A stretch of DNA of 64,000 bases from Planctomycetota bacterium (GTDB taxonomy: Bacteria > Planctomycetota > Phycisphaerae > WQYP01): assembly GCA_021800165.1 (NCBI GenBank), contig JAJYZF010000011.1, positions 1-64,000 on the forward strand. Reading direction: 5' to 3'. A model generated the notes under the pieces. That model was given only the letters and a program-made list of their open reading frames with translations. It was not told the DNA's origin and ran no database searches. The position numbers were made by a program, and so were the translations under genes. The stretch's first letter is position 1; the number at the start of each line of letters is the position of its first letter. Shown here in pieces: positions 1-64,000 of the stretch.

Positions 1-109
1 TCAACTTGAATTCCGTAGCCTTCCATGGCCGAATCCTTTATTCAAACATACACTGCGAACATCCTGTCCGTACTTCCTTATCATAATAATCCATTGCCAA
101 ATCGGGAAG

Positions 110-1204
110 TTATTTCGGAACTATTCCATAGGCGGTACCGATGGTGGCGTTGGCACCGGCATCCACAAAATCACCCCCGGACCACGGGCCACCGTTATTT
201 TTTGTGAGTGTCGCGGCAAAATCCTCATACCAGTTGTGGCCGCCGAGGCTCTGAATGCCACTGGCCAGAGCGACGCGTTCATCGCCATACATGGCATAAA
301 AGTTGTGCTCGTGGGGATTAAAATTTTTGTTCATCCACGCCAGGCCGCGCAAGATAGAACGGTCCGCCGTTGGCCGTATTCCGGGCTGCGCAAACAGGTA
401 TTCGTCGCAAATAAATAGGCTGGCCACGCCGCCGGGGGTCATAGTGGTGAATCCCGCCGGCCCCGGCGGCGGGTCGGGAACGAAAGCGGGATGCGGCCTG
501 GTGCCGGTGTATACCCAGGTGCCATTGGGATATTGAGTGTTGACCCAATGAGACCGGGCCAAGCGCCAATATCCGCCCGGAATGGTCAAACCCGCGTGGG
601 CGCAGGCCCACATGCCAAGAATACCGTACTGGGTATTGGAATTATCCCCAGTGCCTCCCAAGCGGGCGGGATGGCCCAGCGGGGGCAACGGAAAATGCAT
701 GGTGTAGCCATAGGCACCGTCCAGACGGATCGTTCGGATCAGAAAATTTTCATCTTCCTCCAATACCATCCGGTACCGCTTCTTGGGCGGGAGCAAGGCC
801 ATGGCGTTGGCTTGAAAAGAGGCCGTGTACGTGCCAGTGGGCTTGAGTTTGACGAGAAAATTGATCGCCGCCCGCATCTTAGGCGAGTAGATATCAAGTT
901 CCGGCAGGTGCAGGCTCTGGCCCACATCCAGCAGGGCCTCCGTCACCAGAGCGGTCTCGCCGCCGCGGGCGTGCCATGGTGCCTTCGCGAAGCCGGGCTT
1001 TTCCCATAATCGGGTCGCGCTTTCGCCGGCCAGAAGAAAATGCGCCCCGCGTGTGATCGCACCGATCACCACCTGGCTGCGCACCACCACGTGCCCCTCG
1101 GCGGGCGCCCCTGGTGCCAGCGATAACGCCGACAAGATGCCAGCGCCTACCGCCAGGCGGGGCCACAAACCGCTGCGGCGCCTGAAACTATGGAGACAAA
1201 ACAT
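110..1204 (-). CDS. Secreted prenyltransferase-like alpha/alpha-toroid protein
   Basis: This is a 364-residue protein of unknown activity. The chosen start has an AGGAG six bases upstream; longer in-frame starts lack one. The N-terminus is basic (FRRRSG) and is followed by a hydrophobic segment ending near APAEG, so a signal peptide is likely. The body has spaced NTQYGILGMWA and NTQYPNGTW blocks, resembling the repeats of squalene-cyclase/prenyltransferase-type barrels that are common in planctomycete surface proteins. A catalytic DxDD motif of true squalene-hopene cyclases is not seen, so cyclase activity should not be assumed. The C-terminus (GTAYGIVPK) stops early where relatives usually continue for some helices, so the end may be truncated. 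The nearest gene upstream on this strand is more than 800 bases away, so it is probably monocistronic. Confidence 0.55.
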   Translation of the reverse strand: MFCLHSFRRRSGLWPRLAVGAGILSALSLAPGAPAEGHVVVRSQVVIGAITRGAHFLLAGESATRLWEKPGFAKAPWHARGGETALVTEALLDVGQSLHLPELDIYSPKMRAAINFLVKLKPTGTYTASFQANAMALLPPKKRYRMVLEEDENFLIRTIRLDGAYGYTMHFPLPPLGHPARLGGTGDNSNTQYGILGMWACAHAGLTIPGGYWRLARSHWVNTQYPNGTWVYTGTRPHPAFVPDPPPGPAGFTTMTPGGVASLFICDEYLFAQPGIRPTADRSILRGLAWMNKNFNPHEHNFYAMYGDERVALASGIQSLGGHNWYEDFAATLTKNNGGPWSGGDFVDAGANATIGTAYGIVPK

Positions 1205-2054
1205 GTTCAACTCCTGGCTCATAGGGCGCAGCGCTGGCCACGCCAACTCGCTGGATGCCGGGTTCCGCCATCCCCTGAATTCTTCGCACGTCGCAAAGAT
1301 ATTTCCGCGCGCCGTCGCGACCACCAAGGCCCTTCACGCCACGCCAGCAGCCGAAATTTCTGCGCGGTAAAACACGAATTTATTTTTGTGCGGTCCCGAA
1401 CGTCCGTTTGGGAAGACCTGCTCCTTGGTGCCGGGCCGGAATTCCCAGCCCGACGGGTGGCACCGCATCCGCCATCTGGTCGCATATTCAAATCTGATTT
1501 AAATCGTAGCATGAAACCCTTTTGTGTCGTTGATGGCGTGTTAACCTTCAAAGCCCATTCTAAGTTCGACGCTGCGGAGTGGACAAGCCCCGCGATCCAA
1601 ACAGATAGCGCCCCAATACAATTTTTCTGGTACGGAAAACTGCGCCGGGGCGACTACTACGGCGGGATCGGGCGTGATGTTGCTCTGAAAACCCCTGGCG
1701 CGCACGCATTTTTTTTCGGGAATATCGGCAACGGTCGCCCGTCCGTTGCCACCGGGCACCATTTGCAGTCCCCTACGCTGCCAGGCCTGCACCCACAGCC
1801 ACAGCGATAGAGATTCCTTTTGCCGGCAAATGCCCCCAATGCCGCCGGCCTGCGCTGGGCTGGCGGGGGTCTGGAAAAATCGGTGGGGAACGGATCGGGC
1901 GCAATGCGAGGGCAGGCGGGAAGTAATTGGGGCCCACAACGGGCAAGATGCAAGCTCAGGGAATGCGGCGCTTGGCAGACTGCACGGCAGGGGCGGAGGT
2001 TTTTCTGAAATTTTTCGTGAGCCGCAGGCCGCCCCGCATCGCGGCCCGGCAGCG
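1205..2054. other. Gene-poor stretch of about 850 bases
   Basis: Open frames exist on both strands (for example 1190-1810 plus and 1541-1939 minus), but none has a ribosome binding site, a recognisable domain or convincing residue composition. I see no tRNA-like fold and no strong terminator. The AT-richer patch around 1485-1515 could hold the promoter of the secreted protein at 110-1204, but no clear -35/-10 pair is visible. Confidence 0.4.
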
Positions 2055-3779
2055 TTATTGGGCGGAGGGGATCTTCGGTAAGATCAAAAATGGATTATGA
2101 CGGTGGGCGTCCGCCGCGGCTTGAGCGGCTTTGGCCAACTGCTGCATTCTCTGGGCATTGTCCGATGCCAGTCGGGCCAACTGCAGATAAACCATGGTCT
2201 GCACAGCCGGGGTGAGCCATTTCACCGGTGAGGTTCCGGATGGATAGAGGCTTCGGGCTTGGCCCAGCACACTTAACGCTTGCAGCAAGGCCTGTGTAGC
2301 CTTGGTTTTCAGGCCGGCTTCCGTAGCGTTGTTGATAACGGGTAATGGCGAGGTGAGGTTGATGGTTGCATAGGCCTTGCCGGCGTCGGTCTGGGCTTGC
2401 AAGCGGCTGGTAATGGCGGTCAAACGCAGGGCATAGGCTTGGGCCTGATACAACTGTGCCAGCCCCTGGTTGATGTCCAGCAGACATTCCGGAATGGTAT
2501 TGGATTTGGCTTCCACCAGTGGATTGTAGGCACTCATACCGGCTTGCTGTAATTGCGAGGCCTCGCTGCGATTTTTGCTTTGTTCGCTGGCCGCGGCCGC
2601 CAGATGCCGCTGTGCCAGTTGGGCCGATTTCACGGCCGCATCGCCATGAGAGAGCATGACTTTCCAGTGGAGCTGTAGGGCCGCCAGCCGCCGATTGAGC
2701 GTCTGCAGGCCGGCATTTTTACCGGCAATCAGCGTGGTGATGTCGGCCTTGATAGCCGCTAGACGCGAAGCCTGCTTTTGGTCTAAGACCTTGGCGGTGC
2801 TTAGGGCTGCGGCAAGTTGTTGGGTCTTGGCGGTGGCGGCATGAAGGCGAAGCGTGGCGGCCTGGACATCGGTTTGGGCAAAATCAAGCCGGCCTTTGAG
2901 TATGGCCAGTTTTTCGCCAATGACGGCACCCTTATTGAGCAACCCCACCGCCTGCTGAAAGCTCTGCAAGGAACCAGACCCTGTGGTTTGGCGCGATTGA
3001 TTTTCCAGCAGCGTGCCTCTTGCATCCAAGGTGCTCCGCTGATGTTGGAGAGCGGTAATATCGGCGGTCAATTTATCCGCCTTGGCCTGGGCGGCTGCCA
3101 AGTTCGCCTGGGCGGCGCTGCGGGCGGTTTGGGCCGCGGCCAGTGCCGTACGGAATTGCCGCACCATATCGGCTCCCGTGCCCAGGGCTTGCATTGTGGC
3201 ATTACGCCCGGCAATGGTCAGGGCCAGTGTATTGACGTCATCGACGGCGGCGCGCACCTGTTCGACGGAGCGTTCCATCTTCACCAAAGATCGCTGCGCA
3301 TCGCCTAGCGCGATAAATCCGGCCTGGGCTTCGAGCAGGCCTTTGAATTGGTAATGCAGATCCGGTGAGGCCAGAGCGGCGGAAATCAGGGCGGCGGCAT
3401 GACGGAAATCACGACTTGTGGACCGGGGCATTAAAAAAGATGCGGGATGTCGCCCAGCGCCTCGCACATGGGCACTGATGTAGCTTTGCAGTTGCGTCTG
3501 GTTTTTGATGGGCGTAGAGAGTTGGCCCGGAAAATTTTTCTGCGGGCGAAACGCCCCCGCGCTGGCCACAATGCGGGCGGCTTTATTGCTGGCCTCCAGG
3601 GCCGCATGGTCGGCACTACCCGATGGAGAATTGTTGCAGCCGGCCAGGGCCGAGAGGCTTAGTACCAGCGCCGGGGCTAGTACCAGGCGAGGCATGGCCC
3701 CCGTCCAGCGGTTGATGCGGCCAGGGAAATTTGTACTGGGCACAAGTGCCATGCTGAAAGTTTTATCCATGTTGCGCAT
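2055..3779 (-). CDS. Lipoprotein with long coiled-coil region, function unknown
   Basis: This 574-residue protein is probably membrane-anchored. A lipobox (LSALAGC, Cys48) follows a hydrophobic stretch, so it should be lipidated and exported. Much of the chain is Ala/Gln/Leu-rich heptad-like helix (for example AAQAKADKL, ATAKTQQLAAAL), consistent with a periplasmic coiled coil. There is no enzymatic motif. The start is supported by AGGAG ten bases upstream; a GTG directly before it would be better spaced, and an internal ATG at 3695 would give a more classical lipoprotein signal (MPRLVLAP...). It is transcribed divergently from the rfb operon. The role is unknown; a scaffold, adhesin or efflux-associated role is possible but unsupported. 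Confidence 0.6.
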   Translation of the reverse strand: MRNMDKTFSMALVPSTNFPGRINRWTGAMPRLVLAPALVLSLSALAGCNNSPSGSADHAALEASNKAARIVASAGAFRPQKNFPGQLSTPIKNQTQLQSYISAHVRGAGRHPASFLMPRSTSRDFRHAAALISAALASPDLHYQFKGLLEAQAGFIALGDAQRSLVKMERSVEQVRAAVDDVNTLALTIAGRNATMQALGTGADMVRQFRTALAAAQTARSAAQANLAAAQAKADKLTADITALQHQRSTLDARGTLLENQSRQTTGSGSLQSFQQAVGLLNKGAVIGEKLAILKGRLDFAQTDVQAATLRLHAATAKTQQLAAALSTAKVLDQKQASRLAAIKADITTLIAGKNAGLQTLNRRLAALQLHWKVMLSHGDAAVKSAQLAQRHLAAAASEQSKNRSEASQLQQAGMSAYNPLVEAKSNTIPECLLDINQGLAQLYQAQAYALRLTAITSRLQAQTDAGKAYATINLTSPLPVINNATEAGLKTKATQALLQALSVLGQARSLYPSGTSPVKWLTPAVQTMVYLQLARLASDNAQRMQQLAKAAQAAADAHRHNPFLILPKIPSAQ

Positions 3780-4011
3780 CACGTTTGTGCTCCTGTGTAA
3801 GTTACGCCGCAACGTCGGCAAGCCACGGTTCCAAGCAGGGAACTTGGGCGTAATGGGTGAATCCGAAGGCCTCAAGGGTGGCCTAACAACGGGATTTTCA
3901 GACTCCGGCCAACCATCCGTCCTGGCCACCCAGTCGTTTCTATGCTTTATTTACCAGCGCGGGATAGATGCGTCAACAGAAAAATTACCTCTCGCGCTGC
4001 GGATATGGTCA

Positions 4012-4040
4012 TTGACTTGGTTCCATTCTTCGTTTACATA
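4012..4040 (+). promoter_or_regulatory. Candidate sigma70-type promoter of the rfb operon
   Basis: TTGACT (5/6 to the -35 consensus) is followed by 17 bases and TACATA, a weak -10. It lies about 45 bases before the rfbA start in the 306-base divergent gap between the lipoprotein gene and rfbA. Planctomycete promoters are poorly characterised, so this rests only on consensus similarity. Confidence 0.35.
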
Positions 4041-4085
4041 CAGACTCTGGACTTGGGACGCATTGGTATAACGGGGATGAAAATG

Positions 4086-4955
4086 ATGAAGGGGATCGTT
4101 CTTGCCGGTGGTGCGGGCACCCGACTCCACCCCATCACGCTGGCCGTAAGCAAGCAGCTTCTGCCAATCTACGATAAACCCATGATTTATTATCCCTTAA
4201 GCGTGCTGATGCTGGCCGGCATCCGGGATATTCTGTTGATCTCCACCCCGGTCGATTTGCCCGCCTTCGAAAGGCTGCTCGGCGATGGCAGTCAGTTTGG
4301 AATAGAGTTGCATTATGCCCCACAACCCAAGCCCGAAGGCCTGGCGCAGGCGTTCCGGATTGGGGAGAGCTTTATCGGTACCAGCCCGGTCGGCCTGATT
4401 TTGGGCGACAATATCTTTTATGGGCATGGCTTTTCTGAAACATTAAAAACCTCCGCCCGGCTGACCGCCGGGGCTAAAATTTTCGGTTATCGTGTTTCAG
4501 ATCCAGAACGTTATGGCGTGATCGAGCTGGATTCCCACGGCTCGCCCATTGCTCTGGTGGAAAAGCCAACCCATCCTAAGACCAATCTGGCTGTGCCCGG
4601 GCTTTATTTTTACGGTCCGGAGGTGGTGCGACGGGCGTGGGAACTGCAGCCCAGTGCGCGCAACGAACTGGAAATCACCGATCTGAATCGTACTTATCTG
4701 GAATCCGGCAATCTCGAGGTGGAAATTCTGGGGCGCGGCATGGCGTGGCTGGATACCGGCACCAACCGCACACTTCTTGAGGCCGGGGCCTTCATTGAAG
4801 CTATTGAAGAGCGCCAGGGACTTAAGGTAGGATGTCTGGAGGAAATCGCGTTTCACCAGGGGTGGATCAGCCGCGAAAGACTGCTCGACGATGCCTGGCG
4901 CATGGGGAAAAGTTCCTACGGCAATTATCTGCGAGCCTTGGCGGACAATTCTTAA
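4086..4955 (+). CDS. rfbA: Glucose-1-phosphate thymidylyltransferase
   Basis: RfbA joins dTTP and glucose-1-phosphate to make dTDP-glucose, the first step of the dTDP-6-deoxyhexose pathway in the cytoplasm. The 289-residue length is that of the family. The N-terminal nucleotide-binding signature GGAGTRLHP and the [11 protein letters not shown] block are intact, as is LGDNIFYG in the middle. Two ATGs lie close together; this one has GGGGA at good spacing and matches the family start MKGIVLAGG. It is the first gene of an operon with rfbC (7-base gap) and rfbB. The product feeds surface polysaccharide or glycoprotein synthesis. Confidence 0.95.
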
Positions 4956-4962
4956 TTCGGAT

Positions 4963-5541
4963 ATGCTCATGCGACGAATTGATACCATTCTTTCCGGCGT
5001 CTGCGTGCTAGAACCGATTGTGCATGGTGATTCGCGCGGTTTTTTCATGGAAACCTACAATCGACGGGTGTTCCAGGACTTGGGCATTACCTGCGATTTT
5101 GTGCAGGATAATTTTTCCCGCTCCGGGCGCGGCGTGCTGCGCGGGTTGCACTACCAGATTCGCCAGGCCCAGGCGAAACTGGTGCGCGTGACCGCCGGGG
5201 AGGTTTTTGATGTAGCGGTGGATGTGCGCCGGGGCAGTCCTACTTTTGGTCGCTGGATCGGCGAAACTTTAAGCGCCGAAAACCGGCGAATGCTTTTTGT
5301 TCCGGCGGGGTTTGCCCACGGATTTTATGTGCTTTCCGATGGTGCGGAGTTCGCCTATAAGTGCTCCGATTACTATTCGCCCGCGGATGAACGCGGCATT
5401 CTGTGGAACGATCCGGAGGTGGACATTCGCTGGCCGCTGCGCGGGACTGCTCCACTGCTTTCCGCCCGCGACGCGAAATTCGGGACGCTGGCCGCAGCCC
5501 GGCCGGAAGATTTATTCAGCGGGCAGTGCGATCAGCCATGA
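4963..5541 (+). CDS. rfbC: dTDP-4-dehydrorhamnose 3,5-epimerase
   Basis: RfbC epimerises dTDP-4-keto-6-deoxyglucose at C3 and C5 to dTDP-4-keto-L-rhamnose. The 192-residue product is a cupin-fold enzyme with the expected signatures: HGDSRGFF near residue 21, GLHYQ with the catalytic base His63, and AYKCSDYYSP with the conserved tyrosines near 132-138. The gene starts just after the rfbA stop, so the pair is co-transcribed. The unusual order is A-C-B, and the last enzyme of the rhamnose route (rfbD, reductase) is not adjacent. Confidence 0.94.
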   Translation: MLMRRIDTILSGVCVLEPIVHGDSRGFFMETYNRRVFQDLGITCDFVQDNFSRSGRGVLRGLHYQIRQAQAKLVRVTAGEVFDVAVDVRRGSPTFGRWIGETLSAENRRMLFVPAGFAHGFYVLSDGAEFAYKCSDYYSPADERGILWNDPEVDIRWPLRGTAPLLSARDAKFGTLAAARPEDLFSGQCDQP

Positions 5542-5592
5542 TTCCGTCGGGATGGGTACTAAAATCCAGCCGCCTTTTTCTGGAGTTTTTAC

Positions 5593-6663
5593 ATGGTCAT
5601 CACTGGATTGCACACCCCGAAAGTTGTACTGGTCACCGGCGGGGCGGGGTTTATCGGATGCAATCTGGTCCGGCATCTGCTGGCCCACGATCCACATCTG
5701 CAAATCATCAACATTGATGCCCTGACCTATGCCGGTTCCAGGGAAAATCTGCGGGATATTGAGGCGCAGCATGCCGGGCGACACCACTTCATCCAGGCCG
5801 ATATCTGCGACGTTGCCGCCATGAACGCTCTTTTCGTCCGCGAACCCATTGATACGGTTATTCACCTTGCCGCGGAGAGCCATGTGGACCGGTCCATATC
5901 CGGACCGGAAGCCTTCTTGCGGACCAATGTCATGGGTACCTACGTGTTGCTGCAGGCGGCCCGGGCCGTGTGGAAGGACCGGTCCGGCACGCGTTTTCAT
6001 CATGTGAGCACGGATGAAGTGTATGGATCGCTGGGCGTGGCGGGCCTGTTTACGGAAACCACGCCTTACGACCCCAGCAGTCCATACAGCGCTTCCAAGG
6101 CGGCGTCGGATCATCTGGTGCGGGCGTGGCATCGCACCTATGGCCTGAATGTGACCATTTCCAATTGTTCCAACAATTACGGGCCATTCCAATTTCCGGA
6201 AAAGTTGCTGCCCCTGATGATCTCCAATGCTCTGGAAGGCAAACCTCTGCCGGTGTATGGCGACGGCAAAAATGTTCGCGATTGGCTTTTTGTGCAGGAT
6301 CATTGCGCGGCCATTGAAACCATTGTGCGGCGGGGTACCTCCGGCCGCACGTATAACGTGGGGGGGCATAATGAATGGACCAATCTCAATATTGTGCATC
6401 TTTTGTGCGATACGCTGCAGGAAATGCGCCCGCGGACATCCGGCCATTACCGCGATTTAATCACCTTTGTGGCTGACCGTCCGGGCCACGACCGCCGGTA
6501 CGCCATTGACGCCGGCAGAATTGCCGCGGAATTGGGCTGGAAGCCGGAGCACACGTTTCCGACCGGGCTGGCAAAAACCATTCGCTGGTATCTGGCCAAC
6601 ACGGCGTGGATTGAGGCGATTCGCAGCCAGCGTTACCAGGGCCAGCGTCTGGGCCTGGTGTAG
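5593..6663 (+). CDS. rfbB: dTDP-glucose 4,6-dehydratase
   Basis: RfbB converts dTDP-glucose to dTDP-4-keto-6-deoxyglucose using bound NAD. The 356-residue extended SDR has the Rossmann motif TGGAGFIG at residues 15-22, the active-site STDEVYG block and the YSASKAASD catalytic Tyr/Lys motif. GGAG lies seven bases before the ATG. It follows rfbC after 51 bases. The end of the chain carries about 15 residues beyond the core, which is within the normal range. It works before RfbC in the pathway, although it is encoded after it. Confidence 0.95.
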   Translation: MVITGLHTPKVVLVTGGAGFIGCNLVRHLLAHDPHLQIINIDALTYAGSRENLRDIEAQHAGRHHFIQADICDVAAMNALFVREPIDTVIHLAAESHVDRSISGPEAFLRTNVMGTYVLLQAARAVWKDRSGTRFHHVSTDEVYGSLGVAGLFTETTPYDPSSPYSASKAASDHLVRAWHRTYGLNVTISNCSNNYGPFQFPEKLLPLMISNALEGKPLPVYGDGKNVRDWLFVQDHCAAIETIVRRGTSGRTYNVGGHNEWTNLNIVHLLCDTLQEMRPRTSGHYRDLITFVADRPGHDRRYAIDAGRIAAELGWKPEHTFPTGLAKTIRWYLANTAWIEAIRSQRYQGQRLGLV

Positions 6664-6730
6664 GCGCCATTGATGGCAGGCCGCTCGTTCTGGCTCGGCC
6701 AGCGCGGGCCGCAGACCAGTTGGCAAAAGT

Positions 6731-7510
6731 TTATACCGCCTTGGCCAGAAAGCCGCCGTCCACGACCAGCGTCTCTCCCGTGACGAAGCTGGCGGCATCG
6801 CTGAGCAGGTAAACGGCGGCTCCGACAATTTCTTCGGCCTGGCCGAAGCGACCCATGGGGGTATGGTCCATGAGCCATTGGCCCCGCGGGGTACCGGCGA
6901 TGAGCGGGCGGTTCAAATCTGTGGGAAATACGCCGGGGGCGATGCCGTTGACCCGTATGCCGTATTGGGCCCATTCGTTGGCCAGACCACGGGTGAGAGC
7001 CATGACCCCGGCTTTCCCGCACGCGTAGGCCAGCACTTCGGAAAAAGATACGTAGGAATTCAGGGAGGCAAAGGTGATGATGCCGCCACGCTGGCCTTTG
7101 GCATCCGGTGATTGGTTTTTCATCGCCCGGCCGGCGGCCTGGGCCACGATAAAGGCCCCCACCAGATTAACGCGGACGATGGCTTCAAAATCCGCGGGCG
7201 AAAGGTCCAGCGACGGTTGCTTTTTGATGACACCCGCGGCGTTGATCAAAGCGTCAATGCGGCCCAGGGTTTTTATGGTGTGGGCGACGGCGGCCGCGGC
7301 GCTGTCGGGGTTGGTGACGTCCACGCTGATGGCGTCATGCCCCGGACCAAGCCGCGCTTTCATGGCGGCCACCTTGGCGGGGCTGGAGGAACCGGCCACC
7401 ACCCGAGCTCCGGCTTGCACCAGTCCCAGGGTGAGAGCCTGCCCCAAGCCACTGGTGCCGCCGACCACCAGATACGATTTTCCCGAAATATCAAAAGTGG
7501 AAAGCGTCAT
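6731..7510 (-). CDS. SDR-family dehydrogenase, probably of sugar acids (KduD/gluconate dehydrogenase-like)
   Basis: This 259-residue classical short-chain dehydrogenase has the nucleotide motif GGTSGLG at residues 18-24, the NAAG block, a Ser in the SLNSY segment and the catalytic YACGK motif. Its layout is that of KduD and related sugar-acid oxidoreductases. It is the last gene of the seven-gene minus-strand operon, three bases after the Ldh-family gene, with GGAGG upstream inside that gene. In the proposed pathway it could be the fructuronate reductase making D-mannonate, or act on a 3-deoxy-diketo acid; sequence alone does not decide. Confidence 0.8.
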   Translation of the reverse strand: MTLSTFDISGKSYLVVGGTSGLGQALTLGLVQAGARVVAGSSSPAKVAAMKARLGPGHDAISVDVTNPDSAAAAVAHTIKTLGRIDALINAAGVIKKQPSLDLSPADFEAIVRVNLVGAFIVAQAAGRAMKNQSPDAKGQRGGIITFASLNSYVSFSEVLAYACGKAGVMALTRGLANEWAQYGIRVNGIAPGVFPTDLNRPLIAGTPRGQWLMDHTPMGRFGQAEEIVGAAVYLLSDAASFVTGETLVVDGGFLAKAV

Positions 7511-7513
7511 GGG

Positions 7514-8614
7514 TTAATCCTCCAAAGGAGTTAGACGGGTGCGATCAAAAGATACGCCTGCGGCCAGGGCGATTTGGGCGAAGGCGTCGATTTCGGCGGA
7601 GGTAAACACAAGTCCGCCCAGCCGGGTCGATTTTTCCGCGGCCCGCGCTTCCGGCTGACCGGGCAGCAGGCACTGTTCGTTGCCGTGGCCAAGGATGTCG
7701 CGCAGGACGGCGGCCAGATTTTCAGTTTGACTGCGATTTTGCGCAAAGGCACCGCAGTTGAGGGCGTCGGGATGAATGCACTGGAAGAAAAAAGCCGGGG
7801 TGCGTTTCTCCTCAACCGGACCGGTATTCCACCGGCTGCGCAAAGTAGGCAAAGATCCTCCAATCAGGGCGGCCAGGATTTCATCGATCAGGGACAACCC
7901 GTAGCCTTTGTGCTGGCCGAAAGGCAGCAAAGCTGTAACCGCCGCGGGGTCCATGGTTTCATGGCCATGGCGATCGACAGCACAGCCGGGGGGCAACGTT
8001 TTCCCTTCCCTGGCCAGTTGCTGCACCCGCCCCATGGCCACCACGCTGGTGGCCCAGTCGATGCAAACCGGAAAGCCCACGGCCGCAACCGTCGGAAACG
8101 CCCAGGAATGAGGGTTGGTACCCAAGGTGGGAAATTTACCCCCAAATGGTACTACTTCCGCCAGAGCCGCGGTGCAGCACGTGTAGGCAACGTAACCTTT
8201 TGTCGCGGCGTCAATCACGTAACCTCCGCCCCAGAGATAATGAAAGGCGTTGTCCACGGCGACGGCTCCGATCCCGAACTCGTCGGCCAGTTTCATGCAG
8301 TGCCGCATCGCTTCCAGGGCGACCGCCTGCCCGAGCTTGCGGTGCGCGTTCCAGCGCGCGACGGCTTTGAAGGGGCTGGGCAAGATTTGAATTTCCGCAC
8401 CGGGCACGCAGCCGCCCGCGCCGGAGCCAAAATGGTCGTCCAGGTGCAGAGCCTTGATGGCATTGTGGGTTTTTATACCGTGGCGGGCGGCGGATTCACC
8501 GACAATCGCGGCGGCCTGGGCTTCGGCGGCGGTGTAGCCACGCTGGCGGTAGGCCGCGGCGACCAGCGTATTGTGCATTTCCACAGGCATGAGGTAGTTG
8601 GCAGCAGTCATCAT
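7514..8614 (-). CDS. Malate/L-lactate dehydrogenase-family (type 2) oxidoreductase
   Basis: The 366-residue product belongs to the Ldh-2/MDH-2 family of NAD(P)H-dependent 2-keto acid reductases, which includes ureidoglycolate dehydrogenase and diketogulonate reductase. Visible features are the SAARHGIKTHN segment with the family's catalytic His, the central DNAFHYLWGGG block and the C-terminal GLSLIDEILAALIGG helix. Two adjacent ATGs can serve as start; upstream frame extension lacks a binding site. It lies between the KDG-type kinase and the SDR gene in the same operon, which fits reduction or oxidation of a sugar-acid intermediate. The precise substrate is unknown. Confidence 0.8.
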   Translation of the reverse strand: MMTAANYLMPVEMHNTLVAAAYRQRGYTAAEAQAAAIVGESAARHGIKTHNAIKALHLDDHFGSGAGGCVPGAEIQILPSPFKAVARWNAHRKLGQAVALEAMRHCMKLADEFGIGAVAVDNAFHYLWGGGYVIDAATKGYVAYTCCTAALAEVVPFGGKFPTLGTNPHSWAFPTVAAVGFPVCIDWATSVVAMGRVQQLAREGKTLPPGCAVDRHGHETMDPAAVTALLPFGQHKGYGLSLIDEILAALIGGSLPTLRSRWNTGPVEEKRTPAFFFQCIHPDALNCGAFAQNRSQTENLAAVLRDILGHGNEQCLLPGQPEARAAEKSTRLGGLVFTSAEIDAFAQIALAAGVSFDRTRLTPLED

Positions 8615-8654
8615 TGAATTTCCGAAGTAAGAAAAAAGGTGGTCATCAGCCGCA

Positions 8655-9734
8655 TCAACGCTTGATTCGGGCACTGCCGCCGTGAAACACGTGCATGAGT
8701 TCTTCCAGATCAATCTGGCTGGTATCGCCGCGGGTGGTTTGCAGCAAGGCTCCGTGGGCGGCCCCAAGGTCCACGCACTCTTGCGGTGATTTTCCATTGA
8801 GGAAGCCATAGGCAAATCCGCTGGAAAACCCGTCGCCGCCGCCGACGCGATCTTCAATTTCCAGATGATCATAACGGCGCGATTCATAAAACTTGCCGTC
8901 GCACCAGAGGATGGCCGACCAGTTGTTCACCAGGCCGCTTTTTACTTCGCGCAGCGTGGTGCCGACCACTTGCAGGTTCGGATACATTTTCACCACTGTT
9001 TCGACCATCTGTTTGTAGGCTTTGGTATCCAGTGCCGTTAAATTCTCGTCCGTGCCATGCACCTGTACCCCCAGAACTTTCTGAAAATCCTCTTCATTGC
9101 CGATCAAGCAGTCCACCAGGGGCAGCAGGGTTTTAGTGACTTTTTGGGCTTGCGCGGCGGGCCACAATTTGGAGCGAAAATTCAGATCGTAAGAAACAAT
9201 GGTACCCGCCCGCCGGGCGGCGGTGAGAGCTTCATGAACAGTCCCCGCGGTGCCCTCGGACAATGCCGTAAAAATGCCGCCGGTGTGCAGCCACCGTGCG
9301 CCTTGCCGGGAGAATATTTGGTTAAAGTCGATCATGCCGGGTTTCAGGTTCATGGCGGCGGAATGGCCGCGGTCATACATGGTGACGCTGGCCCGCACGC
9401 CGGTGCCAACTTCGGTAAAATTCAGACCCGTGCGATCAGCCTTGCCTACCCCATCATATTTGACCATCAATACATGATTCATATCCATGCCGACCGATCG
9501 GCCATGATTGAGAATAAGCCGGCCCACCGGATTGTCCACCAGACGACTGGCAAAGCCGGTGCGCAGGCCCAGCCGGGCCAAAGCGTATGCAACATTGTAT
9601 TCCCCGCCGCCCACCCATACTTCCAGAGTGGTGGTGAATTCGATACGGCCATGGCCTGGCGGGGAAAGCCGCACCATACATTCTCCCAGACTCATCAGGT
9701 CAAAGGCGGTTTCTTGAGTGGAGCGAATTTTCAT
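8655..9734 (-). CDS. kdgK: PfkB-family sugar kinase, probably 2-keto-3-deoxygluconate kinase
   Basis: KdgK phosphorylates 2-keto-3-deoxygluconate to KDPG, which aldolase splits to pyruvate and glyceraldehyde-3-phosphate. The 359-residue protein has the PfkB substrate motif WVGGGEYNVA near residue 40, DLNFRSKLW near 183-191 as in KDG kinases, and the catalytic anion-hole motif GGGDGFSSGF with Asp301 as base; the usual GAGD is GGGD here. The start overlaps the stop of the upstream GxxExxY gene (ATGA). No KDPG aldolase or mannonate dehydratase is present in the window, so the pathway must be completed elsewhere. A generic ribokinase-like substrate remains possible. Confidence 0.75.
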   Translation of the reverse strand: MKIRSTQETAFDLMSLGECMVRLSPPGHGRIEFTTTLEVWVGGGEYNVAYALARLGLRTGFASRLVDNPVGRLILNHGRSVGMDMNHVLMVKYDGVGKADRTGLNFTEVGTGVRASVTMYDRGHSAAMNLKPGMIDFNQIFSRQGARWLHTGGIFTALSEGTAGTVHEALTAARRAGTIVSYDLNFRSKLWPAAQAQKVTKTLLPLVDCLIGNEEDFQKVLGVQVHGTDENLTALDTKAYKQMVETVVKMYPNLQVVGTTLREVKSGLVNNWSAILWCDGKFYESRRYDHLEIEDRVGGGDGFSSGFAYGFLNGKSPQECVDLGAAHGALLQTTRGDTSQIDLEELMHVFHGGSARIKR

Positions 9735-10150
9735 CGGAGAATCCTTTTTTTTGCCACAGAAGTCACAGAAAAAATCTTTGAATCTCTTCTACCAAGCCTG
9801 GCCATGCCGAGGTTTATCCATAAGGCGCGCCGCAAGCCGGTTGCCTTCAGGCAGGAAAGAACCTGCGCTGGAACCACGTCCGGTACACATACCAGCGCGG
9901 GCCTGATCTCCAAACCGACCTGATAGTCCACGATTGCCTCCAGCCGCCGGCCTTTTAATGTTCGACCACGGTATAACCCATCCACGTTTGCCTGCCGGTC
10001 GAACGGTATTTCGCGCAGTTCGAATTCCACACATAATGCTTCTTCATCACTCGATTCCAGAAGTCCCGGCCCCGGCACTCGATGAACCACCATTGCCGCG
10101 CCGATTATCCACTTCGTCAGGGCACTCATATTATCCTCTGTGTCCACCAT
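9731..10150 (-). CDS. GxxExxY-family protein inserted in the sugar-acid operon
   Basis: This 139-residue protein matches the GxxExxY family in its segments GAAMVVHRVPGPGLLES, EIPFDRQANV, YRGRTLKG and LSCLKATGLR. The family signature is degenerate: SSDEEAL stands where YEE-type residues are usual, and the ELKA-like core segment reads EIRPALV. Relatives are 120-135 residues and their function is unsettled. It overlaps uxaE by 20 bases upstream and kdgK by four downstream, so it is wedged into an otherwise metabolic operon. The ends carry CACAGA-type repeats (CCACAGAAGTCACAGA at 9754-9769 and TCCTCTGTGTCCACC at 10134-10148), which often accompany this gene family and suggest arrival as a unit. 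An alternative start is at 10129. Confidence 0.7.
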   Translation of the reverse strand: MVDTEDNMSALTKWIIGAAMVVHRVPGPGLLESSDEEALCVEFELREIPFDRQANVDGLYRGRTLKGRRLEAIVDYQVGLEIRPALVCVPDVVPAQVLSCLKATGLRRALWINLGMARLGRRDSKIFSVTSVAKKRILR

Positions 10151-11426
10151 GATCTTGGTGGCTTTCCGCCGCCGGAAATATCCGTAGCAGGTGGCGGGTA
10201 AATAAATTGGCCGTAACTTCCGCGCCCACGGCTGAGGCATATTTGTCCAGCAGACGGGTGTAGCGCTCGCCGGCTTCCGCGGCCAGCTTGTAACCCACAT
10301 GCAGCAGTTGCCGCAGCGACGGATTGTAACGGGAATCGGCGGGATCATGGCGGATGGCGGCGGCAAACCGGGTTCCAGTCCAGGCTTGCACCTGTGGCCC
10401 GCCGGGCAATGCGGCACGATCAATATCAATAACGCTGGCATACGGCCCGCAAAGTTCGTCAAACCGCGCCAGTGCTGCGGCATAGATGTCTCGAGCCAGG
10501 CTAAGGCCATCATCGCCCGCGGCAGCCAGAGCGGCAATTTCCTCCAACCATGTGGTGCCGGCGGTTTTGAGATGCAGGCCCGCGTGCCATAGGCCCAGCG
10601 CCCGGCGGATCGGTTCATAAATGGAAAATTTATCGCTGCCTGAATGTACGCTAAGCTTCAGGTCGGCGGGTAGACGAAAATGTTGCACCGCAAACGCCAC
10701 CACTGCCAGATCGTCATTAAACTCCTGTTCAAACTGCCGCAAGTCTCCCTGATAATCCACGCCTTTGTTAAAGCGCCCGGTAAATTTTGGAGCGATGGTC
10801 TGCACCGGAATACCTTCTTGGGCCAAGGCGGCTAGAATGACCAGCAGATCCACCGGAGTCTGCGAACGGTCGGTTTCGTCCATGGAAACCTCGGTGATAA
10901 AGTTGCCGCGACCTTTGTGTTTTTCAATATGGCGGTAGACACGGCCGGCTTCCTGGACGGCCACCAGATATTTGCCCGCAATTTCGGCGATGCGCTGGGG
11001 CGTAAGCAACAGGGGTTGGGTCAGGCCGGCAATTGCGGGCCTTTCACCGATGGCCGCCATCGACGCGATCAAGGCGTCAACCGCATCGGCGGCCGCGGGC
11101 TCAGCGATAAAATCCGCGACATCAATGGTAAAAAAATCACTCACGCCCAGGAACCGATCGACCGTCTTGAGGCCGATATGATCTGCATCCACATGGTAGC
11201 CGGCGGACCAGTGGAGCGCTTGCACGGCGGCATCAGCTTCCTGGCGGACCGCGGCGGGCTGACTATGCACAATCAAATGTTCACGGTTGGATTTATTCCA
11301 GACCGGAACCACATGGAGTCCCTGTTGGGCGGCGCGCACAAAAGCCGCCAGTTGAGCCTGGCCCTGATGTCCGAAGCGGTCTCCGATACCCATGGAGTAT
11401 TGAGCAAGTTTCATCTCTATGGTCAT
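10131..11426 (-). CDS. uxaE: Tagaturonate/fructuronate epimerase
   Basis: UxaE interconverts D-tagaturonate and D-fructuronate, a shortcut in hexuronate catabolism first recognised in Thermotoga. The 431-residue product shows the family's conserved segments: GIGDRFGHQGQAQL near the N-terminus, VPVWNKSNREH, GYHVDADHIGLKTVDRF, DFFTIDVADF and SVHSGSDKFSIYEP; the His/Asp-rich blocks are probable metal ligands. ATGs at 11426 and 11414 are both possible; neither has a strong binding site. The C-terminal ESHQDHGGHRG tail is encoded by the repeat-like sequence that also starts the GxxExxY gene, so the original C-terminus may have been altered. It sits between the zinc dehydrogenase and the kinase, as expected for one pathway. 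Confidence 0.82.
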   Translation of the reverse strand: MTIEMKLAQYSMGIGDRFGHQGQAQLAAFVRAAQQGLHVVPVWNKSNREHLIVHSQPAAVRQEADAAVQALHWSAGYHVDADHIGLKTVDRFLGVSDFFTIDVADFIAEPAAADAVDALIASMAAIGERPAIAGLTQPLLLTPQRIAEIAGKYLVAVQEAGRVYRHIEKHKGRGNFITEVSMDETDRSQTPVDLLVILAALAQEGIPVQTIAPKFTGRFNKGVDYQGDLRQFEQEFNDDLAVVAFAVQHFRLPADLKLSVHSGSDKFSIYEPIRRALGLWHAGLHLKTAGTTWLEEIAALAAAGDDGLSLARDIYAAALARFDELCGPYASVIDIDRAALPGGPQVQAWTGTRFAAAIRHDPADSRYNPSLRQLLHVGYKLAAEAGERYTRLLDKYASAVGAEVTANLFTRHLLRIFPAAESHQDHGGHRG

Positions 11427-11543
11427 CCTATGTTGGGTGTGTTTTGTGCCGTCGCCGATGGACAGCCGACAGGCACCGGGCATTTGCGGTCCAGGGTGGG
11501 TGCAGCGTGGTGTCGCCTGGCCCCATGGCTTTTGCGCAGTGCG

Positions 11544-12575
11544 CTATTCAATTTCAATCATGGCCTTGAGGACTCCGGTTTCCGGTTTCACCCAGGTCGG
11601 GAAAAGACCCGGCACGTCCAGGAGCTTGCCGCGATGGGTAATCCAGGGACGGGTATCCACCTGGCCGCTTTCCACCAACGCGATAATGCGCTGAAAATCC
11701 TGTCCCCGGCTGTTGCGGCTGGAAAGCAGGGTCATTTCCCGGCGATGAAATTCCGGATCGTGGAAGGTAACATCCCCCTGAAAAAGCCCTACCAGCACAA
11801 GCTTGCCGCCGCTGGCGACGTATTGAAACGCGGCCATCATCGACTTGGCATTGCCGGTGGCGTCAAAGACCGTCGTGGGCAACTCGCCCGGAGTGATGGA
11901 AGCAAGTTGCTCCAGCGGTGCCTGGCCGGGATTGACCACATATTGGATGCCCAGTTGCTTTTGGCAAAATTCCACCCGGTGGAGGTTGGGTTCCATCACA
12001 ATGGGCTTGGCTCCGGCGGCGATGGCAAATTGCAAGGTCGCCAGCCCAATCGGTCCCAGCCCGATGATCAAAGCCCATTCGTTGTTTGCCAGCGCCGCCC
12101 GATCGACGGCGTGTGCTCCGATGCCCAGCGTTTCCACCAGGGCCAGTTGTTCCAGCGTGAGTTGTCGGGAGGGGTGGAGTTTATTTTGCGGCAGCAGCAG
12201 AAACTGGCACAAGCCGCCATCGCAATGCACGCCCAGAACTTGCAGTCGCACGCAGCAATTGGTTTTGCCGCGGCGGCAGGCGATGCAGGTTCCGCAACTT
12301 AAATAAGGCTCCACCGCACATCGATCTCCGACACGTACGTGGGTCACGCCGGTTCCCACCGCCACCACCTCCACGCCTAATTCATGGCCCAGCACGCGCG
12401 GATAACTGAAAAATGGCTGGTTGCCGCAGTAGGCATGAATATCGGTACCGCACACGCCCACGCGGGCGATGCGCACCAGCACTTCACCGGGGCCGGGAGC
12501 GGCCGGTTGAGGGCGGTCGATCATGGCGAATTCGCCCGGCTTGTTGAGAATCACGGTCTTCATAAGTTCAGTCAT
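11544..12575 (-). CDS. Zinc-dependent alcohol dehydrogenase family enzyme, possible L-galactonate 5-dehydrogenase
   Basis: This 343-residue medium-chain dehydrogenase has catalytic zinc ligands Cys42, His64 and Glu65 (GVCGTD, GHELG), structural zinc cysteines at 94, 97, 100 and 108, and the cofactor motif GLGPIGL. Family members oxidise polyols and aldonates; the E. coli relatives of this type include the enzyme that turns L-galactonate into D-tagaturonate. That role fits its place between the L-galactose dehydrogenase-like gene and uxaE, whose substrate is tagaturonate. The assignment is by context. The start overlaps the aldo/keto reductase gene by eight bases and has GGAGA close upstream; an ATG at 12563 is an alternative. 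Confidence 0.82.
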   Translation of the reverse strand: MTELMKTVILNKPGEFAMIDRPQPAAPGPGEVLVRIARVGVCGTDIHAYCGNQPFFSYPRVLGHELGVEVVAVGTGVTHVRVGDRCAVEPYLSCGTCIACRRGKTNCCVRLQVLGVHCDGGLCQFLLLPQNKLHPSRQLTLEQLALVETLGIGAHAVDRAALANNEWALIIGLGPIGLATLQFAIAAGAKPIVMEPNLHRVEFCQKQLGIQYVVNPGQAPLEQLASITPGELPTTVFDATGNAKSMMAAFQYVASGGKLVLVGLFQGDVTFHDPEFHRREMTLLSSRNSRGQDFQRIIALVESGQVDTRPWITHRGKLLDVPGLFPTWVKPETGVLKAMIEIE

Positions 12576-13500
12576 TGTTCTCCGGCAGACCGGACGGCCA
12601 AGTGTGGTTATGAATGGGTTTTAACAGATCCTGTACCTGCTGTAGAAGGGTCTGGTCCAGCGGCTCGGCGACCCAACGGGCATTGTTGCGGAAGTTTTCC
12701 GGATTGGCGGTGCCGACGATGGTGGTGGCAATACGTTTTTCCGCGACGGCAAACTGAATGGCCAGTTTGGCAATGTCCACGCCACGGCTTTGGCAAAATG
12801 CCGCGGCTCGGGCACAGGCTTCACGAATTGCCGGCGGCGCGGGGTGCCAAGACGGCGCTGGACGGCGGCTTAACAACCCCATGGAAATGGGGGCGGCGCT
12901 CATAATGCCCACGCCTTTCTTTTCCAGTTCCGGAACAATTCGGAGCAGCGAGGTATCAAAAAGTGTGTAGCGACAGTAGGAAAGAATGGTGTCGATGGGG
13001 GCGGATTTTAAGACCTGCGTGAAAATTTTCAGGGGCAATCCGGTAATACCCACAAAACGCACTTTGCCGCTTTGACGCAGCTTTTCCAAAGCCGGAAGCG
13101 TCTCCTGGATGATCTGATCCAGGCGGACAAACTCAATGTCATGGCACTGAATAAGGTCAATATGGCCACAACCCAGGCGGGCCAGACTTTCATCGACACT
13201 GGCGCACACCCGCCGGGCGGAAAAATCAAATTGGCTTTCGCCATAACGGCCCACCTTCGTGGCTAAAATGTAGCGGTCGCGTGGAATTCCGGCCAAGGCG
13301 TAGCCCAGCATGGTTTCCGCCTTGGTCAGGCCGTAATAGGGGGAGACGTCGATAAAATTAACGCCTAGATCTAAGGCTGTGTGTACGGTTTTGATGCAGT
13401 CTTCGCGGACCACCGAATGAAACACGCCGCCCAGGGATGACGCGCCGAAGCTAAGCGCGGAGACCTTCAGGCCGGTTTTTCCTAGCGGTCGATATTCCAT
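12568..13500 (-). CDS. Aldo/keto reductase, L-galactose dehydrogenase type
   Basis: The 310-residue product has the AKR tetrad Asp51, Tyr56, Lys82 and His120 (FIDVSPYYG, ATKVG, QCHDIEF). It resembles plant L-galactose dehydrogenase through most of its length: LGKTGLKVSALSFGASSLG, SPYYGLTKAETMLG, DESLARL, CHDIEF, GKVRFVGITGLPLKIF and a KGVG(I/V)-type segment before the last third are all recognisable. That enzyme oxidises L-galactose to its lactone with NAD(P). L-fucose or another deoxy sugar is an alternative substrate. The ATG was chosen because it gives the family start MEYRPLGKTG; the frame can be extended by six residues to a TTG. It is the first gene of the operon and is divergent from dapL. 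Confidence 0.82.
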   Translation of the reverse strand: MEYRPLGKTGLKVSALSFGASSLGGVFHSVVREDCIKTVHTALDLGVNFIDVSPYYGLTKAETMLGYALAGIPRDRYILATKVGRYGESQFDFSARRVCASVDESLARLGCGHIDLIQCHDIEFVRLDQIIQETLPALEKLRQSGKVRFVGITGLPLKIFTQVLKSAPIDTILSYCRYTLFDTSLLRIVPELEKKGVGIMSAAPISMGLLSRRPAPSWHPAPPAIREACARAAAFCQSRGVDIAKLAIQFAVAEKRIATTIVGTANPENFRNNARWVAEPLDQTLLQQVQDLLKPIHNHTWPSGLPENND

Positions 13501-13765
13501 GGGTGATATTTCCTGCAAGCAAGTTTAATGTTGCCAACGCTACCGCAGATAATATAAGGCCATCCATGCCAAGGATGCAATCCCTCAATCATGAGCCGTT
13601 CCAGGCCATCTTAGAAAAGGGCATTTCTACTGGGGTTTGACCACGACTTCCGGCATGCTTTACCGCGGCGTGAGCTTGGCGTAAACTCACCGGGCTAAAG
13701 ATGGAGCGGCTGTCGGCGGGGCGTATCCGTGGCAGACCGGCTGGTTTTCTTTTTGGAACGCAGGC

Positions 13766-14944
13766 ATGGCTTTTACCAAATCAGAGCGGCTGGCCCAGTT
13801 ACCGCCCTACCTGTTCATTGAAATTGACAAAAAAAAGCGGAATCTCCTGGCGGCGGGCAAGGATGTCATTAACCTGGGGGTGGGAGATCCGGATTTACCG
13901 ACGCATCGGTTTATCATTGATGAGATGGCCAAGGCTATCTACGATCCGAAAAATCACCGTTACCCGTTTGATGAGGGCGTGCCGGCATTTCGGAAAGCGG
14001 CCGTAGCGTTTATGCACCGGCGTTTTGGCGTATCGGTCGATGCGGATCGGGAAATCATTACCACCATCGGTTCCAAGGATGGCATTGCCCATCTGCCTTT
14101 GGCGGTCATAAACCCCGGCGATGTGGTGCTGGTACCACAGCCGGGTTATCCGGTCTATGCCACGGGTACGACGTTTGCCGGGGGGCGTGTTTTCACGATG
14201 CCGCTGTTGGAAGCCAATAACTTTCTACCGGATCTGGAGGCCATTCCGGAAGATATTCGACGGCAGGCGAAATTGCTGTGGTTGAATTATCCCAATAATC
14301 CGACGGCGGCGACGGCGCCCATCGAGTTTTACCGCCGGGCGGTGGAAATGGCGCGGCAGTATGATTGGGTCATTGCCAATGATCTGGCTTATGGGGAGGT
14401 ATATTTTGAGCAAGCGCCACGAAGCATTCTGGAAGTTCCGGGGGCGGCAGAGGTGGCCATTGAATTTCACTCACTTTCCAAAAGCTTCAATATGACGGGA
14501 TGGCGCATCGGCTGGGCTACGGGCAATGTGGCCATTGTCGCCGCTTTGGGTCAGGTGAAAGGCAATGTGGATTCGGGGCAGTTTAATGCCATTCAAGTGG
14601 CCGGGGCCGCGGCGCTGGAACATTATGACCATCCGGACGTTAAAAAGCAGATGGATATTTACCGTGGTCGGCGCGATGCCCTGCACGGTGGGCTAAGCCG
14701 ATTGGGCTGGAAATTTCGCAAGCCGACGGCCGGCTTTTTCTGTTGGGTCAACACGCCGGGTGGATTGCCATCCATGGATTTGTGCGCCCGCTTGCTCGAC
14801 GAGGCCCATGTGGTAACGGTGCCGGGGGCGGGGTTTGGCCCCGCCGGCGAAGGGTATCTACGCATGGCGTTGACCGTGGACGAAGGCCGTATTCACCAGG
14901 CGGTAAAGCGTATAGGCGAGATGAAATGGGCAAGCATGCCTTAG
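13766..14944 (+). CDS. dapL: LL-diaminopimelate aminotransferase
   Basis: DapL makes LL-diaminopimelate directly from tetrahydrodipicolinate and glutamate, the short lysine/peptidoglycan route used by planctomycetes, chlamydiae and plants. The 392-residue class I aminotransferase has NLGVGDPDLPTH at the start, the GSKDG segment, NYPNNPTA, and the PLP lysine Lys239 in SLSKSFNMTGWRIGW. The NMTGWR signature distinguishes it from ordinary aspartate aminotransferases. The start is supported by the length of the family. It is followed by a membrane glycosyltransferase gene after 19 bases. The asd gene at 38.2 kb belongs to the same pathway. Confidence 0.88.
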   Translation: MAFTKSERLAQLPPYLFIEIDKKKRNLLAAGKDVINLGVGDPDLPTHRFIIDEMAKAIYDPKNHRYPFDEGVPAFRKAAVAFMHRRFGVSVDADREIITTIGSKDGIAHLPLAVINPGDVVLVPQPGYPVYATGTTFAGGRVFTMPLLEANNFLPDLEAIPEDIRRQAKLLWLNYPNNPTAATAPIEFYRRAVEMARQYDWVIANDLAYGEVYFEQAPRSILEVPGAAEVAIEFHSLSKSFNMTGWRIGWATGNVAIVAALGQVKGNVDSGQFNAIQVAGAAALEHYDHPDVKKQMDIYRGRRDALHGGLSRLGWKFRKPTAGFFCWVNTPGGLPSMDLCARLLDEAHVVTVPGAGFGPAGEGYLRMALTVDEGRIHQAVKRIGEMKWASMP

Positions 14945-14963
14945 ATGGTGCAGCCAGGAGTTT

Positions 14964-16328
14964 GTGGTAGTGGCCAACCTCCCATCCAATAAAAGCGCAG
15001 GGAATGCAACTCCGGACATCCGGCGTGTGGTGGCATGGATTGCGGTGGGTATTGCCGTGGCCATCACGCTGGTGGCGGCCATTCAGGCCCGCCAGCGGCA
15101 GCTCAAAAAAGAGCGAACCCATAGCCCGCATCAGGTCAATGATTTTGATCGTTGGATGACCGAGGTGCCGCAATTTGTGCGGCAACATGCCAATTACGTT
15201 TCGGACAGCTTTCCCACGCCGCCGGTCACGCTGCTGGTTTTCGCTCCGTTGACCTGGATGACGCCCCCCAATGCCCAGTTTGTCTGGGTATGCTGCAAAT
15301 TCTTTTTGGCTTCGGGAATCTTTCTCCTGGCGCTGCAAATCGTCCGGCGCGCCGGGGTGGAACCATCGGTCCTGGCGATGCTGCTGGTTTTAGCGGTGTG
15401 GCTGTGGCCGGTGTTGGGCGACATGCAGGAGGGACAGACGAATTTGCTGATGCTGCTGCCGCTTACCGCGGGCTTGTGGCTGATCCAAAGGGACGATTGG
15501 CCGGGACAAAGTGCCGGCGGCTTGCTGGTGGCGCTGGCGATATGTATTAAGGTGACGCCGATTATTTTTCTGATTTATCTGCTCTGGCAAAGGCGATTTG
15601 TGGCGTCCTTGGGGGTGGTGGCGGGCATGGGTGTATGGCTGCTGGTGGTGCCGGCTTTGGCCTTTGGCTGGCGGCAAAACCTGCTTTGGCTGAACCAATG
15701 GATTCACATTATGATATTGCCATACGTTGAACATGGCCGGGTGGAATACTACGTCGGCCAGTCGGTGCCCAGTTTTCTTTCGCGCTTGTTTCGCCATGTG
15801 CCGGCGTTTATGTACGCCAAACGCACCGGGCATCCATTGGCCCAATATGTCAATGTGTGGAATTTGTCCCGCAATGTCAGCGATTGGCTGATTCGCGGCA
15901 TTTTGGTGGTGGTGGGCGGCGTGGGTCTGTATTGGATGCGCCGGCGCGTTGCCAACGCCCGCAGCCGCGACTACGTATTGCACATCGGTGCCGTGGCGGC
16001 GTTCATGCTCTGGGCTTCACCGCGCACCTGGGTGCCACATTATGTTTCGCTGATATTTACCCTGATGGCGGTGGCCATGGTGCTTAGCGATCCGGCGCAG
16101 GCATACACCAAGCGACGGCAGGCCGCCCTGGCTTTGGCGGCGGCCGCTTTTCTGATGTTTTTAACCACGGACATCGGCAAGGTGTTCGGGCCTAATGGTC
16201 ACCGCTGGCTCTTAACCATCGGCGTATCGCTGTGGGGCTCGGTGCTGCTGATGTACGTGATTTTTACGGCCCGCCAAAAACCGCGCCAGGCCGCGTACGC
16301 GCCGCCGACAGGACTTGGGGAATCTTAG
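14964..16328 (+). CDS. Polytopic membrane glycosyltransferase, GT87/DUF2029-like
   Basis: The 454-residue protein has about ten hydrophobic segments, with the first near residue 23 and the last near 425, and a large loop after the first that carries HSPHQVNDFDRWM followed by the DSFPTPP segment. This is the layout of the GT-C fold DUF2029/GT87 family, which transfers mannose or related sugars from polyprenyl-phosphate donors on the outer face of the membrane. The start codon is GTG. The gene lies between dapL and folK on the same strand and overlaps neither. The acceptor is unknown; a role in cell-envelope glycan or lipid decoration is an inference from the family. Confidence 0.7.
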   Translation: MVVANLPSNKSAGNATPDIRRVVAWIAVGIAVAITLVAAIQARQRQLKKERTHSPHQVNDFDRWMTEVPQFVRQHANYVSDSFPTPPVTLLVFAPLTWMTPPNAQFVWVCCKFFLASGIFLLALQIVRRAGVEPSVLAMLLVLAVWLWPVLGDMQEGQTNLLMLLPLTAGLWLIQRDDWPGQSAGGLLVALAICIKVTPIIFLIYLLWQRRFVASLGVVAGMGVWLLVVPALAFGWRQNLLWLNQWIHIMILPYVEHGRVEYYVGQSVPSFLSRLFRHVPAFMYAKRTGHPLAQYVNVWNLSRNVSDWLIRGILVVVGGVGLYWMRRRVANARSRDYVLHIGAVAAFMLWASPRTWVPHYVSLIFTLMAVAMVLSDPAQAYTKRRQAALALAAAAFLMFLTTDIGKVFGPNGHRWLLTIGVSLWGSVLLMYVIFTARQKPRQAAYAPPTGLGES

Positions 16329-16330
16329 CC

Positions 16331-16834
16331 ATGCCGCACCGTGCTTATGTCGGGTTGGGCAGCAATCTCGGCCTTCGGGAGGTGAATATCGGTCAGGCCA
16401 TCCGGCGCATGGGGCTGCTTTCGCAGACGCTGGTGCGCAGGCAATCGGCGGTGATGGAAACCAAGCCTGTCGGTGGACCGCCGGGGCAGGGCGATTATCT
16501 TAACGCGGTGGTGGAGCTAAGCACGGAGCTAAGGCCCGTGGAACTGCTGCAGGGGCTGTTGGCCATCGAAGGGGCGATGGGGCGGAACCGTGGTTGTGAG
16601 GTGCGTCATGGTCCGCGGGTGATTGATCTGGATATTCTTTTGTTTGATCAAGTGGTATGCGAGCTGCCGGGCCTGCGGCTTCCGCATCCGCGCCTGGCGG
16701 AGAGACTCTTTGTACTGGTTCCGCTGGCCGAATTGGTGCCGGATTTGCAACATCCCGTGCTGAAATGCCCGATACGGCAACTGCTGGAACAAGCCGCTGC
16801 GGCACCGCCGCCGCTAAAACCAACGCCGCTTTGA
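16331..16834 (+). CDS. folK: 2-amino-4-hydroxy-6-hydroxymethyldihydropteridine pyrophosphokinase
   Basis: FolK transfers pyrophosphate from ATP to the pterin, the step before dihydropteroate synthase in folate synthesis. The 167-residue length is typical. Signatures seen are YVGLGSNLG at the N-terminus, the NAVVEL strand and the diagnostic RHGPRVIDLDILLFD block, followed by LPHPRLAERLFVLVPLAEL. The ATG lies two bases after the stop of the membrane glycosyltransferase gene, so the two are co-transcribed. The partner enzyme gene folP is encoded separately at 40.4 kb. Confidence 0.95.
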   Translation: MPHRAYVGLGSNLGLREVNIGQAIRRMGLLSQTLVRRQSAVMETKPVGGPPGQGDYLNAVVELSTELRPVELLQGLLAIEGAMGRNRGCEVRHGPRVIDLDILLFDQVVCELPGLRLPHPRLAERLFVLVPLAELVPDLQHPVLKCPIRQLLEQAAAAPPPLKPTPL

Positions 16835-16904
16835 ACATATCTGTGGTAGAGTTCGGCTATGGATGGTGCGGTGGCTCAAGGATTTATGAAGGCCACGGCG
16901 CGGC

Positions 16905-19370
16905 TTATTGGAGTTGCCATTTCCGCCGCAGAAACCATTCGCAGGAAAGGGCCGCGATGAACAGCAAAAAGAACGCCTTGTTGTCATACAAGGGATAGGA
17001 AGTTCGTTGAATGGTTGATCCTGGGGGCTGGGCGGCCTGAATTCGCCGGGCCAAAGCATTGATGCCGGCCAGTTCGGCGTAGCTGCCTCCCGTAAGCCTG
17101 GCGATTCGCTGTAAGATGGTCGGCTCGGCGGCGAGTTTGTCCATTTCGCCGCCGGGCGAAGTGACATAGAAATCGCTGGAATCCTGACCCAGGCGGTGGC
17201 CGTGCATGGTGGCGGTAAAGACGACGTGATACTGGCCCATGGCGTGGGGCATGATATTGCGTTTGTACATGCCCGGCTGACGGTCTTCGGCGTGCAAGCG
17301 CACGGTGCGGGTTTTGCCGGCCGCATTGGTGATCAGGGCGTGGACATGGGCATAGCGGGTGGATTGGCCGTGCATATCCGTTACGGCAACGCGCAGGCGC
17401 ACGGTTTCATTGGATTGATATCGTTGTTTGCGGATCATGGCGGTCACGGAGGGGCCATTGGAGGTTTTGGTCTTGGATTGGCCCGCCAGCCAATTCACCA
17501 GTTGGCCCCAAAACCGTTGATAGGGCGATTTGGCTCCGAGCGTGCGCAAAATCAGCCGCCAGCGATACGTGGTGTCGCCGGCGAAAGCGGCGCTGCGGCC
17601 TTTACCATAATGTTGCACCGCCAGAACGATGGCGGGTTTGCCATCGACCTGGGCCGCCGGGTTGGTGAGCAGTACGGTAGCACCGGGCTTAGCACCGGCA
17701 AAAGCCACGCAACCTTCCAGGTCCGGCAGGTGTTGCGGGGCGGGCTTGCCATTGGCCTGCGTAAACCAACCCGTAATGCCCTGTAAAATAGGACTCGCGG
17801 CACCAAAGGCCGTCAATTGCGGCACAAAAGCCTCCGATAACTGCGCCGGTGTGGTCATTTGCAGATGCACCGGGAATACCGGTGCCAGCCTGGATTCTCC
17901 CCAGCCGCCGACGGCGAAATTTCTTTGGCCGCCGATCATGATAAAACCCGCCCCATGTTGCACCGCCTGTTGCAGGTCGGACTGTTGCTGTGGGGATAGA
18001 AAATCCGCGCTGACATCACCCAGCATGATGACTTTGAAGCGTTCCCATTGTTTCAAGGTGGTCGGCAGGCCGGTAAGGGTCTTGCCACCGGCACTCCCGC
18101 GGATCATAAAATATCCCGGACGGGTGCGGATCAGGCTTACCAGGCTGATGTTGGGATTCATGGCCAGATCGTTGTACAACGGGCCTACTTCCGGCCGCAC
18201 TCGGCCCTCGATGTACAGCATCCGGATTTTGGGATTGGTGATGAGCATGGGAAATTCCTGCTCGTTGCCGGCGGTCGACCGCTCTTCGGGCAACACGGGA
18301 ATGCGCACATGCAGCACCATCCGGCCCACATGGTGCGGCGTAAATTCCAGCTTGACGCTTTGGGGTACACGACCGGAATGCAAGACCAGTCGATGGGACT
18401 GGAGCGGCTTTTTGTGGTGATCGAGAAACACCCGAACGGTGCGATCGTTGAGGGAGGTGGAACGGATGATGGCGGTCAGCGTGACTTGCGTATCCACCGG
18501 GGCGGTTTGCGGGCCATCAATACGCACGATTTCAATTTGCGGTACCCCCGCGGCTTTAGCGGATGTGCTGCCAACGCGCACGGTATAAACCGGCACGCCC
18601 AAATGCCGCAGCGAACCAATTTTACTGGGGCCATTTTGGATGCCGTCACTGAAAAGCACCACCGCGGTGGCCCCGGAATTGGTAGCCATCTTGATGGCGG
18701 TGGGCAGGTCCGTCATGGTGCCGTCGGGTGCGATGCTGTTCCATTGTCGGGGCGAAGTAAGCGGTCCGTTATGTTTACCGTCATAGGCAAAGCACAAGAC
18801 GTGAAACTGATCCCGGAGATCTTTGATCAGCATTTTTGCGCCCAGGGTGCTTTGCAGGTAGCGGCTGGGCTGGTTGGGGGCATCGTTGACACTCATGGAA
18901 CCCGAAGCGTCAATAACCACGCCCAACGTGCCGATATGGTGGGGGCGATGGACCAGGGCCAGCACCGGTTGAAACAACAAGAGCAGTAGAAAAATCGCGG
19001 CCAGCAAACGCAGCGCAAAAAGAATAGCCATCCGCGATTTGCCAAGATAGCGGTACACGGTTTTATAAAACAGCCAGATGGTAAGTCCCACAGTGGCCGT
19101 GGTAAAGGCCAGGGCTACGGGTACGGAGCGCATGTCCGGCAAAAGGACCGACGCTACCGCAAAGACAACGGCGGCCGCGCCCGCTGCCAGGCTTACCAGC
19201 GAATTGTTCTCTGGATCCGGCCTGCCGCCGGGGCGGCCCTTGCGCCCGGACCGGCGCAGTTGCAAAATCCCGTGGCCCAACAAGGCGGCTCCCAGCACCA
19301 GCACCACCAGTGCCCACCAGGCCTCGCCGTGCTGGCCGAGAAAATGAATTTCAATTGCCGCGATCGTCAT
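16905..19370 (-). CDS. Membrane protein with von Willebrand A and glutamine-amidotransferase-like domains
   Basis: This 821-residue protein is of a type that is common and often clustered in planctomycetes. Two or three transmembrane helices in the first 140 residues are followed by a VWA domain whose MIDAS motif DASGSMS starts at Asp154. A middle region has a class I glutamine-amidotransferase-like fold (MLYIEGRVRPE, MLGDVSADFL, GAGFIMIGGQ) without the catalytic Cys, so it is probably a binding domain. The C-terminus has a last transmembrane helix (LLFIAALSCEWF). Relatives occur with DUF58, MoxR and DUF4159 genes, but none of those is adjacent here. Function is not established; an envelope or chaperone-like role is inferred. 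The gene has no operon partner. Confidence 0.75.
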   Translation of the reverse strand: MTIAAIEIHFLGQHGEAWWALVVLVLGAALLGHGILQLRRSGRKGRPGGRPDPENNSLVSLAAGAAAVVFAVASVLLPDMRSVPVALAFTTATVGLTIWLFYKTVYRYLGKSRMAILFALRLLAAIFLLLLLFQPVLALVHRPHHIGTLGVVIDASGSMSVNDAPNQPSRYLQSTLGAKMLIKDLRDQFHVLCFAYDGKHNGPLTSPRQWNSIAPDGTMTDLPTAIKMATNSGATAVVLFSDGIQNGPSKIGSLRHLGVPVYTVRVGSTSAKAAGVPQIEIVRIDGPQTAPVDTQVTLTAIIRSTSLNDRTVRVFLDHHKKPLQSHRLVLHSGRVPQSVKLEFTPHHVGRMVLHVRIPVLPEERSTAGNEQEFPMLITNPKIRMLYIEGRVRPEVGPLYNDLAMNPNISLVSLIRTRPGYFMIRGSAGGKTLTGLPTTLKQWERFKVIMLGDVSADFLSPQQQSDLQQAVQHGAGFIMIGGQRNFAVGGWGESRLAPVFPVHLQMTTPAQLSEAFVPQLTAFGAASPILQGITGWFTQANGKPAPQHLPDLEGCVAFAGAKPGATVLLTNPAAQVDGKPAIVLAVQHYGKGRSAAFAGDTTYRWRLILRTLGAKSPYQRFWGQLVNWLAGQSKTKTSNGPSVTAMIRKQRYQSNETVRLRVAVTDMHGQSTRYAHVHALITNAAGKTRTVRLHAEDRQPGMYKRNIMPHAMGQYHVVFTATMHGHRLGQDSSDFYVTSPGGEMDKLAAEPTILQRIARLTGGSYAELAGINALARRIQAAQPPGSTIQRTSYPLYDNKAFFLLFIAALSCEWFLRRKWQLQ

Positions 19371-19529
19371 GAGCCTCATCCGTTATCGCCCTATTGAGCC
19401 GGGAAAGTTTTCCGTTAAGCCCAGTCTTGGATTAACGTGGCCGGACCAATTTTGTTGTCCTGCCTCCGGGTGCCGCCGGTGCTGCGTGGCCTGGGAGGCT
19501 TCACCGGGAGACGTTGCGCTGGGGCGTTT

Positions 19530-20873
19530 TTAAGCTTTATCCAACAGATTCAGCACCATGCCCGTGGCCAGCTTGGGATAAAAAAACGTGCTTTTCTGGG
19601 GCATGAGTTCGCCGGCGGTGCAGAGTTCCCGCACCGCGGCCAGCGCTGTGGGCTGCAATAAAAAACCGGCCTGAAATTGCCCCGCAGCGCACAAGTGGGC
19701 CACCTCTGGAGCTTCGTGCGGGAACGCCCATTGGAGGGATTTTCCTTCGGCAAACGTTGGGGCCACAATTTTGTCAAATATCAGATGCTGGAGAATGGCC
19801 ACATCGAGTTGTCGCCACGCCGCTGATTTATCCGTCAGGTGCAAGTCCTTGGGAAATTGGGCCAGCGGATCGGCCGAAGTGGGGACTACGACCAGAGCTT
19901 CGCCGGCCTGGGGGTCATAAATGCCCATGGCGTGCGGACCATAGCCGGGCAGTTTTTTTTCCAGATCCGCGAGTTGGTCTTTTCCAAAGCGCATGGGCAA
20001 TGCCTTGAGCATGGATCCGGCCGCGGCCAGAAATTTGGTCAGAGAAAAGCCGTTGAGATTAGCCACGACCCGGTGGGTGGGCAGTACGATCAAGCCGGGA
20101 TCTTGCATGGCAATGAGCACAAACAGTGCGTAATTGGCCGGGTGATTGGCGGGCAGGTGGCCGCCGGCCCGGTCGGAGAGTTCCCGGCGATAGGTCAGAG
20201 AGGTGCTGTAGCGATGGTGGCCGTCGGCAATGTAGAGGTGCTTGGGGCGCAATAACTGACGTACCGCAGAGAGTACGGCATCGTCGGTCACCGCCCAGAG
20301 TTCGGAAAGTACGGTGTCGGCACCATCCTGGGTCGGCAGGGTGGCGATGGCTGAGGGTGGACGATTTTCGATGGCGGCGAAAAGAGTTTTGGTGACGTCA
20401 TTGGCCGCATCGTCGAACAGGCCGAACACCGGTGAAAGATTGGCCGCCGTTGCCCGCATCAGCAGTAACCGGTCCTCCTTGGGTCCGCTGAAGGTTTGCT
20501 CGTGCGGATGGATGGTACCCTGCGGGCCGAAATCCTCGAGTTGGACCCGACAAAAAAGGCCGCGGCGGCGGTAGGTGATCTCGTCATGGCGATAAATTTG
20601 TTGGTATGGATACAGCCCCGGTTGGGTATCCTGTTGCAGAACGCCTTGGCTGATCCAGTCATGCAATGTTTTTCCGGCGGCTTTGTAGGCCTCGGCGGGA
20701 CCGGCGGCCTTGGGGGGCACATGGGGTAAATCAACAGCCACAATGTTGTGGGGATTTCTTTTGAGTAAATGGGCCTTATCCGCGGCCGAGAGCACATCGT
20801 AAGGTGGGGCCACCAAATCGGTCTGTTGCCGTTGCGGATAGCGAACCGCGGCCAGCGCCTCAATCAATACCAT
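19530..20873 (-). CDS. DUF1015-family protein
   Basis: The 447-residue product matches the DUF1015 family: VAPPYDVL near residue 22, NPHNIVAVDLP, a central GTIHPHEQTFSGPKEDRL segment and the diagnostic IADGHHRYSTSL block. AAGGTGA lies five bases before the chosen ATG. Members are about 400-450 residues, cytosolic, found across bacteria and archaea, and often near serine or lysine metabolism genes; their reaction is unknown to me. The His/Glu-rich conserved blocks suggest an enzyme. It is convergent with no gene and divergent from the regulator at 21.2 kb. Confidence 0.85.
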   Translation of the reverse strand: MVLIEALAAVRYPQRQQTDLVAPPYDVLSAADKAHLLKRNPHNIVAVDLPHVPPKAAGPAEAYKAAGKTLHDWISQGVLQQDTQPGLYPYQQIYRHDEITYRRRGLFCRVQLEDFGPQGTIHPHEQTFSGPKEDRLLLMRATAANLSPVFGLFDDAANDVTKTLFAAIENRPPSAIATLPTQDGADTVLSELWAVTDDAVLSAVRQLLRPKHLYIADGHHRYSTSLTYRRELSDRAGGHLPANHPANYALFVLIAMQDPGLIVLPTHRVVANLNGFSLTKFLAAAGSMLKALPMRFGKDQLADLEKKLPGYGPHAMGIYDPQAGEALVVVPTSADPLAQFPKDLHLTDKSAAWRQLDVAILQHLIFDKIVAPTFAEGKSLQWAFPHEAPEVAHLCAAGQFQAGFLLQPTALAAVRELCTAGELMPQKSTFFYPKLATGMVLNLLDKA

Positions 20874-21185
20874 TTTTTCACCTTGTCTTAAAATCGTGGT
20901 ACACACTTTGGTTCACGGCGGCCTCGGCCCTGCCTCAACCGCCGGGAGTCTGCATTGTACGCGGACAACAGGAAATGTCACCAACGGGTGGAAGCTCTCA
21001 GGTGAAGCGTGAAGTGTTTGGCGGTGCGTTGGGATTGGTGTTGCTGGGGCGCCTCCGCCAGAGGGGGTAGGGGTGCGGGCAATAGAGGAGCGTACGAAAA
21101 TTGCCGGCGGCAGTCGGCGGCCAACGGCACCGCGGATTCCTGGGCGCTTTTGACATCCAGCCGCACCGACCGCTACGATGCCGGT
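20874..21185. other. Divergent gap before the LacI/AraC regulator
   Basis: About 310 bases without a supported gene. An open frame runs through it into the regulator gene, but it has no ATG with a ribosome binding site and its peptide is Arg/Gly-rich and unlike the regulator domain. Promoters for both flanking genes are expected here; I see no pair good enough to mark. Confidence 0.4.
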
Positions 21186-22406
21186 GTGAAAACACGACGA
21201 AAATTATTACGCCGGCCCGGCAGTAAACGTGGAGGCACACAGAATCCGCGTGTGGCCATCTATGTCGCCGACGAGAATTGTCGGGAAAATCAAATTTTTC
21301 ATGGTATTGTGGACTACGTCAATGCCCACAATCCATGGACCGTCTACCTGCATGGACAAAGCGACCTCTGGGCCGATCTAGACACGGTGCGCAAATTGCG
21401 GTTGGATGGAATTCTGACGGCCAGTACGGCACGCGGCCGAGTTTGGAAACGCCAACTGAATTTCATCCGCGCGGTTCGCGTCCCCACGGTAGCTATTTTA
21501 GCGGAACCGATGGATTCGGGACTCATTGAAGTGATCCCGGATGACATCGCCGTGGGAAAACTTGCCGCGGAGCATCTGTTGGATAAAGGCTTTCGCCACT
21601 TCGGTTATTACGGCGGCGACATGCCGTATGCACGAATCAGGCGTGACGGTTTCGTCGCAGCGCTGCAGGAGAAGGGACATGAATGTTCGGTCCACCTGCG
21701 CAAGGACTTTCGCTGGGGCCAATTGTTTCGGGAATGGGAGGCCGATTCCCTGGGTCAATGGCTCTCTACGCTGCCCCATCCCACCGGCATTATGGCCTGT
21801 TCGGATATGTGGGCGCGGCACGTGGTTTACGCCGGTCAGCGTCTTGGCCTGCATATTCCGGAGGATGTCGCCGTGGTGGGTGTGGATAACCGGGAAGCTC
21901 TTTGCCGAATCATCAATCCGAAACTCAGCAGCATTCCGTTGGACTTGCGCAAGCAGGGCACGATGGCGGCTGAGCTTCTCGATCGGATCATGCATGGCCG
22001 TAAACCCGCGGACCGTACGGTCAAGGTGCCTCCGCTACCGCTGGTGGTTAGACACTCCTCTGATTTTTTGGTGGTGGATGACGCGGATATTTCCGGCGCG
22101 GTGCGGTACATTCGGGAGAACGCCTTTCGACCATTGACGGTTGACGAGGTTTTAGATCACACATTGATCTCACGGCGAAAATTGGAGATGGGCTTCCAGC
22201 GTAATTTCGGTCGCTCGCCGCAGCGGGAAATATGGCGTGTGCATGTGGAACGGGCCAAGCAACTTTTGCGGGAAACGACCATGAAAATGGAGCGCATCTC
22301 CGAACTTAGCGGTTTTGTCAGCCGAAATCATTTCAGCCGGATTTTTCATCGCGAAGTCGGCGTAACGCCACGAGATTGGCGTGATGGACTGTACCTTGCA
22401 GAATAA
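21186..22406 (+). CDS. XylR-type transcriptional regulator (LacI-like sensor plus AraC HTH)
   Basis: The 406-residue product joins a periplasmic-binding-protein-like sugar sensor (VAIYVADENCRENQIFHGI through VVGVDNREALCRIINPKLSS) to a C-terminal AraC double helix-turn-helix of about 100 residues, ending in GFVSRNHFSRIFHREVGVTPRDWR. This domain order is that of E. coli XylR and of many planctomycete sugar regulators. A basic N-terminal tail replaces the LacI DNA-binding domain. The frame has no ATG; GTG at 21186 is the most likely start, so the N-terminus is uncertain. It lies 210 bases upstream of, and in the same direction as, the secreted glycosidase gene, its probable target. The ligand is not predictable. 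Confidence 0.8.
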   Translation: MKTRRKLLRRPGSKRGGTQNPRVAIYVADENCRENQIFHGIVDYVNAHNPWTVYLHGQSDLWADLDTVRKLRLDGILTASTARGRVWKRQLNFIRAVRVPTVAILAEPMDSGLIEVIPDDIAVGKLAAEHLLDKGFRHFGYYGGDMPYARIRRDGFVAALQEKGHECSVHLRKDFRWGQLFREWEADSLGQWLSTLPHPTGIMACSDMWARHVVYAGQRLGLHIPEDVAVVGVDNREALCRIINPKLSSIPLDLRKQGTMAAELLDRIMHGRKPADRTVKVPPLPLVVRHSSDFLVVDDADISGAVRYIRENAFRPLTVDEVLDHTLISRRKLEMGFQRNFGRSPQREIWRVHVERAKQLLRETTMKMERISELSGFVSRNHFSRIFHREVGVTPRDWRDGLYLAE

Positions 22407-22615
22407 TGGCCGCGCGTGGGGTGGGTAGCTCGACGCCTCTGTCACGGCGGTAAAGAAGTCGGCTCCGCTTTTAATTATTTGCGCACTGGGATACATGAAA
22501 TGCGCTAATCCGCCTTGTATTCATTGTTGTTGGCCGTAAAGTATCATACTGGAGCACCGGGGAGCCAGCTTGGCGGTCGGCCGGCGCTTGTTACACCACG
22601 AAAGGATCAGTTTCC

Positions 22616-25480
22616 ATGAATCAGATACAGCGAATACGGCTATTACCGGCTTTGTTGGCGGTGGCCTTGGTCCTGTTTGCGGCCGCTACCACCGATGCGA
22701 AACCCACTGGACTGGTGGTGCTGGCGCAGGGGCAGGTCATACGCGTCGTTGCCGCAAACCAGGCGGACTTGTTTGATATTGAACCGATTATCTGGGGACC
22801 GCACTGGAGTTGGACGGGGACTCGAAATACCTACACGGCCAACGGGAAACAAGAAGCCAATCTCATGATGCAAGGCGATCTGGGCGGCACAAAAGTTCCC
22901 TTTGTATTGCACGCCACGGTCGGAAAAGTGGGTACTCATAAGCTTAGGATAACCGTTTCATTTCGCATGCTGCAAAGCACGGATCTTACGGCGGCAGTGC
23001 TGGCGATCAGTGCCGGCAGCACTTTTGCCGGCCCAGGCCGGACCATCTGCTACAACGCCGCCGGGGTCAAAAAAGCCATCAGTCTTCCGGCCGGCAACAG
23101 TACCGTGTTTAACACCTTGCGGAAAATCGATTTCAAGAGCACCGCGGGTCGGATGTACCGCCTGGGCGTGAATCCACCCATTTCGTGCGTAACCGCCGGG
23201 GACTTTCGGCTGCAGCTTGCCACCAAACATCTTGCGGCCGGCGTAACACGACGTGTGGTAGCGACGCTGACGTTACCGACGGCATTCACCTTTTATCCGG
23301 GTAAGGCCAGTGTACCGCCTCCGGCCCATTGGAGCCAATGGTTTGCGTGGAATGCCAAACGTTTACCGCATACGCCCAGCGTTATCAGCATGAAAAACTG
23401 GCTGGGCACGCCGGCGGGCAAATTTGGGTGGATTAAACAGGTCGGTTCCCGCCTGATGTATCACGGTCGGCCCATAAAGCTCTGGGGTGTGAACACCGCC
23501 TACAGCCAGTGCGCGCCTCCCCGAGGCTGGGGCGTCAAAAAGGCCTGGTATAAGCGATGGGGAGTGGGCATCGGATCAGCCCGGGCCCGTTTTTATGCGC
23601 GCTACGGCATTAATTTGGTGCGACTGCACAAATTTGCGGATGGACCTGGGTGGGCGGGAATTTGCTCCAAGCAGAGCTTCGTGCGTTTTAATCCGCTGCA
23701 ATTGAGTCGGCTGGACAGCTTTATCAACCAGCTCCGGTTGCACGGTATCTACTGTGAGCTTTCCGCCAATTTCGGGGCGGTGCGTCTGGGGCCGGAGGAC
23801 GCGGCCAAGATTCCGTATGCCAAGGAATGGCCTGCGGATGGGGCGGGCTGGCGTGAAACCGGAGAAGGCGCTTTGTGGTTTTCGTCGGCACTGCAAAATC
23901 TGCAAATCGAGCAGGAAGTCAATTTTTTGAATCACCGGAATTCATATACCGGCGGTCCCAATGCCGATGATCCCGCCATCTTCTGCGTGGAATTGGTCAA
24001 CGAAAACGACATCTTCTTCTGGACCACCGCCGGGGCTTTGCGGCAATATCCGGCCATCAAGGAACTGGCGGGGCAGGAGTTTTTCCGCTGGCTTAAGAAA
24101 CGCTACGGCAGTAAAAAGGCCCTGTTGGCCGCGTGGGGGCCCCGTGCGATTAACGCCATGGCCGGCGACGGCTTTGGCGGAGAAAGCTGGAGCCGCGGCA
24201 TCATCTATCCAGATGCCAATTTGTGGGAAGTTTCCCCGCAACAACTGGCAAAAAGTCCATTTAAGGCTCGGCTGCTGGACACATTGCGATTTCTCTACCA
24301 CCGGCAAAATGCCTTTTATCATCGGTATGTTAAAGCCATCCGCGGCACCGGTTACAAGGGTTTGATCGTCACATCGAATTGGCAGGCTGGCTCCGGATAT
24401 TCTAATTATCTCAACCTCAACTCGGACGCAACCTGCGGCAACATCATCGACCGCCACAATTACTTTACCGGCAGAGGCTCCATGTTGGTGTCTCCGGGGG
24501 ACGCTATTTTGAGTTCCGGTATGGAACAGGTGGAGAACCGTCCTTTCATGCTTTCCGAATGGAGCAGCGTTTTTCCCAATCAGTTCGGTGTGGAAGGACC
24601 GGCCATCATCGGGGCTTACGGCATGGGGCTTAACGGGTGGGATTCCTCGCAGATTTTTGCCGTTTCCGGACGCGCCGGATTTGATTCCTCTGTTGGCCAG
24701 AACCAATGGCAAGTCAACATTCCGCAAATTATGGGTATTTTTCCGGCGGTGGCCCGGCAGATACTGCGCGGCGACGTACGGGAATCCAAACTGATTCTGC
24801 CACGCTATGTTTGCGTCCGCAGTTTGTTCCATGCCAAGCTGGGTTTCACGGACGACATCACGCAAAATGGTGATGTCAAAACGTTCACCACCAACAAGGT
24901 TCCAGCGGCGGCTCTGGCCGTGGGGCGTTGTGTCGTTACTTTTACCAAGAAGTTCAAAACCACCCCCGCGGCGTCCCTTAAGGCGTATCGTCAGGGTGGA
25001 ATGTGGCGTAGTTCTACCGGCCAATTGGGCTGGCATGCCGGCACCCTACCAACAAGTGGCTTTATCACGGTGAACACTCCGGGCACGCAAGCTGTCGTGG
25101 GCTTTGCCGCTGGCCGACCAATTGGTTTGAAAAATGTCGTCATCACTTCCGGAACGCGCTTCGCGGCAATTTATGTTACCGCGCTGGGCCGCCATGGCAC
25201 CATCGCCACCGGGCACCGTATTTTGGTAACCACCATCGCCCGAGTGTACAACACGGGAATGAAGATGGTCCGGGGTTACTTGATTAATGCCGGCAATCCA
25301 CCCATGCGTATGGAACCGGTCAAAGTGGATCTGACCCTTAAACGCCCCGGTACGCCCACGGTGTATGTGCTCAATGATGCCGGGCAACGCACCGGAAAAA
25401 CGCTGCCGGTGACTGCAGGACATCTGGTGTTGAATGGGGCTGCCACGCATGCCATCTACTACGAACTGGTATATCCTTGA
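22616..25480 (+). CDS. Secreted clan GH-A glycoside hydrolase, specificity unknown
   Basis: This 954-residue exported enzyme has a signal peptide (basic MNQIQRIR, hydrophobic core, cleavage near TTDAK). Residues about 30-250 form a beta-rich N-terminal domain. From about 265 a TIM-barrel region follows with WGVNTAYS, YGINLVRLHKF, and two acidic motifs expected of retaining clan-A enzymes: VNEND with Glu463 as probable acid/base and MLSEWS with Glu648 as probable nucleophile. The remaining 250 residues are beta-rich and look like an accessory module. GH5-like or related families are likely, but substrate cannot be told; polysaccharide breakdown outside the cell is the inference. The upstream XylR-type gene probably controls it. 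Confidence 0.8.
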   Translation: MNQIQRIRLLPALLAVALVLFAAATTDAKPTGLVVLAQGQVIRVVAANQADLFDIEPIIWGPHWSWTGTRNTYTANGKQEANLMMQGDLGGTKVPFVLHATVGKVGTHKLRITVSFRMLQSTDLTAAVLAISAGSTFAGPGRTICYNAAGVKKAISLPAGNSTVFNTLRKIDFKSTAGRMYRLGVNPPISCVTAGDFRLQLATKHLAAGVTRRVVATLTLPTAFTFYPGKASVPPPAHWSQWFAWNAKRLPHTPSVISMKNWLGTPAGKFGWIKQVGSRLMYHGRPIKLWGVNTAYSQCAPPRGWGVKKAWYKRWGVGIGSARARFYARYGINLVRLHKFADGPGWAGICSKQSFVRFNPLQLSRLDSFINQLRLHGIYCELSANFGAVRLGPEDAAKIPYAKEWPADGAGWRETGEGALWFSSALQNLQIEQEVNFLNHRNSYTGGPNADDPAIFCVELVNENDIFFWTTAGALRQYPAIKELAGQEFFRWLKKRYGSKKALLAAWGPRAINAMAGDGFGGESWSRGIIYPDANLWEVSPQQLAKSPFKARLLDTLRFLYHRQNAFYHRYVKAIRGTGYKGLIVTSNWQAGSGYSNYLNLNSDATCGNIIDRHNYFTGRGSMLVSPGDAILSSGMEQVENRPFMLSEWSSVFPNQFGVEGPAIIGAYGMGLNGWDSSQIFAVSGRAGFDSSVGQNQWQVNIPQIMGIFPAVARQILRGDVRESKLILPRYVCVRSLFHAKLGFTDDITQNGDVKTFTTNKVPAAALAVGRCVVTFTKKFKTTPAASLKAYRQGGMWRSSTGQLGWHAGTLPTSGFITVNTPGTQAVVGFAAGRPIGLKNVVITSGTRFAAIYVTALGRHGTIATGHRILVTTIARVYNTGMKMVRGYLINAGNPPMRMEPVKVDLTLKRPGTPTVYVLNDAGQRTGKTLPVTAGHLVLNGAATHAIYYELVYP

Positions 25481-25669
25481 TCTGATCCACCACGCGCGGA
25501 TACCACGCCAGTTCCAAGCAGTCGCAGCAGGTTTTTCGGTTACCAGACGGCACCGTGCGCGCAGCCGATCGGGACCGACGGCGTGCGGCAGAAGGCCGGG
25601 TAGGTCGGCTTTAACCAGAGTGCGGATCTAAAAAAAACTCCAGGGTCTTGGAACCAATGCCACAGATCG

Positions 25670-26638
25670 CTAACCCTTAAGCTGGGTGGTCGCGATAGAA
25701 CTTACGGGTAAAACGGTGCCGTCCGCCGGTACCATCAAGCTGGTGGGCCGAAATCGCTTCACCAGGTGTACCGATCCGGCTCCCTTCCGGTGTTCAACCA
25801 GCGTAAATCCCCCCAGTTCCATAAATGTCATCCAGTGGCGGTATGCCGCCGATTCGATGGGTCGTTTTTCCCGGCGACGGCGTGTGGGCAGGCGTAGAAA
25901 TCGGCCTCGGGGACGCTCCGCAATAGCCACATTGGCCAACAGATCGGCGGGCGTTTGGCCGAACGTCCAATGTATGCCGCAATCAGCTTCGGCCGTAGCG
26001 GCTTGTCCGGGGCTGGGCAGGCGGATTTGGTAATCCACGCTCAAGGGAGTACGAGCAACCGTGGTGGCCGGGTTATCCTTGGGAATAAACCATTTCGCCA
26101 GATGGATAAAGGCCTTTTGTAATGCCTCAAGTTCGTCATCATGCAGGGGCGTGAGCAGGGCAATATCACGAATCATCCGACTTATGGCCGAGAGTGACTT
26201 GACTGATTCTGTTGCCGTAAGTTCGAAATGGCCGGAAAGTGGGGGCGGCGTGGCCGATCTATTGGAATTCACCGCCTCACGCATGTTGGTCAAAACGGCA
26301 TCTGGACTGAACGGCTTGGCCAGATAACGACATGCCCCGCAAAACGCCGCCTCCAAGGCGTCGGACGGCTGACACATGCAGGAAAGCATAATCACAGGAA
26401 TATCACTGGTACTGCGGTTGCAGGTTAGATCGCGGCATATCGCATAGCCATCCACATCGGGTAGCATCATATCGAGTATCACAACATCGGGATGCTCGCG
26501 GCGCGCCAGCCTTAGGCCGTCGGCTCCGGTTTCCGCTTTGAGATATTCCCAGCCGGCCATTTGTGCCAGTCGACCAAGCATCTCATTAATATCGCGATCA
26601 TCATCAATAATTAAAACGGTCTGCGCCATGGAATCCAT
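25670..26638 (-). CDS. Response regulator receiver with unclassified C-terminal domain
   Basis: The N-terminal 120 residues are a CheY-like receiver: the acidic triad IDDDRD, the phospho-acceptor Asp in VVILDMMLPDVDGY, and the Lys in LAKPFSPD. The remaining 200 residues have no DNA-binding, GGDEF or kinase motif that I recognise; they include a long helical part (LSAISRMIRDIALL) and a basic block RRRREKRP, then a C-terminal segment with GGFTLVEH. The output is therefore unknown. Starts at 26674, 26638 and 26629 are possible; the middle one has AGGTGG about ten bases upstream. No histidine kinase is next to it, so it is an orphan. Confidence 0.72.
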   Translation of the reverse strand: MDSMAQTVLIIDDDRDINEMLGRLAQMAGWEYLKAETGADGLRLARREHPDVVILDMMLPDVDGYAICRDLTCNRSTSDIPVIMLSCMCQPSDALEAAFCGACRYLAKPFSPDAVLTNMREAVNSNRSATPPPLSGHFELTATESVKSLSAISRMIRDIALLTPLHDDELEALQKAFIHLAKWFIPKDNPATTVARTPLSVDYQIRLPSPGQAATAEADCGIHWTFGQTPADLLANVAIAERPRGRFLRLPTRRRREKRPIESAAYRHWMTFMELGGFTLVEHRKGAGSVHLVKRFRPTSLMVPADGTVLPVSSIATTQLKG

Positions 26639-26887
26639 CCCGCCAAAACCACCTGTCCCGCCGATCCCCGCCATCCCCTCATGTCGAGGAGGATAGCTTA
26701 CCTGACCGGACGCTAAAATTATAGCCTAAAAGCGTCCGTTAAGCCCAAATAAATTATCGACCAGATGACGGTAGTTTGAAAAATCTGAATCCTGCTATAA
26801 TGATGTGCGGCGATCCACGTTTGCTGCCGCCCCATGGGGTTAATATCGGCAAATGCGAATGTTTGGTTTCCCATTGGAGCTGTCCGG

Positions 26888-27355
26888 ATGCCTCCTTTAC
26901 TTCCCACGGTTGGTCAATTACGTCAGGCGGTTGGCATTTTTGTGGAGCACGCTTATAAGGACGCTGCCATTCCGCCCGCGGTGACGCAGCGTGTTGCTCC
27001 ACTTGATACCGCAGCCGATGAGGCACCGGTTCAGCCGCAGTGGTTTGAAACTCAATTGCAGAATAACCGTACTTCGTACGTGTTGCGCCTGGGCCATCGA
27101 ACCTATCCGCACATGAAGCTGGTGCTGGAGGAGTCTCCGGATGGCACCGGCTACTTTTTTCGTGCCGATGCGCACGACCGCCACCTGCACGCGCCGCAAG
27201 GCTCGGCTGATGCCAAGGCGCTGGAGGAACTTCGTCGGGTTAATCTGCGCCTGGTGGAAACCATTGAACAGGCCTGGGCTAAAGTGCGTATTCCTACTTT
27301 TCGCCAATACCTGCGCCAGGCGGTGGAACGCAGCGCCCAGTCTTTAAAGTCCTGA
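26888..27355 (+). CDS. Conserved hypothetical protein, about 155 residues
   Basis: The product is soluble and mixed alpha/beta. Its middle half, WFETQLQNNRTSYVLRLGHRTYPHMKL followed by an acidic strand and FFRADAHDRHLH, reads like a compact beta-sheet with several His, and the last 50 residues are helical (AKALEELRRVNLRLVETIEQAW). No catalytic signature is visible. GGAG lies eight bases before the ATG; an upstream in-frame ATG lacks one. The composition and third-base bias look like real coding sequence. It is divergent from the response regulator, and no gene follows on this strand for over 3 kb. Confidence 0.6.
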   Translation: MPPLLPTVGQLRQAVGIFVEHAYKDAAIPPAVTQRVAPLDTAADEAPVQPQWFETQLQNNRTSYVLRLGHRTYPHMKLVLEESPDGTGYFFRADAHDRHLHAPQGSADAKALEELRRVNLRLVETIEQAWAKVRIPTFRQYLRQAVERSAQSLKS

Positions 27356-28003
27356 AGCGACGCTGGGGCACGCAGCGATGGCTCACCCATGCTATTTTCT
27401 TCTTAAGATAGTCAAGGCGATGAAAGAGCAGGGGGGGCTTGACTGCCATCCAAGCAGGGGATCTGGCCTATTGACGTAAGGCCAAGATATGATCGCCTTT
27501 GGGCGGGTGGTTTGCTTTATGCCGCAGGCCCCGCTATGATTATCCACCTCGCCGGATGGGCTTGGTCGATGCGGTTAAGAATCGGCCAAGACTTGGCAAG
27601 CAATGGCCCCACTTGGTGGTGGTAGGCCGACTTCCGGGGCAGGCGGCTTAAAAATATGAGCTTTTATTAAAGCTTTAGGTTGTAGTAAGCCGATAAAAAT
27701 AGTGCTTGAAGAAGCAAAAATGCCAGCCGGACGGTTGGCCAAGGGATTTTGTTAGAGAGCTATACGATCTTCCTCCCATAACATAGGCCGCCCACTGTGC
27801 TGTAACAGTTGGCGGCCTATTTTTTTTCCGCTTCCGCGGCCTTGGTGTAGCGGCAAAGTATTGGCTCTGACTGTGAATCGGCCCGGACGAGGTGAACCCC
27901 CGGTCCGCAACAATATCTCGGGCAGTCATTTCTAAAAAAGACCGTGGATCAGAATATAAAACCGGCATGTCCGCAGTCGGCAGAAGCGCAGGGCCGGCTC
28001 TCA
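27356..28003 (+). other. Gene-free interval with possible structured RNA
   Basis: No protein frame is supported. Several inverted repeats are visible: GGGCGGGTGG (27499-27508) can pair with CCACCTCGCC around 27544-27553, AGCTTT/AAAGCT lies at 27659-27674, and GCCAGCC/GGTTGGC at 27722-27739. They are followed by a strong intrinsic terminator at 27783-27827. A non-coding transcript ending at that terminator, or a long 3' leader of the preceding gene, would explain this. I could not match it to 6S, tmRNA, RNase P, SRP RNA or a known riboswitch by eye. Confidence 0.35.
27783..27827 (+). terminator. Strong rho-independent terminator
   Basis: A 15-base stem (ATAGGCCGCCCACTG with CAGTTGGCGGCCTAT, one mismatch) encloses the loop TGCTGTAA and is followed directly by eight T. 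The T tract is only on the plus strand side, so it ends plus-strand transcription. It lies 430 bases after the last plus-strand gene, which is unusually far. Confidence 0.85.
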
Positions 28004-28699
28004 TTACGGAACCTGGCAACGTTCGCCGGGTTTAAGCGCAAAGCCCTGCAAAAAACCGGGATGTCCCCGCTTTTTAAGTGCCTCCACGAAGGCGGCTCCG
28101 TCCTGCCGGATCGGATCAAACGTGTTGTAGTGAATGGGTACTACCGATTTAGCCTGCAACATTTCCGCGGCTTGCAAGCCATGCGCCGGCCCCATGGTAA
28201 AACAATCTCCAATCGGTAAAAAGGCCAGATCAATCCGCCAGAGCTTGCCGATGAACGCCATGTCCGAAAACAGGCCGGTATCGCCGGCAAAATAAATCAC
28301 CTTCCCCCCGATTTCCACAACCCAGCCGCCCGCGACACCGCCCGGCGTACCATCGGCAAAGGTGCTGGTATGAAAAGCCATGGTCAGCGTGGCCCGGCCA
28401 AAGGGAAAATTCATACCGCCCCCGGTGTTCATTCCCACCGTTTTCAATTTTTGCCGTCCAAAATATTCGGCTATCTCGTAGTTGGCAGCAATCGGTGCGC
28501 CGGTGCGCTGGGCAATTCGCGCTGCGTCATCCACATGATCAAAATGGGCATGGCTTAACAAAATAAAAGACGGATGCACCTGCCCGGACTTTACATCTGC
28601 CAGCGGATTATGATCATAAAATGGATCAATTTGAACACAATGCCGGTCCGATTTTAGTTCCACGCACGAATGACCATGATAAACCACCTCCACCGCCAT
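28004..28699 (-). CDS. UPF0173-type metal-dependent hydrolase
   Basis: This 231-residue metallo-beta-lactamase-fold protein has the metal-binding motif LLSHAHFDHVDD, the downstream FAGDTGLFSDM block with the bridging Asp and the C-terminal VPIHYNTF histidine motif. It is the layout of the UPF0173/YtkL family, whose substrate is not settled. AAGGAG eight bases before the ATG decides the start. It follows recJ on the same strand after about 115 bases. No export signal is present, so it is cytosolic. Confidence 0.88.
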   Translation of the reverse strand: MAVEVVYHGHSCVELKSDRHCVQIDPFYDHNPLADVKSGQVHPSFILLSHAHFDHVDDAARIAQRTGAPIAANYEIAEYFGRQKLKTVGMNTGGGMNFPFGRATLTMAFHTSTFADGTPGGVAGGWVVEIGGKVIYFAGDTGLFSDMAFIGKLWRIDLAFLPIGDCFTMGPAHGLQAAEMLQAKSVVPIHYNTFDPIRQDGAAFVEALKKRGHPGFLQGFALKPGERCQVP

Positions 28700-28813
28700 A
28701 TCGGATCTCCTTGACAAGAATCACACGGCTTGTAAAACGCCACCGCTGCCGCGCACCGACAAATTATAGCCATCCCGGCCCGGATAATGGGGCTATCCCG
28801 CCCGGCCGACATT

Positions 28814-30607
28814 TCACGCGCACACCGCCGCCGGTGCCGCAAACGCCTCGCGATCCGATCGCGCCGCATCCAGCAAATGCATTTCGATCCGACGGCGGCC
28901 CTGATATTCGCTGATCTTCGGTTCAAACACCAGATCCAGCATCAAACCTGCATAGAGCGATTCACCCAACATGCCCATACGAAAGCCAATCGCATGAGAC
29001 AAAATACCATCGGCGTTAAGTTGCAACTGCAAATGGGTGCCCCCCGCGCCCACCCGTCGTGGCGGGGCTTGGATGCGAGCCTGACGCAAAGCAAACCGGG
29101 GGCGCGGATTACCATGGCCGAATGGGGCCATCTTTTCCAGCCATTCCACCAGTTCCGTGGTAAGCTGCCGCGATTCCACCCATCCATCGACCGCCATGGA
29201 AGCAACAAACGCATTTGCCGGTATGTGTTGCTGCACATAATCGCAGAAACGCTGCCGAAATAACTCCAAATTTGTATGGGCCAGACGCACCCCGCCCGCG
29301 GCCGCGTGACCACCACCGCTGATAAGCAAATCCCGGCACGCCTCTATGGCCAGATGCAGATCCAAGCCCGGGATGCTTCGGGCTGATCCGCCCGCCACCT
29401 GTCCATCCGTGGCCAGTACAAAGGTCGGTCGATGAAACGCCTCCACCAGCCGCGAAGCCACTATTCCCACCACCCCCGCATGCCAGCCCTGTTGCCACAC
29501 CACCAGGCCCGGCGGCAAGTCGGTCATGGTTTTCACCTGGGCCATGGCCGCTTCAACTATCTTGCGTTCCGTGGCCTGGCGCTGAGTATTTTGCTTTTCC
29601 AGGAATTGCGCGATCTCCGCGGCCCGCGCCGGGTCGGAGGTGGTCAGCAATTCCACGGCCAGCGCCGCATGGTCCATACGACCCGCGGCATTCAAACGCG
29701 GGGCTAAAAAATAGCCGACTGCCGTGCCATCGATTTTTCGATCGGCAAATCCGGCGGCCGCCAGCAGGGCCTGAATACCCACAAATTCACTGCGTGGAAT
29801 CTGGGCCAGCCCGTGCTTGACGAGAATTCTGTTTTCCCCCATCAGGGGCACGACATCCGCGATCGTAGCCAGCGCCACCAGCCCCAAAAACTCCATCAAC
29901 AGATGGCGATAGGTGCCGGGCAGCGGCGGGGAACCGCACAAGCGATTGGCTGTGGCCCAGGCCAGCTTAAAGGCCACGCCGGCACCGCATAAATTGGCAT
30001 TGGGATACGCAGGTTCCCCCAGCAGGGGATGAATGATGGCGTGCGCTTCCGGCAGGGCCGCACCAGGAGTATGATGATCGCTGACAATGACTTTTAGTCC
30101 CAGGCTGCGGGCTTTGGCCACCGGTTCCAGCGCCGTGATTCCGCAATCGATACTGATCAACAGGTCGCATCCCTCCGCGGCAATGCGTTCGACCGCGGGC
30201 ACCGACATTCCGTAGCCTTCCTCCACCCGATGCGGTATGTAGTAACGCACCTCCGCGCCGGCGGTTTTCAACATCCGCCACAACATGGCCGTGCCGGTAA
30301 TTCCATCCACATCGTAATCGCCAAAGAGCACAATCCGCTGCCGCCGGCCGACGGCCAAGGCAATGATTTCCGCCGCGGCCGCCATGCCGTGCAGCAGTTC
30401 CGGCCCATGCAGCCGCGTGAGTCGCGGATCCAGAAATTCCCGCGCCAACTCCACACTGTTGAGCGATCGGGCCACGAGAAGTCGGGCCATGATCTGATCA
30501 CATTGCAGCTCCCGGCATAACCGGATTTCGTCCGCGGTGGGGGGCTGCGTGGCCGGCAGTTGCCAGCGTCTCTTTTTGAATCCAACTGCTTCCGTGCCGT
30601 TGGGCAT
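28814..30607 (-). CDS. recJ: Single-stranded-DNA-specific exonuclease RecJ
   Basis: RecJ degrades single-stranded DNA 5' to 3' in recombinational repair, mismatch repair and base excision. The 597-residue product has the DHH-family motifs: FGDYDVDGITG, LISIDCGI, VIVSDHHTPG and, in the DHHA1 part, SGGGHAAAGG. A C-terminal OB-fold region follows. GAGGTGA is four bases before the ATG. It follows purQ on the same strand. All metal-binding motifs look intact and the length is close to the usual 560-600. Confidence 0.94.
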   Translation of the reverse strand: MPNGTEAVGFKKRRWQLPATQPPTADEIRLCRELQCDQIMARLLVARSLNSVELAREFLDPRLTRLHGPELLHGMAAAAEIIALAVGRRQRIVLFGDYDVDGITGTAMLWRMLKTAGAEVRYYIPHRVEEGYGMSVPAVERIAAEGCDLLISIDCGITALEPVAKARSLGLKVIVSDHHTPGAALPEAHAIIHPLLGEPAYPNANLCGAGVAFKLAWATANRLCGSPPLPGTYRHLLMEFLGLVALATIADVVPLMGENRILVKHGLAQIPRSEFVGIQALLAAAGFADRKIDGTAVGYFLAPRLNAAGRMDHAALAVELLTTSDPARAAEIAQFLEKQNTQRQATERKIVEAAMAQVKTMTDLPPGLVVWQQGWHAGVVGIVASRLVEAFHRPTFVLATDGQVAGGSARSIPGLDLHLAIEACRDLLISGGGHAAAGGVRLAHTNLELFRQRFCDYVQQHIPANAFVASMAVDGWVESRQLTTELVEWLEKMAPFGHGNPRPRFALRQARIQAPPRRVGAGGTHLQLQLNADGILSHAIGFRMGMLGESLYAGLMLDLVFEPKISEYQGRRRIEMHLLDAARSDREAFAAPAAVCA

Positions 30608-30683
30608 GAAATCACCTCAAAGCGCTGGCCGACAATCCTCCGGCCACTCCGATTTTACCTCTGGCTCGGCTCTCTCCGGTAGC

Positions 30684-31502
30684 TTACACCGTGACGGCCA
30701 TATTCCGCCGTATGAAGTCCACCGCATTTTTAAATAGTTCCAGGCCGGCCGGTGCGGGCGGTAATTGCTGCCGCGTCCACGTCGGATGCAGGTACGAATT
30801 GATAAAGCGCTCCGGATGCGGCATCATGCCCAGCACACGACCGGTCACATCGCAAACCCCGGCAATTCCGTCCATGCTGCCGTTGGGATTGTCCGGCCAA
30901 GCCTGGGCGACATTCCCGGCGGGATCGATATAGCGAAACGCCACCTGGTCATTGGCCCGCAGGGCTTCCAGCACGCCTGGATCGCGCACCACAAAGCGTC
31001 CTTCGCCGTGCGCAATCGGCAAATCCAGACATTTGTCCTGACCCATCCATGGGCAATGGGCCGAGGTGCTGCGCACGCGAATCCAGCGGTCTATAAACCG
31101 TCCATTGCTATTATCCGTGAGCGTCGCCGGAAAAGCATCGCCCGGGCTTAATTGCGGCATCGGGCCGGGCAGCAGCCCCGCCTTCACCAGAGCCTGAAAT
31201 CCGTTGCATATTCCCAAAATCATCTTGCCGTCGGCAATCCATTGTTGCAGGGCCTCGCCCAGATGATGAACGAGCTGATTGGCCAGAATGCGGCCGCTGG
31301 CAATATCATCGCCGTAGGAAAAGCCCCCCGGCAAACCTAAAATCTGATAATCCGCCAACCGGCCCGGATTGGCCATCAGCCCGTTGATATGCACGGTGTC
31401 GACATGAGAACCCGCCATTTCAAATGCCAACGCCAATTCGCGGTCGCAGTTGGTGCCCGCTGTGCGAAGCAGAATTGTTTGAACCGGCGAGGCATCCATC
31501 AT
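30684..31502 (-). CDS. purQ: Phosphoribosylformylglycinamidine synthase subunit PurQ
   Basis: PurQ is the glutaminase subunit of FGAM synthase in purine synthesis; it supplies ammonia to PurL. The roughly 272-residue product has the class I amidotransferase motifs LGLPGGFSYGDD, the nucleophile Cys in GICNGFQALV and the MMPHPERF catalytic His block. AAGGA precedes two adjacent ATGs, either of which could be used. At about 270 residues it is longer than the 225-residue Bacillus subunit, as in several other phyla. PurL and PurS are not in the window. Confidence 0.92.
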   Translation of the reverse strand: MMDASPVQTILLRTAGTNCDRELALAFEMAGSHVDTVHINGLMANPGRLADYQILGLPGGFSYGDDIASGRILANQLVHHLGEALQQWIADGKMILGICNGFQALVKAGLLPGPMPQLSPGDAFPATLTDNSNGRFIDRWIRVRSTSAHCPWMGQDKCLDLPIAHGEGRFVVRDPGVLEALRANDQVAFRYIDPAGNVAQAWPDNPNGSMDGIAGVCDVTGRVLGMMPHPERFINSYLHPTWTRQQLPPAPAGLELFKNAVDFIRRNMAVTV

Positions 31503-31685
31503 GGCTTCCTTTTCCGAACCAGACACCATTATCGCACACGCCGGTTCCGTGGCAACCCAGTAATTGGTCAGAGCTTTCAACCATCAAGACCCGGGAGGCA
31601 AGCTTTTTTTCGCGGGCGGATCATCCCGCCAGCGGTTATACTTCGTGCGTGGCCCGTCGGTGTGGTCCGCGGACTTGGATGATCA

Positions 31686-32858
31686 ATGGATTCACCCGCA
31701 ACAAACCGTATCAGTGTCAGTGTTATTGTGCCCACCTATGGCGAGGCCGAAAATTTGCCGGCGCTGGTGGCTCAGGTTGCCAAGGCCTTTAACGCCCGCG
31801 GCTGGCGGTGGGAGATTATTGTTGTCGATGACAACTCGCCCGATGCCACCTCCACCGTGCTGGCCGCGCTGGTCCAAGATCATCCCCAGCTTCGCTTTTT
31901 AATTCGCAAGGAAGATCGCGGCCTTTCCTCGGCGGTGCTGGCCGGCTTTGCCATGGCCCGCTTTGACTATCTGGTGGTGATGGATGCCGACCTTAGCCAT
32001 CCGCCGGAAATGGCCCCCGCCCTGGTTGAACCCTTATTGGACAACCGGGCCGATTTTGTCATTGGTTCCAGAAATATTCCCGGCGGGCGCACCGAGAGCT
32101 GGGGGATCTTCCGTTGGCTCAACAGTGCCGTCGCCACCGCCCTGAGCCGGCCGTTTGTCGGACGGGTGCGGGATTCCATGGCCGGTTTTTTCGCCCTGCG
32201 CCGCCAACTGCTGGCGGATTGCGATGCGCTGAACCCGATTGGTTATAAAATCGGTCTGGAATTGATCGTCAAAGGCCGTGTGCGGCGGATCGTGGAAGTG
32301 CCCATTGTGTTCCGCAACCGCACCCGTGGTAAAAGCAAACTGACGCTGGCCGAACAATTCCGCTACCTGGAACATCTATCGCGGCTTTACGACTACCAGT
32401 TTCCCCGCGGTTCACCGCGGGTGAAATTTCTGATTGTCTGCGCCTGTGGGGCACTGGTGGGACTGGGCACAATGGCTTTGCTGGTGCGGATGGCCCAGAC
32501 CGGATTTTTGCCGGCTTTGGGCCTGGGTCTGCTGGCCATGATTCTGATAACGCTGCTCTTTTTTGCGCGCTATGTACGCACACAGCGGGATTTTATCCGC
32601 ATGAAACGCCCCTACCTGGAGTTTTTTCTCATCAGTTCCGGGGAATGGTGCGCCGGTGTGCTGACCGGCTGGGCGGCGCACCACGGCTGCGGAATGCTGG
32701 GCAGCGCTCTTTTGGCCGTGGGTGCTCTGGTGGCGGTGCGCTACGTGCTAAGAAAAGTGTTTCTGCACGATGTACGTGGCCTTCGCGGCGAGCGGTTGGT
32801 ACCGGTCAGAGAGGCCGGATCGCTGAAAAAATCTCCATCCGCTTCAGGCGCATCCTGA
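31686..32858 (+). CDS. Polyprenol-phosphate glycosyltransferase (GT2) with C-terminal membrane region
   Basis: The 390-residue protein starts with a dolichyl-phosphate-mannose-synthase-like GT2 domain: VSVIVPTYGEAENLP, VVDDNSPD, VVMDADLSHPPE and RGKSKLTLAEQFRYL. From about residue 240 it has four hydrophobic helices, like the GtrA-type membrane domains fused to such enzymes. It probably transfers a sugar from a nucleotide donor to a lipid phosphate on the inner membrane face, for envelope glycans or protein glycosylation. It stands alone on the plus strand between minus-strand genes. Confidence 0.85.
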   Translation: MDSPATNRISVSVIVPTYGEAENLPALVAQVAKAFNARGWRWEIIVVDDNSPDATSTVLAALVQDHPQLRFLIRKEDRGLSSAVLAGFAMARFDYLVVMDADLSHPPEMAPALVEPLLDNRADFVIGSRNIPGGRTESWGIFRWLNSAVATALSRPFVGRVRDSMAGFFALRRQLLADCDALNPIGYKIGLELIVKGRVRRIVEVPIVFRNRTRGKSKLTLAEQFRYLEHLSRLYDYQFPRGSPRVKFLIVCACGALVGLGTMALLVRMAQTGFLPALGLGLLAMILITLLFFARYVRTQRDFIRMKRPYLEFFLISSGEWCAGVLTGWAAHHGCGMLGSALLAVGALVAVRYVLRKVFLHDVRGLRGERLVPVREAGSLKKSPSASGAS

Positions 32859-32883
32859 CGCCGGCATGGCCGCTGCGGCTTGG

Positions 32884-34011
32884 TCACTGCGGATTTGGCC
32901 AGGAAGCATCCACAAAACGGCCGGCCTCGAGAATGGTTTGGCCGTCCATCTCGATGCGACACCCGGGGCGGCGCAGATCGCAGACCATATCCCAGTGCAG
33001 GCCGCTGTCATTCTTGCCGCCGGTTTCCGGATAGGCCGCTCCCAGCGCCGCGTGGCAGGTGCCGCCGATTTTTTCATCAAAGAGGGTGTTCTTGGTGTAT
33101 TGGCGAATGGCAAAGTTGGTGCCGATGGCAAACTCGCCGAGTATTTTCGCGCCCGCATCCTGTTCCAGCATGGCCAGCAAAAATTCCTCCCCTTTGGAGG
33201 CCCGGGCCGCTACCACTTTCCCGGCCTTGAATGTTAATTCAATGTCATGGCATTCCCGTCCATGGTGCACCGCGGGAAAACTGTAGCGAATGGTGCCGTT
33301 CACCGCATCTTCAATCGGGCCGGTGAAAACCTCGCCATCGGGAAAATTTTCATGGCCGCAGCAGTTGATCCATTTTCTGCCCTGCACGCCGAGCCGTAAA
33401 TCGGTGCCCTGCCCCACCACATGAATTTCACGGGCTTTATCCAGCACATCCACCAGGCGCTGTTGCCGTTCGCTGATTTTCTGCCAGGCTGCAACCGGGT
33501 CGGCCAGATGCAGCAGGCCGCCCTGAAAGACAAAATCTTCATATTCCCGCAATGACATTTCCGCATCCTGGGCGCTGGCCTGCGTGGGATATTGGGTGCC
33601 CACCCAGCGCAATTTCCCCTGGGCGGCCCGTTCCAAAAAACGTCGGCTGATGGGCTTGCGGGCCTGGGCGGCGGCGGCCTGCTTCCGCGGGTCCACATTG
33701 CTCATGCTTTTGGTGTTTTCGTCCGCCCAGATTCCCAGCGAAACATCAATATGATCCACCACAAAACTGTTGATCGGCGAGACGTATTGCAGTTGCGCTT
33801 CACTGGCCACCCGATAAAACGCTTCTTCCATGGCATCGGAAACCACGCTTACAAACGGATGGCCGCCGGCTTTGAGCACCTGTTCGTAAATGGCTTCCAG
33901 GAGCGGCAACCCCACCGATTCCCCACTGATTCGGCATAAGTCACCCGGTTTTACACCCGCTGAATAGCCCACCAAAACCGAGGCCAGCTTGTCCAATCGT
34001 TGGTCACGCAT
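32884..34011 (-). CDS. M29-family aminopeptidase
   Basis: This 375-residue cytosolic metallopeptidase resembles thermophilic aminopeptidases of family M29. Visible blocks are NPxVSP-like YVSPINSFV, the C-terminal half with FPDGEVFTGPIEDAVNGTI, ARASKGEEFL, GEFAIGTNF and the metal-binding GGTCHAALGAAYPETGG...HWDMVCD region. AGGAG stands six bases before the ATG. It is last in a minus-strand run of seven genes from 40.1 kb, though gaps suggest separate transcripts. Substrate preference cannot be read from the sequence. Confidence 0.9.
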   Translation of the reverse strand: MRDQRLDKLASVLVGYSAGVKPGDLCRISGESVGLPLLEAIYEQVLKAGGHPFVSVVSDAMEEAFYRVASEAQLQYVSPINSFVVDHIDVSLGIWADENTKSMSNVDPRKQAAAAQARKPISRRFLERAAQGKLRWVGTQYPTQASAQDAEMSLREYEDFVFQGGLLHLADPVAAWQKISERQQRLVDVLDKAREIHVVGQGTDLRLGVQGRKWINCCGHENFPDGEVFTGPIEDAVNGTIRYSFPAVHHGRECHDIELTFKAGKVVAARASKGEEFLLAMLEQDAGAKILGEFAIGTNFAIRQYTKNTLFDEKIGGTCHAALGAAYPETGGKNDSGLHWDMVCDLRRPGCRIEMDGQTILEAGRFVDASWPNPQ

Positions 34012-34083
34012 AATTTCTCCTGTGTGCGTCGGTAACCGGTTAATCCATCATGGCCGTCAAGCGGGTCCGTACCCAAGCCGACC

Positions 34084-36276
34084 TTAGTGGTTCACGGGCG
34101 GCAGGGGGGCAGCGCCCAGCACGGCTACGGCGTGGCGCAACATCTTTTTGGCTGCCGCGGTTCGCCCCAGATTTTCATTGTACCCCGCATCATTGAGCCA
34201 GTCAGCCGCCATCTGAAAATGCCCCATCGCCGATCGCAGCAGGGCATTGCCCGGCGGGAAAGTGGCGGCCTTGAGAAACAAGGTGCTAAACGAATTGACC
34301 TTGGTCGGCAATGCCGGATTAAGCGCTCGGCAGGCCACCGCCAGAGCGTGTATCGCCGGTGCGGCCTGATCAAACGTAAGCCAGTTATCTCCCCGGGGAC
34401 TGCCGCCGGTGGCCACAATGTATTGCATTTCCAGGGCTTCCTGCAATTCACGATTCAACATCTCCCGTGGCGTGCTGGCTATAAACCAAGCTCCCCAACC
34501 ATTGAGACGATGCAGCGGCTTGGCCCGGGTTTCCAGCAAAGCCAGATCCCGCGTACAACGGAAGACCAGCAGTTCGCGCTGCAATGTGGCCACATAGCCG
34601 CCGGGACTGATGTGCCGCTGGGCCAGGGAGTTGATAAGCTCGCGCTGCGTGGCCAGAAACAGCTTGATGAACTGGTCATACTTTCCGCCACTCAAACGTT
34701 GAATAATTTTATCCGGCGCATGGTGCGGCATGGCCAGGCGAATGTGAGCCAGAACGGCCAGGGATGATTGCATCCGCTGAAAATCACGGGCCCCACGGGT
34801 CATGGCATCCGGCTGGGACCCTATGTCCCGTGTCCAGCGCACGATATTGCGCTGCACGCCATTGATCGGCACCGGACGGTAAATCAGGGCCTGGCTTTGT
34901 ACCGCCGCCATGGCCAGCAACAGTCGCAGATTTTTGGTGATGGTCGCCAGTCGGCTAGTGGCATCCTGCACCGCGCTGTTGCTGTAGCCGTCCATCAACA
35001 TGAGGGTGGTTCGTTGGATAATTTTGGCCGCGGCTTCCTGACAACGCTGCCACGCTTGCTGCTGCGGTCCCGCGGGCGCGTTGGCGGCGACGATCGCAAA
35101 AGCACTGTAACTTTGTATCATTTGTTCCAAAGCCTGCAGATGAGCCACGCCTGTCCGCGCCGTGCGCTGGTGGGCCAACTGGCGAATGGCCGAGTGCATC
35201 CGCAGGCCGATAACCACCTTGGTCCGCGGAGGCAAAGCTGCATCCTCCAATGTATTTAAGGCTCCGGCAATGAAGGCCAGCCGGGTAAGCCGCCGGGTGG
35301 CCGCCGCCCGAGTTCGCGGATCCTTAAACAGCAGCAACCCCACCAGCAATTCATGGTTGAGCCTGACTTGGGTGGCGGTGCCAAGGGCGGCGCTGGCCTG
35401 TAAATTTTCGGCCAAAGCCAACGTGCCCAGCATCAGCCGGTAATAACCTTCATCCGCGGCAATGAGATGGGCGGGGGAACCGGTCTGCATCTGATGCACG
35501 ATTTGCCGCAGGACGCGACGCACCTGCGGGAGCAAATTGGCCCGTTGGATATTCAAAAGAGTCTGGGCGATGGGTATCTCCCGGGCCGGCCCAACCGGGG
35601 TTGCCTCCTGCCCGGCGGCGGGAATCGGTGGCCACACCTGGGCTGGCGTCGGTGCCGGCGCATCAATGGCCAGCAGCGGCAACAGGGGGGATAAGACCTG
35701 ACGCACGTAGTGATGCAGCGCCGCTTTTGAATGGAGTCGCGCGCTAAAGGCCTTGCCCAGATTTTCAAACCGCCGCAGCGCCGCATAGCCGGCGATCATC
35801 GCGGGAGTGGGGGGGGCGCTGCCGGCGGCATTGGCGGCAAATACCCGCTTGACAATGGCCTGGTAGGCCGGTGCCGCCGCCGCCAGCTCATCCGCCCGCA
35901 ACGTCAGGCTCGCCTTCAGGTCGGCGTTGCGGGTGTGCCGGGCGGCCTTGTAGAAATGCCGTATGACGATCAGATAACTGATACGTACGTCGGTGGAGGT
36001 AAATTGACCGTTGGCCTGCGGCGGCACCGCTTCGAGCAAAGTAGCCAATTGGTTGTCCAGCCGGTCGATGGCGCGGTGCAGGCGGTGGGCGGGCTGGTTG
36101 ATCAGCGGCTGGGGAATATCCGCCCCGGCCACGCCGAGCCAAAGGACCGCCAGCAAGGTCGTTACCGCCATCGCGGCCCAACGGCTCCGGCGGGTGTGGG
36201 CCGTGCGGCTCCGCCAGGATGGCCGGTTGGCAACGGTCCTTTTAGACCGGCCTTGGGGATTGGTCCAGTTGTTCAT
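34084..36276 (-). CDS. Large exported helical protein, function unknown
   Basis: The 730-residue product has a basic N-terminal stretch of about 35 residues and then a hydrophobic segment (MAVTTLLAVLWLGVAG), so it is exported or anchored. The rest is almost all helical, Ala/Leu/Gln-rich and without any enzymatic motif. GAGG lies six bases before this ATG, which falls inside the end of the glycosyltransferase gene (35-base overlap), so the two are translationally linked. An internal ATG at 36171 would give a shorter signal peptide. Related in style, but not clearly in sequence, to the lipoprotein at 2.1-3.8 kb. Confidence 0.6.
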   Translation of the reverse strand: MNNWTNPQGRSKRTVANRPSWRSRTAHTRRSRWAAMAVTTLLAVLWLGVAGADIPQPLINQPAHRLHRAIDRLDNQLATLLEAVPPQANGQFTSTDVRISYLIVIRHFYKAARHTRNADLKASLTLRADELAAAAPAYQAIVKRVFAANAAGSAPPTPAMIAGYAALRRFENLGKAFSARLHSKAALHHYVRQVLSPLLPLLAIDAPAPTPAQVWPPIPAAGQEATPVGPAREIPIAQTLLNIQRANLLPQVRRVLRQIVHQMQTGSPAHLIAADEGYYRLMLGTLALAENLQASAALGTATQVRLNHELLVGLLLFKDPRTRAAATRRLTRLAFIAGALNTLEDAALPPRTKVVIGLRMHSAIRQLAHQRTARTGVAHLQALEQMIQSYSAFAIVAANAPAGPQQQAWQRCQEAAAKIIQRTTLMLMDGYSNSAVQDATSRLATITKNLRLLLAMAAVQSQALIYRPVPINGVQRNIVRWTRDIGSQPDAMTRGARDFQRMQSSLAVLAHIRLAMPHHAPDKIIQRLSGGKYDQFIKLFLATQRELINSLAQRHISPGGYVATLQRELLVFRCTRDLALLETRAKPLHRLNGWGAWFIASTPREMLNRELQEALEMQYIVATGGSPRGDNWLTFDQAAPAIHALAVACRALNPALPTKVNSFSTLFLKAATFPPGNALLRSAMGHFQMAADWLNDAGYNENLGRTAAAKKMLRHAVAVLGAAPLPPVNH

Positions 36277-37408
36277 AAAGTGCCTCAATCTTTTCCACCA
36301 TCACGTTGGCATCAAACATCCGCTGACACATCTGCCGTCCCTGCTCTCCCATGGAGGTTCGCTGGTCGGCGCGGGCGGCCAGTTGTAAAACCGCCGCCTG
36401 CAATTCCGCCCGATTCCCGGGTGGAACCAGCAGGCCGGTGCGCTGCGCCACACACACTTCCCGCGCACCGTCGCAGTCGTAGGCGATCACCGGCACGCCT
36501 TCCAGCAGGGCCTGCGGAACCGCCCGCGGCAGCCCTTCCCGAAAACTCGAATGTATCAGTATATCCATTGCCGGAATTAATTCAGCCACCTGTGCGGGCG
36601 GCACCAGACCGGTGAGGGTAAAGTGGTCTTGCCAGCCATGCGCTGCAATCGTCTCTGCAAATCTGGACCGGAACACACCATCCCCAATCCACAAAAAATG
36701 CAGTTGGGGACAGGCCGCCAAAAGCTCCGCGGTTATCGCCAGTAAATCATCATGGCCCTTGAGCGGCTGGAGTCGGGCAATGGTACCCAGCACCAGGCGA
36801 TCATCGGGAATGCCCAAGGTTTTCCGGGCGGCGGTTCTCGTGTTCGCCGGGCTTAAAAAGGGTGCCGTATTCATGCCGCTGTAGATTGTGTGAAATTGCT
36901 CACGCTGGCCGATGCCGTGGTGCAGGGCGGTGGCGGTCATGGCCTCCGCCACGGAGATGATGGCGTGGCAGCGCCGGGCCGCGGAGCGTTCCAGCATGAT
37001 CCAGGCGGTGTTGATAATGTCGGATTGATACGGATGAAACGGCAATCCGTGAATAGTGTGGACCACCACCGGCACCTTTTCGTGCCAGGCCGCATACCGG
37101 GCGATGATGCCCGCTTTACTCGAATGGGTATGCACCACGTGCGGCCCCAGCCGACGACAGATGGATCGAATGGCAAAATAAGCCCAGGCGTCCTTCATCG
37201 GTCGCGGGTTGCGCACCAGGGCCGGATGTTCCAGCACCGTATAGCCGTCTCTACGTGCCCGCTCCAGCAGCGAACCTTCCGGCCCCACGCTAGGCCCCGT
37301 CAGCAGCGTTACCTCGTGGCCGCGTTGCTGCAGGCCCTGGCAGGTAAGCAGCGTGTTCTCCTGGGCACCGCCCACAATAAGCCGCGTAATAATATGCAGT
37401 ATCTTCAC
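36242..37408 (-). CDS. GT4-family glycosyltransferase
   Basis: The 388-residue product is a GT-B fold transferase: N-terminal ITRLIVGGAQENTLL glycine-rich block, VVHTHSSKAGI, the GTIARLQPLKGHDDLL linker to the donor domain, and the C-terminal EGLPRAVPQALLEGVPVIA motif containing the E-x7-E signature. GTG was chosen as start because it gives the family beginning (V/M)KILHIITRL; a TTG five codons upstream is possible. It probably adds a sugar to an exopolysaccharide or lipid carrier. It overlaps the downstream exported-protein gene. Confidence 0.88.
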   Translation of the reverse strand: MKILHIITRLIVGGAQENTLLTCQGLQQRGHEVTLLTGPSVGPEGSLLERARRDGYTVLEHPALVRNPRPMKDAWAYFAIRSICRRLGPHVVHTHSSKAGIIARYAAWHEKVPVVVHTIHGLPFHPYQSDIINTAWIMLERSAARRCHAIISVAEAMTATALHHGIGQREQFHTIYSGMNTAPFLSPANTRTAARKTLGIPDDRLVLGTIARLQPLKGHDDLLAITAELLAACPQLHFLWIGDGVFRSRFAETIAAHGWQDHFTLTGLVPPAQVAELIPAMDILIHSSFREGLPRAVPQALLEGVPVIAYDCDGAREVCVAQRTGLLVPPGNRAELQAAVLQLAARADQRTSMGEQGRQMCQRMFDANVMVEKIEALYEQLDQSPRPV

Positions 37409-37477
37409 GCCGATCGTTCTCAAAATCCCGACATGGCCAGACCTTGTACCGATGAAAAGCCCGTCGCGGTAACCAAC

Positions 37478-38218
37478 CTAAAAGCGTATCCATTCCAGAC
37501 ACAAGCCGGATGCGGGAGCGCACGGGCCGGCCAAGGCCCGGCTTTTGGATGCAAGAATCCGGTCAATGTCGTCCGGATCACCCTGGCTGCGACCTATTTC
37601 CAACACGGTACCCACCATGGTCCGCACCATGTGGTACAAAAAGCCGCTGCCCTCCACCGCAAAGATCATGATGGGTCCGCGCTGATGAATGCCGCAATGA
37701 AAAATCTCCCGCTCCGTGGTGTCACGGTCGCCCCCCGTTCCCTGAAAGGCGGCAAAATCGTGGCGGCCCACAAACCGGGCGCAGGCTTGCTGCATCCGGC
37801 CCAGATCCACAGTATGCCAGAAATGATAAACATAATGACGGTAGAACACGCTGCGATCGCGCTGATTCCAGATCACGTACCGATAGCGCTTGCTGCGGGC
37901 ACGGCGGATGTCAAAGTCCGGGTCCGCTTCCTCGATGCGATAAATCACAATATCCGGCGGCAACCGGCTGTTGATCGCCATACGCAATCGCCTCGGATCC
38001 AAATGTGTATCCACCGTCATCTGGGCCACCTGTCCGCGGGCATGAACCCCGGTATCCGTACGCGAGGATCCCAGCACCGTCACCGGATGATTCACAATTT
38101 CTCCGGTCGATTTTTCGATCGTGGCCTGCACGGTGGGCACCGGGTCGCGTTGCCGCTGCCAGCCGCAGTACGCCGTGCCGTCATAGGACACAATCATTTT
38201 CAGCCGGACCATGGCCAT
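37478..38218 (-). CDS. truA: tRNA pseudouridine(38-40) synthase
   Basis: TruA isomerises uridines at positions 38-40 of the tRNA anticodon stem. The 246-residue product shows SYDGTAYCGWQRQ near the start, the catalytic aspartate in SSRTDTGVHARGQVA, and the C-terminal GSGFLYHMVRTMVGTVLEIG block typical of the family. GAGG seven bases upstream supports the ATG. It follows asd on the same strand. All signatures are intact. Confidence 0.94.
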   Translation of the reverse strand: MAMVRLKMIVSYDGTAYCGWQRQRDPVPTVQATIEKSTGEIVNHPVTVLGSSRTDTGVHARGQVAQMTVDTHLDPRRLRMAINSRLPPDIVIYRIEEADPDFDIRRARSKRYRYVIWNQRDRSVFYRHYVYHFWHTVDLGRMQQACARFVGRHDFAAFQGTGGDRDTTEREIFHCGIHQRGPIMIFAVEGSGFLYHMVRTMVGTVLEIGRSQGDPDDIDRILASKSRALAGPCAPASGLCLEWIRF

Positions 38219-38253
38219 CACACGTCCTCACCGCCCGGCGGGCAAGCCATAGC

Positions 38254-39267
38254 TTAGCGCACCAGCAGTTCCGCAATTTGCAGGCCGTTGAGCGCTGCGC
38301 CCTTAAGCAATTGATCACCCGCCACAAACATCGCAATCGAGCGGCCACGCGGATCGCTCATATCCTGACGGATGCGTCCCACCAGCACATCGCCCTGGCC
38401 GCTGGCATCGCGTGGCATCGGGAAATAGTTATGCCCTGGATCATCCACAATTTTCACCCCGGGCGCTTGGCCCAGAAGGTCCCGCACTTCCCCTGGCGAA
38501 ATAGGCCGGCTGCATTCAATGGTCAGGGCTTCACAATGGGCCCGCAGCACCGGCACACGCACGCACGTGGCCGACACGCGAATGTCCGGATCTCCAAATA
38601 TTTTCCGCGTTTCCCGCAGCATCTTCAATTCTTCTTCGTTGTAGCCGGTGGCCGCATCCACCGCCGAATTATGCGAAAACACATTGAACGCATACGGATG
38701 CGGCAGCACCTGGGGAGGATAATCGCGGTCTTCCAGCTTGGCTTTGGTGCTGGCAAGGAGTTCCTGCATCGCCGCGGCTCCGGCCCCGCTGGCCGCCTGA
38801 TAGGTCGCCGCAATCAGCCGCTCAATACGGTTCACCCGATGGATGGGCCATAACGGCACAATGCCGATAATGGTCGAACAGTTGGGATTGGCGATGATGC
38901 CCTGATGGCCGGAAATCGCCTGGGGATTAATTTCCGGCACCACCAGTGGAACCGATGGATCCATCCGAAAGGCTGAACTGTTGTCAATTACCACCGCCCC
39001 CGCCCGCACGGCCGCCGGAGCGAACTTTTTACTGATGCCGGAACCCGCCGAAAAAAAAGCAATGTCCACACCCGTGAAACTGCTTTCCGTAAGCTCCTGC
39101 ACCGGAATCCGGCGATTTTGAAATGTTACCGTTTTGCCCACCGATCGCGCCGATGCGTAGCAGCGCAAATCCGCCACCGCAAAATGACGTTGCATCATCA
39201 TTTGCGCAAACTCCACACCCACCGCGCCCGTGGCCCCTACAATTGCTACAACCGGAGGAGATTTCAT
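38254..39267 (-). CDS. asd: Aspartate-semialdehyde dehydrogenase
   Basis: Asd reduces aspartyl phosphate to the semialdehyde, the branch point to lysine/diaminopimelate and threonine/methionine. The 337-residue product has the cofactor motif VGATGAVG, the nucleophile Cys in ANPNCSTI, the substrate-binding QAASGAGAAAMQEL block and RVPVLRAHCE with the catalytic His. The chosen ATG gives the family start; an upstream start adds nine residues. It lies between the cupin gene and truA on the same strand. Confidence 0.94.
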   Translation of the reverse strand: MKSPPVVAIVGATGAVGVEFAQMMMQRHFAVADLRCYASARSVGKTVTFQNRRIPVQELTESSFTGVDIAFFSAGSGISKKFAPAAVRAGAVVIDNSSAFRMDPSVPLVVPEINPQAISGHQGIIANPNCSTIIGIVPLWPIHRVNRIERLIAATYQAASGAGAAAMQELLASTKAKLEDRDYPPQVLPHPYAFNVFSHNSAVDAATGYNEEELKMLRETRKIFGDPDIRVSATCVRVPVLRAHCEALTIECSRPISPGEVRDLLGQAPGVKIVDDPGHNYFPMPRDASGQGDVLVGRIRQDMSDPRGRSIAMFVAGDQLLKGAALNGLQIAELLVR

Positions 39268-39327
39268 CCCGCACAACCCTTTCTCTAGTGACACATTCTC
39301 AAGCGATCATCAATGCAGAAGTGGTTT

Positions 39328-40077
39328 TCAGCCGGCACGTTTGCCTTCCGCCAGAAATATTTCAGCGCGGGCGTACGGGTGACTTTTCCCATCCAGCCCC
39401 ATCTTGGCCGATTCGCCCGTTGTCGATATCGCCAGAGCACCGGCACGCTCCAGGTATTGCACCCGTCCCATCCGCAAAAAATCCAACGCATCCAGCCCTC
39501 CATTAATCTCCGCCTGTACGCCGGATTTCAATACCCATTCAAACCCCTCCACTTTCGGAGCAATAATATCGCGCGCCCGGCTGTAAAAGCGGCGCAGCAT
39601 CTCCAACCCTTGCGAGCGGTCCAGTTCCATCGCCTGCCGCAATGGTTGAAAACCTTCCACGGCCAGATTCCGGCGGCGCAGCGCCTGCTCTTCGGTTTTG
39701 GCCAATGCCGCCTGCGTATAAGCCGTCGGATCCTTCACAATGGCTTCCGGAAACGTCAACACAAAATCGCCGCGTTCCGACAAACCCCCATTTTGCATGA
39801 TGATTAAAAGTTCCAGGTTTTCATGTGGATTAAGCACACGATGAATAAGCCCCGGGCGAAAGGCCACCAGCTTGGAAGGCTCCAGTTCAATCTTTTGATA
39901 CCCTTCACCGGACAAGGTTTCCACATAGCCGCGTCCAGCCAGGCAATAGTACATCTCCGAACAAACGGTATGCACATGTGGACTTCCGCCGATAGCGCCG
40001 TCCGGCCCCGGCGTCGTATCCACCTTGACCCGGGAAACCCCCACACCCGCCGGCAACATCAATTGTCTTATATCCAT
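39328..40077 (-). CDS. Cupin-domain protein
   Basis: A single cupin domain fills the first 110 residues: GGSPHVHTVCSEMYYCLAGRG with two His and a Glu, then FRPGLIHRVLNP with the third His, so a metal site is likely. The other 140 residues are helical with no recognised domain. Cupins of this size include sugar isomerases and dioxygenases; none can be singled out. It is about 60 bases upstream of asd and may share its transcript. Confidence 0.7.
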   Translation of the reverse strand: MDIRQLMLPAGVGVSRVKVDTTPGPDGAIGGSPHVHTVCSEMYYCLAGRGYVETLSGEGYQKIELEPSKLVAFRPGLIHRVLNPHENLELLIIMQNGGLSERGDFVLTFPEAIVKDPTAYTQAALAKTEEQALRRRNLAVEGFQPLRQAMELDRSQGLEMLRRFYSRARDIIAPKVEGFEWVLKSGVQAEINGGLDALDFLRMGRVQYLERAGALAISTTGESAKMGLDGKSHPYARAEIFLAEGKRAG

Positions 40078-40363
40078 TTTTTATTTGGTCCGCAATTCAG
40101 CTTCAACATCATTCATCCATCATGATCGTAGCATATTATGAGCGTTGGGACAATTCCGGACCGGAGGCCGGCGGGCTGCGGCCATATTCTTTGGCCCAGC
40201 CATTCCACCAAGCCCTGTTGGGGTGCGGCTCTCTTGGCCGGCAGAGGGCGGAAGTCCGCCTGGATTCCGCGCGGTCGTTGCCAAAAAATATGCCCGCATC
40301 CGGCTGGCGCCATCTTCAACCTTCGGCTGCCGAGCAGCGCTGTTCGCGGTTATACTCTCTACC

Positions 40364-41404
40364 ATGATGATCAGCCGCGCCGACGATTTTCTCACTCACC
40401 GCCTCACTGCCCCGGTCCTCATGGGGGTTGTCAATGTCACCCCCGATAGCTTCAGTGACGCTGGGCAATTTCAAACCAGTACCGGTATCAACCACGCCGC
40501 CGCCGTGGAATATGCTCTTGAATTAGCCCGCCAAGGGGCGGCTATTCTCGACCTCGGCGGCGAAGCCTCGTCCTTTCATCGGCCCGGTATTAGGCCAGTT
40601 GCCCCCGAGGAACAGATTCGGCGCGTTTTGCCCATCATCGAAGCCATTGCCCGCCGGCGCGCCGCCGATGGCGTTCCCCCCGCTTTGCTTACCCCAAGGC
40701 CGGCGGTTCCACGGTCAACGGAAGATTTTTCAGCCAGCCACCTTGCGACCTCCACCGGCGGCCATGCGCCGCCTTCTTCGCAGTCTGTGGCCAGTGGCCC
40801 AAGCCACAGCCCACTCATCAGCATCGACACGCGCAGCAGCGTGGTCGCGGCGGCGGCACTGCGGGCCGGTGCCGATATCATCAACGATATTTCCGCCGGC
40901 ACGGACGATCCAGAAATGTTTCCGCTGGCCGCCCGCATGAATTGCCCCATCATTTTGATGCACCGCCGGGAAGAACGCCCCGGCCAAGCCCCTCCGACTT
41001 ACGCCAATGTCTGCGCGGAGGTGGTCGGTTATCTGCGGCAGCGCAGCCAGGATGCACTGGCCGCCGGCCTTCAGCCCCACCGAATTTTGTTGGATCCGGG
41101 CCTGGGGTTTGGTAAATCACCCGCGGATAACTGGAAACTCCTGGCGGGCATCGGCGAGTTGGCTACCCTCGGATTTCCCGTAGTGCTCGGAGCCTCGCGG
41201 AAAAGATTTCTATCCGACTTGCTGCCGCCGCACCAGCGCCAGGCCGGCCCGGAGGGCTGGGCGGCCAGAGATATTCTCACCAGTGAGATTACCGTGCTGG
41301 CGGCGGCCCGCGGCGTTAGAATTCATCGCGTGCATCAGGTGCCGCTGGCCCGGCAGGCTCTGGAAGTTTTTGCCCGCATGACCGCAACAGAACAGGACGA
41401 TTGA
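40364..41404 (+). CDS. folP: Dihydropteroate synthase with an internal low-complexity insert
   Basis: FolP condenses the pterin pyrophosphate with p-aminobenzoate, the step after FolK and the target of sulfonamides. The 346-residue product has MGVVNVTPDSFSD, LDLGGEASSFHRPG, SIDTRS, IINDISAG, ILDPGLGFGK and VLGASRKRF, all in order. Unusually, about 45 residues (roughly 102-150), rich in Pro, Ser and His, separate the second and third blocks where relatives have only a short loop. The frame is kept and the insert is not similar to the domain. The ATG is the first giving the family start. Two small genes follow at once, the first with no gap. Confidence 0.9.
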   Translation: MMISRADDFLTHRLTAPVLMGVVNVTPDSFSDAGQFQTSTGINHAAAVEYALELARQGAAILDLGGEASSFHRPGIRPVAPEEQIRRVLPIIEAIARRRAADGVPPALLTPRPAVPRSTEDFSASHLATSTGGHAPPSSQSVASGPSHSPLISIDTRSSVVAAAALRAGADIINDISAGTDDPEMFPLAARMNCPIILMHRREERPGQAPPTYANVCAEVVGYLRQRSQDALAAGLQPHRILLDPGLGFGKSPADNWKLLAGIGELATLGFPVVLGASRKRFLSDLLPPHQRQAGPEGWAARDILTSEITVLAAARGVRIHRVHQVPLARQALEVFARMTATEQDD

Positions 41405-41806
41405 ATGCGATTTTTTCTGCACGGACAATTCGATCCCGGTGTGGCCGAGAAGCTTAAGGCGGCCGGCCATCAGGTGCATGCACCAGCGGAATTAAACCTT
41501 GACGTTCCGGGCGAACCTGGCGTGGCTGATTTTTCCGACCCGCGAGATTTTCTCGCCGCCATTGCCGCGCGGCAATGGATGCTGCTGACCAATCAGCGCG
41601 ACTTGGTACAACAGGCCTGCGCGCAGCGCCTGCCCGGCCCGGCCATCATGGTGCTGCTGGTGAGTGCCGGTTCACCGGCGGCCCAAAGTGCAGCCATAGA
41701 CCGCCTGTTTGCGCGTTACCCCAGGCTATCCCCGGGCCGACTTTACACCATCACGCCCAACCGGGTAAAAGTGCGGCAGTTGCCGCAGCCGCGCCGGGGG
41801 CAATAG
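41405..41806 (+). CDS. PIN-like DUF5615-type small protein
   Basis: The 133-residue product starts directly after the folP stop. It has the pattern of DUF5615/Mut7-C-like PIN proteins: MRFFLHGQFDPGVAEKLKAAGHQV at the N-terminus and the WMLLTNQRD segment, where PIN relatives have LLTxDxD. The second acidic residue is replaced by Asn-Gln here, so nuclease activity is doubtful. In toxin-antitoxin loci such proteins have a DUF433 antitoxin partner; none is seen here. Co-transcription with folP is likely. Confidence 0.55.
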   Translation: MRFFLHGQFDPGVAEKLKAAGHQVHAPAELNLDVPGEPGVADFSDPRDFLAAIAARQWMLLTNQRDLVQQACAQRLPGPAIMVLLVSAGSPAAQSAAIDRLFARYPRLSPGRLYTITPNRVKVRQLPQPRRGQ

Positions 41807-41847
41807 GTGCAACCGCACGTACGTTGTGGCTATGGCCGGAACAGAGA

Positions 41848-42960
41848 ATGGATACAAGCTCAATGCTGGAAATTACCCCCGACAATGTCGTTGAATACCT
41901 CCGTTTGCGCAGTGCCGTGGGAACTGGAAAAGTTCTGGTGCGTGCCCTTTCCGGCGGCGTGGCCGGCAGTGTGCTCCAGATTCTGGACCTGGAGGCCGGC
42001 GAAAAAATAGGCACTGATACGCGCAGCGAATCGCAGAAACGCCGTGGCGTTGCCGACAGCCGCCCCGCCGTGGGGCATTGCTTTGTCCTCAAGCAGCCGC
42101 TGGATAAATTTCGCACCGCCGCCGAATGGCTGGTCGATCGAGATCGCATCTGGGTTGAACGCGATTGCATGGCCTTTCTGGCCGGCATCCTGCCGGCCGG
42201 CAGCGTACCGGAAGTCCTGTGGAGCGATGAAGAAAACTTCGTGCTGGCCATGAGCTGCGCCCCGGTCGGATTTGTCTGCTGGAAAAACGACCTGCTGCAG
42301 GGCCGCATCAATCCCGAAGCCGTGCGTCTCTCAGCCCTGATTCTGGCGATAATGCATGCCTCCACCGTGGGTAATGCCGAATGCCTCGCCCGGTTTGGAG
42401 ATCAGCGCGGCTTTCTGCAACAGCGCATCGATCCCTACCTGGAAACCGTGGCCAAAAAACACCCGGACCTTCGCCGGCCCCTCGATCGGCTTATGACCAT
42501 GCTCTTGGAAAAACCGGTTTGTCTGATTCACGCCGATTATTCGCCCAAAAATATCCTGGTCAAAACCGATCCCGAAACCAAAACCACCGATCTGATGCTG
42601 CTGGATTTTGAAATCGCCTTTTTTGGCCGCCCGGTCTTCGATGTGGCTACGCTCATCAACCACCTGCTGCTGAAAGGCTTTCACCGCCGACCGGCCTGGC
42701 GAGCTTATATGATCGCCGCCGACCAGTTCTGGCATACGTACCGTACACACGTCGGCCCGGACCTGGCCGAGGAAGTCAACGCCAACGGCGGCAAAATGCT
42801 GGGTGCGTTGATGTTGGCGCGGATGGACGGCAAATCTCCGGTGGAATACATCGTCGAGGCCCCAGTCCAAGAGCAGATCCGCCGCTGTGCCCGCCACCTG
42901 CTGACTCTTGCCGATGACTCCCTGGACACCGCCATAGACGAGGTGGCCCTGTTTTTGTAG
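41848..42960 (+). CDS. Aminoglycoside phosphotransferase-fold kinase
   Basis: The 370-residue protein has the APH/choline-kinase fold with an intact catalytic loop HADYSPKNILV and the metal-binding LLDFEIAFFGRPVFDVA motif. The N-terminal lobe has GGVAGSV and an FVLKQ lysine for ATP binding. Relatives include methylthioribose kinase and various antibiotic or metabolite kinases; the true substrate is unknown. It follows the PIN-like gene after 41 bases. A second ATG at 41863 is possible. Confidence 0.75.
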   Translation: MDTSSMLEITPDNVVEYLRLRSAVGTGKVLVRALSGGVAGSVLQILDLEAGEKIGTDTRSESQKRRGVADSRPAVGHCFVLKQPLDKFRTAAEWLVDRDRIWVERDCMAFLAGILPAGSVPEVLWSDEENFVLAMSCAPVGFVCWKNDLLQGRINPEAVRLSALILAIMHASTVGNAECLARFGDQRGFLQQRIDPYLETVAKKHPDLRRPLDRLMTMLLEKPVCLIHADYSPKNILVKTDPETKTTDLMLLDFEIAFFGRPVFDVATLINHLLLKGFHRRPAWRAYMIAADQFWHTYRTHVGPDLAEEVNANGGKMLGALMLARMDGKSPVEYIVEAPVQEQIRRCARHLLTLADDSLDTAIDEVALFL

Positions 42961-43122
42961 ATCTGCCCGCGTCCGCCGACAGTGGCGGGCCGTTTCCGGG
43001 CGATTTGTCCATCCCTTCAGGGCTTGAGGCTCGCGTACCAGCGACCGGGGGACGGCCGGTAGCCGTAGGCGATCGCCGGGCGTTATCCATGGGCTGGATG
43101 CCGGATGCTGCGCCCGTTGGAT

Positions 43123-43151
43123 TTGACTTGATCCAAAATACCTAACATAAT
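43123..43151 (+). promoter_or_regulatory. Sigma70-type promoter with direct repeats before imuA-like gene
   Basis: TTGACT, a 17-base spacer and CATAAT give five of six matches in both boxes, about 60 bases before the start of the imuA-like gene. The -10 region lies within two exact direct repeats CTAACAT (43142-43148 and 43153-43159), centred one helical turn apart, which could bind a repressor. Whether this is an SOS operator is not known. Confidence 0.55.
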
Positions 43152-43213
43152 ACTAACATTGGTTGGAAGGGAGCGGCGAGCTGCAAGGTGGTTTCAGTGG
43201 AAATGGACCGGCC

Positions 43214-43981
43214 ATGGATGTGGCACAAGTATTGGTGGAACTGCGGAAAAATCCGGCGCTATGCTTGAAGGATATGGGGCCGTGGATGCAGGCCGACCAA
43301 GAGGCCAAACCGCATCCCGCCGCACTGGATGCGATCATTCCATCTTTACCGTATCCGCTGCAACCCATGGTGGGAATCCAGGAATGGTTTTACGATTGGC
43401 CCGGTGGCGCTGTGGCCGGTCCGTATAAGCGCAACTGGTTTGCGCCGTTGACCGTGATGAGTTTTTTGGCGGTGCAGCGGTTGTTAAAAGGTCCAAGAAC
43501 GAGCATTTTTTTTGTTGGCCGACGATGTTGGCCGAGTCTGACCCTGTTACATTTGGTCCTGCCTTTTGGCCAGTGGCAAACGGGGGGAATTTTTATTGAT
43601 CCACCCACGGCGGCATTGCGGTTTTGGGTAATCGAGCAGGCTTTGCGGTGTCCCGCGGTGGCGGCGGTGGTGGCCGATGCCGGCGAATGTACCCCCGTGG
43701 GCAGTCGGCGGTTGCAACTCGCGGCGGAAGCGGGCGGTGGATATGGCTTGTTGGCCCGGCCCGTATGGGAAACGCGGGAATCAAGTGCGGCCAGACAACG
43801 CTGGATGGTTCAGCCGGAACCGACCGACCAAAAATTTCCCCGTTGGCGTTTGCAACTCACTCGTGGTCAAGGACCGATGGCCGCGTCAGACCACCCGGAG
43901 GCTTGGCTGGCCGAGTGGCGATGGAATAATAATGGAACAGATGGATCGCGGCTTGAACCCTGTTGCTTCATCCGCGTATAG
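43214..43981 (+). CDS. imuA: ImuA-like (RecA-fold, DNA damage tolerance) protein
   Basis: The 255-residue product resembles ImuA/SulA-like proteins of the imuA-imuB-dnaE2 mutagenesis cassette. The middle has FFVGRRCWPSLTLL at the Walker-like position and the C-terminal half has VIEQALRCPAVAAVVAD, RRLQLAAEAGGGYGLLARP and FPRWRLQLTRGQGP, which are the better conserved parts of the family. The usual neighbours imuB and dnaE2 are absent; a serine carboxypeptidase gene follows. A strong promoter lies upstream. An alternative start at 43163 would use a weak TTG. The name is by similarity only and the N-terminal third is divergent. Confidence 0.55.
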   Translation: MDVAQVLVELRKNPALCLKDMGPWMQADQEAKPHPAALDAIIPSLPYPLQPMVGIQEWFYDWPGGAVAGPYKRNWFAPLTVMSFLAVQRLLKGPRTSIFFVGRRCWPSLTLLHLVLPFGQWQTGGIFIDPPTAALRFWVIEQALRCPAVAAVVADAGECTPVGSRRLQLAAEAGGGYGLLARPVWETRESSAARQRWMVQPEPTDQKFPRWRLQLTRGQGPMAASDHPEAWLAEWRWNNNGTDGSRLEPCCFIRV

Positions 43982-44034
43982 GCTTTATAAAGCCTTGGCC
44001 GATTGAATGTTGGTTTTAACGCAGGAAATTCTTA

Positions 44035-45654
44035 ATGACCAAAGCCCTCTTCAAAATAACCTGTGGTGTGGCCCTGATCTCCAGCCTGGCGGTAGCCCGA
44101 GCCGGCAATCCTCCGCCCTCCACGCCGCCCCAACCGGCTCCGATCAAGGTTTCGTCCAGGCCGCATCCCGGCCCGGCGACCGCGGCCGCCATCCACGCCG
44201 TTGTGGGGCATGTGCCCGCGGCGAACCCCAACGTTTTATCGATCGTTCATCAACAGATCCTCATCCATGGTCATCCGTTGCATTACACCATCACCAGTGG
44301 ATATATGCCCATGACCGACGGATCGGGCAAGCTCTTGGCCCGCATTTTCTTTATTGCCTACACCAAGGATGTGGCAGCAGGCCGAAAGTCCGCCCGGCCG
44401 TTGACGTTTGCCTTCAACGGCGGTCCCGGTGCCGCGGCGGTCTGGCTGAACTTGGGGTGCGCCGGGCCGACGCGGCTGGTGCTGACCGCCAGGGGCAAAG
44501 TGCCGCCACCACCCTACAGACTCGCCCCCAACCATCAGACGTGGCTGACGGCCACCGATCTGGTCTTTGTCGATCCGGTCGGGACCGGCTACAGCCGGGC
44601 CGCACCCGGAGTGCCGAGCTCCAAATTTTTCGGCGTGATGCCCGATATTCAATCGATGGGTGGTTTTATACGCCGGTACATCACCGCGTATCGGCGCTGG
44701 GGGTCGCCGGTGTTCCTGGCTGGCGAAAGCTACGGCACCACGCGGGCCGCGGCGCTGGCCGATTATTTAAGCGGGCACGAGGGACTGGACCTCAATGGGG
44801 TGATCTTAATTTCTGCGGTGCTCAATTTTGAAACGCTCGAACCCTCGGCCGGCAACGATGTTCCGTACCCGTTGTATCTGCCGTCCTACACCGCCGCGGC
44901 GTGGTATCAGCACCAGCTTCCCGCGGCCCTGCAGGCACATTTCCATCGTACCCTGGCCAAGGTCGAAAGATGGGCCTTGCACGTGTACATGCCCGCTCTG
45001 GCTCAAGGCAATACCTTAAGTAAAGCCCGACGCATCGCGATTGCCGCCAAGTTGGCGCGGTATACCGGCCTGCCGGAAAAATATATTCTGCTGGCCAACC
45101 TGCGCATCAATCCGTTTGCCTTTGAACAGCGGCTGCTGCGTTCCCAGCGCCTGGTGGTGAGTCGAATGGACACCCGGCTCACCGGCTATAATCCGGACCC
45201 GACGGCTGGTACGGCTCCGTATGACCCAGGTTTGTCGCGGTATGTGGCCCCGTTCACCAGCGCGTTTAACTGGTATGTGCGGCGGGACTTGCACTACAAA
45301 AACAATCTGCGCTACAAAACGCTGGCCAACCTCCCGTGGAAATTCAATGTCGGCGGCAACGGCTATCTCAACGTCGCGGATAATCTGCAACGGGCCATGA
45401 TCCGCAATCCGGATATGAAAGTCCTGGTGTGCAGTGGATATTTTGATCTGGCCACACCCTTCTTCGCCACCGTCTACACCATGGATCATCTGAACTTAAG
45501 TCCGCGGCTCCAGACCAATATTCAGGAGGTATTTTTTCGCGGCGGGCACATGGTCTATCACCCCGCACCCATGCGGCGCAAACTCGCCAAGGTGGTGCGG
45601 GCCTTTATTGCCGCCGGCGCTGGCCAGCGCCCAGGCGCGGGCCAAAATCCCTGA
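44035..45654 (+). CDS. Exported serine carboxypeptidase, family S10
   Basis: The 539-residue protein has a signal peptide (KITCGVALISSLAVARAG) and the alpha/beta-hydrolase S10 triad: Ser232 in GESYGT, Asp471 in GYFDLATPF and His505 in GGHMVY. The oxyanion segment FNGGPGAAAVWL is also typical. S10 enzymes remove C-terminal residues at acid pH, here probably in the periplasm or outside. S10 peptidases are frequent in acidobacteria and planctomycetes. It follows the imuA-like gene by 53 bases, perhaps co-transcribed by chance. Confidence 0.9.
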   Translation: MTKALFKITCGVALISSLAVARAGNPPPSTPPQPAPIKVSSRPHPGPATAAAIHAVVGHVPAANPNVLSIVHQQILIHGHPLHYTITSGYMPMTDGSGKLLARIFFIAYTKDVAAGRKSARPLTFAFNGGPGAAAVWLNLGCAGPTRLVLTARGKVPPPPYRLAPNHQTWLTATDLVFVDPVGTGYSRAAPGVPSSKFFGVMPDIQSMGGFIRRYITAYRRWGSPVFLAGESYGTTRAAALADYLSGHEGLDLNGVILISAVLNFETLEPSAGNDVPYPLYLPSYTAAAWYQHQLPAALQAHFHRTLAKVERWALHVYMPALAQGNTLSKARRIAIAAKLARYTGLPEKYILLANLRINPFAFEQRLLRSQRLVVSRMDTRLTGYNPDPTAGTAPYDPGLSRYVAPFTSAFNWYVRRDLHYKNNLRYKTLANLPWKFNVGGNGYLNVADNLQRAMIRNPDMKVLVCSGYFDLATPFFATVYTMDHLNLSPRLQTNIQEVFFRGGHMVYHPAPMRRKLAKVVRAFIAAGAGQRPGAGQNP

Positions 45655-46037
45655 CCCCGCCACGCGGCGGGCGCGGGTCCGGAAACGAAAATACGCCGCG
45701 ACAGATAAAATCAGCCCACCGACATGGACCACCGCGGGTTCATATCCACGCAGCCGATAATCCTGCCGGTTTGGCAAAATAAATTGGTTATTCGTCGAAA
45801 GCAGCGCATAATAAGCAAGTACCGGGATGTTGGCGGCGAACCGCCTTCATCCGCGGCGGGCGTTATTTTGCTGATGCGCGTATGGATGGCTCACCGATGA
45901 AAGACGGGGTTGCTGCAGAGGCCTCGAACCCACAGCGCCAGGGAAGTGACCCGGTGGTGGATACCGGCGGCGCACCGGAGGGAAACGTTGAGCGGGACGT
46001 GGCTTCAGACCTGAACGTTTTCACAGGTGGGTTGAAT
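45655..46037. other. Gap before the kinase-like gene
   Basis: About 380 bases. The kinase frame is open through its right part and could start as early as 45882, but those 52 extra codons show no conserved character. A minus-strand frame (45496-45777) overlaps the carboxypeptidase end and is probably a shadow. No promoter or terminator can be marked with confidence. Confidence 0.35.
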
Positions 46038-47438
46038 ATGACGCTCGCACATGACTCGGTAATTCTGGATCGCCTGCTTAAACTTGCCGACAAGTCTCCG
46101 CTGGTCCCTGTTTTACAGCGCAAGGTGTTTGAATACGACGGCGAATACCTCCAGACGCTGCCGGAGGGTTTCAGCGGCGAGCAGCGCGGGTTGACGTACC
46201 ATCTGTTCATTCCCGCCAATGAAAACGCGACTCCGGATGAATTATTTTCCAGTCTGCGGTGGGGCGGGCGGGCCATTTTCTTCTCCGATGATGAACACGC
46301 CGTTCGCAGTTTGGCCCAGCGTTACAGCCGGTGGGCCGGGTTTGTCATTGATGTGCCGGTGACGCGCGTGCGCAGCGCCCCGCTCGGATTGCCGCTGCCC
46401 TGGTCCAAAGTGGTCCATTACTTTGTGGTGCGGAAGGTGGACCTGATCAAACCCGGCCAATCTTCCGATCGTTTTACGTATCACGTGCAGTTGGCCAAAC
46501 GACATCCCGAGGATGAAAATTATCTGGTGGTGAAGCGCGTGCCCACCATTGACCGCGTGATGGCGCGCCTGCAGGAACGATTCCCGGATGCGTCCCTGGA
46601 TGACATTCGGCGCCGGGCCGGAAAATTCACGGAAAAAATATTCCCGGTCTTTCTGACCCGCGAAGCGGCCATGCTCAAGATTCTGGAACGCGATCTGCCC
46701 GAACCCTACAAAAATCGGGTGCCGCAGTGTCTGGGCGTGGAACACGATTCCCGCGGCTTCGTGCGCACTTTGTATATGAACTGGATGCGCAACGGCGGTG
46801 CCGGCCTTTCCCAACTGGATTTTTGTTCCCAGGCGGCGGAATTGCTGGCCGTGATGCACGACAAAATCGGCGTGATTCACCTGGACCTGCGGCTGGATAA
46901 TTTTGTGGTCACGGAACATGGCGTCGGTTTTATTGACTTTGGATCCGCGGTGCGGGTGGGCGAAAAGTTCGCGGACAATTCACTCTTGTCCACCCTCTTT
47001 GAGGAAATGATGCGCACCAGCCAGATTCAACGTATGCTCGGCCAGATGAAAGATCAGGGCCTGGTGACCTCACGTGTGCTCAGCGATGGCCATCATAAGG
47101 TGGATAAGGCGGTTGATTTATTCTATCTGGCGGTGCAGTTCAATAAACCCCATGGTAATCCCGATTTCCGGGGCCTGGTGCGTTTTGCTCCGCGGACTCT
47201 GGAATCCCGGCTCATCAAGCGGCTCACCGAGTCCATCCTGCGCCCGGTGGATGGTGCGAGTGCCACTTATCGATCGGCCGCGGATATCTTCAAGGGGCTT
47301 CAGCAGGTTCGCGAAGATGTGCGCGCCGGTCGCGAAGATGCTCAGTACGGTCCTACCCTGCCTCAGCGCAGTGCGCCGCAGGCCGCGGCGGAAGAAACCT
47401 CCGGCGATGTCGAAGCCCTGGCCGCCCTGGCACCCTGA
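46038..47438 (+). CDS. Divergent protein-kinase-like protein
   Basis: The 466-residue product has the C-lobe kinase motifs in modified form: HLDLRLDN (His281, Asp283, Asn288) in place of HRDLKxxN, and IDFGSA (Asp300) for DFG. An N-terminal region of about 130 residues precedes the kinase lobe and the ATP-binding lysine is probably in YLVVKRVP. The C-terminal 120 residues carry helices and an Ala-rich tail. AGGTGG seven bases upstream supports this ATG. The loop is nearer to lipopolysaccharide or small-molecule kinases of the same fold than to Hanks-type kinases. Target and role are unknown. Confidence 0.65.
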   Translation: MTLAHDSVILDRLLKLADKSPLVPVLQRKVFEYDGEYLQTLPEGFSGEQRGLTYHLFIPANENATPDELFSSLRWGGRAIFFSDDEHAVRSLAQRYSRWAGFVIDVPVTRVRSAPLGLPLPWSKVVHYFVVRKVDLIKPGQSSDRFTYHVQLAKRHPEDENYLVVKRVPTIDRVMARLQERFPDASLDDIRRRAGKFTEKIFPVFLTREAAMLKILERDLPEPYKNRVPQCLGVEHDSRGFVRTLYMNWMRNGGAGLSQLDFCSQAAELLAVMHDKIGVIHLDLRLDNFVVTEHGVGFIDFGSAVRVGEKFADNSLLSTLFEEMMRTSQIQRMLGQMKDQGLVTSRVLSDGHHKVDKAVDLFYLAVQFNKPHGNPDFRGLVRFAPRTLESRLIKRLTESILRPVDGASATYRSAADIFKGLQQVREDVRAGREDAQYGPTLPQRSAPQAAAEETSGDVEALAALAP

Positions 47439-47737
47439 CCCCGCCCCGCATTCTCCGGCTGCTTTTGTTTTGTGGTGCCTGCTATAGCCGCGGCGAACCT
47501 CAACCGCACGCCCGCACGAGCGCAGAGATTGTTTCCCTGGGCGTAAGATGCCTCCGCATGCAGCGGTGCCTTGGAATTCCGCAGCACTGCACATCATGGT
47601 GCGGTAAGCTGCCCAGCCGCACCCTCGCCGTCGGCGATCGCCCCTATCACCGCAGTTGCCATGAACCAATACCATCATCCCGCCGTCATTGGTAGTGCTC
47701 CGCCGGCCCTGCATTTATTGCGTGGTCCGCCCGAACC
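47439..47737. other. Gap between convergent kinase-like and cupin genes
   Basis: About 300 bases at the convergent junction of the kinase-like gene and the nitrogen-oxide operon. Nothing codes convincingly. I found no clear hairpin plus T tract for either direction. Confidence 0.3.
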
Positions 47738-48127
47738 TCAAGCCCCCAGATAAACGCTCACCAGCACTTCACTTTCCTCTTCAGCCTTGAGCGCGTGGCG
47801 CACACCCGCAGCCAAAACCAGTATCTGTCCTGCTTTCAGTTCATGCTCCGTGTCGCCAGCGGTAATTTTCATCCAACCCTTGAGCACATGCATGGTGACA
47901 ATGCCTTGAGCCACGTGTTCCGGCAGGTGGGAAAAGCGATCAAAAGCAAACAGCGCCACCGTCACGTTGCCGTGTTTGAACACGGTTTGCTGGCGATGGC
48001 CGCGCTCCCCGGCGTTGTGCTCTCTCCGCAAGACCGTGGCCAGCGTATCAAGGTTTACAAACAGGGAAGGCGGGGCAAATCTCTCTTCGGGAGGATTTCT
48101 TAATCGGGCATTTTCCGACGCGCACAT
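47738..48127 (-). CDS. Small cupin protein, last gene of the putative NO reductase operon
   Basis: The 129-residue product is one cupin domain with FSHLPEHVAQGIVTMHVLKG and a VRHALKAEE C-terminal His, close to the small cupins that occur beside hemerythrin, DUF2249 and cytochrome genes in denitrifiers. One of the usual His positions is Leu (HLPEH), so the metal site may be incomplete. AAAGGA eight bases upstream decides the start. It follows the CtaG/cytochrome c gene by 47 bases. It may sense or store a small ligand. Confidence 0.7.
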   Translation of the reverse strand: MCASENARLRNPPEERFAPPSLFVNLDTLATVLRREHNAGERGHRQQTVFKHGNVTVALFAFDRFSHLPEHVAQGIVTMHVLKGWMKITAGDTEHELKAGQILVLAAGVRHALKAEEESEVLVSVYLGA

Positions 48128-48174
48128 TTCATTTTTCCTTTCCAACTCGGCGGCCCGTCGCAGCGACACGCCGT

Positions 48175-49089
48175 CTAAGGCTTGATTTCATCCGGGACCG
48201 GCGGCTCGCTGACCTTACCGGCACGGTTACTGAGAGTGTTAATATACCAAATAATGGCGTTGAGGCGGGTTTCATGCGGGTGCCGCGGACCGGCCAGTGC
48301 GGTTCTATAAGAGGCTGGCATGACCCCTTGAGGATAACCGGCCAGATCGATCTTACCGGGATCAAGAATCATCATGCGTAGGAATTGATAACTCGCAATT
48401 GCGACTTTCCCGTCCTTTAGTTTCTGCGGATAACCCGCCAGGTTTTTCCAGGTAGGGCCAACCCCTTTGGTCCCGTCCACGCTATGGCAACCACCGCAAC
48501 CCATCGTCTGGTAAAGCTTGGATCCCATGGCACTCATGGTGGCCGCGGGCCGTGAAGTTGCGGATTTCCCGCCTGTGGATGGAGTCATGTTGGCCATAGC
48601 TACGGCCGATTTACCCGGCTCAAGCAGGAAGCTCGGGCCAGGTGCCACGCCAAAGCCGCCGGCGCATGCGGCATCCATGGCCACCAGCAGAACTAACATC
48701 AGCCAGCCCAATCCGCCTACATACGACTGGGCCGCATAAACCGCCAGCAGCGCGCACAACGCAATGCCCAGATGGTCCAGCATGTGTAGCCATGGATGGC
48801 TCATCAGCCAGGCATATTCCGATGGCCACATCAGTACTAAACCAATCGCCGGGGCTATCACTGCCGGCCACAGCCAACCACTACGTTCAAGGCCTCTTCG
48901 ACCGCGAGCCAGCCCCAAGCCCAGCAAGCCCGCTCCGGCGGCCATTCCGGCGTGCAGCAGATGATGCGCCGCAATCGTGGTCATTTCGTGGCTCAAGAGT
49001 GGCGCAGTTATCCCAGACACGGCGATGACCGCTCCGATGATAGCCAGAACGACCCGTAGCCCATGGAATTGGCCCGTCCTATCAGTCAT
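48175..49089 (-). CDS. CtaG/DUF1404-like membrane domain fused to cytochrome c
   Basis: The 304-residue protein has five or so transmembrane helices in its first 150 residues with His clusters (His34, 42, 43, 46 and 98, 102, 106) like the CtaG/DUF1404 assembly factors of heme-copper oxidases. A mono-heme cytochrome c follows: CGGCH with Cys198, Cys201 and His202, and a likely axial Met257 in QGVMPAS. The heme domain faces the periplasm and could pass electrons to the CuA subunit. Its start overlaps the subunit I gene by eight bases. The fusion of a copper-insertion-like and an electron-transfer domain in one chain is unusual. Confidence 0.8.
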   Translation of the reverse strand: MTDRTGQFHGLRVVLAIIGAVIAVSGITAPLLSHEMTTIAAHHLLHAGMAAGAGLLGLGLARGRRGLERSGWLWPAVIAPAIGLVLMWPSEYAWLMSHPWLHMLDHLGIALCALLAVYAAQSYVGGLGWLMLVLLVAMDAACAGGFGVAPGPSFLLEPGKSAVAMANMTPSTGGKSATSRPAATMSAMGSKLYQTMGCGGCHSVDGTKGVGPTWKNLAGYPQKLKDGKVAIASYQFLRMMILDPGKIDLAGYPQGVMPASYRTALAGPRHPHETRLNAIIWYINTLSNRAGKVSEPPVPDEIKP

Positions 49090-50587
49090 GCGCGCCCACC
49101 TCCGGAATCATGGTGGCGCGGTACCGCGCGGTATAACCGAAACGCAACCGAAGCCACTCAAACAACGCCACGAAAAAGCCCAGCAGCATGACCACCGCGC
49201 CGATCGAGGCAATCTTGGCCAAGTGTGGTCCTGGCGGCGGCTCGACGGCGTAACGACGCGGTACACCGTAAGCCCCGGCCCAATAAAATCCCGCCAAAAA
49301 CACGCTCATCCCACCGAAGGTTAGAAGACCCACCAGCCAGCGCATCGCGGCACCGGTCCTTCGATCACTACGCGCTTCCACATACAAAAACAGCCAGCCC
49401 ACCACAAAAAGCAGGCATCCGCCGACCAGGTACGTATGAAAGTGCGCCGGTACCCACAACGTGTTGTGCAGATGCACATTGAACGGCACGCTGGCGTCAA
49501 TTTCCGCTCCGATGCCCCCAACCACCCACCCCATCAATCCAGCATACATGAAAACCGCTCCCAAGGTCCATTTCATTCCGGACCGCCAGACCAGCATGAG
49601 AGCACTGAAAATAGTCACGGCCGTCACGGGCAGCGCGCTAAGATAGCTGGAGAGTTCGCCAAGATACTGAAAAGCTCCGGGCTGCACGAAATCCATATAC
49701 AGGTGATGAAAATAGTTGGTAAGCGTCAACGCCATGGAGCACCACCATCCGATGGCCAGCACCGCCGAGGTGTGATATTTCCGTCCGGTCGCATAAGGAA
49801 GCCCCACATAAATTAGCGCCGCCAGCATGTAGATGATCAGGTTGGCGTAGGTATGGGCAAAAAAATAAGTCAGATTTTTCGCCCACAGCGGACTGATGAG
49901 CACACGCGGGTCAACCCAATGCACCAGAAGCGCAATACCCAGCAGCATACCGCTGGTTCCAGCAAGCAGTCCATCGAAGCCAACCATCAGAGCCGGAAAG
50001 GCCTGCGGCGGAGGTACCCTGCCTCCGGCGGCATCAAAAGACTGCCGGTGCCAAACAAAATCCCACCCCATCGCTGGCCGCAACCCGCCGTACGCGCGCA
50101 GCACACCGCCGAGCATCTGCATGCACCAGCCGATCCAGCCCATGGTAATCAGGGCCATGCTGATGAGAAAAACTCCCGTGGACCAGTGTGGCCAGTTACC
50201 GTGAAACGGCAATGGTGCCAGAAACGTATACAAAGCCGCAAACTGCCCGATCAGGGTGGCAATAACAACACCCGCGGCCCCCATCACGGTCAATACGTAT
50301 GCGACCACGGCCACCGACGGGCGCAGGCTGATCTGCTGACGCATCAGGAACCACAACCCTCCCATACCGCACATATTCAGGGCCACAATCACCATGGCTC
50401 CGTGCAGGGTCAGCAGCGCGTAGAAAGTATCCGCGGATAGGGGCATCCAATGCGCCTGGGACGCCCGCAATAACAGGCCCACGAGCATCATGAAGCCCAC
50501 CAGCGACAGCCCGGTCCCCATGTACCAGCGCATCACCCGGCACCCTACGGCATCGGTCTTGAGCAGTTCCGAATCCACCATCATCAT
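49082..50587 (-). CDS. Heme-copper oxidoreductase subunit I lacking the active-site Tyr, putative NO reductase
   Basis: This 501-residue protein of about 12 helices has every metal ligand of heme-copper oxidases: His62 (low-spin heme), His245, His294 and His295 (CuB site), His382 (high-spin heme) and His384 (low-spin heme). The helix VI motif reads H245-T-Y-A-N249. Oxygen reductases of types A and B have Tyr four residues after this His, cross-linked to it; cNOR and qNOR have Glu. Asn here removes the oxidase radical Tyr and argues for NO reduction. The CuA subunit, NnrS-like protein and Dnr-type regulator next to it agree. The start overlaps subunit II by ATGA, with GGGAG upstream. An oxygen reductase with a relocated Tyr remains possible. 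Confidence 0.85.
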   Translation of the reverse strand: MMMVDSELLKTDAVGCRVMRWYMGTGLSLVGFMMLVGLLLRASQAHWMPLSADTFYALLTLHGAMVIVALNMCGMGGLWFLMRQQISLRPSVAVVAYVLTVMGAAGVVIATLIGQFAALYTFLAPLPFHGNWPHWSTGVFLISMALITMGWIGWCMQMLGGVLRAYGGLRPAMGWDFVWHRQSFDAAGGRVPPPQAFPALMVGFDGLLAGTSGMLLGIALLVHWVDPRVLISPLWAKNLTYFFAHTYANLIIYMLAALIYVGLPYATGRKYHTSAVLAIGWWCSMALTLTNYFHHLYMDFVQPGAFQYLGELSSYLSALPVTAVTIFSALMLVWRSGMKWTLGAVFMYAGLMGWVVGGIGAEIDASVPFNVHLHNTLWVPAHFHTYLVGGCLLFVVGWLFLYVEARSDRRTGAAMRWLVGLLTFGGMSVFLAGFYWAGAYGVPRRYAVEPPPGPHLAKIASIGAVVMLLGFFVALFEWLRLRFGYTARYRATMIPEVGAHD

Positions 50588-51111
50588 TTTGCTCCCACCA
50601 CAAAGGTTTTTTCCATCAACGCATGGCCGGGTCCACAGTATTCCAGACAACGCGCTGTATAAATGCCGGGCTGATGAAAGATGACCCGCAGATAATTGGT
50701 GTAATCAGGCATGGCTTGCACCTGCGCCACCAGATGGCCCTGCGGATTGTAGATGCCAAAGCCATGGTTGACATCACGCGAGGTGACTTCGAAAATAATG
50801 GCCTTGTTCACAGGAAAATGTGTCGGCATGATAAACGCATACTGCATGGCAATGACCGGCACTTTCAAGGCTGGCTGCAATGCGGTGGCTCCGGCCAAAT
50901 ATGGAAAAAAGGGTATGGATGTTGCAAACATCGCAACAAAAAATGCCAGCAGCGACGTAAACCACCAGCCGCGAATGGTGTAGCCGCGGCGTGCCACCTC
51001 ATGCTGATCTTGGGGCGGCCGCCGCGTAGACACGGCGACGACCAGGAAGATACCGATCGCCACGGCGGCTAAGATCAAAAACAAAATCAACAGTTTTACG
51101 GCAACGCTCAT
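50584..51111 (-). CDS. Heme-copper oxidoreductase subunit II with CuA site
   Basis: The 175-residue protein has two transmembrane helices (about 4-26 and 50-72) and a periplasmic cupredoxin domain. The CuA ligands are complete: His116, Cys155, Glu157 (backbone), Cys159, His163 and Met166 in CLEYCGPGHALM. It accepts electrons from a cytochrome c and passes them to subunit I. cNOR uses a cytochrome c subunit (NorC) instead, so the pair is oxidase-like in architecture. Both ends overlap their neighbours by ATGA, which fixes the start and implies coupled translation. Confidence 0.93.
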   Translation of the reverse strand: MSVAVKLLILFLILAAVAIGIFLVVAVSTRRPPQDQHEVARRGYTIRGWWFTSLLAFFVAMFATSIPFFPYLAGATALQPALKVPVIAMQYAFIMPTHFPVNKAIIFEVTSRDVNHGFGIYNPQGHLVAQVQAMPDYTNYLRVIFHQPGIYTARCLEYCGPGHALMEKTFVVGAK

Positions 51112-52301
51112 GTGAGACCTTTCGCGATGGAAAGTGGCGACTCATCCACACGACGCCTGATCGAGGCCACAGTATTGGCCAGGAACAGCAGAATTGCAAG
51201 TCCATTGAGCATCCCCGCCCACTGGCGCATCGACCACGCGCCGCTCATATCGCAGGCTAAACGCCAAGCCACGGAACCCTCCAGAAGCACCAGATGCAGG
51301 TAAAATCGCGGGGAGAAAATAATACGTACCCGCAGCACCGCGGGAAATATAATCGGCGCGTGACCGAAGATCATGGCGAAAACAAAACCCAGGAATACCG
51401 CGTGCAGGACCGCATCATAGGCCAAACCGGGCTGCAGGGAATCCCCCATCCACACGCGTCCATGAGCCAGCGGCAACGCCCCGGCCCATAAAACAGCCAA
51501 GACTCCGCCAATTCCCAAAAACAAATAACCCGTCAACAGGCAGACGGCTACAAAACGTGTCAACCCGGTTTGCCGCACCGTACGTCTGGCCACATCATAA
51601 ACCAACAACCATGCGGCCAACGCCACCAAGCCCGCACCGACCATGGCTTCACCCAGTCCTGCCGCCCTCAAAGTTACCAGCATACCTAAGACCAAAATTC
51701 CGGCCGCCACCAGAAACGTCGCCCGTTTAACCAGTGATTGCGGAAGCAACCTGCTTAATTCCAGCCGCTCGCCGACAATGGTCAAAACCAGAAATGCCAT
51801 CCACCACCATACCAAAAGGTAGATCGGCTTTCCCGCCAGCCAGAGTGTATTGCCCACCATCCAAGCCGCCGCCCCAGCCGCCATGACCGAGGTAAACACC
51901 GCCGCCTGCCGCCATAAAATAAAAACAAAGTCGATGACCATGATGCCGCTGCCGGCCCATATCAAGCTGGCTCCCCAGTCGGTCGGCGCGCCGGCCAGCA
52001 GCAAAATAGCCCCAGCGGCAGTAGCCGCGGGTCCAAGATAACACCAGCCCAGACCCAGCGCCACGGCCCGTTCCAATCCCAAAAGCGTGCCCAGAAAACC
52101 GCCGATCATGATGGCCCCGTGGTCTACCACGGCCCGCCCCGGCACAGCCCAATCCCACCCCAGTCGGACCAAACCACCCCAAATTCCCACCGCCATCGAG
52201 GCTATTGCCGCCACCAGCAACGGAAATCTCCACCACAGCCGCGTCGCGGGTACAGCCGGCCGACGGTTATCTCTTTGTAGCGTGACCATCCTAACCGTCA
52301 T
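51108..52301 (-). CDS. NnrS-like 12-helix membrane protein
   Basis: The 397-residue product is almost all transmembrane. Conserved polar positions are VDHGAIMIGGFLGT (Asp60, His61), LGLERAVAL and, in the last third, YDAVLHAVFLGFVF with His300 and IFGHAPIIFP with His314. This arrangement of histidines in helices is like NnrS, a heme/copper membrane protein tied to NO metabolism, though the match is to the pattern and not close enough for a name. It may assist heme or copper supply, or respond to NO. It overlaps the cupin gene upstream and subunit II downstream. Confidence 0.7.
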   Translation of the reverse strand: MTVRMVTLQRDNRRPAVPATRLWWRFPLLVAAIASMAVGIWGGLVRLGWDWAVPGRAVVDHGAIMIGGFLGTLLGLERAVALGLGWCYLGPAATAAGAILLLAGAPTDWGASLIWAGSGIMVIDFVFILWRQAAVFTSVMAAGAAAWMVGNTLWLAGKPIYLLVWWWMAFLVLTIVGERLELSRLLPQSLVKRATFLVAAGILVLGMLVTLRAAGLGEAMVGAGLVALAAWLLVYDVARRTVRQTGLTRFVAVCLLTGYLFLGIGGVLAVLWAGALPLAHGRVWMGDSLQPGLAYDAVLHAVFLGFVFAMIFGHAPIIFPAVLRVRIIFSPRFYLHLVLLEGSVAWRLACDMSGAWSMRQWAGMLNGLAILLFLANTVASIRRRVDESPLSIAKGLT

Positions 52302-52662
52302 CACACCACCGACCTTTCCTGAGCAATCGCTCCACCTGAACATGATCCTCTGGTCCTGGCGGCGGAGCCACCACCGCCAACGCCACCAGGCGACTTGTGG
52401 CCTTCAGCCCTCGTTTTTCACCAGCCACCACATACAGCAGGTCGCCGGCCTTGCCGATCTGTTGGCCGGCCTCGTCGGCCAGAATCCCTTCGCCCGCGAT
52501 AATCAGCAGACACAAGTCAATACCCGGATCATGCACTGGAATAAACTGTCCGGATTCCAGACAAACCAGCATCACTTTGCTGTTTTTGCCGCCCCCGAGC
52601 GGCACCGCGTTATAATGGCCTTGGCGGAACTGTTCCAAGCTTCCCACGTTATGCACAATCAT
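52291..52662 (-). CDS. Cupin protein in the putative NO reductase operon
   Basis: The 123-residue single cupin has GKNSKVMLVCLESGQFIPVHDPG followed by LCLLIIAGEGI and a GEKRGLKA segment. The usual His triad is reduced to one His (PVHDP), so it is probably not a canonical metal enzyme. Such cupins commonly accompany DUF2249 and hemerythrin genes in denitrifiers. It overlaps the next gene by 11 bases, so it belongs to the same transcript. Confidence 0.7.
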   Translation of the reverse strand: MIVHNVGSLEQFRQGHYNAVPLGGGKNSKVMLVCLESGQFIPVHDPGIDLCLLIIAGEGILADEAGQQIGKAGDLLYVVAGEKRGLKATSRLVALAVVAPPPGPEDHVQVERLLRKGRWCDDG

Positions 52663-52753
52663 AAGTCACTCCGTCATCGTGTGTTACCTGCGCACCAAAA
52701 AATCCGGCTGCGGTGGCCTCCGGCCTGGCCAGACGCTTATCCAAGCGAGGTTG

Positions 52754-52990
52754 TTACGCCGGCTTACCGATTCGAACCTTCCACACATCCGGCCCCTCCT
52801 CCAGATATTCCCAGGTAAACTCCTTCGGGTGCTCCGCCTCAAACTGATAGCGCAGAGGCTTCGGATCATGGTCATTGACCAGGTAAAACCAGCCCCCCGC
52901 CGGCAACTGCGCGTACGTCTGAAAAATCAGCGGATGCCGCTCTCGTGGCGCGATCGACCGCACATCGATAATATTCACTTTTTCACTCAT
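52754..52990 (-). CDS. DUF2249 protein
   Basis: The 78-residue protein is a full DUF2249 domain: DVRSIAPRERHPLIF, a GGWFYLVNDHDPKPLRYQF block and FTWEYLEEGPDVWKVRIGK. The domain is typical of denitrification and NO-response clusters, but its biochemical role is not known to me; a TusA-like fold has been noted for the family. AAGGAG seven bases before the ATG sets the start; a longer frame to 53032 lacks one. It lies 49 bases after the HesB-DUF59 gene. Confidence 0.85.
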   Translation of the reverse strand: MSEKVNIIDVRSIAPRERHPLIFQTYAQLPAGGWFYLVNDHDPKPLRYQFEAEHPKEFTWEYLEEGPDVWKVRIGKPA

Positions 52991-53038
52991 GGAGGAACTC
53001 CTTACAAAAACTTCCGCTATCCGCAAACGCACGTCTAG

Positions 53039-53662
53039 CTAACGCCAACCCATCTGCTCTTGCGCTTCCGCAGAGATCATTTCCGAGGTCCACGGTGGCT
53101 CCCACACCAATTCGACATGGACATCCTTGATTGTCGGCCCGAAGCGAAAAAGCATCGATTTAACATCGGAAACGATCATCTCGGTCATGGGACATGCCGG
53201 AGTGGTCATCGTCATGATAACTGTGACCTCATCGGCCCTGAGCCGAGTCTCGTAGATCAATCCCAGATCCACAATATTCACGCCCACTTCCGGATCAATG
53301 ACATTACGCAGGGCCGCTTCAATCCAGGGTGCGGCAAAGGGCTCCTTGGCCGGCCACTTGCCGGGCGGCTTGGTGATGGTAAATCCGGCGGGAATGGTAC
53401 CCGACTCATAATCGATGGTAATGTCATTTACAAAACGATGACTCTTCTCATCGCAGCGAACCTCCACCCCGTGGCATTGGCTAACCACGTCCACGGCTGA
53501 ATCTGCGGTATCCCGCTCCTGCAATTCGATACTGCAGCGTCGCGACTGCGGGGCGCGCGCATTGTAGGCCACACGCAAATACGTGCGCTCTCGGCTCAAC
53601 CCCTGCTCTACCATTACTTTTTCAAGCTGCCGGGCCGCATTTTCTGTCAGCGCGATCGCCAT
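53039..53662 (-). CDS. HesB/IscA-like and DUF59 (SufT/MIP18) fusion
   Basis: Residues 1-98 fold as a HesB/IscA domain, but the three cluster-binding cysteines are gone: the usual Cys-Gly-Cys near the end is AGFTITKPP and the first Cys region reads RAPQSRRCS. Residues 106-207 are a DUF59 domain with VIDPEVGVNIVDLGLIY and the conserved TTPACPMT (Cys157). DUF59 proteins help place Fe-S clusters. The pair in one chain beside an NO-linked operon suggests repair or assembly of Fe-S proteins under NO stress. The next gene, DUF1858, is two bases away. Confidence 0.8.
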   Translation of the reverse strand: MAIALTENAARQLEKVMVEQGLSRERTYLRVAYNARAPQSRRCSIELQERDTADSAVDVVSQCHGVEVRCDEKSHRFVNDITIDYESGTIPAGFTITKPPGKWPAKEPFAAPWIEAALRNVIDPEVGVNIVDLGLIYETRLRADEVTVIMTMTTPACPMTEMIVSDVKSMLFRFGPTIKDVHVELVWEPPWTSEMISAEAQEQMGWR

Positions 53663-53664
53663 AT

Positions 53665-53907
53665 TTACACTCCCCGCCCGGCAGCCACATTCCGCAACCG
53701 CCCGAATTCGCTACTTGATCCGGACTTTTGTGCGCTCAATGCCAACCGCGCCGTCAGAATGGTGACATCCAGACCATAATTATCCGCCGCCTCGCGGATG
53801 TTTTCGAACCGGGCCATCGGGCAACCCACGCACGCCATGCGTTGGCCGATAAAAACTCCTGCCATACTGGGCCACCGATCCAGCAACTCCCGAATTGACA
53901 AACCCAT
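53665..53907 (-). CDS. DUF1858 protein
   Basis: The 80-residue product is a DUF1858 domain with IRELLDRWPSMAGVF and the CVGCP motif (Cys26, Cys29). The domain is common next to hybrid-cluster proteins and in NO-response operons and may bind an Fe-S cluster or sulfur. It is the first gene of the nine-gene operon. The start at 53907 has AGGAAAG upstream; 53934 and 53985 are longer alternatives without good sites. Confidence 0.75.
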   Translation of the reverse strand: MGLSIRELLDRWPSMAGVFIGQRMACVGCPMARFENIREAADNYGLDVTILTARLALSAQKSGSSSEFGRLRNVAAGRGV

Positions 53908-53994
53908 AATCTGTTCTTTCCTAATCCTTTTCATACCAATCTCACTTTCCACCACAGCACCACCTTTATTATGGCTCACCGCCAAAATAAATCT

Positions 53995-54008
53995 TTGCTC
54001 CAGAGCAA
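53995..54008. promoter_or_regulatory. FNR/Dnr-type palindromic operator candidate
   Basis: TTGCT-CCAG-AGCAA is a perfect 5-4-5 palindrome with the 14-base spacing of FNR/Dnr boxes (TTGAT-N4-ATCAA), with C-A in place of A-T in the half-site. It lies about 90 bases upstream of the DUF1858 gene and 150 bases upstream of the divergent regulator gene, so it could control both. Confidence 0.6.
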
Positions 54009-54160
54009 GGTTTTAGACCGCCTTCGGCGGCGACCGGCCGCTAAAGCATGGTTTTTGGCCTGTAAAAGTGCCATTTTCGTTCCGGGTACCACCCTTTATT
54101 TTTATCCCCCTCCGGGCTCCCGCCTCGCCAGTGGGCGCACCGCGCGGTATCATCGCCTCC

Positions 54161-54916
54161 ATGGTTCTGGATGCGGACATCCCATCGGTAACCGGTGTTT
54201 TGCGCTACGTACCGCTGTTTGCCGGTCTTACCACCGAGCAATTGCACAGCGTTGCTGGTTTAGCCGAGGCCCGTCGGCTTAAAGCCAAGCAGTCGTTCCT
54301 TCGCCAAGGCTCCAGCGCCGACGTGATTTATGTTGTTTTGGGTGGACAAATCCGTGTTTCTGAAATTACCTCCGACGGCCATGAGATCATCTACCGCTTC
54401 ATCGGACCGGGCCAGATGATTGGCGGTATGGCGGCCGTGGGCGGGATGACCTACCCGATCAACGCCCAAGCCGTACGCGAATCGAGCCTGCTGGCATGGA
54501 GAACCGATGCCATACAGCGGCTGATGCGGCAGCACCCCGAAATCGCACTCAACGCCATGCGCCTGATGGTGCAACGAATTGAGGAGTTGCAGCGTCGATG
54601 TCTTGAGCTGGCCACGGAGCAAGTGCGGCAGCGCGTGGCCCATACCATTCTCCGGCTTATCGGGCAGCATGGTCGCCGCGTGGCACGGGGGGTGCTGCTG
54701 GATTTGCGGCTGTCCCGGCAGGATCTGGCAAAAATGGCCGGCACCACCCTTTACACCGCGAGCCGATTGCTCAATATCTGGAAACGGCGGAAGATTATCG
54801 CGTTCGACACTGGTCGCATACTGATTTTACGCCCGCACGAACTGGTTCGCCTCGCTGACGGCCCAACACCGGAGGAAGTGCCTCCCGCCTCGAATGATTT
54901 GGCGGCCCCGGTTTGA
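54161..54916 (+). CDS. CRP/FNR-family regulator, Dnr-like
   Basis: The 251-residue protein has the cyclic-nucleotide-like beta barrel (LFAGLTTEQLHSV to DAIQRLM), a long dimer helix and a C-terminal winged helix (LSRQDLAKMAGTTLYTASRLLNIW). It has no N-terminal Cys cluster, so it is not an oxygen-sensing FNR. In the recognition helix Ser201-Arg202 match FNR, but the Glu of ExxSR is Tyr198, which may alter half-site choice. Dnr/Nnr members of this family sense NO through heme. It is divergent from the NO reductase-like operon, with a palindromic site between. Binding-site evidence for the start is weak. Confidence 0.85.
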   Translation: MVLDADIPSVTGVLRYVPLFAGLTTEQLHSVAGLAEARRLKAKQSFLRQGSSADVIYVVLGGQIRVSEITSDGHEIIYRFIGPGQMIGGMAAVGGMTYPINAQAVRESSLLAWRTDAIQRLMRQHPEIALNAMRLMVQRIEELQRRCLELATEQVRQRVAHTILRLIGQHGRRVARGVLLDLRLSRQDLAKMAGTTLYTASRLLNIWKRRKIIAFDTGRILILRPHELVRLADGPTPEEVPPASNDLAAPV

Positions 54917-55041
54917 CGCACCAAATCCGCGCCTATACTCTCACGGTGTGAGTCATGCATCAAGGCCCCTCCAACGGCATGATTGGGCGCGTCTTGCCGG
55001 ACCCCACGAATGGCCCCGGCCACATTTTTTTGGATGCAAAC

Positions 55042-55587
55042 ATGAGCGTGAACATCGGCGATAAGCCCCAGGCGGATTTCAGCAACCCCATCGCATTGAT
55101 GATGGATTGCCACCGCAGAATTGAACGATTTCTCCAGGCGCTGCGGGCTGTAGCCTCCAATGCCAAAGAAGGAACGCTCGACCAGCGCCACCGAACAGCG
55201 CTCGACGCGGCATTGCACTATTTTGTCTTAGCCGGCCCACGTCATAACCAGGATGAAGAAGCTTCCCTGTTTCCAGCCTTGAGCGCGCTTTCCATTCCCG
55301 AGGTTGCGGCAATGCGGAAACGGCTCGCACAAGTTGCGCAGGAACACGCCGACGCCCAGATGCTGCACCAGCGCATAGAGGCTTTAGGCCGGGCGTGGCT
55401 TGACACCGGCGCTATCACCCAGGAGGAATGGGATGAATTTGGCCGTCTCGTTGATCAACTTCTCGCCATTTACACTCCTCATATCGCTCTGGAAGAACGA
55501 GAGATATTCCCTTTGGCTGCCCGAGTGCTTGATTCGCAGGTGATCGCGGAAATCGGGCGACAAATGCGCGCCCGTCGGAACATTTAG
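55042..55587 (+). CDS. Hemerythrin-domain protein
   Basis: The 181-residue cytosolic protein has a four-helix hemerythrin domain with diiron ligands in the expected order: His24, His68 and Glu72 (RHNQDEE), His102 and His147 with Glu151 (HIALEE). Such proteins bind O2 or NO and protect Fe-S enzymes. It follows the Dnr-like regulator gene in the same direction, so it is a likely target. An upstream ATG at 54955 would add 29 residues without a good binding site. Confidence 0.85.
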   Translation: MSVNIGDKPQADFSNPIALMMDCHRRIERFLQALRAVASNAKEGTLDQRHRTALDAALHYFVLAGPRHNQDEEASLFPALSALSIPEVAAMRKRLAQVAQEHADAQMLHQRIEALGRAWLDTGAITQEEWDEFGRLVDQLLAIYTPHIALEEREIFPLAARVLDSQVIAEIGRQMRARRNI

Positions 55588-55596
55588 GAGCATCCC

Positions 55597-56124
55597 ATGA
55601 TCGGACACGACCATCCTCCATTACAACGCCACCACAGCCTGCAACCATTCTCCCGCGACCACTTTGTAGGCCTGCGGGCCGCCAATCGGCTGCGCCTCGC
55701 CGCCCAGGCGGGCGATTCCGCCAGGCTCGCCGCCGCTACCTACCTCTATGAATGTTGGGATGCGGAAATTTGCGACCACTTTCAGCAAGAAGAGAACCTG
55801 CTCATCCCGCTCATGTTGCCGGAAGAAACCCAGCGGTTACGGCGCGAGCATGACACCATCCGCGATCTTGTGGCAACAGGCCGCAGCCGTCGATCGGACG
55901 CCCCGCCCGCCGTCCAGTGGTGCGCCGAGCTGGGCCGACACCTCCATGACCATATTCGCTGGGAAGAGCGGGTACTCTTTGGATCCATACAGCAGCGAGC
56001 CACGCCGGTGCAACTTGCCGCTGTTGGCCGGGCTACGGCGGAAATTGAAAAACGTCGTCCCGGCCTTCGCATACGCGGCCCGCGTCAACGAATGCCGGAA
56101 CCTCAAAAAAAAGAGCCAATCTGA
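55597..56124 (+). CDS. Second hemerythrin-domain protein
   Basis: The 175-residue product has ligands His22, His61 with Glu65 (HFQQE), His85 and His119 with Glu123 (HIRWE). The N-terminus is His-rich (HDHPPLQRHH), which may help bind metal. AGGAG precedes the ATG. It begins nine bases after the first hemerythrin gene, so the two are made together. They are too divergent from each other to be a recent duplication. Confidence 0.85.
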   Translation: MIGHDHPPLQRHHSLQPFSRDHFVGLRAANRLRLAAQAGDSARLAAATYLYECWDAEICDHFQQEENLLIPLMLPEETQRLRREHDTIRDLVATGRSRRSDAPPAVQWCAELGRHLHDHIRWEERVLFGSIQQRATPVQLAAVGRATAEIEKRRPGLRIRGPRQRMPEPQKKEPI

Positions 56125-56203
56125 CCCGATAGGCGACTCCGTGGTTATGGCTCGCCATGGCTCGTTCGATGCCGGGTGCCCGGCAATGCGGCCGCGCTAG
56201 CCG

Positions 56204-56545
56204 TCATTTTTCCGGCTGCGGATCCGCAATAGCGTTGAGGGCGATCAAGGAATGGGCATAGGCCGCCCCTGCGCGCATTTCCGCCGCCACCCAGATCGCC
56301 TCCATAATTTCTTCGCGTGTCGCCCCCTCCTTGACCGCCTGCCTGGAATGACCGGCGATGCACCACGGACACTGCGTGACATGGGCCACCGCCACGGCGA
56401 TAAGCTGTTTCGTCTTGGCATCCAGCTTCCCCGGCGCGAATACCTGCTTGCTGAATTGATGAAAAGCCTCAAATTGAGCGGGAACTGTTTCCCGCCGCTG
56501 GCGGGCCAGTTCCGGAGTTACGTTCGGATAAACGTTGTCATTCAT
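56204..56545 (-). CDS. AhpD-like carboxymuconolactone decarboxylase-family protein
   Basis: The 113-residue protein has the CxxC-x3-H peroxidatic motif (Cys59, Cys62, His66 in CPWCIAGHS) of AhpD and related reductases, in one CMD domain. AGGAG seven bases upstream fixes the start. A role in peroxide or nitrosative-stress reduction is inferred from motif and setting. It is divergent from the FAD-reductase gene. Confidence 0.88.
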   Translation of the reverse strand: MNDNVYPNVTPELARQRRETVPAQFEAFHQFSKQVFAPGKLDAKTKQLIAVAVAHVTQCPWCIAGHSRQAVKEGATREEIMEAIWVAAEMRAGAAYAHSLIALNAIADPQPEK

Positions 56546-56787
56546 AATGTTCTCCTGAAACCGATCTTTGGCCGAAGGCGTTATCATGCGGCGGCACCTC
56601 ACCGGCGACTCGCCAGAGTCCGACCGTCTTATTATAGGCGGACATGAGGATCGTGAGATGGCGTTAAAAACCACGCTTGGCTTCCAGGCATCAGACCGCC
56701 TACAATCATTACGGCGTAAGGCGGCGGACAATCCAGGATTACCCGCACGGCGCCAGCGCGACCGTCGCCGCCGGATATGGAGGCCCC

Positions 56788-57981
56788 ATGCCTCATTATT
56801 CCTACCTGATCATCGGTGGCGGCTTGGCCGCGGTCGCGGCGATGGCCGGTATCCGCGAGGTAGACCGCAACGGCACCATTGGCGTTATTGGTGCGGAGGT
56901 TGATCCGCCGTACGACCGTCCACCGCTTTCCAAAGGGCTGTGGAAAGACAAATCCCTCGAAGGCATCTGGCAGCCGCTTGATAAAACAGCACTGACGCTG
57001 CACCTTGGCCGCACCGCGAGATCTTTAGACCCCGGCGGCAAACGGGTAATTGATGACCGTAACACTACGTACACCTACTCCAAATTGCTGCTGGCAACGG
57101 GTTGTACCCCTCGCCGGTTGCCCTTTGGCCGGGACTCAATCATTTATTTCCGCACCTTGGGCGACTACCGACGCCTGCGCAGCCTGACCGACCATGGTTC
57201 GCATTTTGCGGTCATCGGCAGCGGATTTATCGGCTCGGAAATCGCCGCCGCTCTGGCCATGAATGGCAAGAAGGTGACGCTGGTTTTTCCCGATCAGGCG
57301 ATTGGCTCTAAAATGTATCCGCCGGAGCTGGCACAATACCTCAACGACTATTATCAGGCCAAGGGGGTTACAATTATGGGCGAAACCAGGATCATAGGCT
57401 GCCAGGCGAAACAGCAAAGGAAGATTCTTACCATGGTGGATATCCGCACCAACCACCAAGAGGTTCTCGAAGTCGATGGCGTGGTCGCCGGGATCGGGGT
57501 GGAACCCAACGTCGAATTGGCGCGGGCCGCGGGAATCCGGCTGGACCACGGCATCCGAGTGGATCCGGCGCTGCGAACCACCGGTCCCGATATCTATGCC
57601 GCCGGTGATGTGGCAACTTTTTTTAACCCGTCCCTGAATGCCTGGTTGCGCGTGGAACATGAGGATAACGCCCGTACCATGGGCGGCTTTGCCGGCGTCT
57701 CCATGGCCGGACGGTCGGTGGCCTACAATCATCTGCCGTTCTTTTATTCGGACCTCTTTGACCTGGGCTACGAAGCCGTTGGCGAGATCGATTCCCGCCT
57801 GGACATATTTGCGGATTGGAAAATACCTCTCAGGCAAGGCGTTATCTATTACCTCAAAGAGCGTCGTGTGCGCGGCGTATTGTTCTGGAATATCTTCGGC
57901 CAGGTTGACGCCGCCAGAACCCTGATCGCCGCCAGCGGACCCTTTGGCCCGGCCAACCTCAAAGGGCGGCTTCCGAGCTGA
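56788..57981 (+). CDS. FAD-dependent pyridine nucleotide-disulfide oxidoreductase (ferredoxin/rubredoxin reductase-like)
   Basis: The 397-residue flavoprotein has an FAD motif IIGGGLAAV near residue 8, the PPYDRPPLSK segment typical of ferredoxin-type reductases, a second Rossmann motif VIGSGFIGSE for NAD(P)H and YAAGDVA near the C-terminal third. No redox-active CxxC is present, so it acts through FAD on a protein or small partner, such as rubredoxin, a flavodiiron protein or a hemerythrin. GGAGG lies four bases before the ATG. The alkA gene follows after six bases. Confidence 0.85.
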   Translation: MPHYSYLIIGGGLAAVAAMAGIREVDRNGTIGVIGAEVDPPYDRPPLSKGLWKDKSLEGIWQPLDKTALTLHLGRTARSLDPGGKRVIDDRNTTYTYSKLLLATGCTPRRLPFGRDSIIYFRTLGDYRRLRSLTDHGSHFAVIGSGFIGSEIAAALAMNGKKVTLVFPDQAIGSKMYPPELAQYLNDYYQAKGVTIMGETRIIGCQAKQQRKILTMVDIRTNHQEVLEVDGVVAGIGVEPNVELARAAGIRLDHGIRVDPALRTTGPDIYAAGDVATFFNPSLNAWLRVEHEDNARTMGGFAGVSMAGRSVAYNHLPFFYSDLFDLGYEAVGEIDSRLDIFADWKIPLRQGVIYYLKERRVRGVLFWNIFGQVDAARTLIAASGPFGPANLKGRLPS

Positions 57982-57987
57982 TGCGCC

Positions 57988-58944
57988 ATGGGTAAAGTTG
58001 ACCTGATCCAGAAACATACATTTTGGCTTGAGCCGGTACCGCCATTTCGGCTGGACCTGACTGTCTGGACATTGCGTCGCCGACCTGACAACATTGTGGA
58101 TCGCTGGGATGGGCACAATTACCGCCGCCTGCTGGCGTTGGTGGACCAGCCGGTGGAAGTAACCGTGGCGCAGGTGGGCACACCCAAGCATCCGCGGCTG
58201 CGCGTCACCATACGAGGCGCTGAACTCAATGCGGCAATGCAAAAAACGATCACGACGGCCCTCAATCGCCTGCTCGGCCTCCAACTTGATCTGGCCCCCT
58301 TTTACCGCTTTGCCCGGAATTATCCCTCCTTGCATGACCTCGCCCGCCAATTTCGCGGCATGAAGCCACCACGGTTCACCAGCGCTTTTGAGGGCATTAT
58401 TAACGCCATCGCCTGCCAGCAATTGACCCTCACCGTGGGCATCCGCTTACTAAACCAAATCGCCGCAACATATGGTGCGACAATGCGGGTGGATGGCACG
58501 ACCGTTCACGCCTTTCCACAACCGCGCGAACTGGCTTCCACGTCGCCGACAGGGTTGCGAAAGATCGGTTTGAGCCGGCACAAGAGCCGGGCCATGATTG
58601 AACTGGCCCAGTCCGTCGTTGCCGGCCGGTTAGACCCGGAGACCATTGCCAATTTGCCCGATCAGGAAGCGCTGGAACGATTGCAGAATGTGCGCGGCGT
58701 TGGCCGCTGGACCGCCCAATACGTGCTCCTCCGGGGGTTGGGGCGAACGCATCTGTTTCCCGGTGACGACGTGGGGGCGCGCAACAACCTGCGTGCCTGG
58801 TTAAATCTTGCCGAACCATTGGATTATGCGGGGGTCCAGCGCACCCTTGAGCCGTGGAAGGGCTATGGTGGTTTGATTTATTTTCATCTGCTTTTGGGCC
58901 GCCTGGCCCAAGCCAGCCATATTCGACCCAATGGCGGCCCGTAG
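57988..58944 (+). CDS. alkA: DNA-3-methyladenine glycosylase II family protein
   Basis: AlkA removes alkylated bases. The 318-residue protein has an N-terminal beta domain, the helix-hairpin-helix core (LQNVRGVGRWTAQYVLLRG, about 233-250) and the catalytic acidic residue in FPGDD (Asp260/261). The length is close to the 280-300 of the family. It follows the flavoprotein gene by six bases. The setting suggests repair of DNA damaged under nitrosative stress. Confidence 0.85.
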   Translation: MGKVDLIQKHTFWLEPVPPFRLDLTVWTLRRRPDNIVDRWDGHNYRRLLALVDQPVEVTVAQVGTPKHPRLRVTIRGAELNAAMQKTITTALNRLLGLQLDLAPFYRFARNYPSLHDLARQFRGMKPPRFTSAFEGIINAIACQQLTLTVGIRLLNQIAATYGATMRVDGTTVHAFPQPRELASTSPTGLRKIGLSRHKSRAMIELAQSVVAGRLDPETIANLPDQEALERLQNVRGVGRWTAQYVLLRGLGRTHLFPGDDVGARNNLRAWLNLAEPLDYAGVQRTLEPWKGYGGLIYFHLLLGRLAQASHIRPNGGP

Positions 58945-58951
58945 CCCGACC

Positions 58952-59416
58952 TCACGTTCCGCCTTTGCCCGGCTGATATTGACCGGCAACACTTCCAAAT
59001 GCGATGGCCAACCGGTTCCAGCCGTTGATGCTGACGATGGCCATGGTCAGGTTCACCATTTCCTTTTCGGAGAATTGCCGCCTTACCCGCAGGTACAGTT
59101 CTTCTGGCACATGGTTATTGGCAAGGAGAGTGATGGCCTCGGTCCATTCCAAAGCCGCCCGCTCCCGCGCGTCAAAAAAAGGTGCCTCTTTCCACGCTGA
59201 AAGCAGGTACAGCCGCTGCTCGCTTTCACCACCGGCTCGGGCATCCTTGGTGTGCATATCAATACAAAATGCGCAACCGTTGATTTGCGAAGCCCGCAAG
59301 CGAACCAGCTCCAGCAAAGACTTTTCCAGCCCGCAGTTCCGCACAAAATTCTCCACGCCCCGCATCGCCTGATAGGCCTCGGGCACTACCGCTTTGTACG
59401 GCAACCGGCTTTCCAT
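58952..59416 (-). CDS. Second AhpD/CMD-family protein
   Basis: The 154-residue protein has one CMD domain with the motif CAFCIDMH (Cys48, Cys51, His55) and is most like AhpD-related carboxymuconolactone decarboxylase-family oxidoreductases of about 150 residues. AAGGAG six bases upstream sets the start; a longer frame to 59707 has none. It is convergent with alkA and divergent from the cupin gene. Confidence 0.88.
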   Translation of the reverse strand: MESRLPYKAVVPEAYQAMRGVENFVRNCGLEKSLLELVRLRASQINGCAFCIDMHTKDARAGGESEQRLYLLSAWKEAPFFDARERAALEWTEAITLLANNHVPEELYLRVRRQFSEKEMVNLTMAIVSINGWNRLAIAFGSVAGQYQPGKGGT

Positions 59417-59582
59417 AATCATCTCCTTCAGGTGGTTAAACGCGCTCATCCGCTTCCAAGTTACCATGCCATGTCTGGCGCCGCCAACACACCACGCGAC
59501 ACCAATAAAAGCCAGTAGCCCGCTTTCGCGTACCGTATTTCCTCGGTAGAATTTAACGTAGTTCAAGCAAGGAGACAATACG

Positions 59583-59927
59583 ATGGAATCACCTGCGGAT
59601 ATAAACAAGGGTACCTGGCCCAATGGGCCGGCCAATTTGTCCCGTTTGATTGAAACCCAACCTGGGTCCGTCGTCAGCCGGGTGTTGCTCAAGCGTAAGA
59701 CCGGCAATGTTACACTCTTTGCATTTGCCCCCGGTCAGGATCTTTCCGAACACACTGCGCCGTTCGACGCCCTGCTTCAGGTCCTGCAAGGCCAGGCCAC
59801 AATCTCCATTGCCGGTAACCCTTTCACAGTACGGGCCGGTGAAGCCATCTTGTTACCGGCGGGCAAACCGCACGCGGTTCAGGCGGTCTCGGCATTGCAC
59901 ATGCTCTTGACGATGATTCGGGAGTAG
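59583..59927 (+). CDS. Small cupin protein
   Basis: The 114-residue single cupin has LFAFAPGQDLSEHTAPFDAL and LPAGKPHAVQA. Two His and an Asp remain of the metal triad. It resembles the cupin at 47.7 kb. GGAG lies about eight bases upstream. DUF488 follows after six bases. The ligand is unknown; a link to NO stress is inferred from position. Confidence 0.75.
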   Translation: MESPADINKGTWPNGPANLSRLIETQPGSVVSRVLLKRKTGNVTLFAFAPGQDLSEHTAPFDALLQVLQGQATISIAGNPFTVRAGEAILLPAGKPHAVQAVSALHMLLTMIRE

Positions 59928-59933
59928 CGCGCG

Positions 59934-60290
59934 ATGTCCAAAATCCAGATAAAACGGGTGTACGAAACGCCAACGCCTGAAGATGGACTCCGAGTTTTAG
60001 TGGAACGGCTTTGGCCTCGCGGCCTTACCAAGGCCAAGGCGAAAATTGACCTCTGGCTGAAAGACATCGCCCCGAGTCCGGAATTGCGTACTTGGTTTGC
60101 CCACGATCCCGCAAGATGGGAGGCGTTCAAAAACAGGTATTGGAGGGAATTGCGCTCCAATCCAGTGGCCGTACAAACATTGCGCGAACATATCCAAAAG
60201 GGCCACGTCACCCTGGTCTATGCTGCGCACGACCAAGGGCACAACGGAGCGCTGGCCCTACTGGAATTTTTGGATTTGCCGCAAGACTGA
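59934..60290 (+). CDS. DUF488-family protein (YeaO-like)
   Basis: The 118-residue product shows the family blocks IKRVYETPTPEDGLRVLVERLWPRGL, DLWLKDIAPSPELRTWF, and VTLVYAAHDQGHNGAL. YeaO-type DUF488 proteins are small and of unknown activity, often next to stress genes. It starts six bases after the cupin and shares its transcript. It is convergent with the ndh gene. Confidence 0.88.
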   Translation: MSKIQIKRVYETPTPEDGLRVLVERLWPRGLTKAKAKIDLWLKDIAPSPELRTWFAHDPARWEAFKNRYWRELRSNPVAVQTLREHIQKGHVTLVYAAHDQGHNGALALLEFLDLPQD

Positions 60291-60317
60291 TGGATCTGCC
60301 ACGGTGGGCAAAACCTC

Positions 60318-61670
60318 CTATGGCAGCGCTGATGAAGAAGTATTTTCCCTTGGCTTTGCAGCCTGCGGAGCAACCACTAAATCACGCGCAGTGGCGGCAA
60401 GCCCCGAATCCACCACCAGCTTGACCACATCATTATGAAAGAATAACGCGACGGTCCAGTCCAGCATTACCCGAAGCCGCCGCCGCCACCCCGGCATCTG
60501 CAACAGGTAATAGCTGCGCCACGCCCACCAGGCCGGGAATCCCCGTAGCTGCACCTCCATGACACGACCCACGCCGGCGTAATGACCCAAAGCCGCCAGC
60601 GCACCCAATGTTTGGTACATAAAGGGATTCAATGGTTCACCGCGCACCGCATGACAAATGTTCCGAGCCAGCACCTGTGCCTCGCGCAAGGCGTGCTGGG
60701 CTAACTGCGGATAGGGTTTCCCCTGATCTCCAGGTATCCACGCGCAATCGCCAACTGCCCAGATTTCCGGACGGTCCTTACAACGCAGGGCCGCATCGAC
60801 CGCAATCCGGCCATTGTTTTTAGCCACCGGCAGGCCAGCCAACAGAGGGTTGGGGGCCACGCCCGCGCAGAGTATAACAACCGCTGCGGAAATATGTTCT
60901 CCGCCACGAAGCGTCACGCCATCTGGTGTTATTTCCGCCACCGGGGTATTGACGCGAATTTCCACCCCCCGATCTTCGAGCGTTCTCCGCGCATAGGAGG
61001 CTAAATCGCCGGACATTTCCCTCAAAAAAATCGGTCCGGCTTCACCCAAAAACAGCTTGATATCCTCGCAGCCCACATGGCGGTAGGTTCCGCAAATATT
61101 GCGTAGAAATTCCGTCATTTCTCCCACCAGTTCCACACCCACCAGGCCGGCTCCAATGACCACCATGGTCAGCAACTGCTTCTTGCGAGTTGGATTCTCT
61201 TCCACATCCGCCTGCTCCAGCACATCAATGATCCTATTCCGCAGGGCAATGGCGTCCGACAAGGTTTTAAACGCCATGGCGTGCTTCGATCCGGGAATAA
61301 TCGCCCGATTGGTCACCCCGCCAACGGCCAGCACCAGTTGGTCATACTCTAACTGGTAACTGTGGTTGTCCGGGCGATGCATGGCCCGTACCGCGTGCCG
61401 GTCCACATCAATTTCCTCAACCTGTGCTACGATCATTCGCGTCCACCGCAAAAGCGGCCGAATCGGACACACCGCATGCCGCGGCTCAAGCACACCCGAA
61501 CCAGCTTCAAAAAGCAGGGGTGTAATTAAGAAATAGTTATCCCGACTGATCAGCGTGACATCCATATTCGGGCAGTGTCGCCGCAATCTCTCCAGTGCCA
61601 GCGCGGTATACACCCCTCCGAAACCACCGCCGACGATGACCACACGTATTTTTTCAGAATTGTTCGCCAT
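60318..61670 (-). CDS. ndh: Type II NADH dehydrogenase
   Basis: Ndh-2 passes electrons from NADH to quinone without pumping protons. The 450-residue flavoprotein has VVIVGGGFGGVYTAL for FAD at the N-terminus, VVIGAGLVGVELVGEM for NADH, and the WAVGDCAWIP block that binds FAD. Its C-terminus has a hydrophobic segment (PAWWAWRSYYLLQMPGW) for membrane association. This bypass is well suited to feeding electrons to the quinone pool under nitrosative stress. It stands alone on the minus strand. Confidence 0.92.
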   Translation of the reverse strand: MANNSEKIRVVIVGGGFGGVYTALALERLRRHCPNMDVTLISRDNYFLITPLLFEAGSGVLEPRHAVCPIRPLLRWTRMIVAQVEEIDVDRHAVRAMHRPDNHSYQLEYDQLVLAVGGVTNRAIIPGSKHAMAFKTLSDAIALRNRIIDVLEQADVEENPTRKKQLLTMVVIGAGLVGVELVGEMTEFLRNICGTYRHVGCEDIKLFLGEAGPIFLREMSGDLASYARRTLEDRGVEIRVNTPVAEITPDGVTLRGGEHISAAVVILCAGVAPNPLLAGLPVAKNNGRIAVDAALRCKDRPEIWAVGDCAWIPGDQGKPYPQLAQHALREAQVLARNICHAVRGEPLNPFMYQTLGALAALGHYAGVGRVMEVQLRGFPAWWAWRSYYLLQMPGWRRRLRVMLDWTVALFFHNDVVKLVVDSGLAATARDLVVAPQAAKPRENTSSSALP

Positions 61671-61892
61671 GGCATTTCTCCATGGATCCCGTCTGGATAC
61701 TTAATTTGATTATAGCGCTGCGGCCGAATTCAGGCGCAAGGCTTCCCCGGGGTTGGGCCTGCTCCGTGGAAGGTACCGATGGAATTCACGCCAGGCTGGG
61801 GCTATAATATGGATAAAGTCATCCAGATTACGCGGCGAAACGCGGATGGCCGGCGATGCGGGGAGATTAGACGCCGCAAAGGAGCTGGGCCG

Positions 61893-62429
61893 ATGAACGA
61901 AACCAACGTAACATCGGTGAATAATCGAGGCCGGGAAAACACCGGTGCCGCTGTCACCATACCCGCCGGATTTCGAACCCTTGAGGGCCTCACGGCCGTC
62001 CAGGCCGCGATCCGACTTGGATACCTCCACGACGAGCGGCTTGTTATCATCGCCTTTCACCCGGAGGCCCTTGATACCATCTGGAAAGACCGCCGCAATT
62101 CCGGATTTGGCGGTGGCTGGGCTTACTACTTTTCCACGGTGTTGCCCGTGGCCCGACAGCTTCAGGTGGATTTGGCCGACCAGACCCATGTGGGAACCGA
62201 CGTTCTGGTGGTCGACCGGCATGAGGACAAAATCTACGTTGCTCCCCGCGACTGCGCCGAAGAATTTCTCGCCCTCTTGGCCGGATATGATCCTCCCACA
62301 CGGCGTTGTATCTGTGCGCGACCACTGGAGGGTTCACCGGTGGACTGTCAAACCTGTCCGGCACGCGCTCTGACACATCCAACAACAAAACCCGGTGGCG
62401 GGATCCCTAAGGAAAAAGACGCACGCTAA
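61893..62429 (+). CDS. Unknown protein with C-terminal four-cysteine motif
   Basis: The 178-residue product is not recognised. A mixed alpha/beta part (TAVQAAIRLGYLHDERLVIIAF, YYFSTVLPVARQLQVDL, DVLVVDRHEDKIYVAP) is followed by Cys139-x-Cys141 and Cys152-x2-Cys155, a likely Zn or Fe-S site. AAAGGAG nine bases upstream fixes the start. It lies between ndh and the cytochrome c gene, in the direction opposite to both. Its position in the nitrogen-oxide region is the only hint of role. Confidence 0.6.
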   Translation: MNETNVTSVNNRGRENTGAAVTIPAGFRTLEGLTAVQAAIRLGYLHDERLVIIAFHPEALDTIWKDRRNSGFGGGWAYYFSTVLPVARQLQVDLADQTHVGTDVLVVDRHEDKIYVAPRDCAEEFLALLAGYDPPTRRCICARPLEGSPVDCQTCPARALTHPTTKPGGGIPKEKDAR

Positions 62430-62447
62430 CTTAGTCGCGGTATGGCC

Positions 62448-62921
62448 TCACTTGGATCCCTGCGATTTTTGGAGCAACCGAATATACGCAACGATGTCAT
62501 AGAGTTGCTTAGCGTGCAGCGCCGGATTACCGCCGCGCGGGGGCATCGCGACGTGCGTGGTATTGAGCGGATTGGCCGCCGAGCGGCCATGTTCGATGAA
62601 CGCCACCAGTTTGGCGTCGCTTAGTCCGGCCACAAACTTGCTCGTTTGTAAATCCTTGCCCAAATGCGCCACACCCTGTCCATGGTCGCCATGGCAAGTC
62701 GAACAATTATCGGCAAATAGCTGCCTACCCTTGGCCGCGTCGCCGACAATAGCGATGGGTTGCGGTGTGGCAGGCGTGGCAGTCGAGGAACTGCTAACCC
62801 TTGGTGGCGGCTGCGAATTGGAGGACGAGCCGCCTTTGCCGCATCCGACCAGCAACGCGGTCCCCGCAATCCCGGCCCCCAACAGCGTGGTTCGCACAAT
62901 AATACTGATTTTGGTTCCCAT
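62448..62921 (-). CDS. Lipoprotein c-type cytochrome
   Basis: The 157-residue protein has a lipobox LLVGC (Cys27), a Ser/Pro/Thr-rich linker and a mono-heme class I cytochrome c with CSTCH (Cys73, Cys76, His77) and axial Met126 in AMPPRGG. It is tethered outside the membrane. GAAAGGAG is seven bases before the ATG. It follows nosL on the same strand, so it may give electrons to nitrous oxide reductase, or to the CuA subunit encoded 11 kb away. Confidence 0.92.
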   Translation of the reverse strand: MGTKISIIVRTTLLGAGIAGTALLVGCGKGGSSSNSQPPPRVSSSSTATPATPQPIAIVGDAAKGRQLFADNCSTCHGDHGQGVAHLGKDLQTSKFVAGLSDAKLVAFIEHGRSAANPLNTTHVAMPPRGGNPALHAKQLYDIVAYIRLLQKSQGSK

Positions 62922-62972
62922 CGAATCTCCTTTCGTAAAGTCACAAACTTAGGCCATTTATACCACATTTTA

Positions 62973-63491
62973 TTATTTTTCGCCCGCCTTGTTTTTTTCC
63001 CCACTCCCCAAACGACGAATCATGGAATAGTCCATGGTTCTCAACGCCGTCCGCATCCGCCGCGGAAGCGCCGCACGAGCCTGTTCCGGCGTGGCACCCG
63101 CGGCAATGCCGGAGGCCATGGGCGTATGTATCGCCGCATTTTGTACAAACCAGGCTTGTTGCGCCACCACCCATTTTTCGGTGGCATAACTCTTCACCCA
63201 CGCCCGCAAAACCCGCCTGTCCTGATGAGCTTTTTGCCAGGCCAACATACATCCAATATCATCAAAAACGGCATTACGCGAGTTCCCATTGCGCTGGTAC
63301 GCCAATGCCGCCGCAAAATGTTGGCTATTGATGACCATGCCGCACCAAGCACAGACATCGTATCCATAATGGATTGGCGGCGGTTTTAGCGCGGTCGACC
63401 GGCGCGCGCAACCCCCGAGCCCGAACACCGCGGGTACCGCCGCTCCGGCCAACAGAAGTAACAAGATTCTCCTGGTAACGGGCCTATTCAT
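62973..63491 (-). CDS. nosL: NosL-like copper lipoprotein
   Basis: NosL is a copper chaperone for nitrous oxide reductase. The 172-residue product has a lipobox (LGGC, Cys28) and the family's CAWCGM motif (Cys47, Cys50, Met52), followed by an AVFDDIGCML strand typical of NosL. GGAGG precedes the ATG, which overlaps the NosY stop (ATGA), so translation is coupled. The C-terminus is longer than in proteobacterial NosL and charged. Confidence 0.88.
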   Translation of the reverse strand: MNRPVTRRILLLLLAGAAVPAVFGLGGCARRSTALKPPPIHYGYDVCAWCGMVINSQHFAAALAYQRNGNSRNAVFDDIGCMLAWQKAHQDRRVLRAWVKSYATEKWVVAQQAWFVQNAAIHTPMASGIAAGATPEQARAALPRRMRTALRTMDYSMIRRLGSGEKNKAGEK

Positions 63492-64000
63492 GGTACCTCC
63501 GCGTGCTGAAGAGTCCACCACGTTAACCCCAACGGCACCACCACCCACACTCCTAGCACCGTCAAAAAAATTAACCATAGTCCGGAGCCATATTTATTCA
63601 TGGCGTATCGTCCCGCCGGACCCAGAACATGCAATGAGGCATGCGAACTATAGAGCGTGGCCATTTTGAACACCTCCAGTGGATTGCTGATCGCCAGATT
63701 AAACAGCGACCAGATATGCAGTCGAAATATAATAGCCGATCCCATCAGCCCCAGGTCACTGCCGAACGCCAGCATCAGCCAAACGATAATGGCGATTCCG
63801 CCCGCAGTGGAGCTTTTGGCGTTAAGCGCGGAAATCAGCAATCCCACGCTCAACATCGCCGCCGCCAGCACCCACGCTAATGCCACCAACGTCAGATAGC
63901 CACCGCCATTGCCTTGCCCACCCTCCGACACCATCACGATGCCGCTGATGCCAAAGCCAATTGCCAAAGTTATCCCCAGGGCCATCGCCAACCCGATAAA
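63488..64000 (-). CDS. nosY: NosY-like ABC transporter permease, partial at window edge
   Basis: Only the last 170 codons are present; the frame stays open at the right edge. The sequence has about five transmembrane helices and matches the C-terminal part of NosY, the permease of the NosDFY transporter needed to mature the nitrous oxide reductase copper centres. The stop codon overlaps the nosL start (ATGA). A common nos order would place nosZ, nosD and nosF further right; that is an expectation, not seen. Confidence 0.8.
   Translation of the reverse strand, partial: FIGLAMALGITLAIGFGISGIVMVSEGGQGNGGGYLTLVALAWVLAAAMLSVGLLISALNAKSSTAGGIAIIVWLMLAFGSDLGLMGSAIIFRLHIWSLFNLAISNPLEVFKMATLYSSHASLHVLGPAGRYAMNKYGSGLWLIFLTVLGVWVVVPLGLTWWTLQHAEVP

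What the first reader, a model, noticed from the sequence alone, without database searches (positions are those of the whole stretch)
49082..50587. Heme-copper subunit I with Asn in place of the catalytic Tyr: a probable non-classical NO reductase
All six metal-ligand histidines are present, but four residues after the helix VI copper-ligand His245 stands Asn249 instead of Tyr. A- and B-type oxygen reductases need this cross-linked Tyr; cNOR and qNOR carry Glu at the same place. Oxidase-like enzymes that lost the Tyr and reduce NO have been described as separate families (such as eNOR, bNOR, sNOR, gNOR and nNOR). I cannot place this one in any of them by eye. The surrounding genes all concern NO.
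Basis: partly seen in the sequence, partly recalled or inferred. Interest (0 to 1): 0.88.

Follow-up and report, generated by a model that had tools for sequence, protein, structure and literature searches.

The report
An sNOR-type nitric oxide reductase
This planctomycete gene encodes an oxidase-like membrane enzyme that has lost the amino acid needed to reduce oxygen, and it belongs to an already named but still unpurified family (sNOR) thought to turn toxic nitric oxide into nitrous oxide, here encoded near the genes that turn nitrous oxide into harmless nitrogen gas.

Summary
Subunit I (501 aa, 49082-50587) has all six metal-ligand histidines (H62, H245, H294, H295, H382, H384), and Asn249 replaces the cross-linked Tyr. 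Asn249 is invariant in 46 of 46 relatives.

It can be placed: every Asn-type sequence found forms one clade (100/100 support). The clade includes Ruegeria (Silicibacter) pomeroyi, betaproteobacterial norSY-senC-orf1-like clusters and Methylomirabilis, all reported carriers of sNOR. It excludes B-type oxidases (Tyr) and eNOR (Gln). The window is therefore a planctomycete sNOR (norSY), not a new family. bNOR and nNOR could not be put in the tree: bNOR disagrees in anatomy; nNOR was untestable.

Context fits NO reduction: CuA subunit II upstream, a membrane protein fused to a caa3-like cytochrome c downstream, a divergent Crp/Fnr gene with a conserved palindrome between, and a complete nos operon 13 kb away. 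The genome has no NirK, NirS or NarG match; its only other PF00115 protein is a caa3-type subunit.

NO reduction is inferred. I found no report of a purified sNOR, and one paper argues sNOR may be a high-affinity oxidase. The fused cytochrome c is the most unusual part.

The parts
49082..50587 (-). Subunit I (NorY-like), 12 predicted transmembrane helices; H62, H245, H294, H295, H382, H384; Asn249 replaces the cross-linked Tyr
   Evidence: PF00115; residue mapping; tree; AlphaFold model pLDDT 87, pTM 0.90; heme-copper oxidase fold in PDB
50584..51111 (-). Subunit II (NorS-like), apparently two N-terminal TM helices and a CuA cupredoxin domain with H116, C155, C159, H163 and M166; stop/start overlap with subunit I
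   Evidence: PF00116 / TIGR02866; alignment with Thermomicrobium and Ruegeria subunit II shows the CuA ligands invariant; TM count read from the sequence
48175..49089 (-). Third gene: about five TM helices fused to a mono-heme cytochrome c (CGGCH at residues 198-202, probable axial Met257)
   Evidence: PF00034; homologue directly downstream of subunit I in most near relatives; C198, C201, H202, M257 nearly invariant; model matches the caa3 cytochrome c domain 1w2l, E 2.3e-5
51108..52343 (-). Multi-TM NnrS-like protein upstream of subunit II
   Evidence: no Pfam or NCBIfam match; conserved position in the nearest planctomycete loci
52291..52662 (-). Small cupin-like protein
   Evidence: weak Cupin_2 match, E 0.003; conserved position
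52754..53032 (-). DUF2249 protein
   Evidence: PF10006, E 2e-30
53039..53662 (-). HesB-like + MIP18/SufT-like Fe-S assembly protein
   Evidence: PF01883; TIGR03406 below its cut-off
53665..53985 (-). DUF1858 (hybrid-cluster-protein-associated) protein, first gene of the operon
   Evidence: TIGR03980 above its cut-off; PF08984
53994..54009 (.). Palindrome TTTGCTCTGGAGCAAA (Crp/Fnr-type dyad TTGCT-N4-AGCAA) in the divergent promoter
   Evidence: identical in three related loci while the flanks diverged; only match in the window at up to 1 mismatch
54068..54916 (+). Crp/Fnr-family regulator, divergent from the operon (true start may be further in)
   Evidence: PF00027 + PF13545
54955..55587 (+). 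Hemerythrin-domain protein
   Evidence: PF01814
55597..56124 (+). Second hemerythrin-domain protein
   Evidence: PF01814
47738..48169 (-). Cupin protein after the cytochrome gene, conserved there in close relatives
   Evidence: Cupin_2 just below its cut-off; conserved position
62448..62921 (-). Cytochrome c at the 3' end of the nos operon (NosC-like)
   Evidence: PF00034
62973..63578 (-). NosL; the operon continues past the window end with NosY, a NosD-ATPase fusion, a membrane protein and Sec-type NosZ (contig C118 to about 69438)
   Evidence: PF05573; NosZ TIGR04246 771 bits, cut-off 625

Best explanation
The genes encode a planctomycete sNOR (norSY): a cytochrome c-dependent, CuA-containing nitric oxide reductase derived from heme-copper oxidases. 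Electrons enter through the cytochrome c domain of the third protein, or a soluble cytochrome. They pass to CuA in subunit II, then the low-spin heme (H62/H384), then the high-spin heme (H382) and CuB (H245, H294, H295), where two NO become N2O. With no His-Tyr cross-link the site lacks the Tyr that gives the extra electron and proton for O-O cleavage, so O2 reduction should be poor. A Crp/Fnr regulator acting at the conserved palindrome probably switches the operon on, and the nearby NosZ would turn the N2O into N2. Shown by sequence: ligands, Asn249, CuA ligands, clade membership, gene order, nos operon. Inferred: electron path, substrate, regulation. sNOR membership is about 0.87 likely; NO as the main substrate about 0.75.
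For: All six His conserved and Asn249 invariant in 46/46. One clade with Ruegeria pomeroyi, Betaproteobacteria, Deinococcota and Methylomirabilis (100/100 support), which agrees with the published sNOR carriers and the published sNOR residue Asn (PMC8756737 Table A4; PMC6094997). Betaproteobacterial anchors keep the COX2-COX1-SCO-small membrane protein order expected of norSY-senC-orf1. Twelve TM helices and a two-TM subunit II as in Bacillus azotoformans 'type II'. CuA ligands intact. caa3-like cytochrome c next door. Conserved Crp/Fnr-type dyad. Complete nos operon on the same contig.
Against: I found no report of a purified and assayed sNOR; PMC6967387 argues from transcription that N. europaea sNOR may be a high-affinity oxidase. 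No NirK, NirS or NarG match in this MAG, which is 93% complete, so the NO source is unknown. No SenC/SCO gene lies in the operon. The palindrome is not found upstream of nosZ.
Confidence: 0.75

Rival explanations
1. It is an sNOR-family protein that works mainly as a high-affinity O2 reductase, with another residue doing the job of the lost Tyr.
For: PMC6967387 proposes this for N. europaea sNOR. Two Tyr of helix VI, Y253 (H+8) and Y260 (the ba3 Y248 position), are invariant in 46/46.
Against: No invariant Tyr lies at the cross-linking distance from H245: position 247 varies (Y/F/L/V/I), and Y253 is two turns away. The operon lies near nos genes and the genome already has a caa3-type oxidase.
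Confidence: 0.15
2. It is a bNOR (CuANOR of Bacillus), which also carries Asn.
For: Asn at the same place (PMC3475470).
Against: B. azotoformans bNOR has 13 TM helices, a longer subunit I and a separate 46-aa peptide; this protein has 12 helices and 501 aa, and its genes overlap, leaving no room for such a peptide between or directly before subunits II and I. No bNOR sequence could be put in the tree.
Confidence: 0.03
3. The subclade of the window is the family called nNOR, or another unnamed family beside sNOR.
For: The window's subclade (Planctomycetota, Verrucomicrobiota, Acidobacteriota, Eremiobacterota, Deinococcota, Bacillota and others) is a supported group (100/99) separate from the Ruegeria/Betaproteobacteria group, 30-35% identical to it, with a different third gene.
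Against: Methylomirabilis, reported to carry one sNOR, falls inside the window's subclade. Murali et al. 2024, which defines nNOR, was not held, so this could not be tested directly.
Confidence: 0.1
4. It is a degenerate or non-catalytic oxidase.
For: Loss of the catalytic Tyr alone.
Against: All ligands and many other positions are invariant across phyla and the operon order is kept.
Confidence: 0.02

Closest known systems
sNOR (norSY-senC-orf1) of Nitrosomonas, Nitrosococcus, Ruegeria and Methylomirabilis
   Same: Asn in place of the cross-linked Tyr, six His, CuA subunit II upstream, one clade
   Different: No SenC/SCO in the operon; third gene is a TM protein fused to cytochrome c with no detectable relation to the Ruegeria-type third membrane protein; NnrS-like gene upstream
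qCuANOR type II of Bacillus azotoformans (BAZO_04705-04710)
   Same: 12-TM subunit I with Asn, two-TM CuA subunit II, a 4-5 TM third protein nearby
   Different: SenC present there; no fused cytochrome c described; sequence not compared directly
bNOR (CuANOR type I, BAZO_06399)
   Same: Asn and CuA
   Different: 13 TM helices and a separate 46-aa peptide
eNOR
   Same: oxidase-derived, CuB-ligating histidines kept, no Tyr
   Different: Gln instead of Asn; groups with ba3 oxidases, not with this clade
ba3 (B-type) cytochrome c oxidase of Thermus
   Same: closest solved sequences, CuA subunit, same ligand set
   Different: Tyr237 present; K-path Tyr244 is Ala here; Ser309 and Thr315 positions not conserved

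Membership tests
sNOR | Asn at the position of the cross-linked Tyr (H+4 of helix VI) | tested here: met
   N249; 46/46 in the clade; PMC8756737 Table A4
sNOR | Groups with sequences from published sNOR carriers | tested here: met
   One clade, 100/100, with Ruegeria, Betaproteobacteria with the norSY-SCO gene order, and Methylomirabilis. The individual published accessions (e.g. Nitrosomonas NorY) were not in the tree.
sNOR | Cupredoxin (CuA) subunit II encoded next to subunit I | tested here: met
   51111-50584, H/C/C/H/M ligands
sNOR | senC/SCO gene in the cluster (usual, perhaps not defining) | tested here: not met
   No Ruegeria-SCO-like gene beside subunit I in the near clade; SCO next to subunit I mainly in the Ruegeria/Betaproteobacteria group
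sNOR | NO reductase activity | not testable with these tools
   needs the enzyme
bNOR | 13-TM ba3-like subunit I plus separate small peptide | tested here: not met
   12 TM helices, 501 aa, overlapping genes
bNOR | Phylogenetic grouping with B. azotoformans BAZO_06399 | not tested
   no bNOR reference could be obtained; the Geobacillus plasmid protein found was a Tyr oxidase
nNOR | Defining residues and clade of Murali et al. 2024 | not testable with these tools
   paper and HMMs not held
eNOR | Gln at the Tyr position, grouping with eNOR | tested here: not met
   Asn249; Gln-type proteins of the Thermus group, Betaproteobacteria and Defluviimonas form another clade
cNOR / qNOR | Glu at the Tyr position | tested here: not met
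   Asn249; cNOR-like loci show HxxVE
gNOR | Asp at the Tyr position | tested here: not met
   Asn249; residue from PMC8756737
B-family O2 reductase | Cross-linked Tyr | tested here: not met
   N249 aligned to Tyr237 of ba3

The most novel reading that the evidence does not exclude
In several phyla sNOR comes with its own electron donor: a membrane protein fused to a caa3-like cytochrome c takes the place of the SenC/orf1 genes. That would make this a distinct, self-wired NO-respiring subfamily that, here, feeds a nearby NosZ.
Probability: 0.3. Interest if true: 0.55.

Novelty: new member of a known kind. Interest (0 to 1): 0.38.

Why it matters
Standard annotation calls such genes cytochrome c oxidase, so genomes like this one are read as having no NO reductase. 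Counting them as sNOR makes this planctomycete a candidate NO and N2O consumer (NOR plus NosZ, no NirK, NirS or NarG detected), which bears on N2O budgets. I found no purified representative of the sNOR family in the papers searched, and the invariant N249, Y253 and Y260 give clear mutants to test.

Tried and rejected
A search of 392 genomes of the phylum with the single protein found only the window's own genome, although 12 of 298 class genomes have it, in two families. Obtaining a bNOR reference from Bacillota genomes failed: only the starting genome matched in its group, and the Geobacillus plasmid homologue is a Tyr oxidase. Looking for gNOR in the Methylomirabilis genome gave only NnrS-like proteins or nothing. 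Murali 2024 is not in the library. Homology between the TM part of the third protein and the Ruegeria orf1-type protein was not supported (hhalign probability 3%). The classical FNR box TTGAT-N4-ATCAA is not enriched in the window. A substitute catalytic Tyr was looked for in the conservation table and not found at a suitable position.

Full report
Observation. The feature is real. The gene runs from 50587 down to 49082 on the minus strand and encodes 501 aa; the given interval is right but the + strand reading has stops. It is PF00115 COX1 (E 6e-41) and far below the cut-offs of all oxidase models in NCBIfam. Its closest solved sequences are Thermus ba3 oxidases. Mapping onto ba3 gives the six ligands H62, H245, H294, H295, H382, H384, and Asn249 at the place of Tyr237. 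Asn249 is invariant in 46 of 46 relatives; 6 of 6 B-type oxidases have Tyr, 4 of 4 eNOR-type proteins have Gln, and cNOR-like loci show Glu.

Placement. Relatives were gathered from the class, named genomes (80 loci), plasmids and further genomes. The source is probably a member of the Phycisphaerae (Planctomycetota), since the nearest named loci are Planctomycetota and Phycisphaerales MAGs. In a quick tree of 61 proteins and a careful tree of 48, all Asn-type proteins form one clade (100 bootstrap / 100 SH-aLRT), apart from ba3 oxidases plus eNOR. Asn is the published sNOR residue, and Betaproteobacteria, Silicibacter, Deinococcus and Geobacillus are listed as carriers (PMC8756737 Table A4); Methylomirabilis oxyfera is reported to have one sNOR (PMC6094997). 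The clade holds Ruegeria (formerly Silicibacter) pomeroyi, Betaproteobacteria with the order subunit II - subunit I - SCO - small membrane protein, Deinococcota and a Methylomirabilis oxygeniifera MAG. The window lies in the subclade of the last two. It is therefore filed as sNOR. What was not done: no bNOR or nNOR sequence was in the tree. bNOR also has Asn, but has 13 helices and a separate 46-aa peptide (PMC3475470), whereas the model here has 12 helices and the genes overlap. nNOR could not be tested.

Structure. The AlphaFold model of subunit I is confident (pLDDT 87, pTM 0.90) and matches heme-copper oxidases; no cNOR or qNOR appears among the 50 matches shown. Of the ba3 K-path residues, Tyr248 (Y260 here) and Thr312 (T325) are invariant, Tyr244 is replaced by aliphatic residues, and Ser309 and Thr315 are not conserved. 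This agrees with the published prediction of no complete proton channel in sNOR. Y253 is invariant in the clade but absent from oxidases and eNOR, one turn beyond N249; that makes it the residue to mutate next.

Operon. Gene order on the minus strand is DUF1858, HesB+MIP18, DUF2249, cupin, NnrS-like, subunit II, subunit I, TM-cytochrome c, cupin. The same order recurs in the nearest planctomycete loci (L025, L027, L029). Subunit II keeps H, C, C, H, M of CuA. The third protein is about five helices plus a mono-heme cytochrome c that matches the caa3 cytochrome c domain 1w2l (37% identity, E 2.3e-5). Homologues of this third protein follow subunit I in most near relatives: with cytochrome c in Planctomycetota, Acidobacteriota, Deinococcota and some Eremiobacterota, without it in Methylomirabilota, Bacillota and others. 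It shows no supported relation to the third protein of Ruegeria-type clusters. A Crp/Fnr gene diverges from the operon, and the palindrome TTTGCTCTGGAGCAAA between them is identical in three related loci although the flanks have diverged.

Genome context. A complete nos operon (cytochrome c, NosL, NosY, a NosD-ATPase fusion, a membrane protein and Sec-type NosZ at 771 bits against a cut-off of 625) starts at 62448 and runs past the window end on the same strand. No NirK, NirS or NarG match was found in this 93% complete genome. The only other PF00115 protein is an A-type subunit I beside a subunit II fused to cytochrome c, so the organism has another oxidase for O2.

Function. NO reduction to N2O is the best explanation, from family, lost Tyr, donor side and NosZ nearby. 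It is not proven. PMC6967387 argues that N. europaea sNOR may be a high-affinity oxidase and cites only indirect NO evidence from Nitrococcus. I give NO as main substrate about 0.75.

Verdict. A correct and useful observation that resolves into a known, little-studied family. The fused cytochrome c protein is the part I did not find described in the papers I searched.

Noticed in passing
62448-64000 (continues on contig C118 to about 69438): Complete nos operon with a NosD-ATPase fusion and Sec-type NosZ, 13 kb from the sNOR genes.
   Followed up: yes
53994-54009: Palindrome TTTGCTCTGGAGCAAA in the divergent promoter, identical in L025, L027 and L029 while flanks diverged; probable Crp/Fnr site.
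   Followed up: partly
48175-49089: Membrane protein fused to a caa3-like cytochrome c directly after subunit I; fusion present in some phyla of the clade and absent in others.
   Followed up: partly
L177, 1402-2937 (genome of L101, Burkholderiales): Heme-copper subunit I with Glu four residues after the helix VI His (HNLME), branching at the base of the sNOR clade on a very long branch; family unclear.
   Followed up: no
51108-52343: NnrS-like multi-TM protein with motif HGAIMIGGFLGTLLGLERAVALG that no Pfam or NCBIfam model recognises.
   Followed up: partly
L205, 890-2215: An NnrS-like protein in Methylomirabilis scores above the PF00115 cut-off, so COX1 counts by Pfam can be inflated by such proteins.
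   Followed up: no
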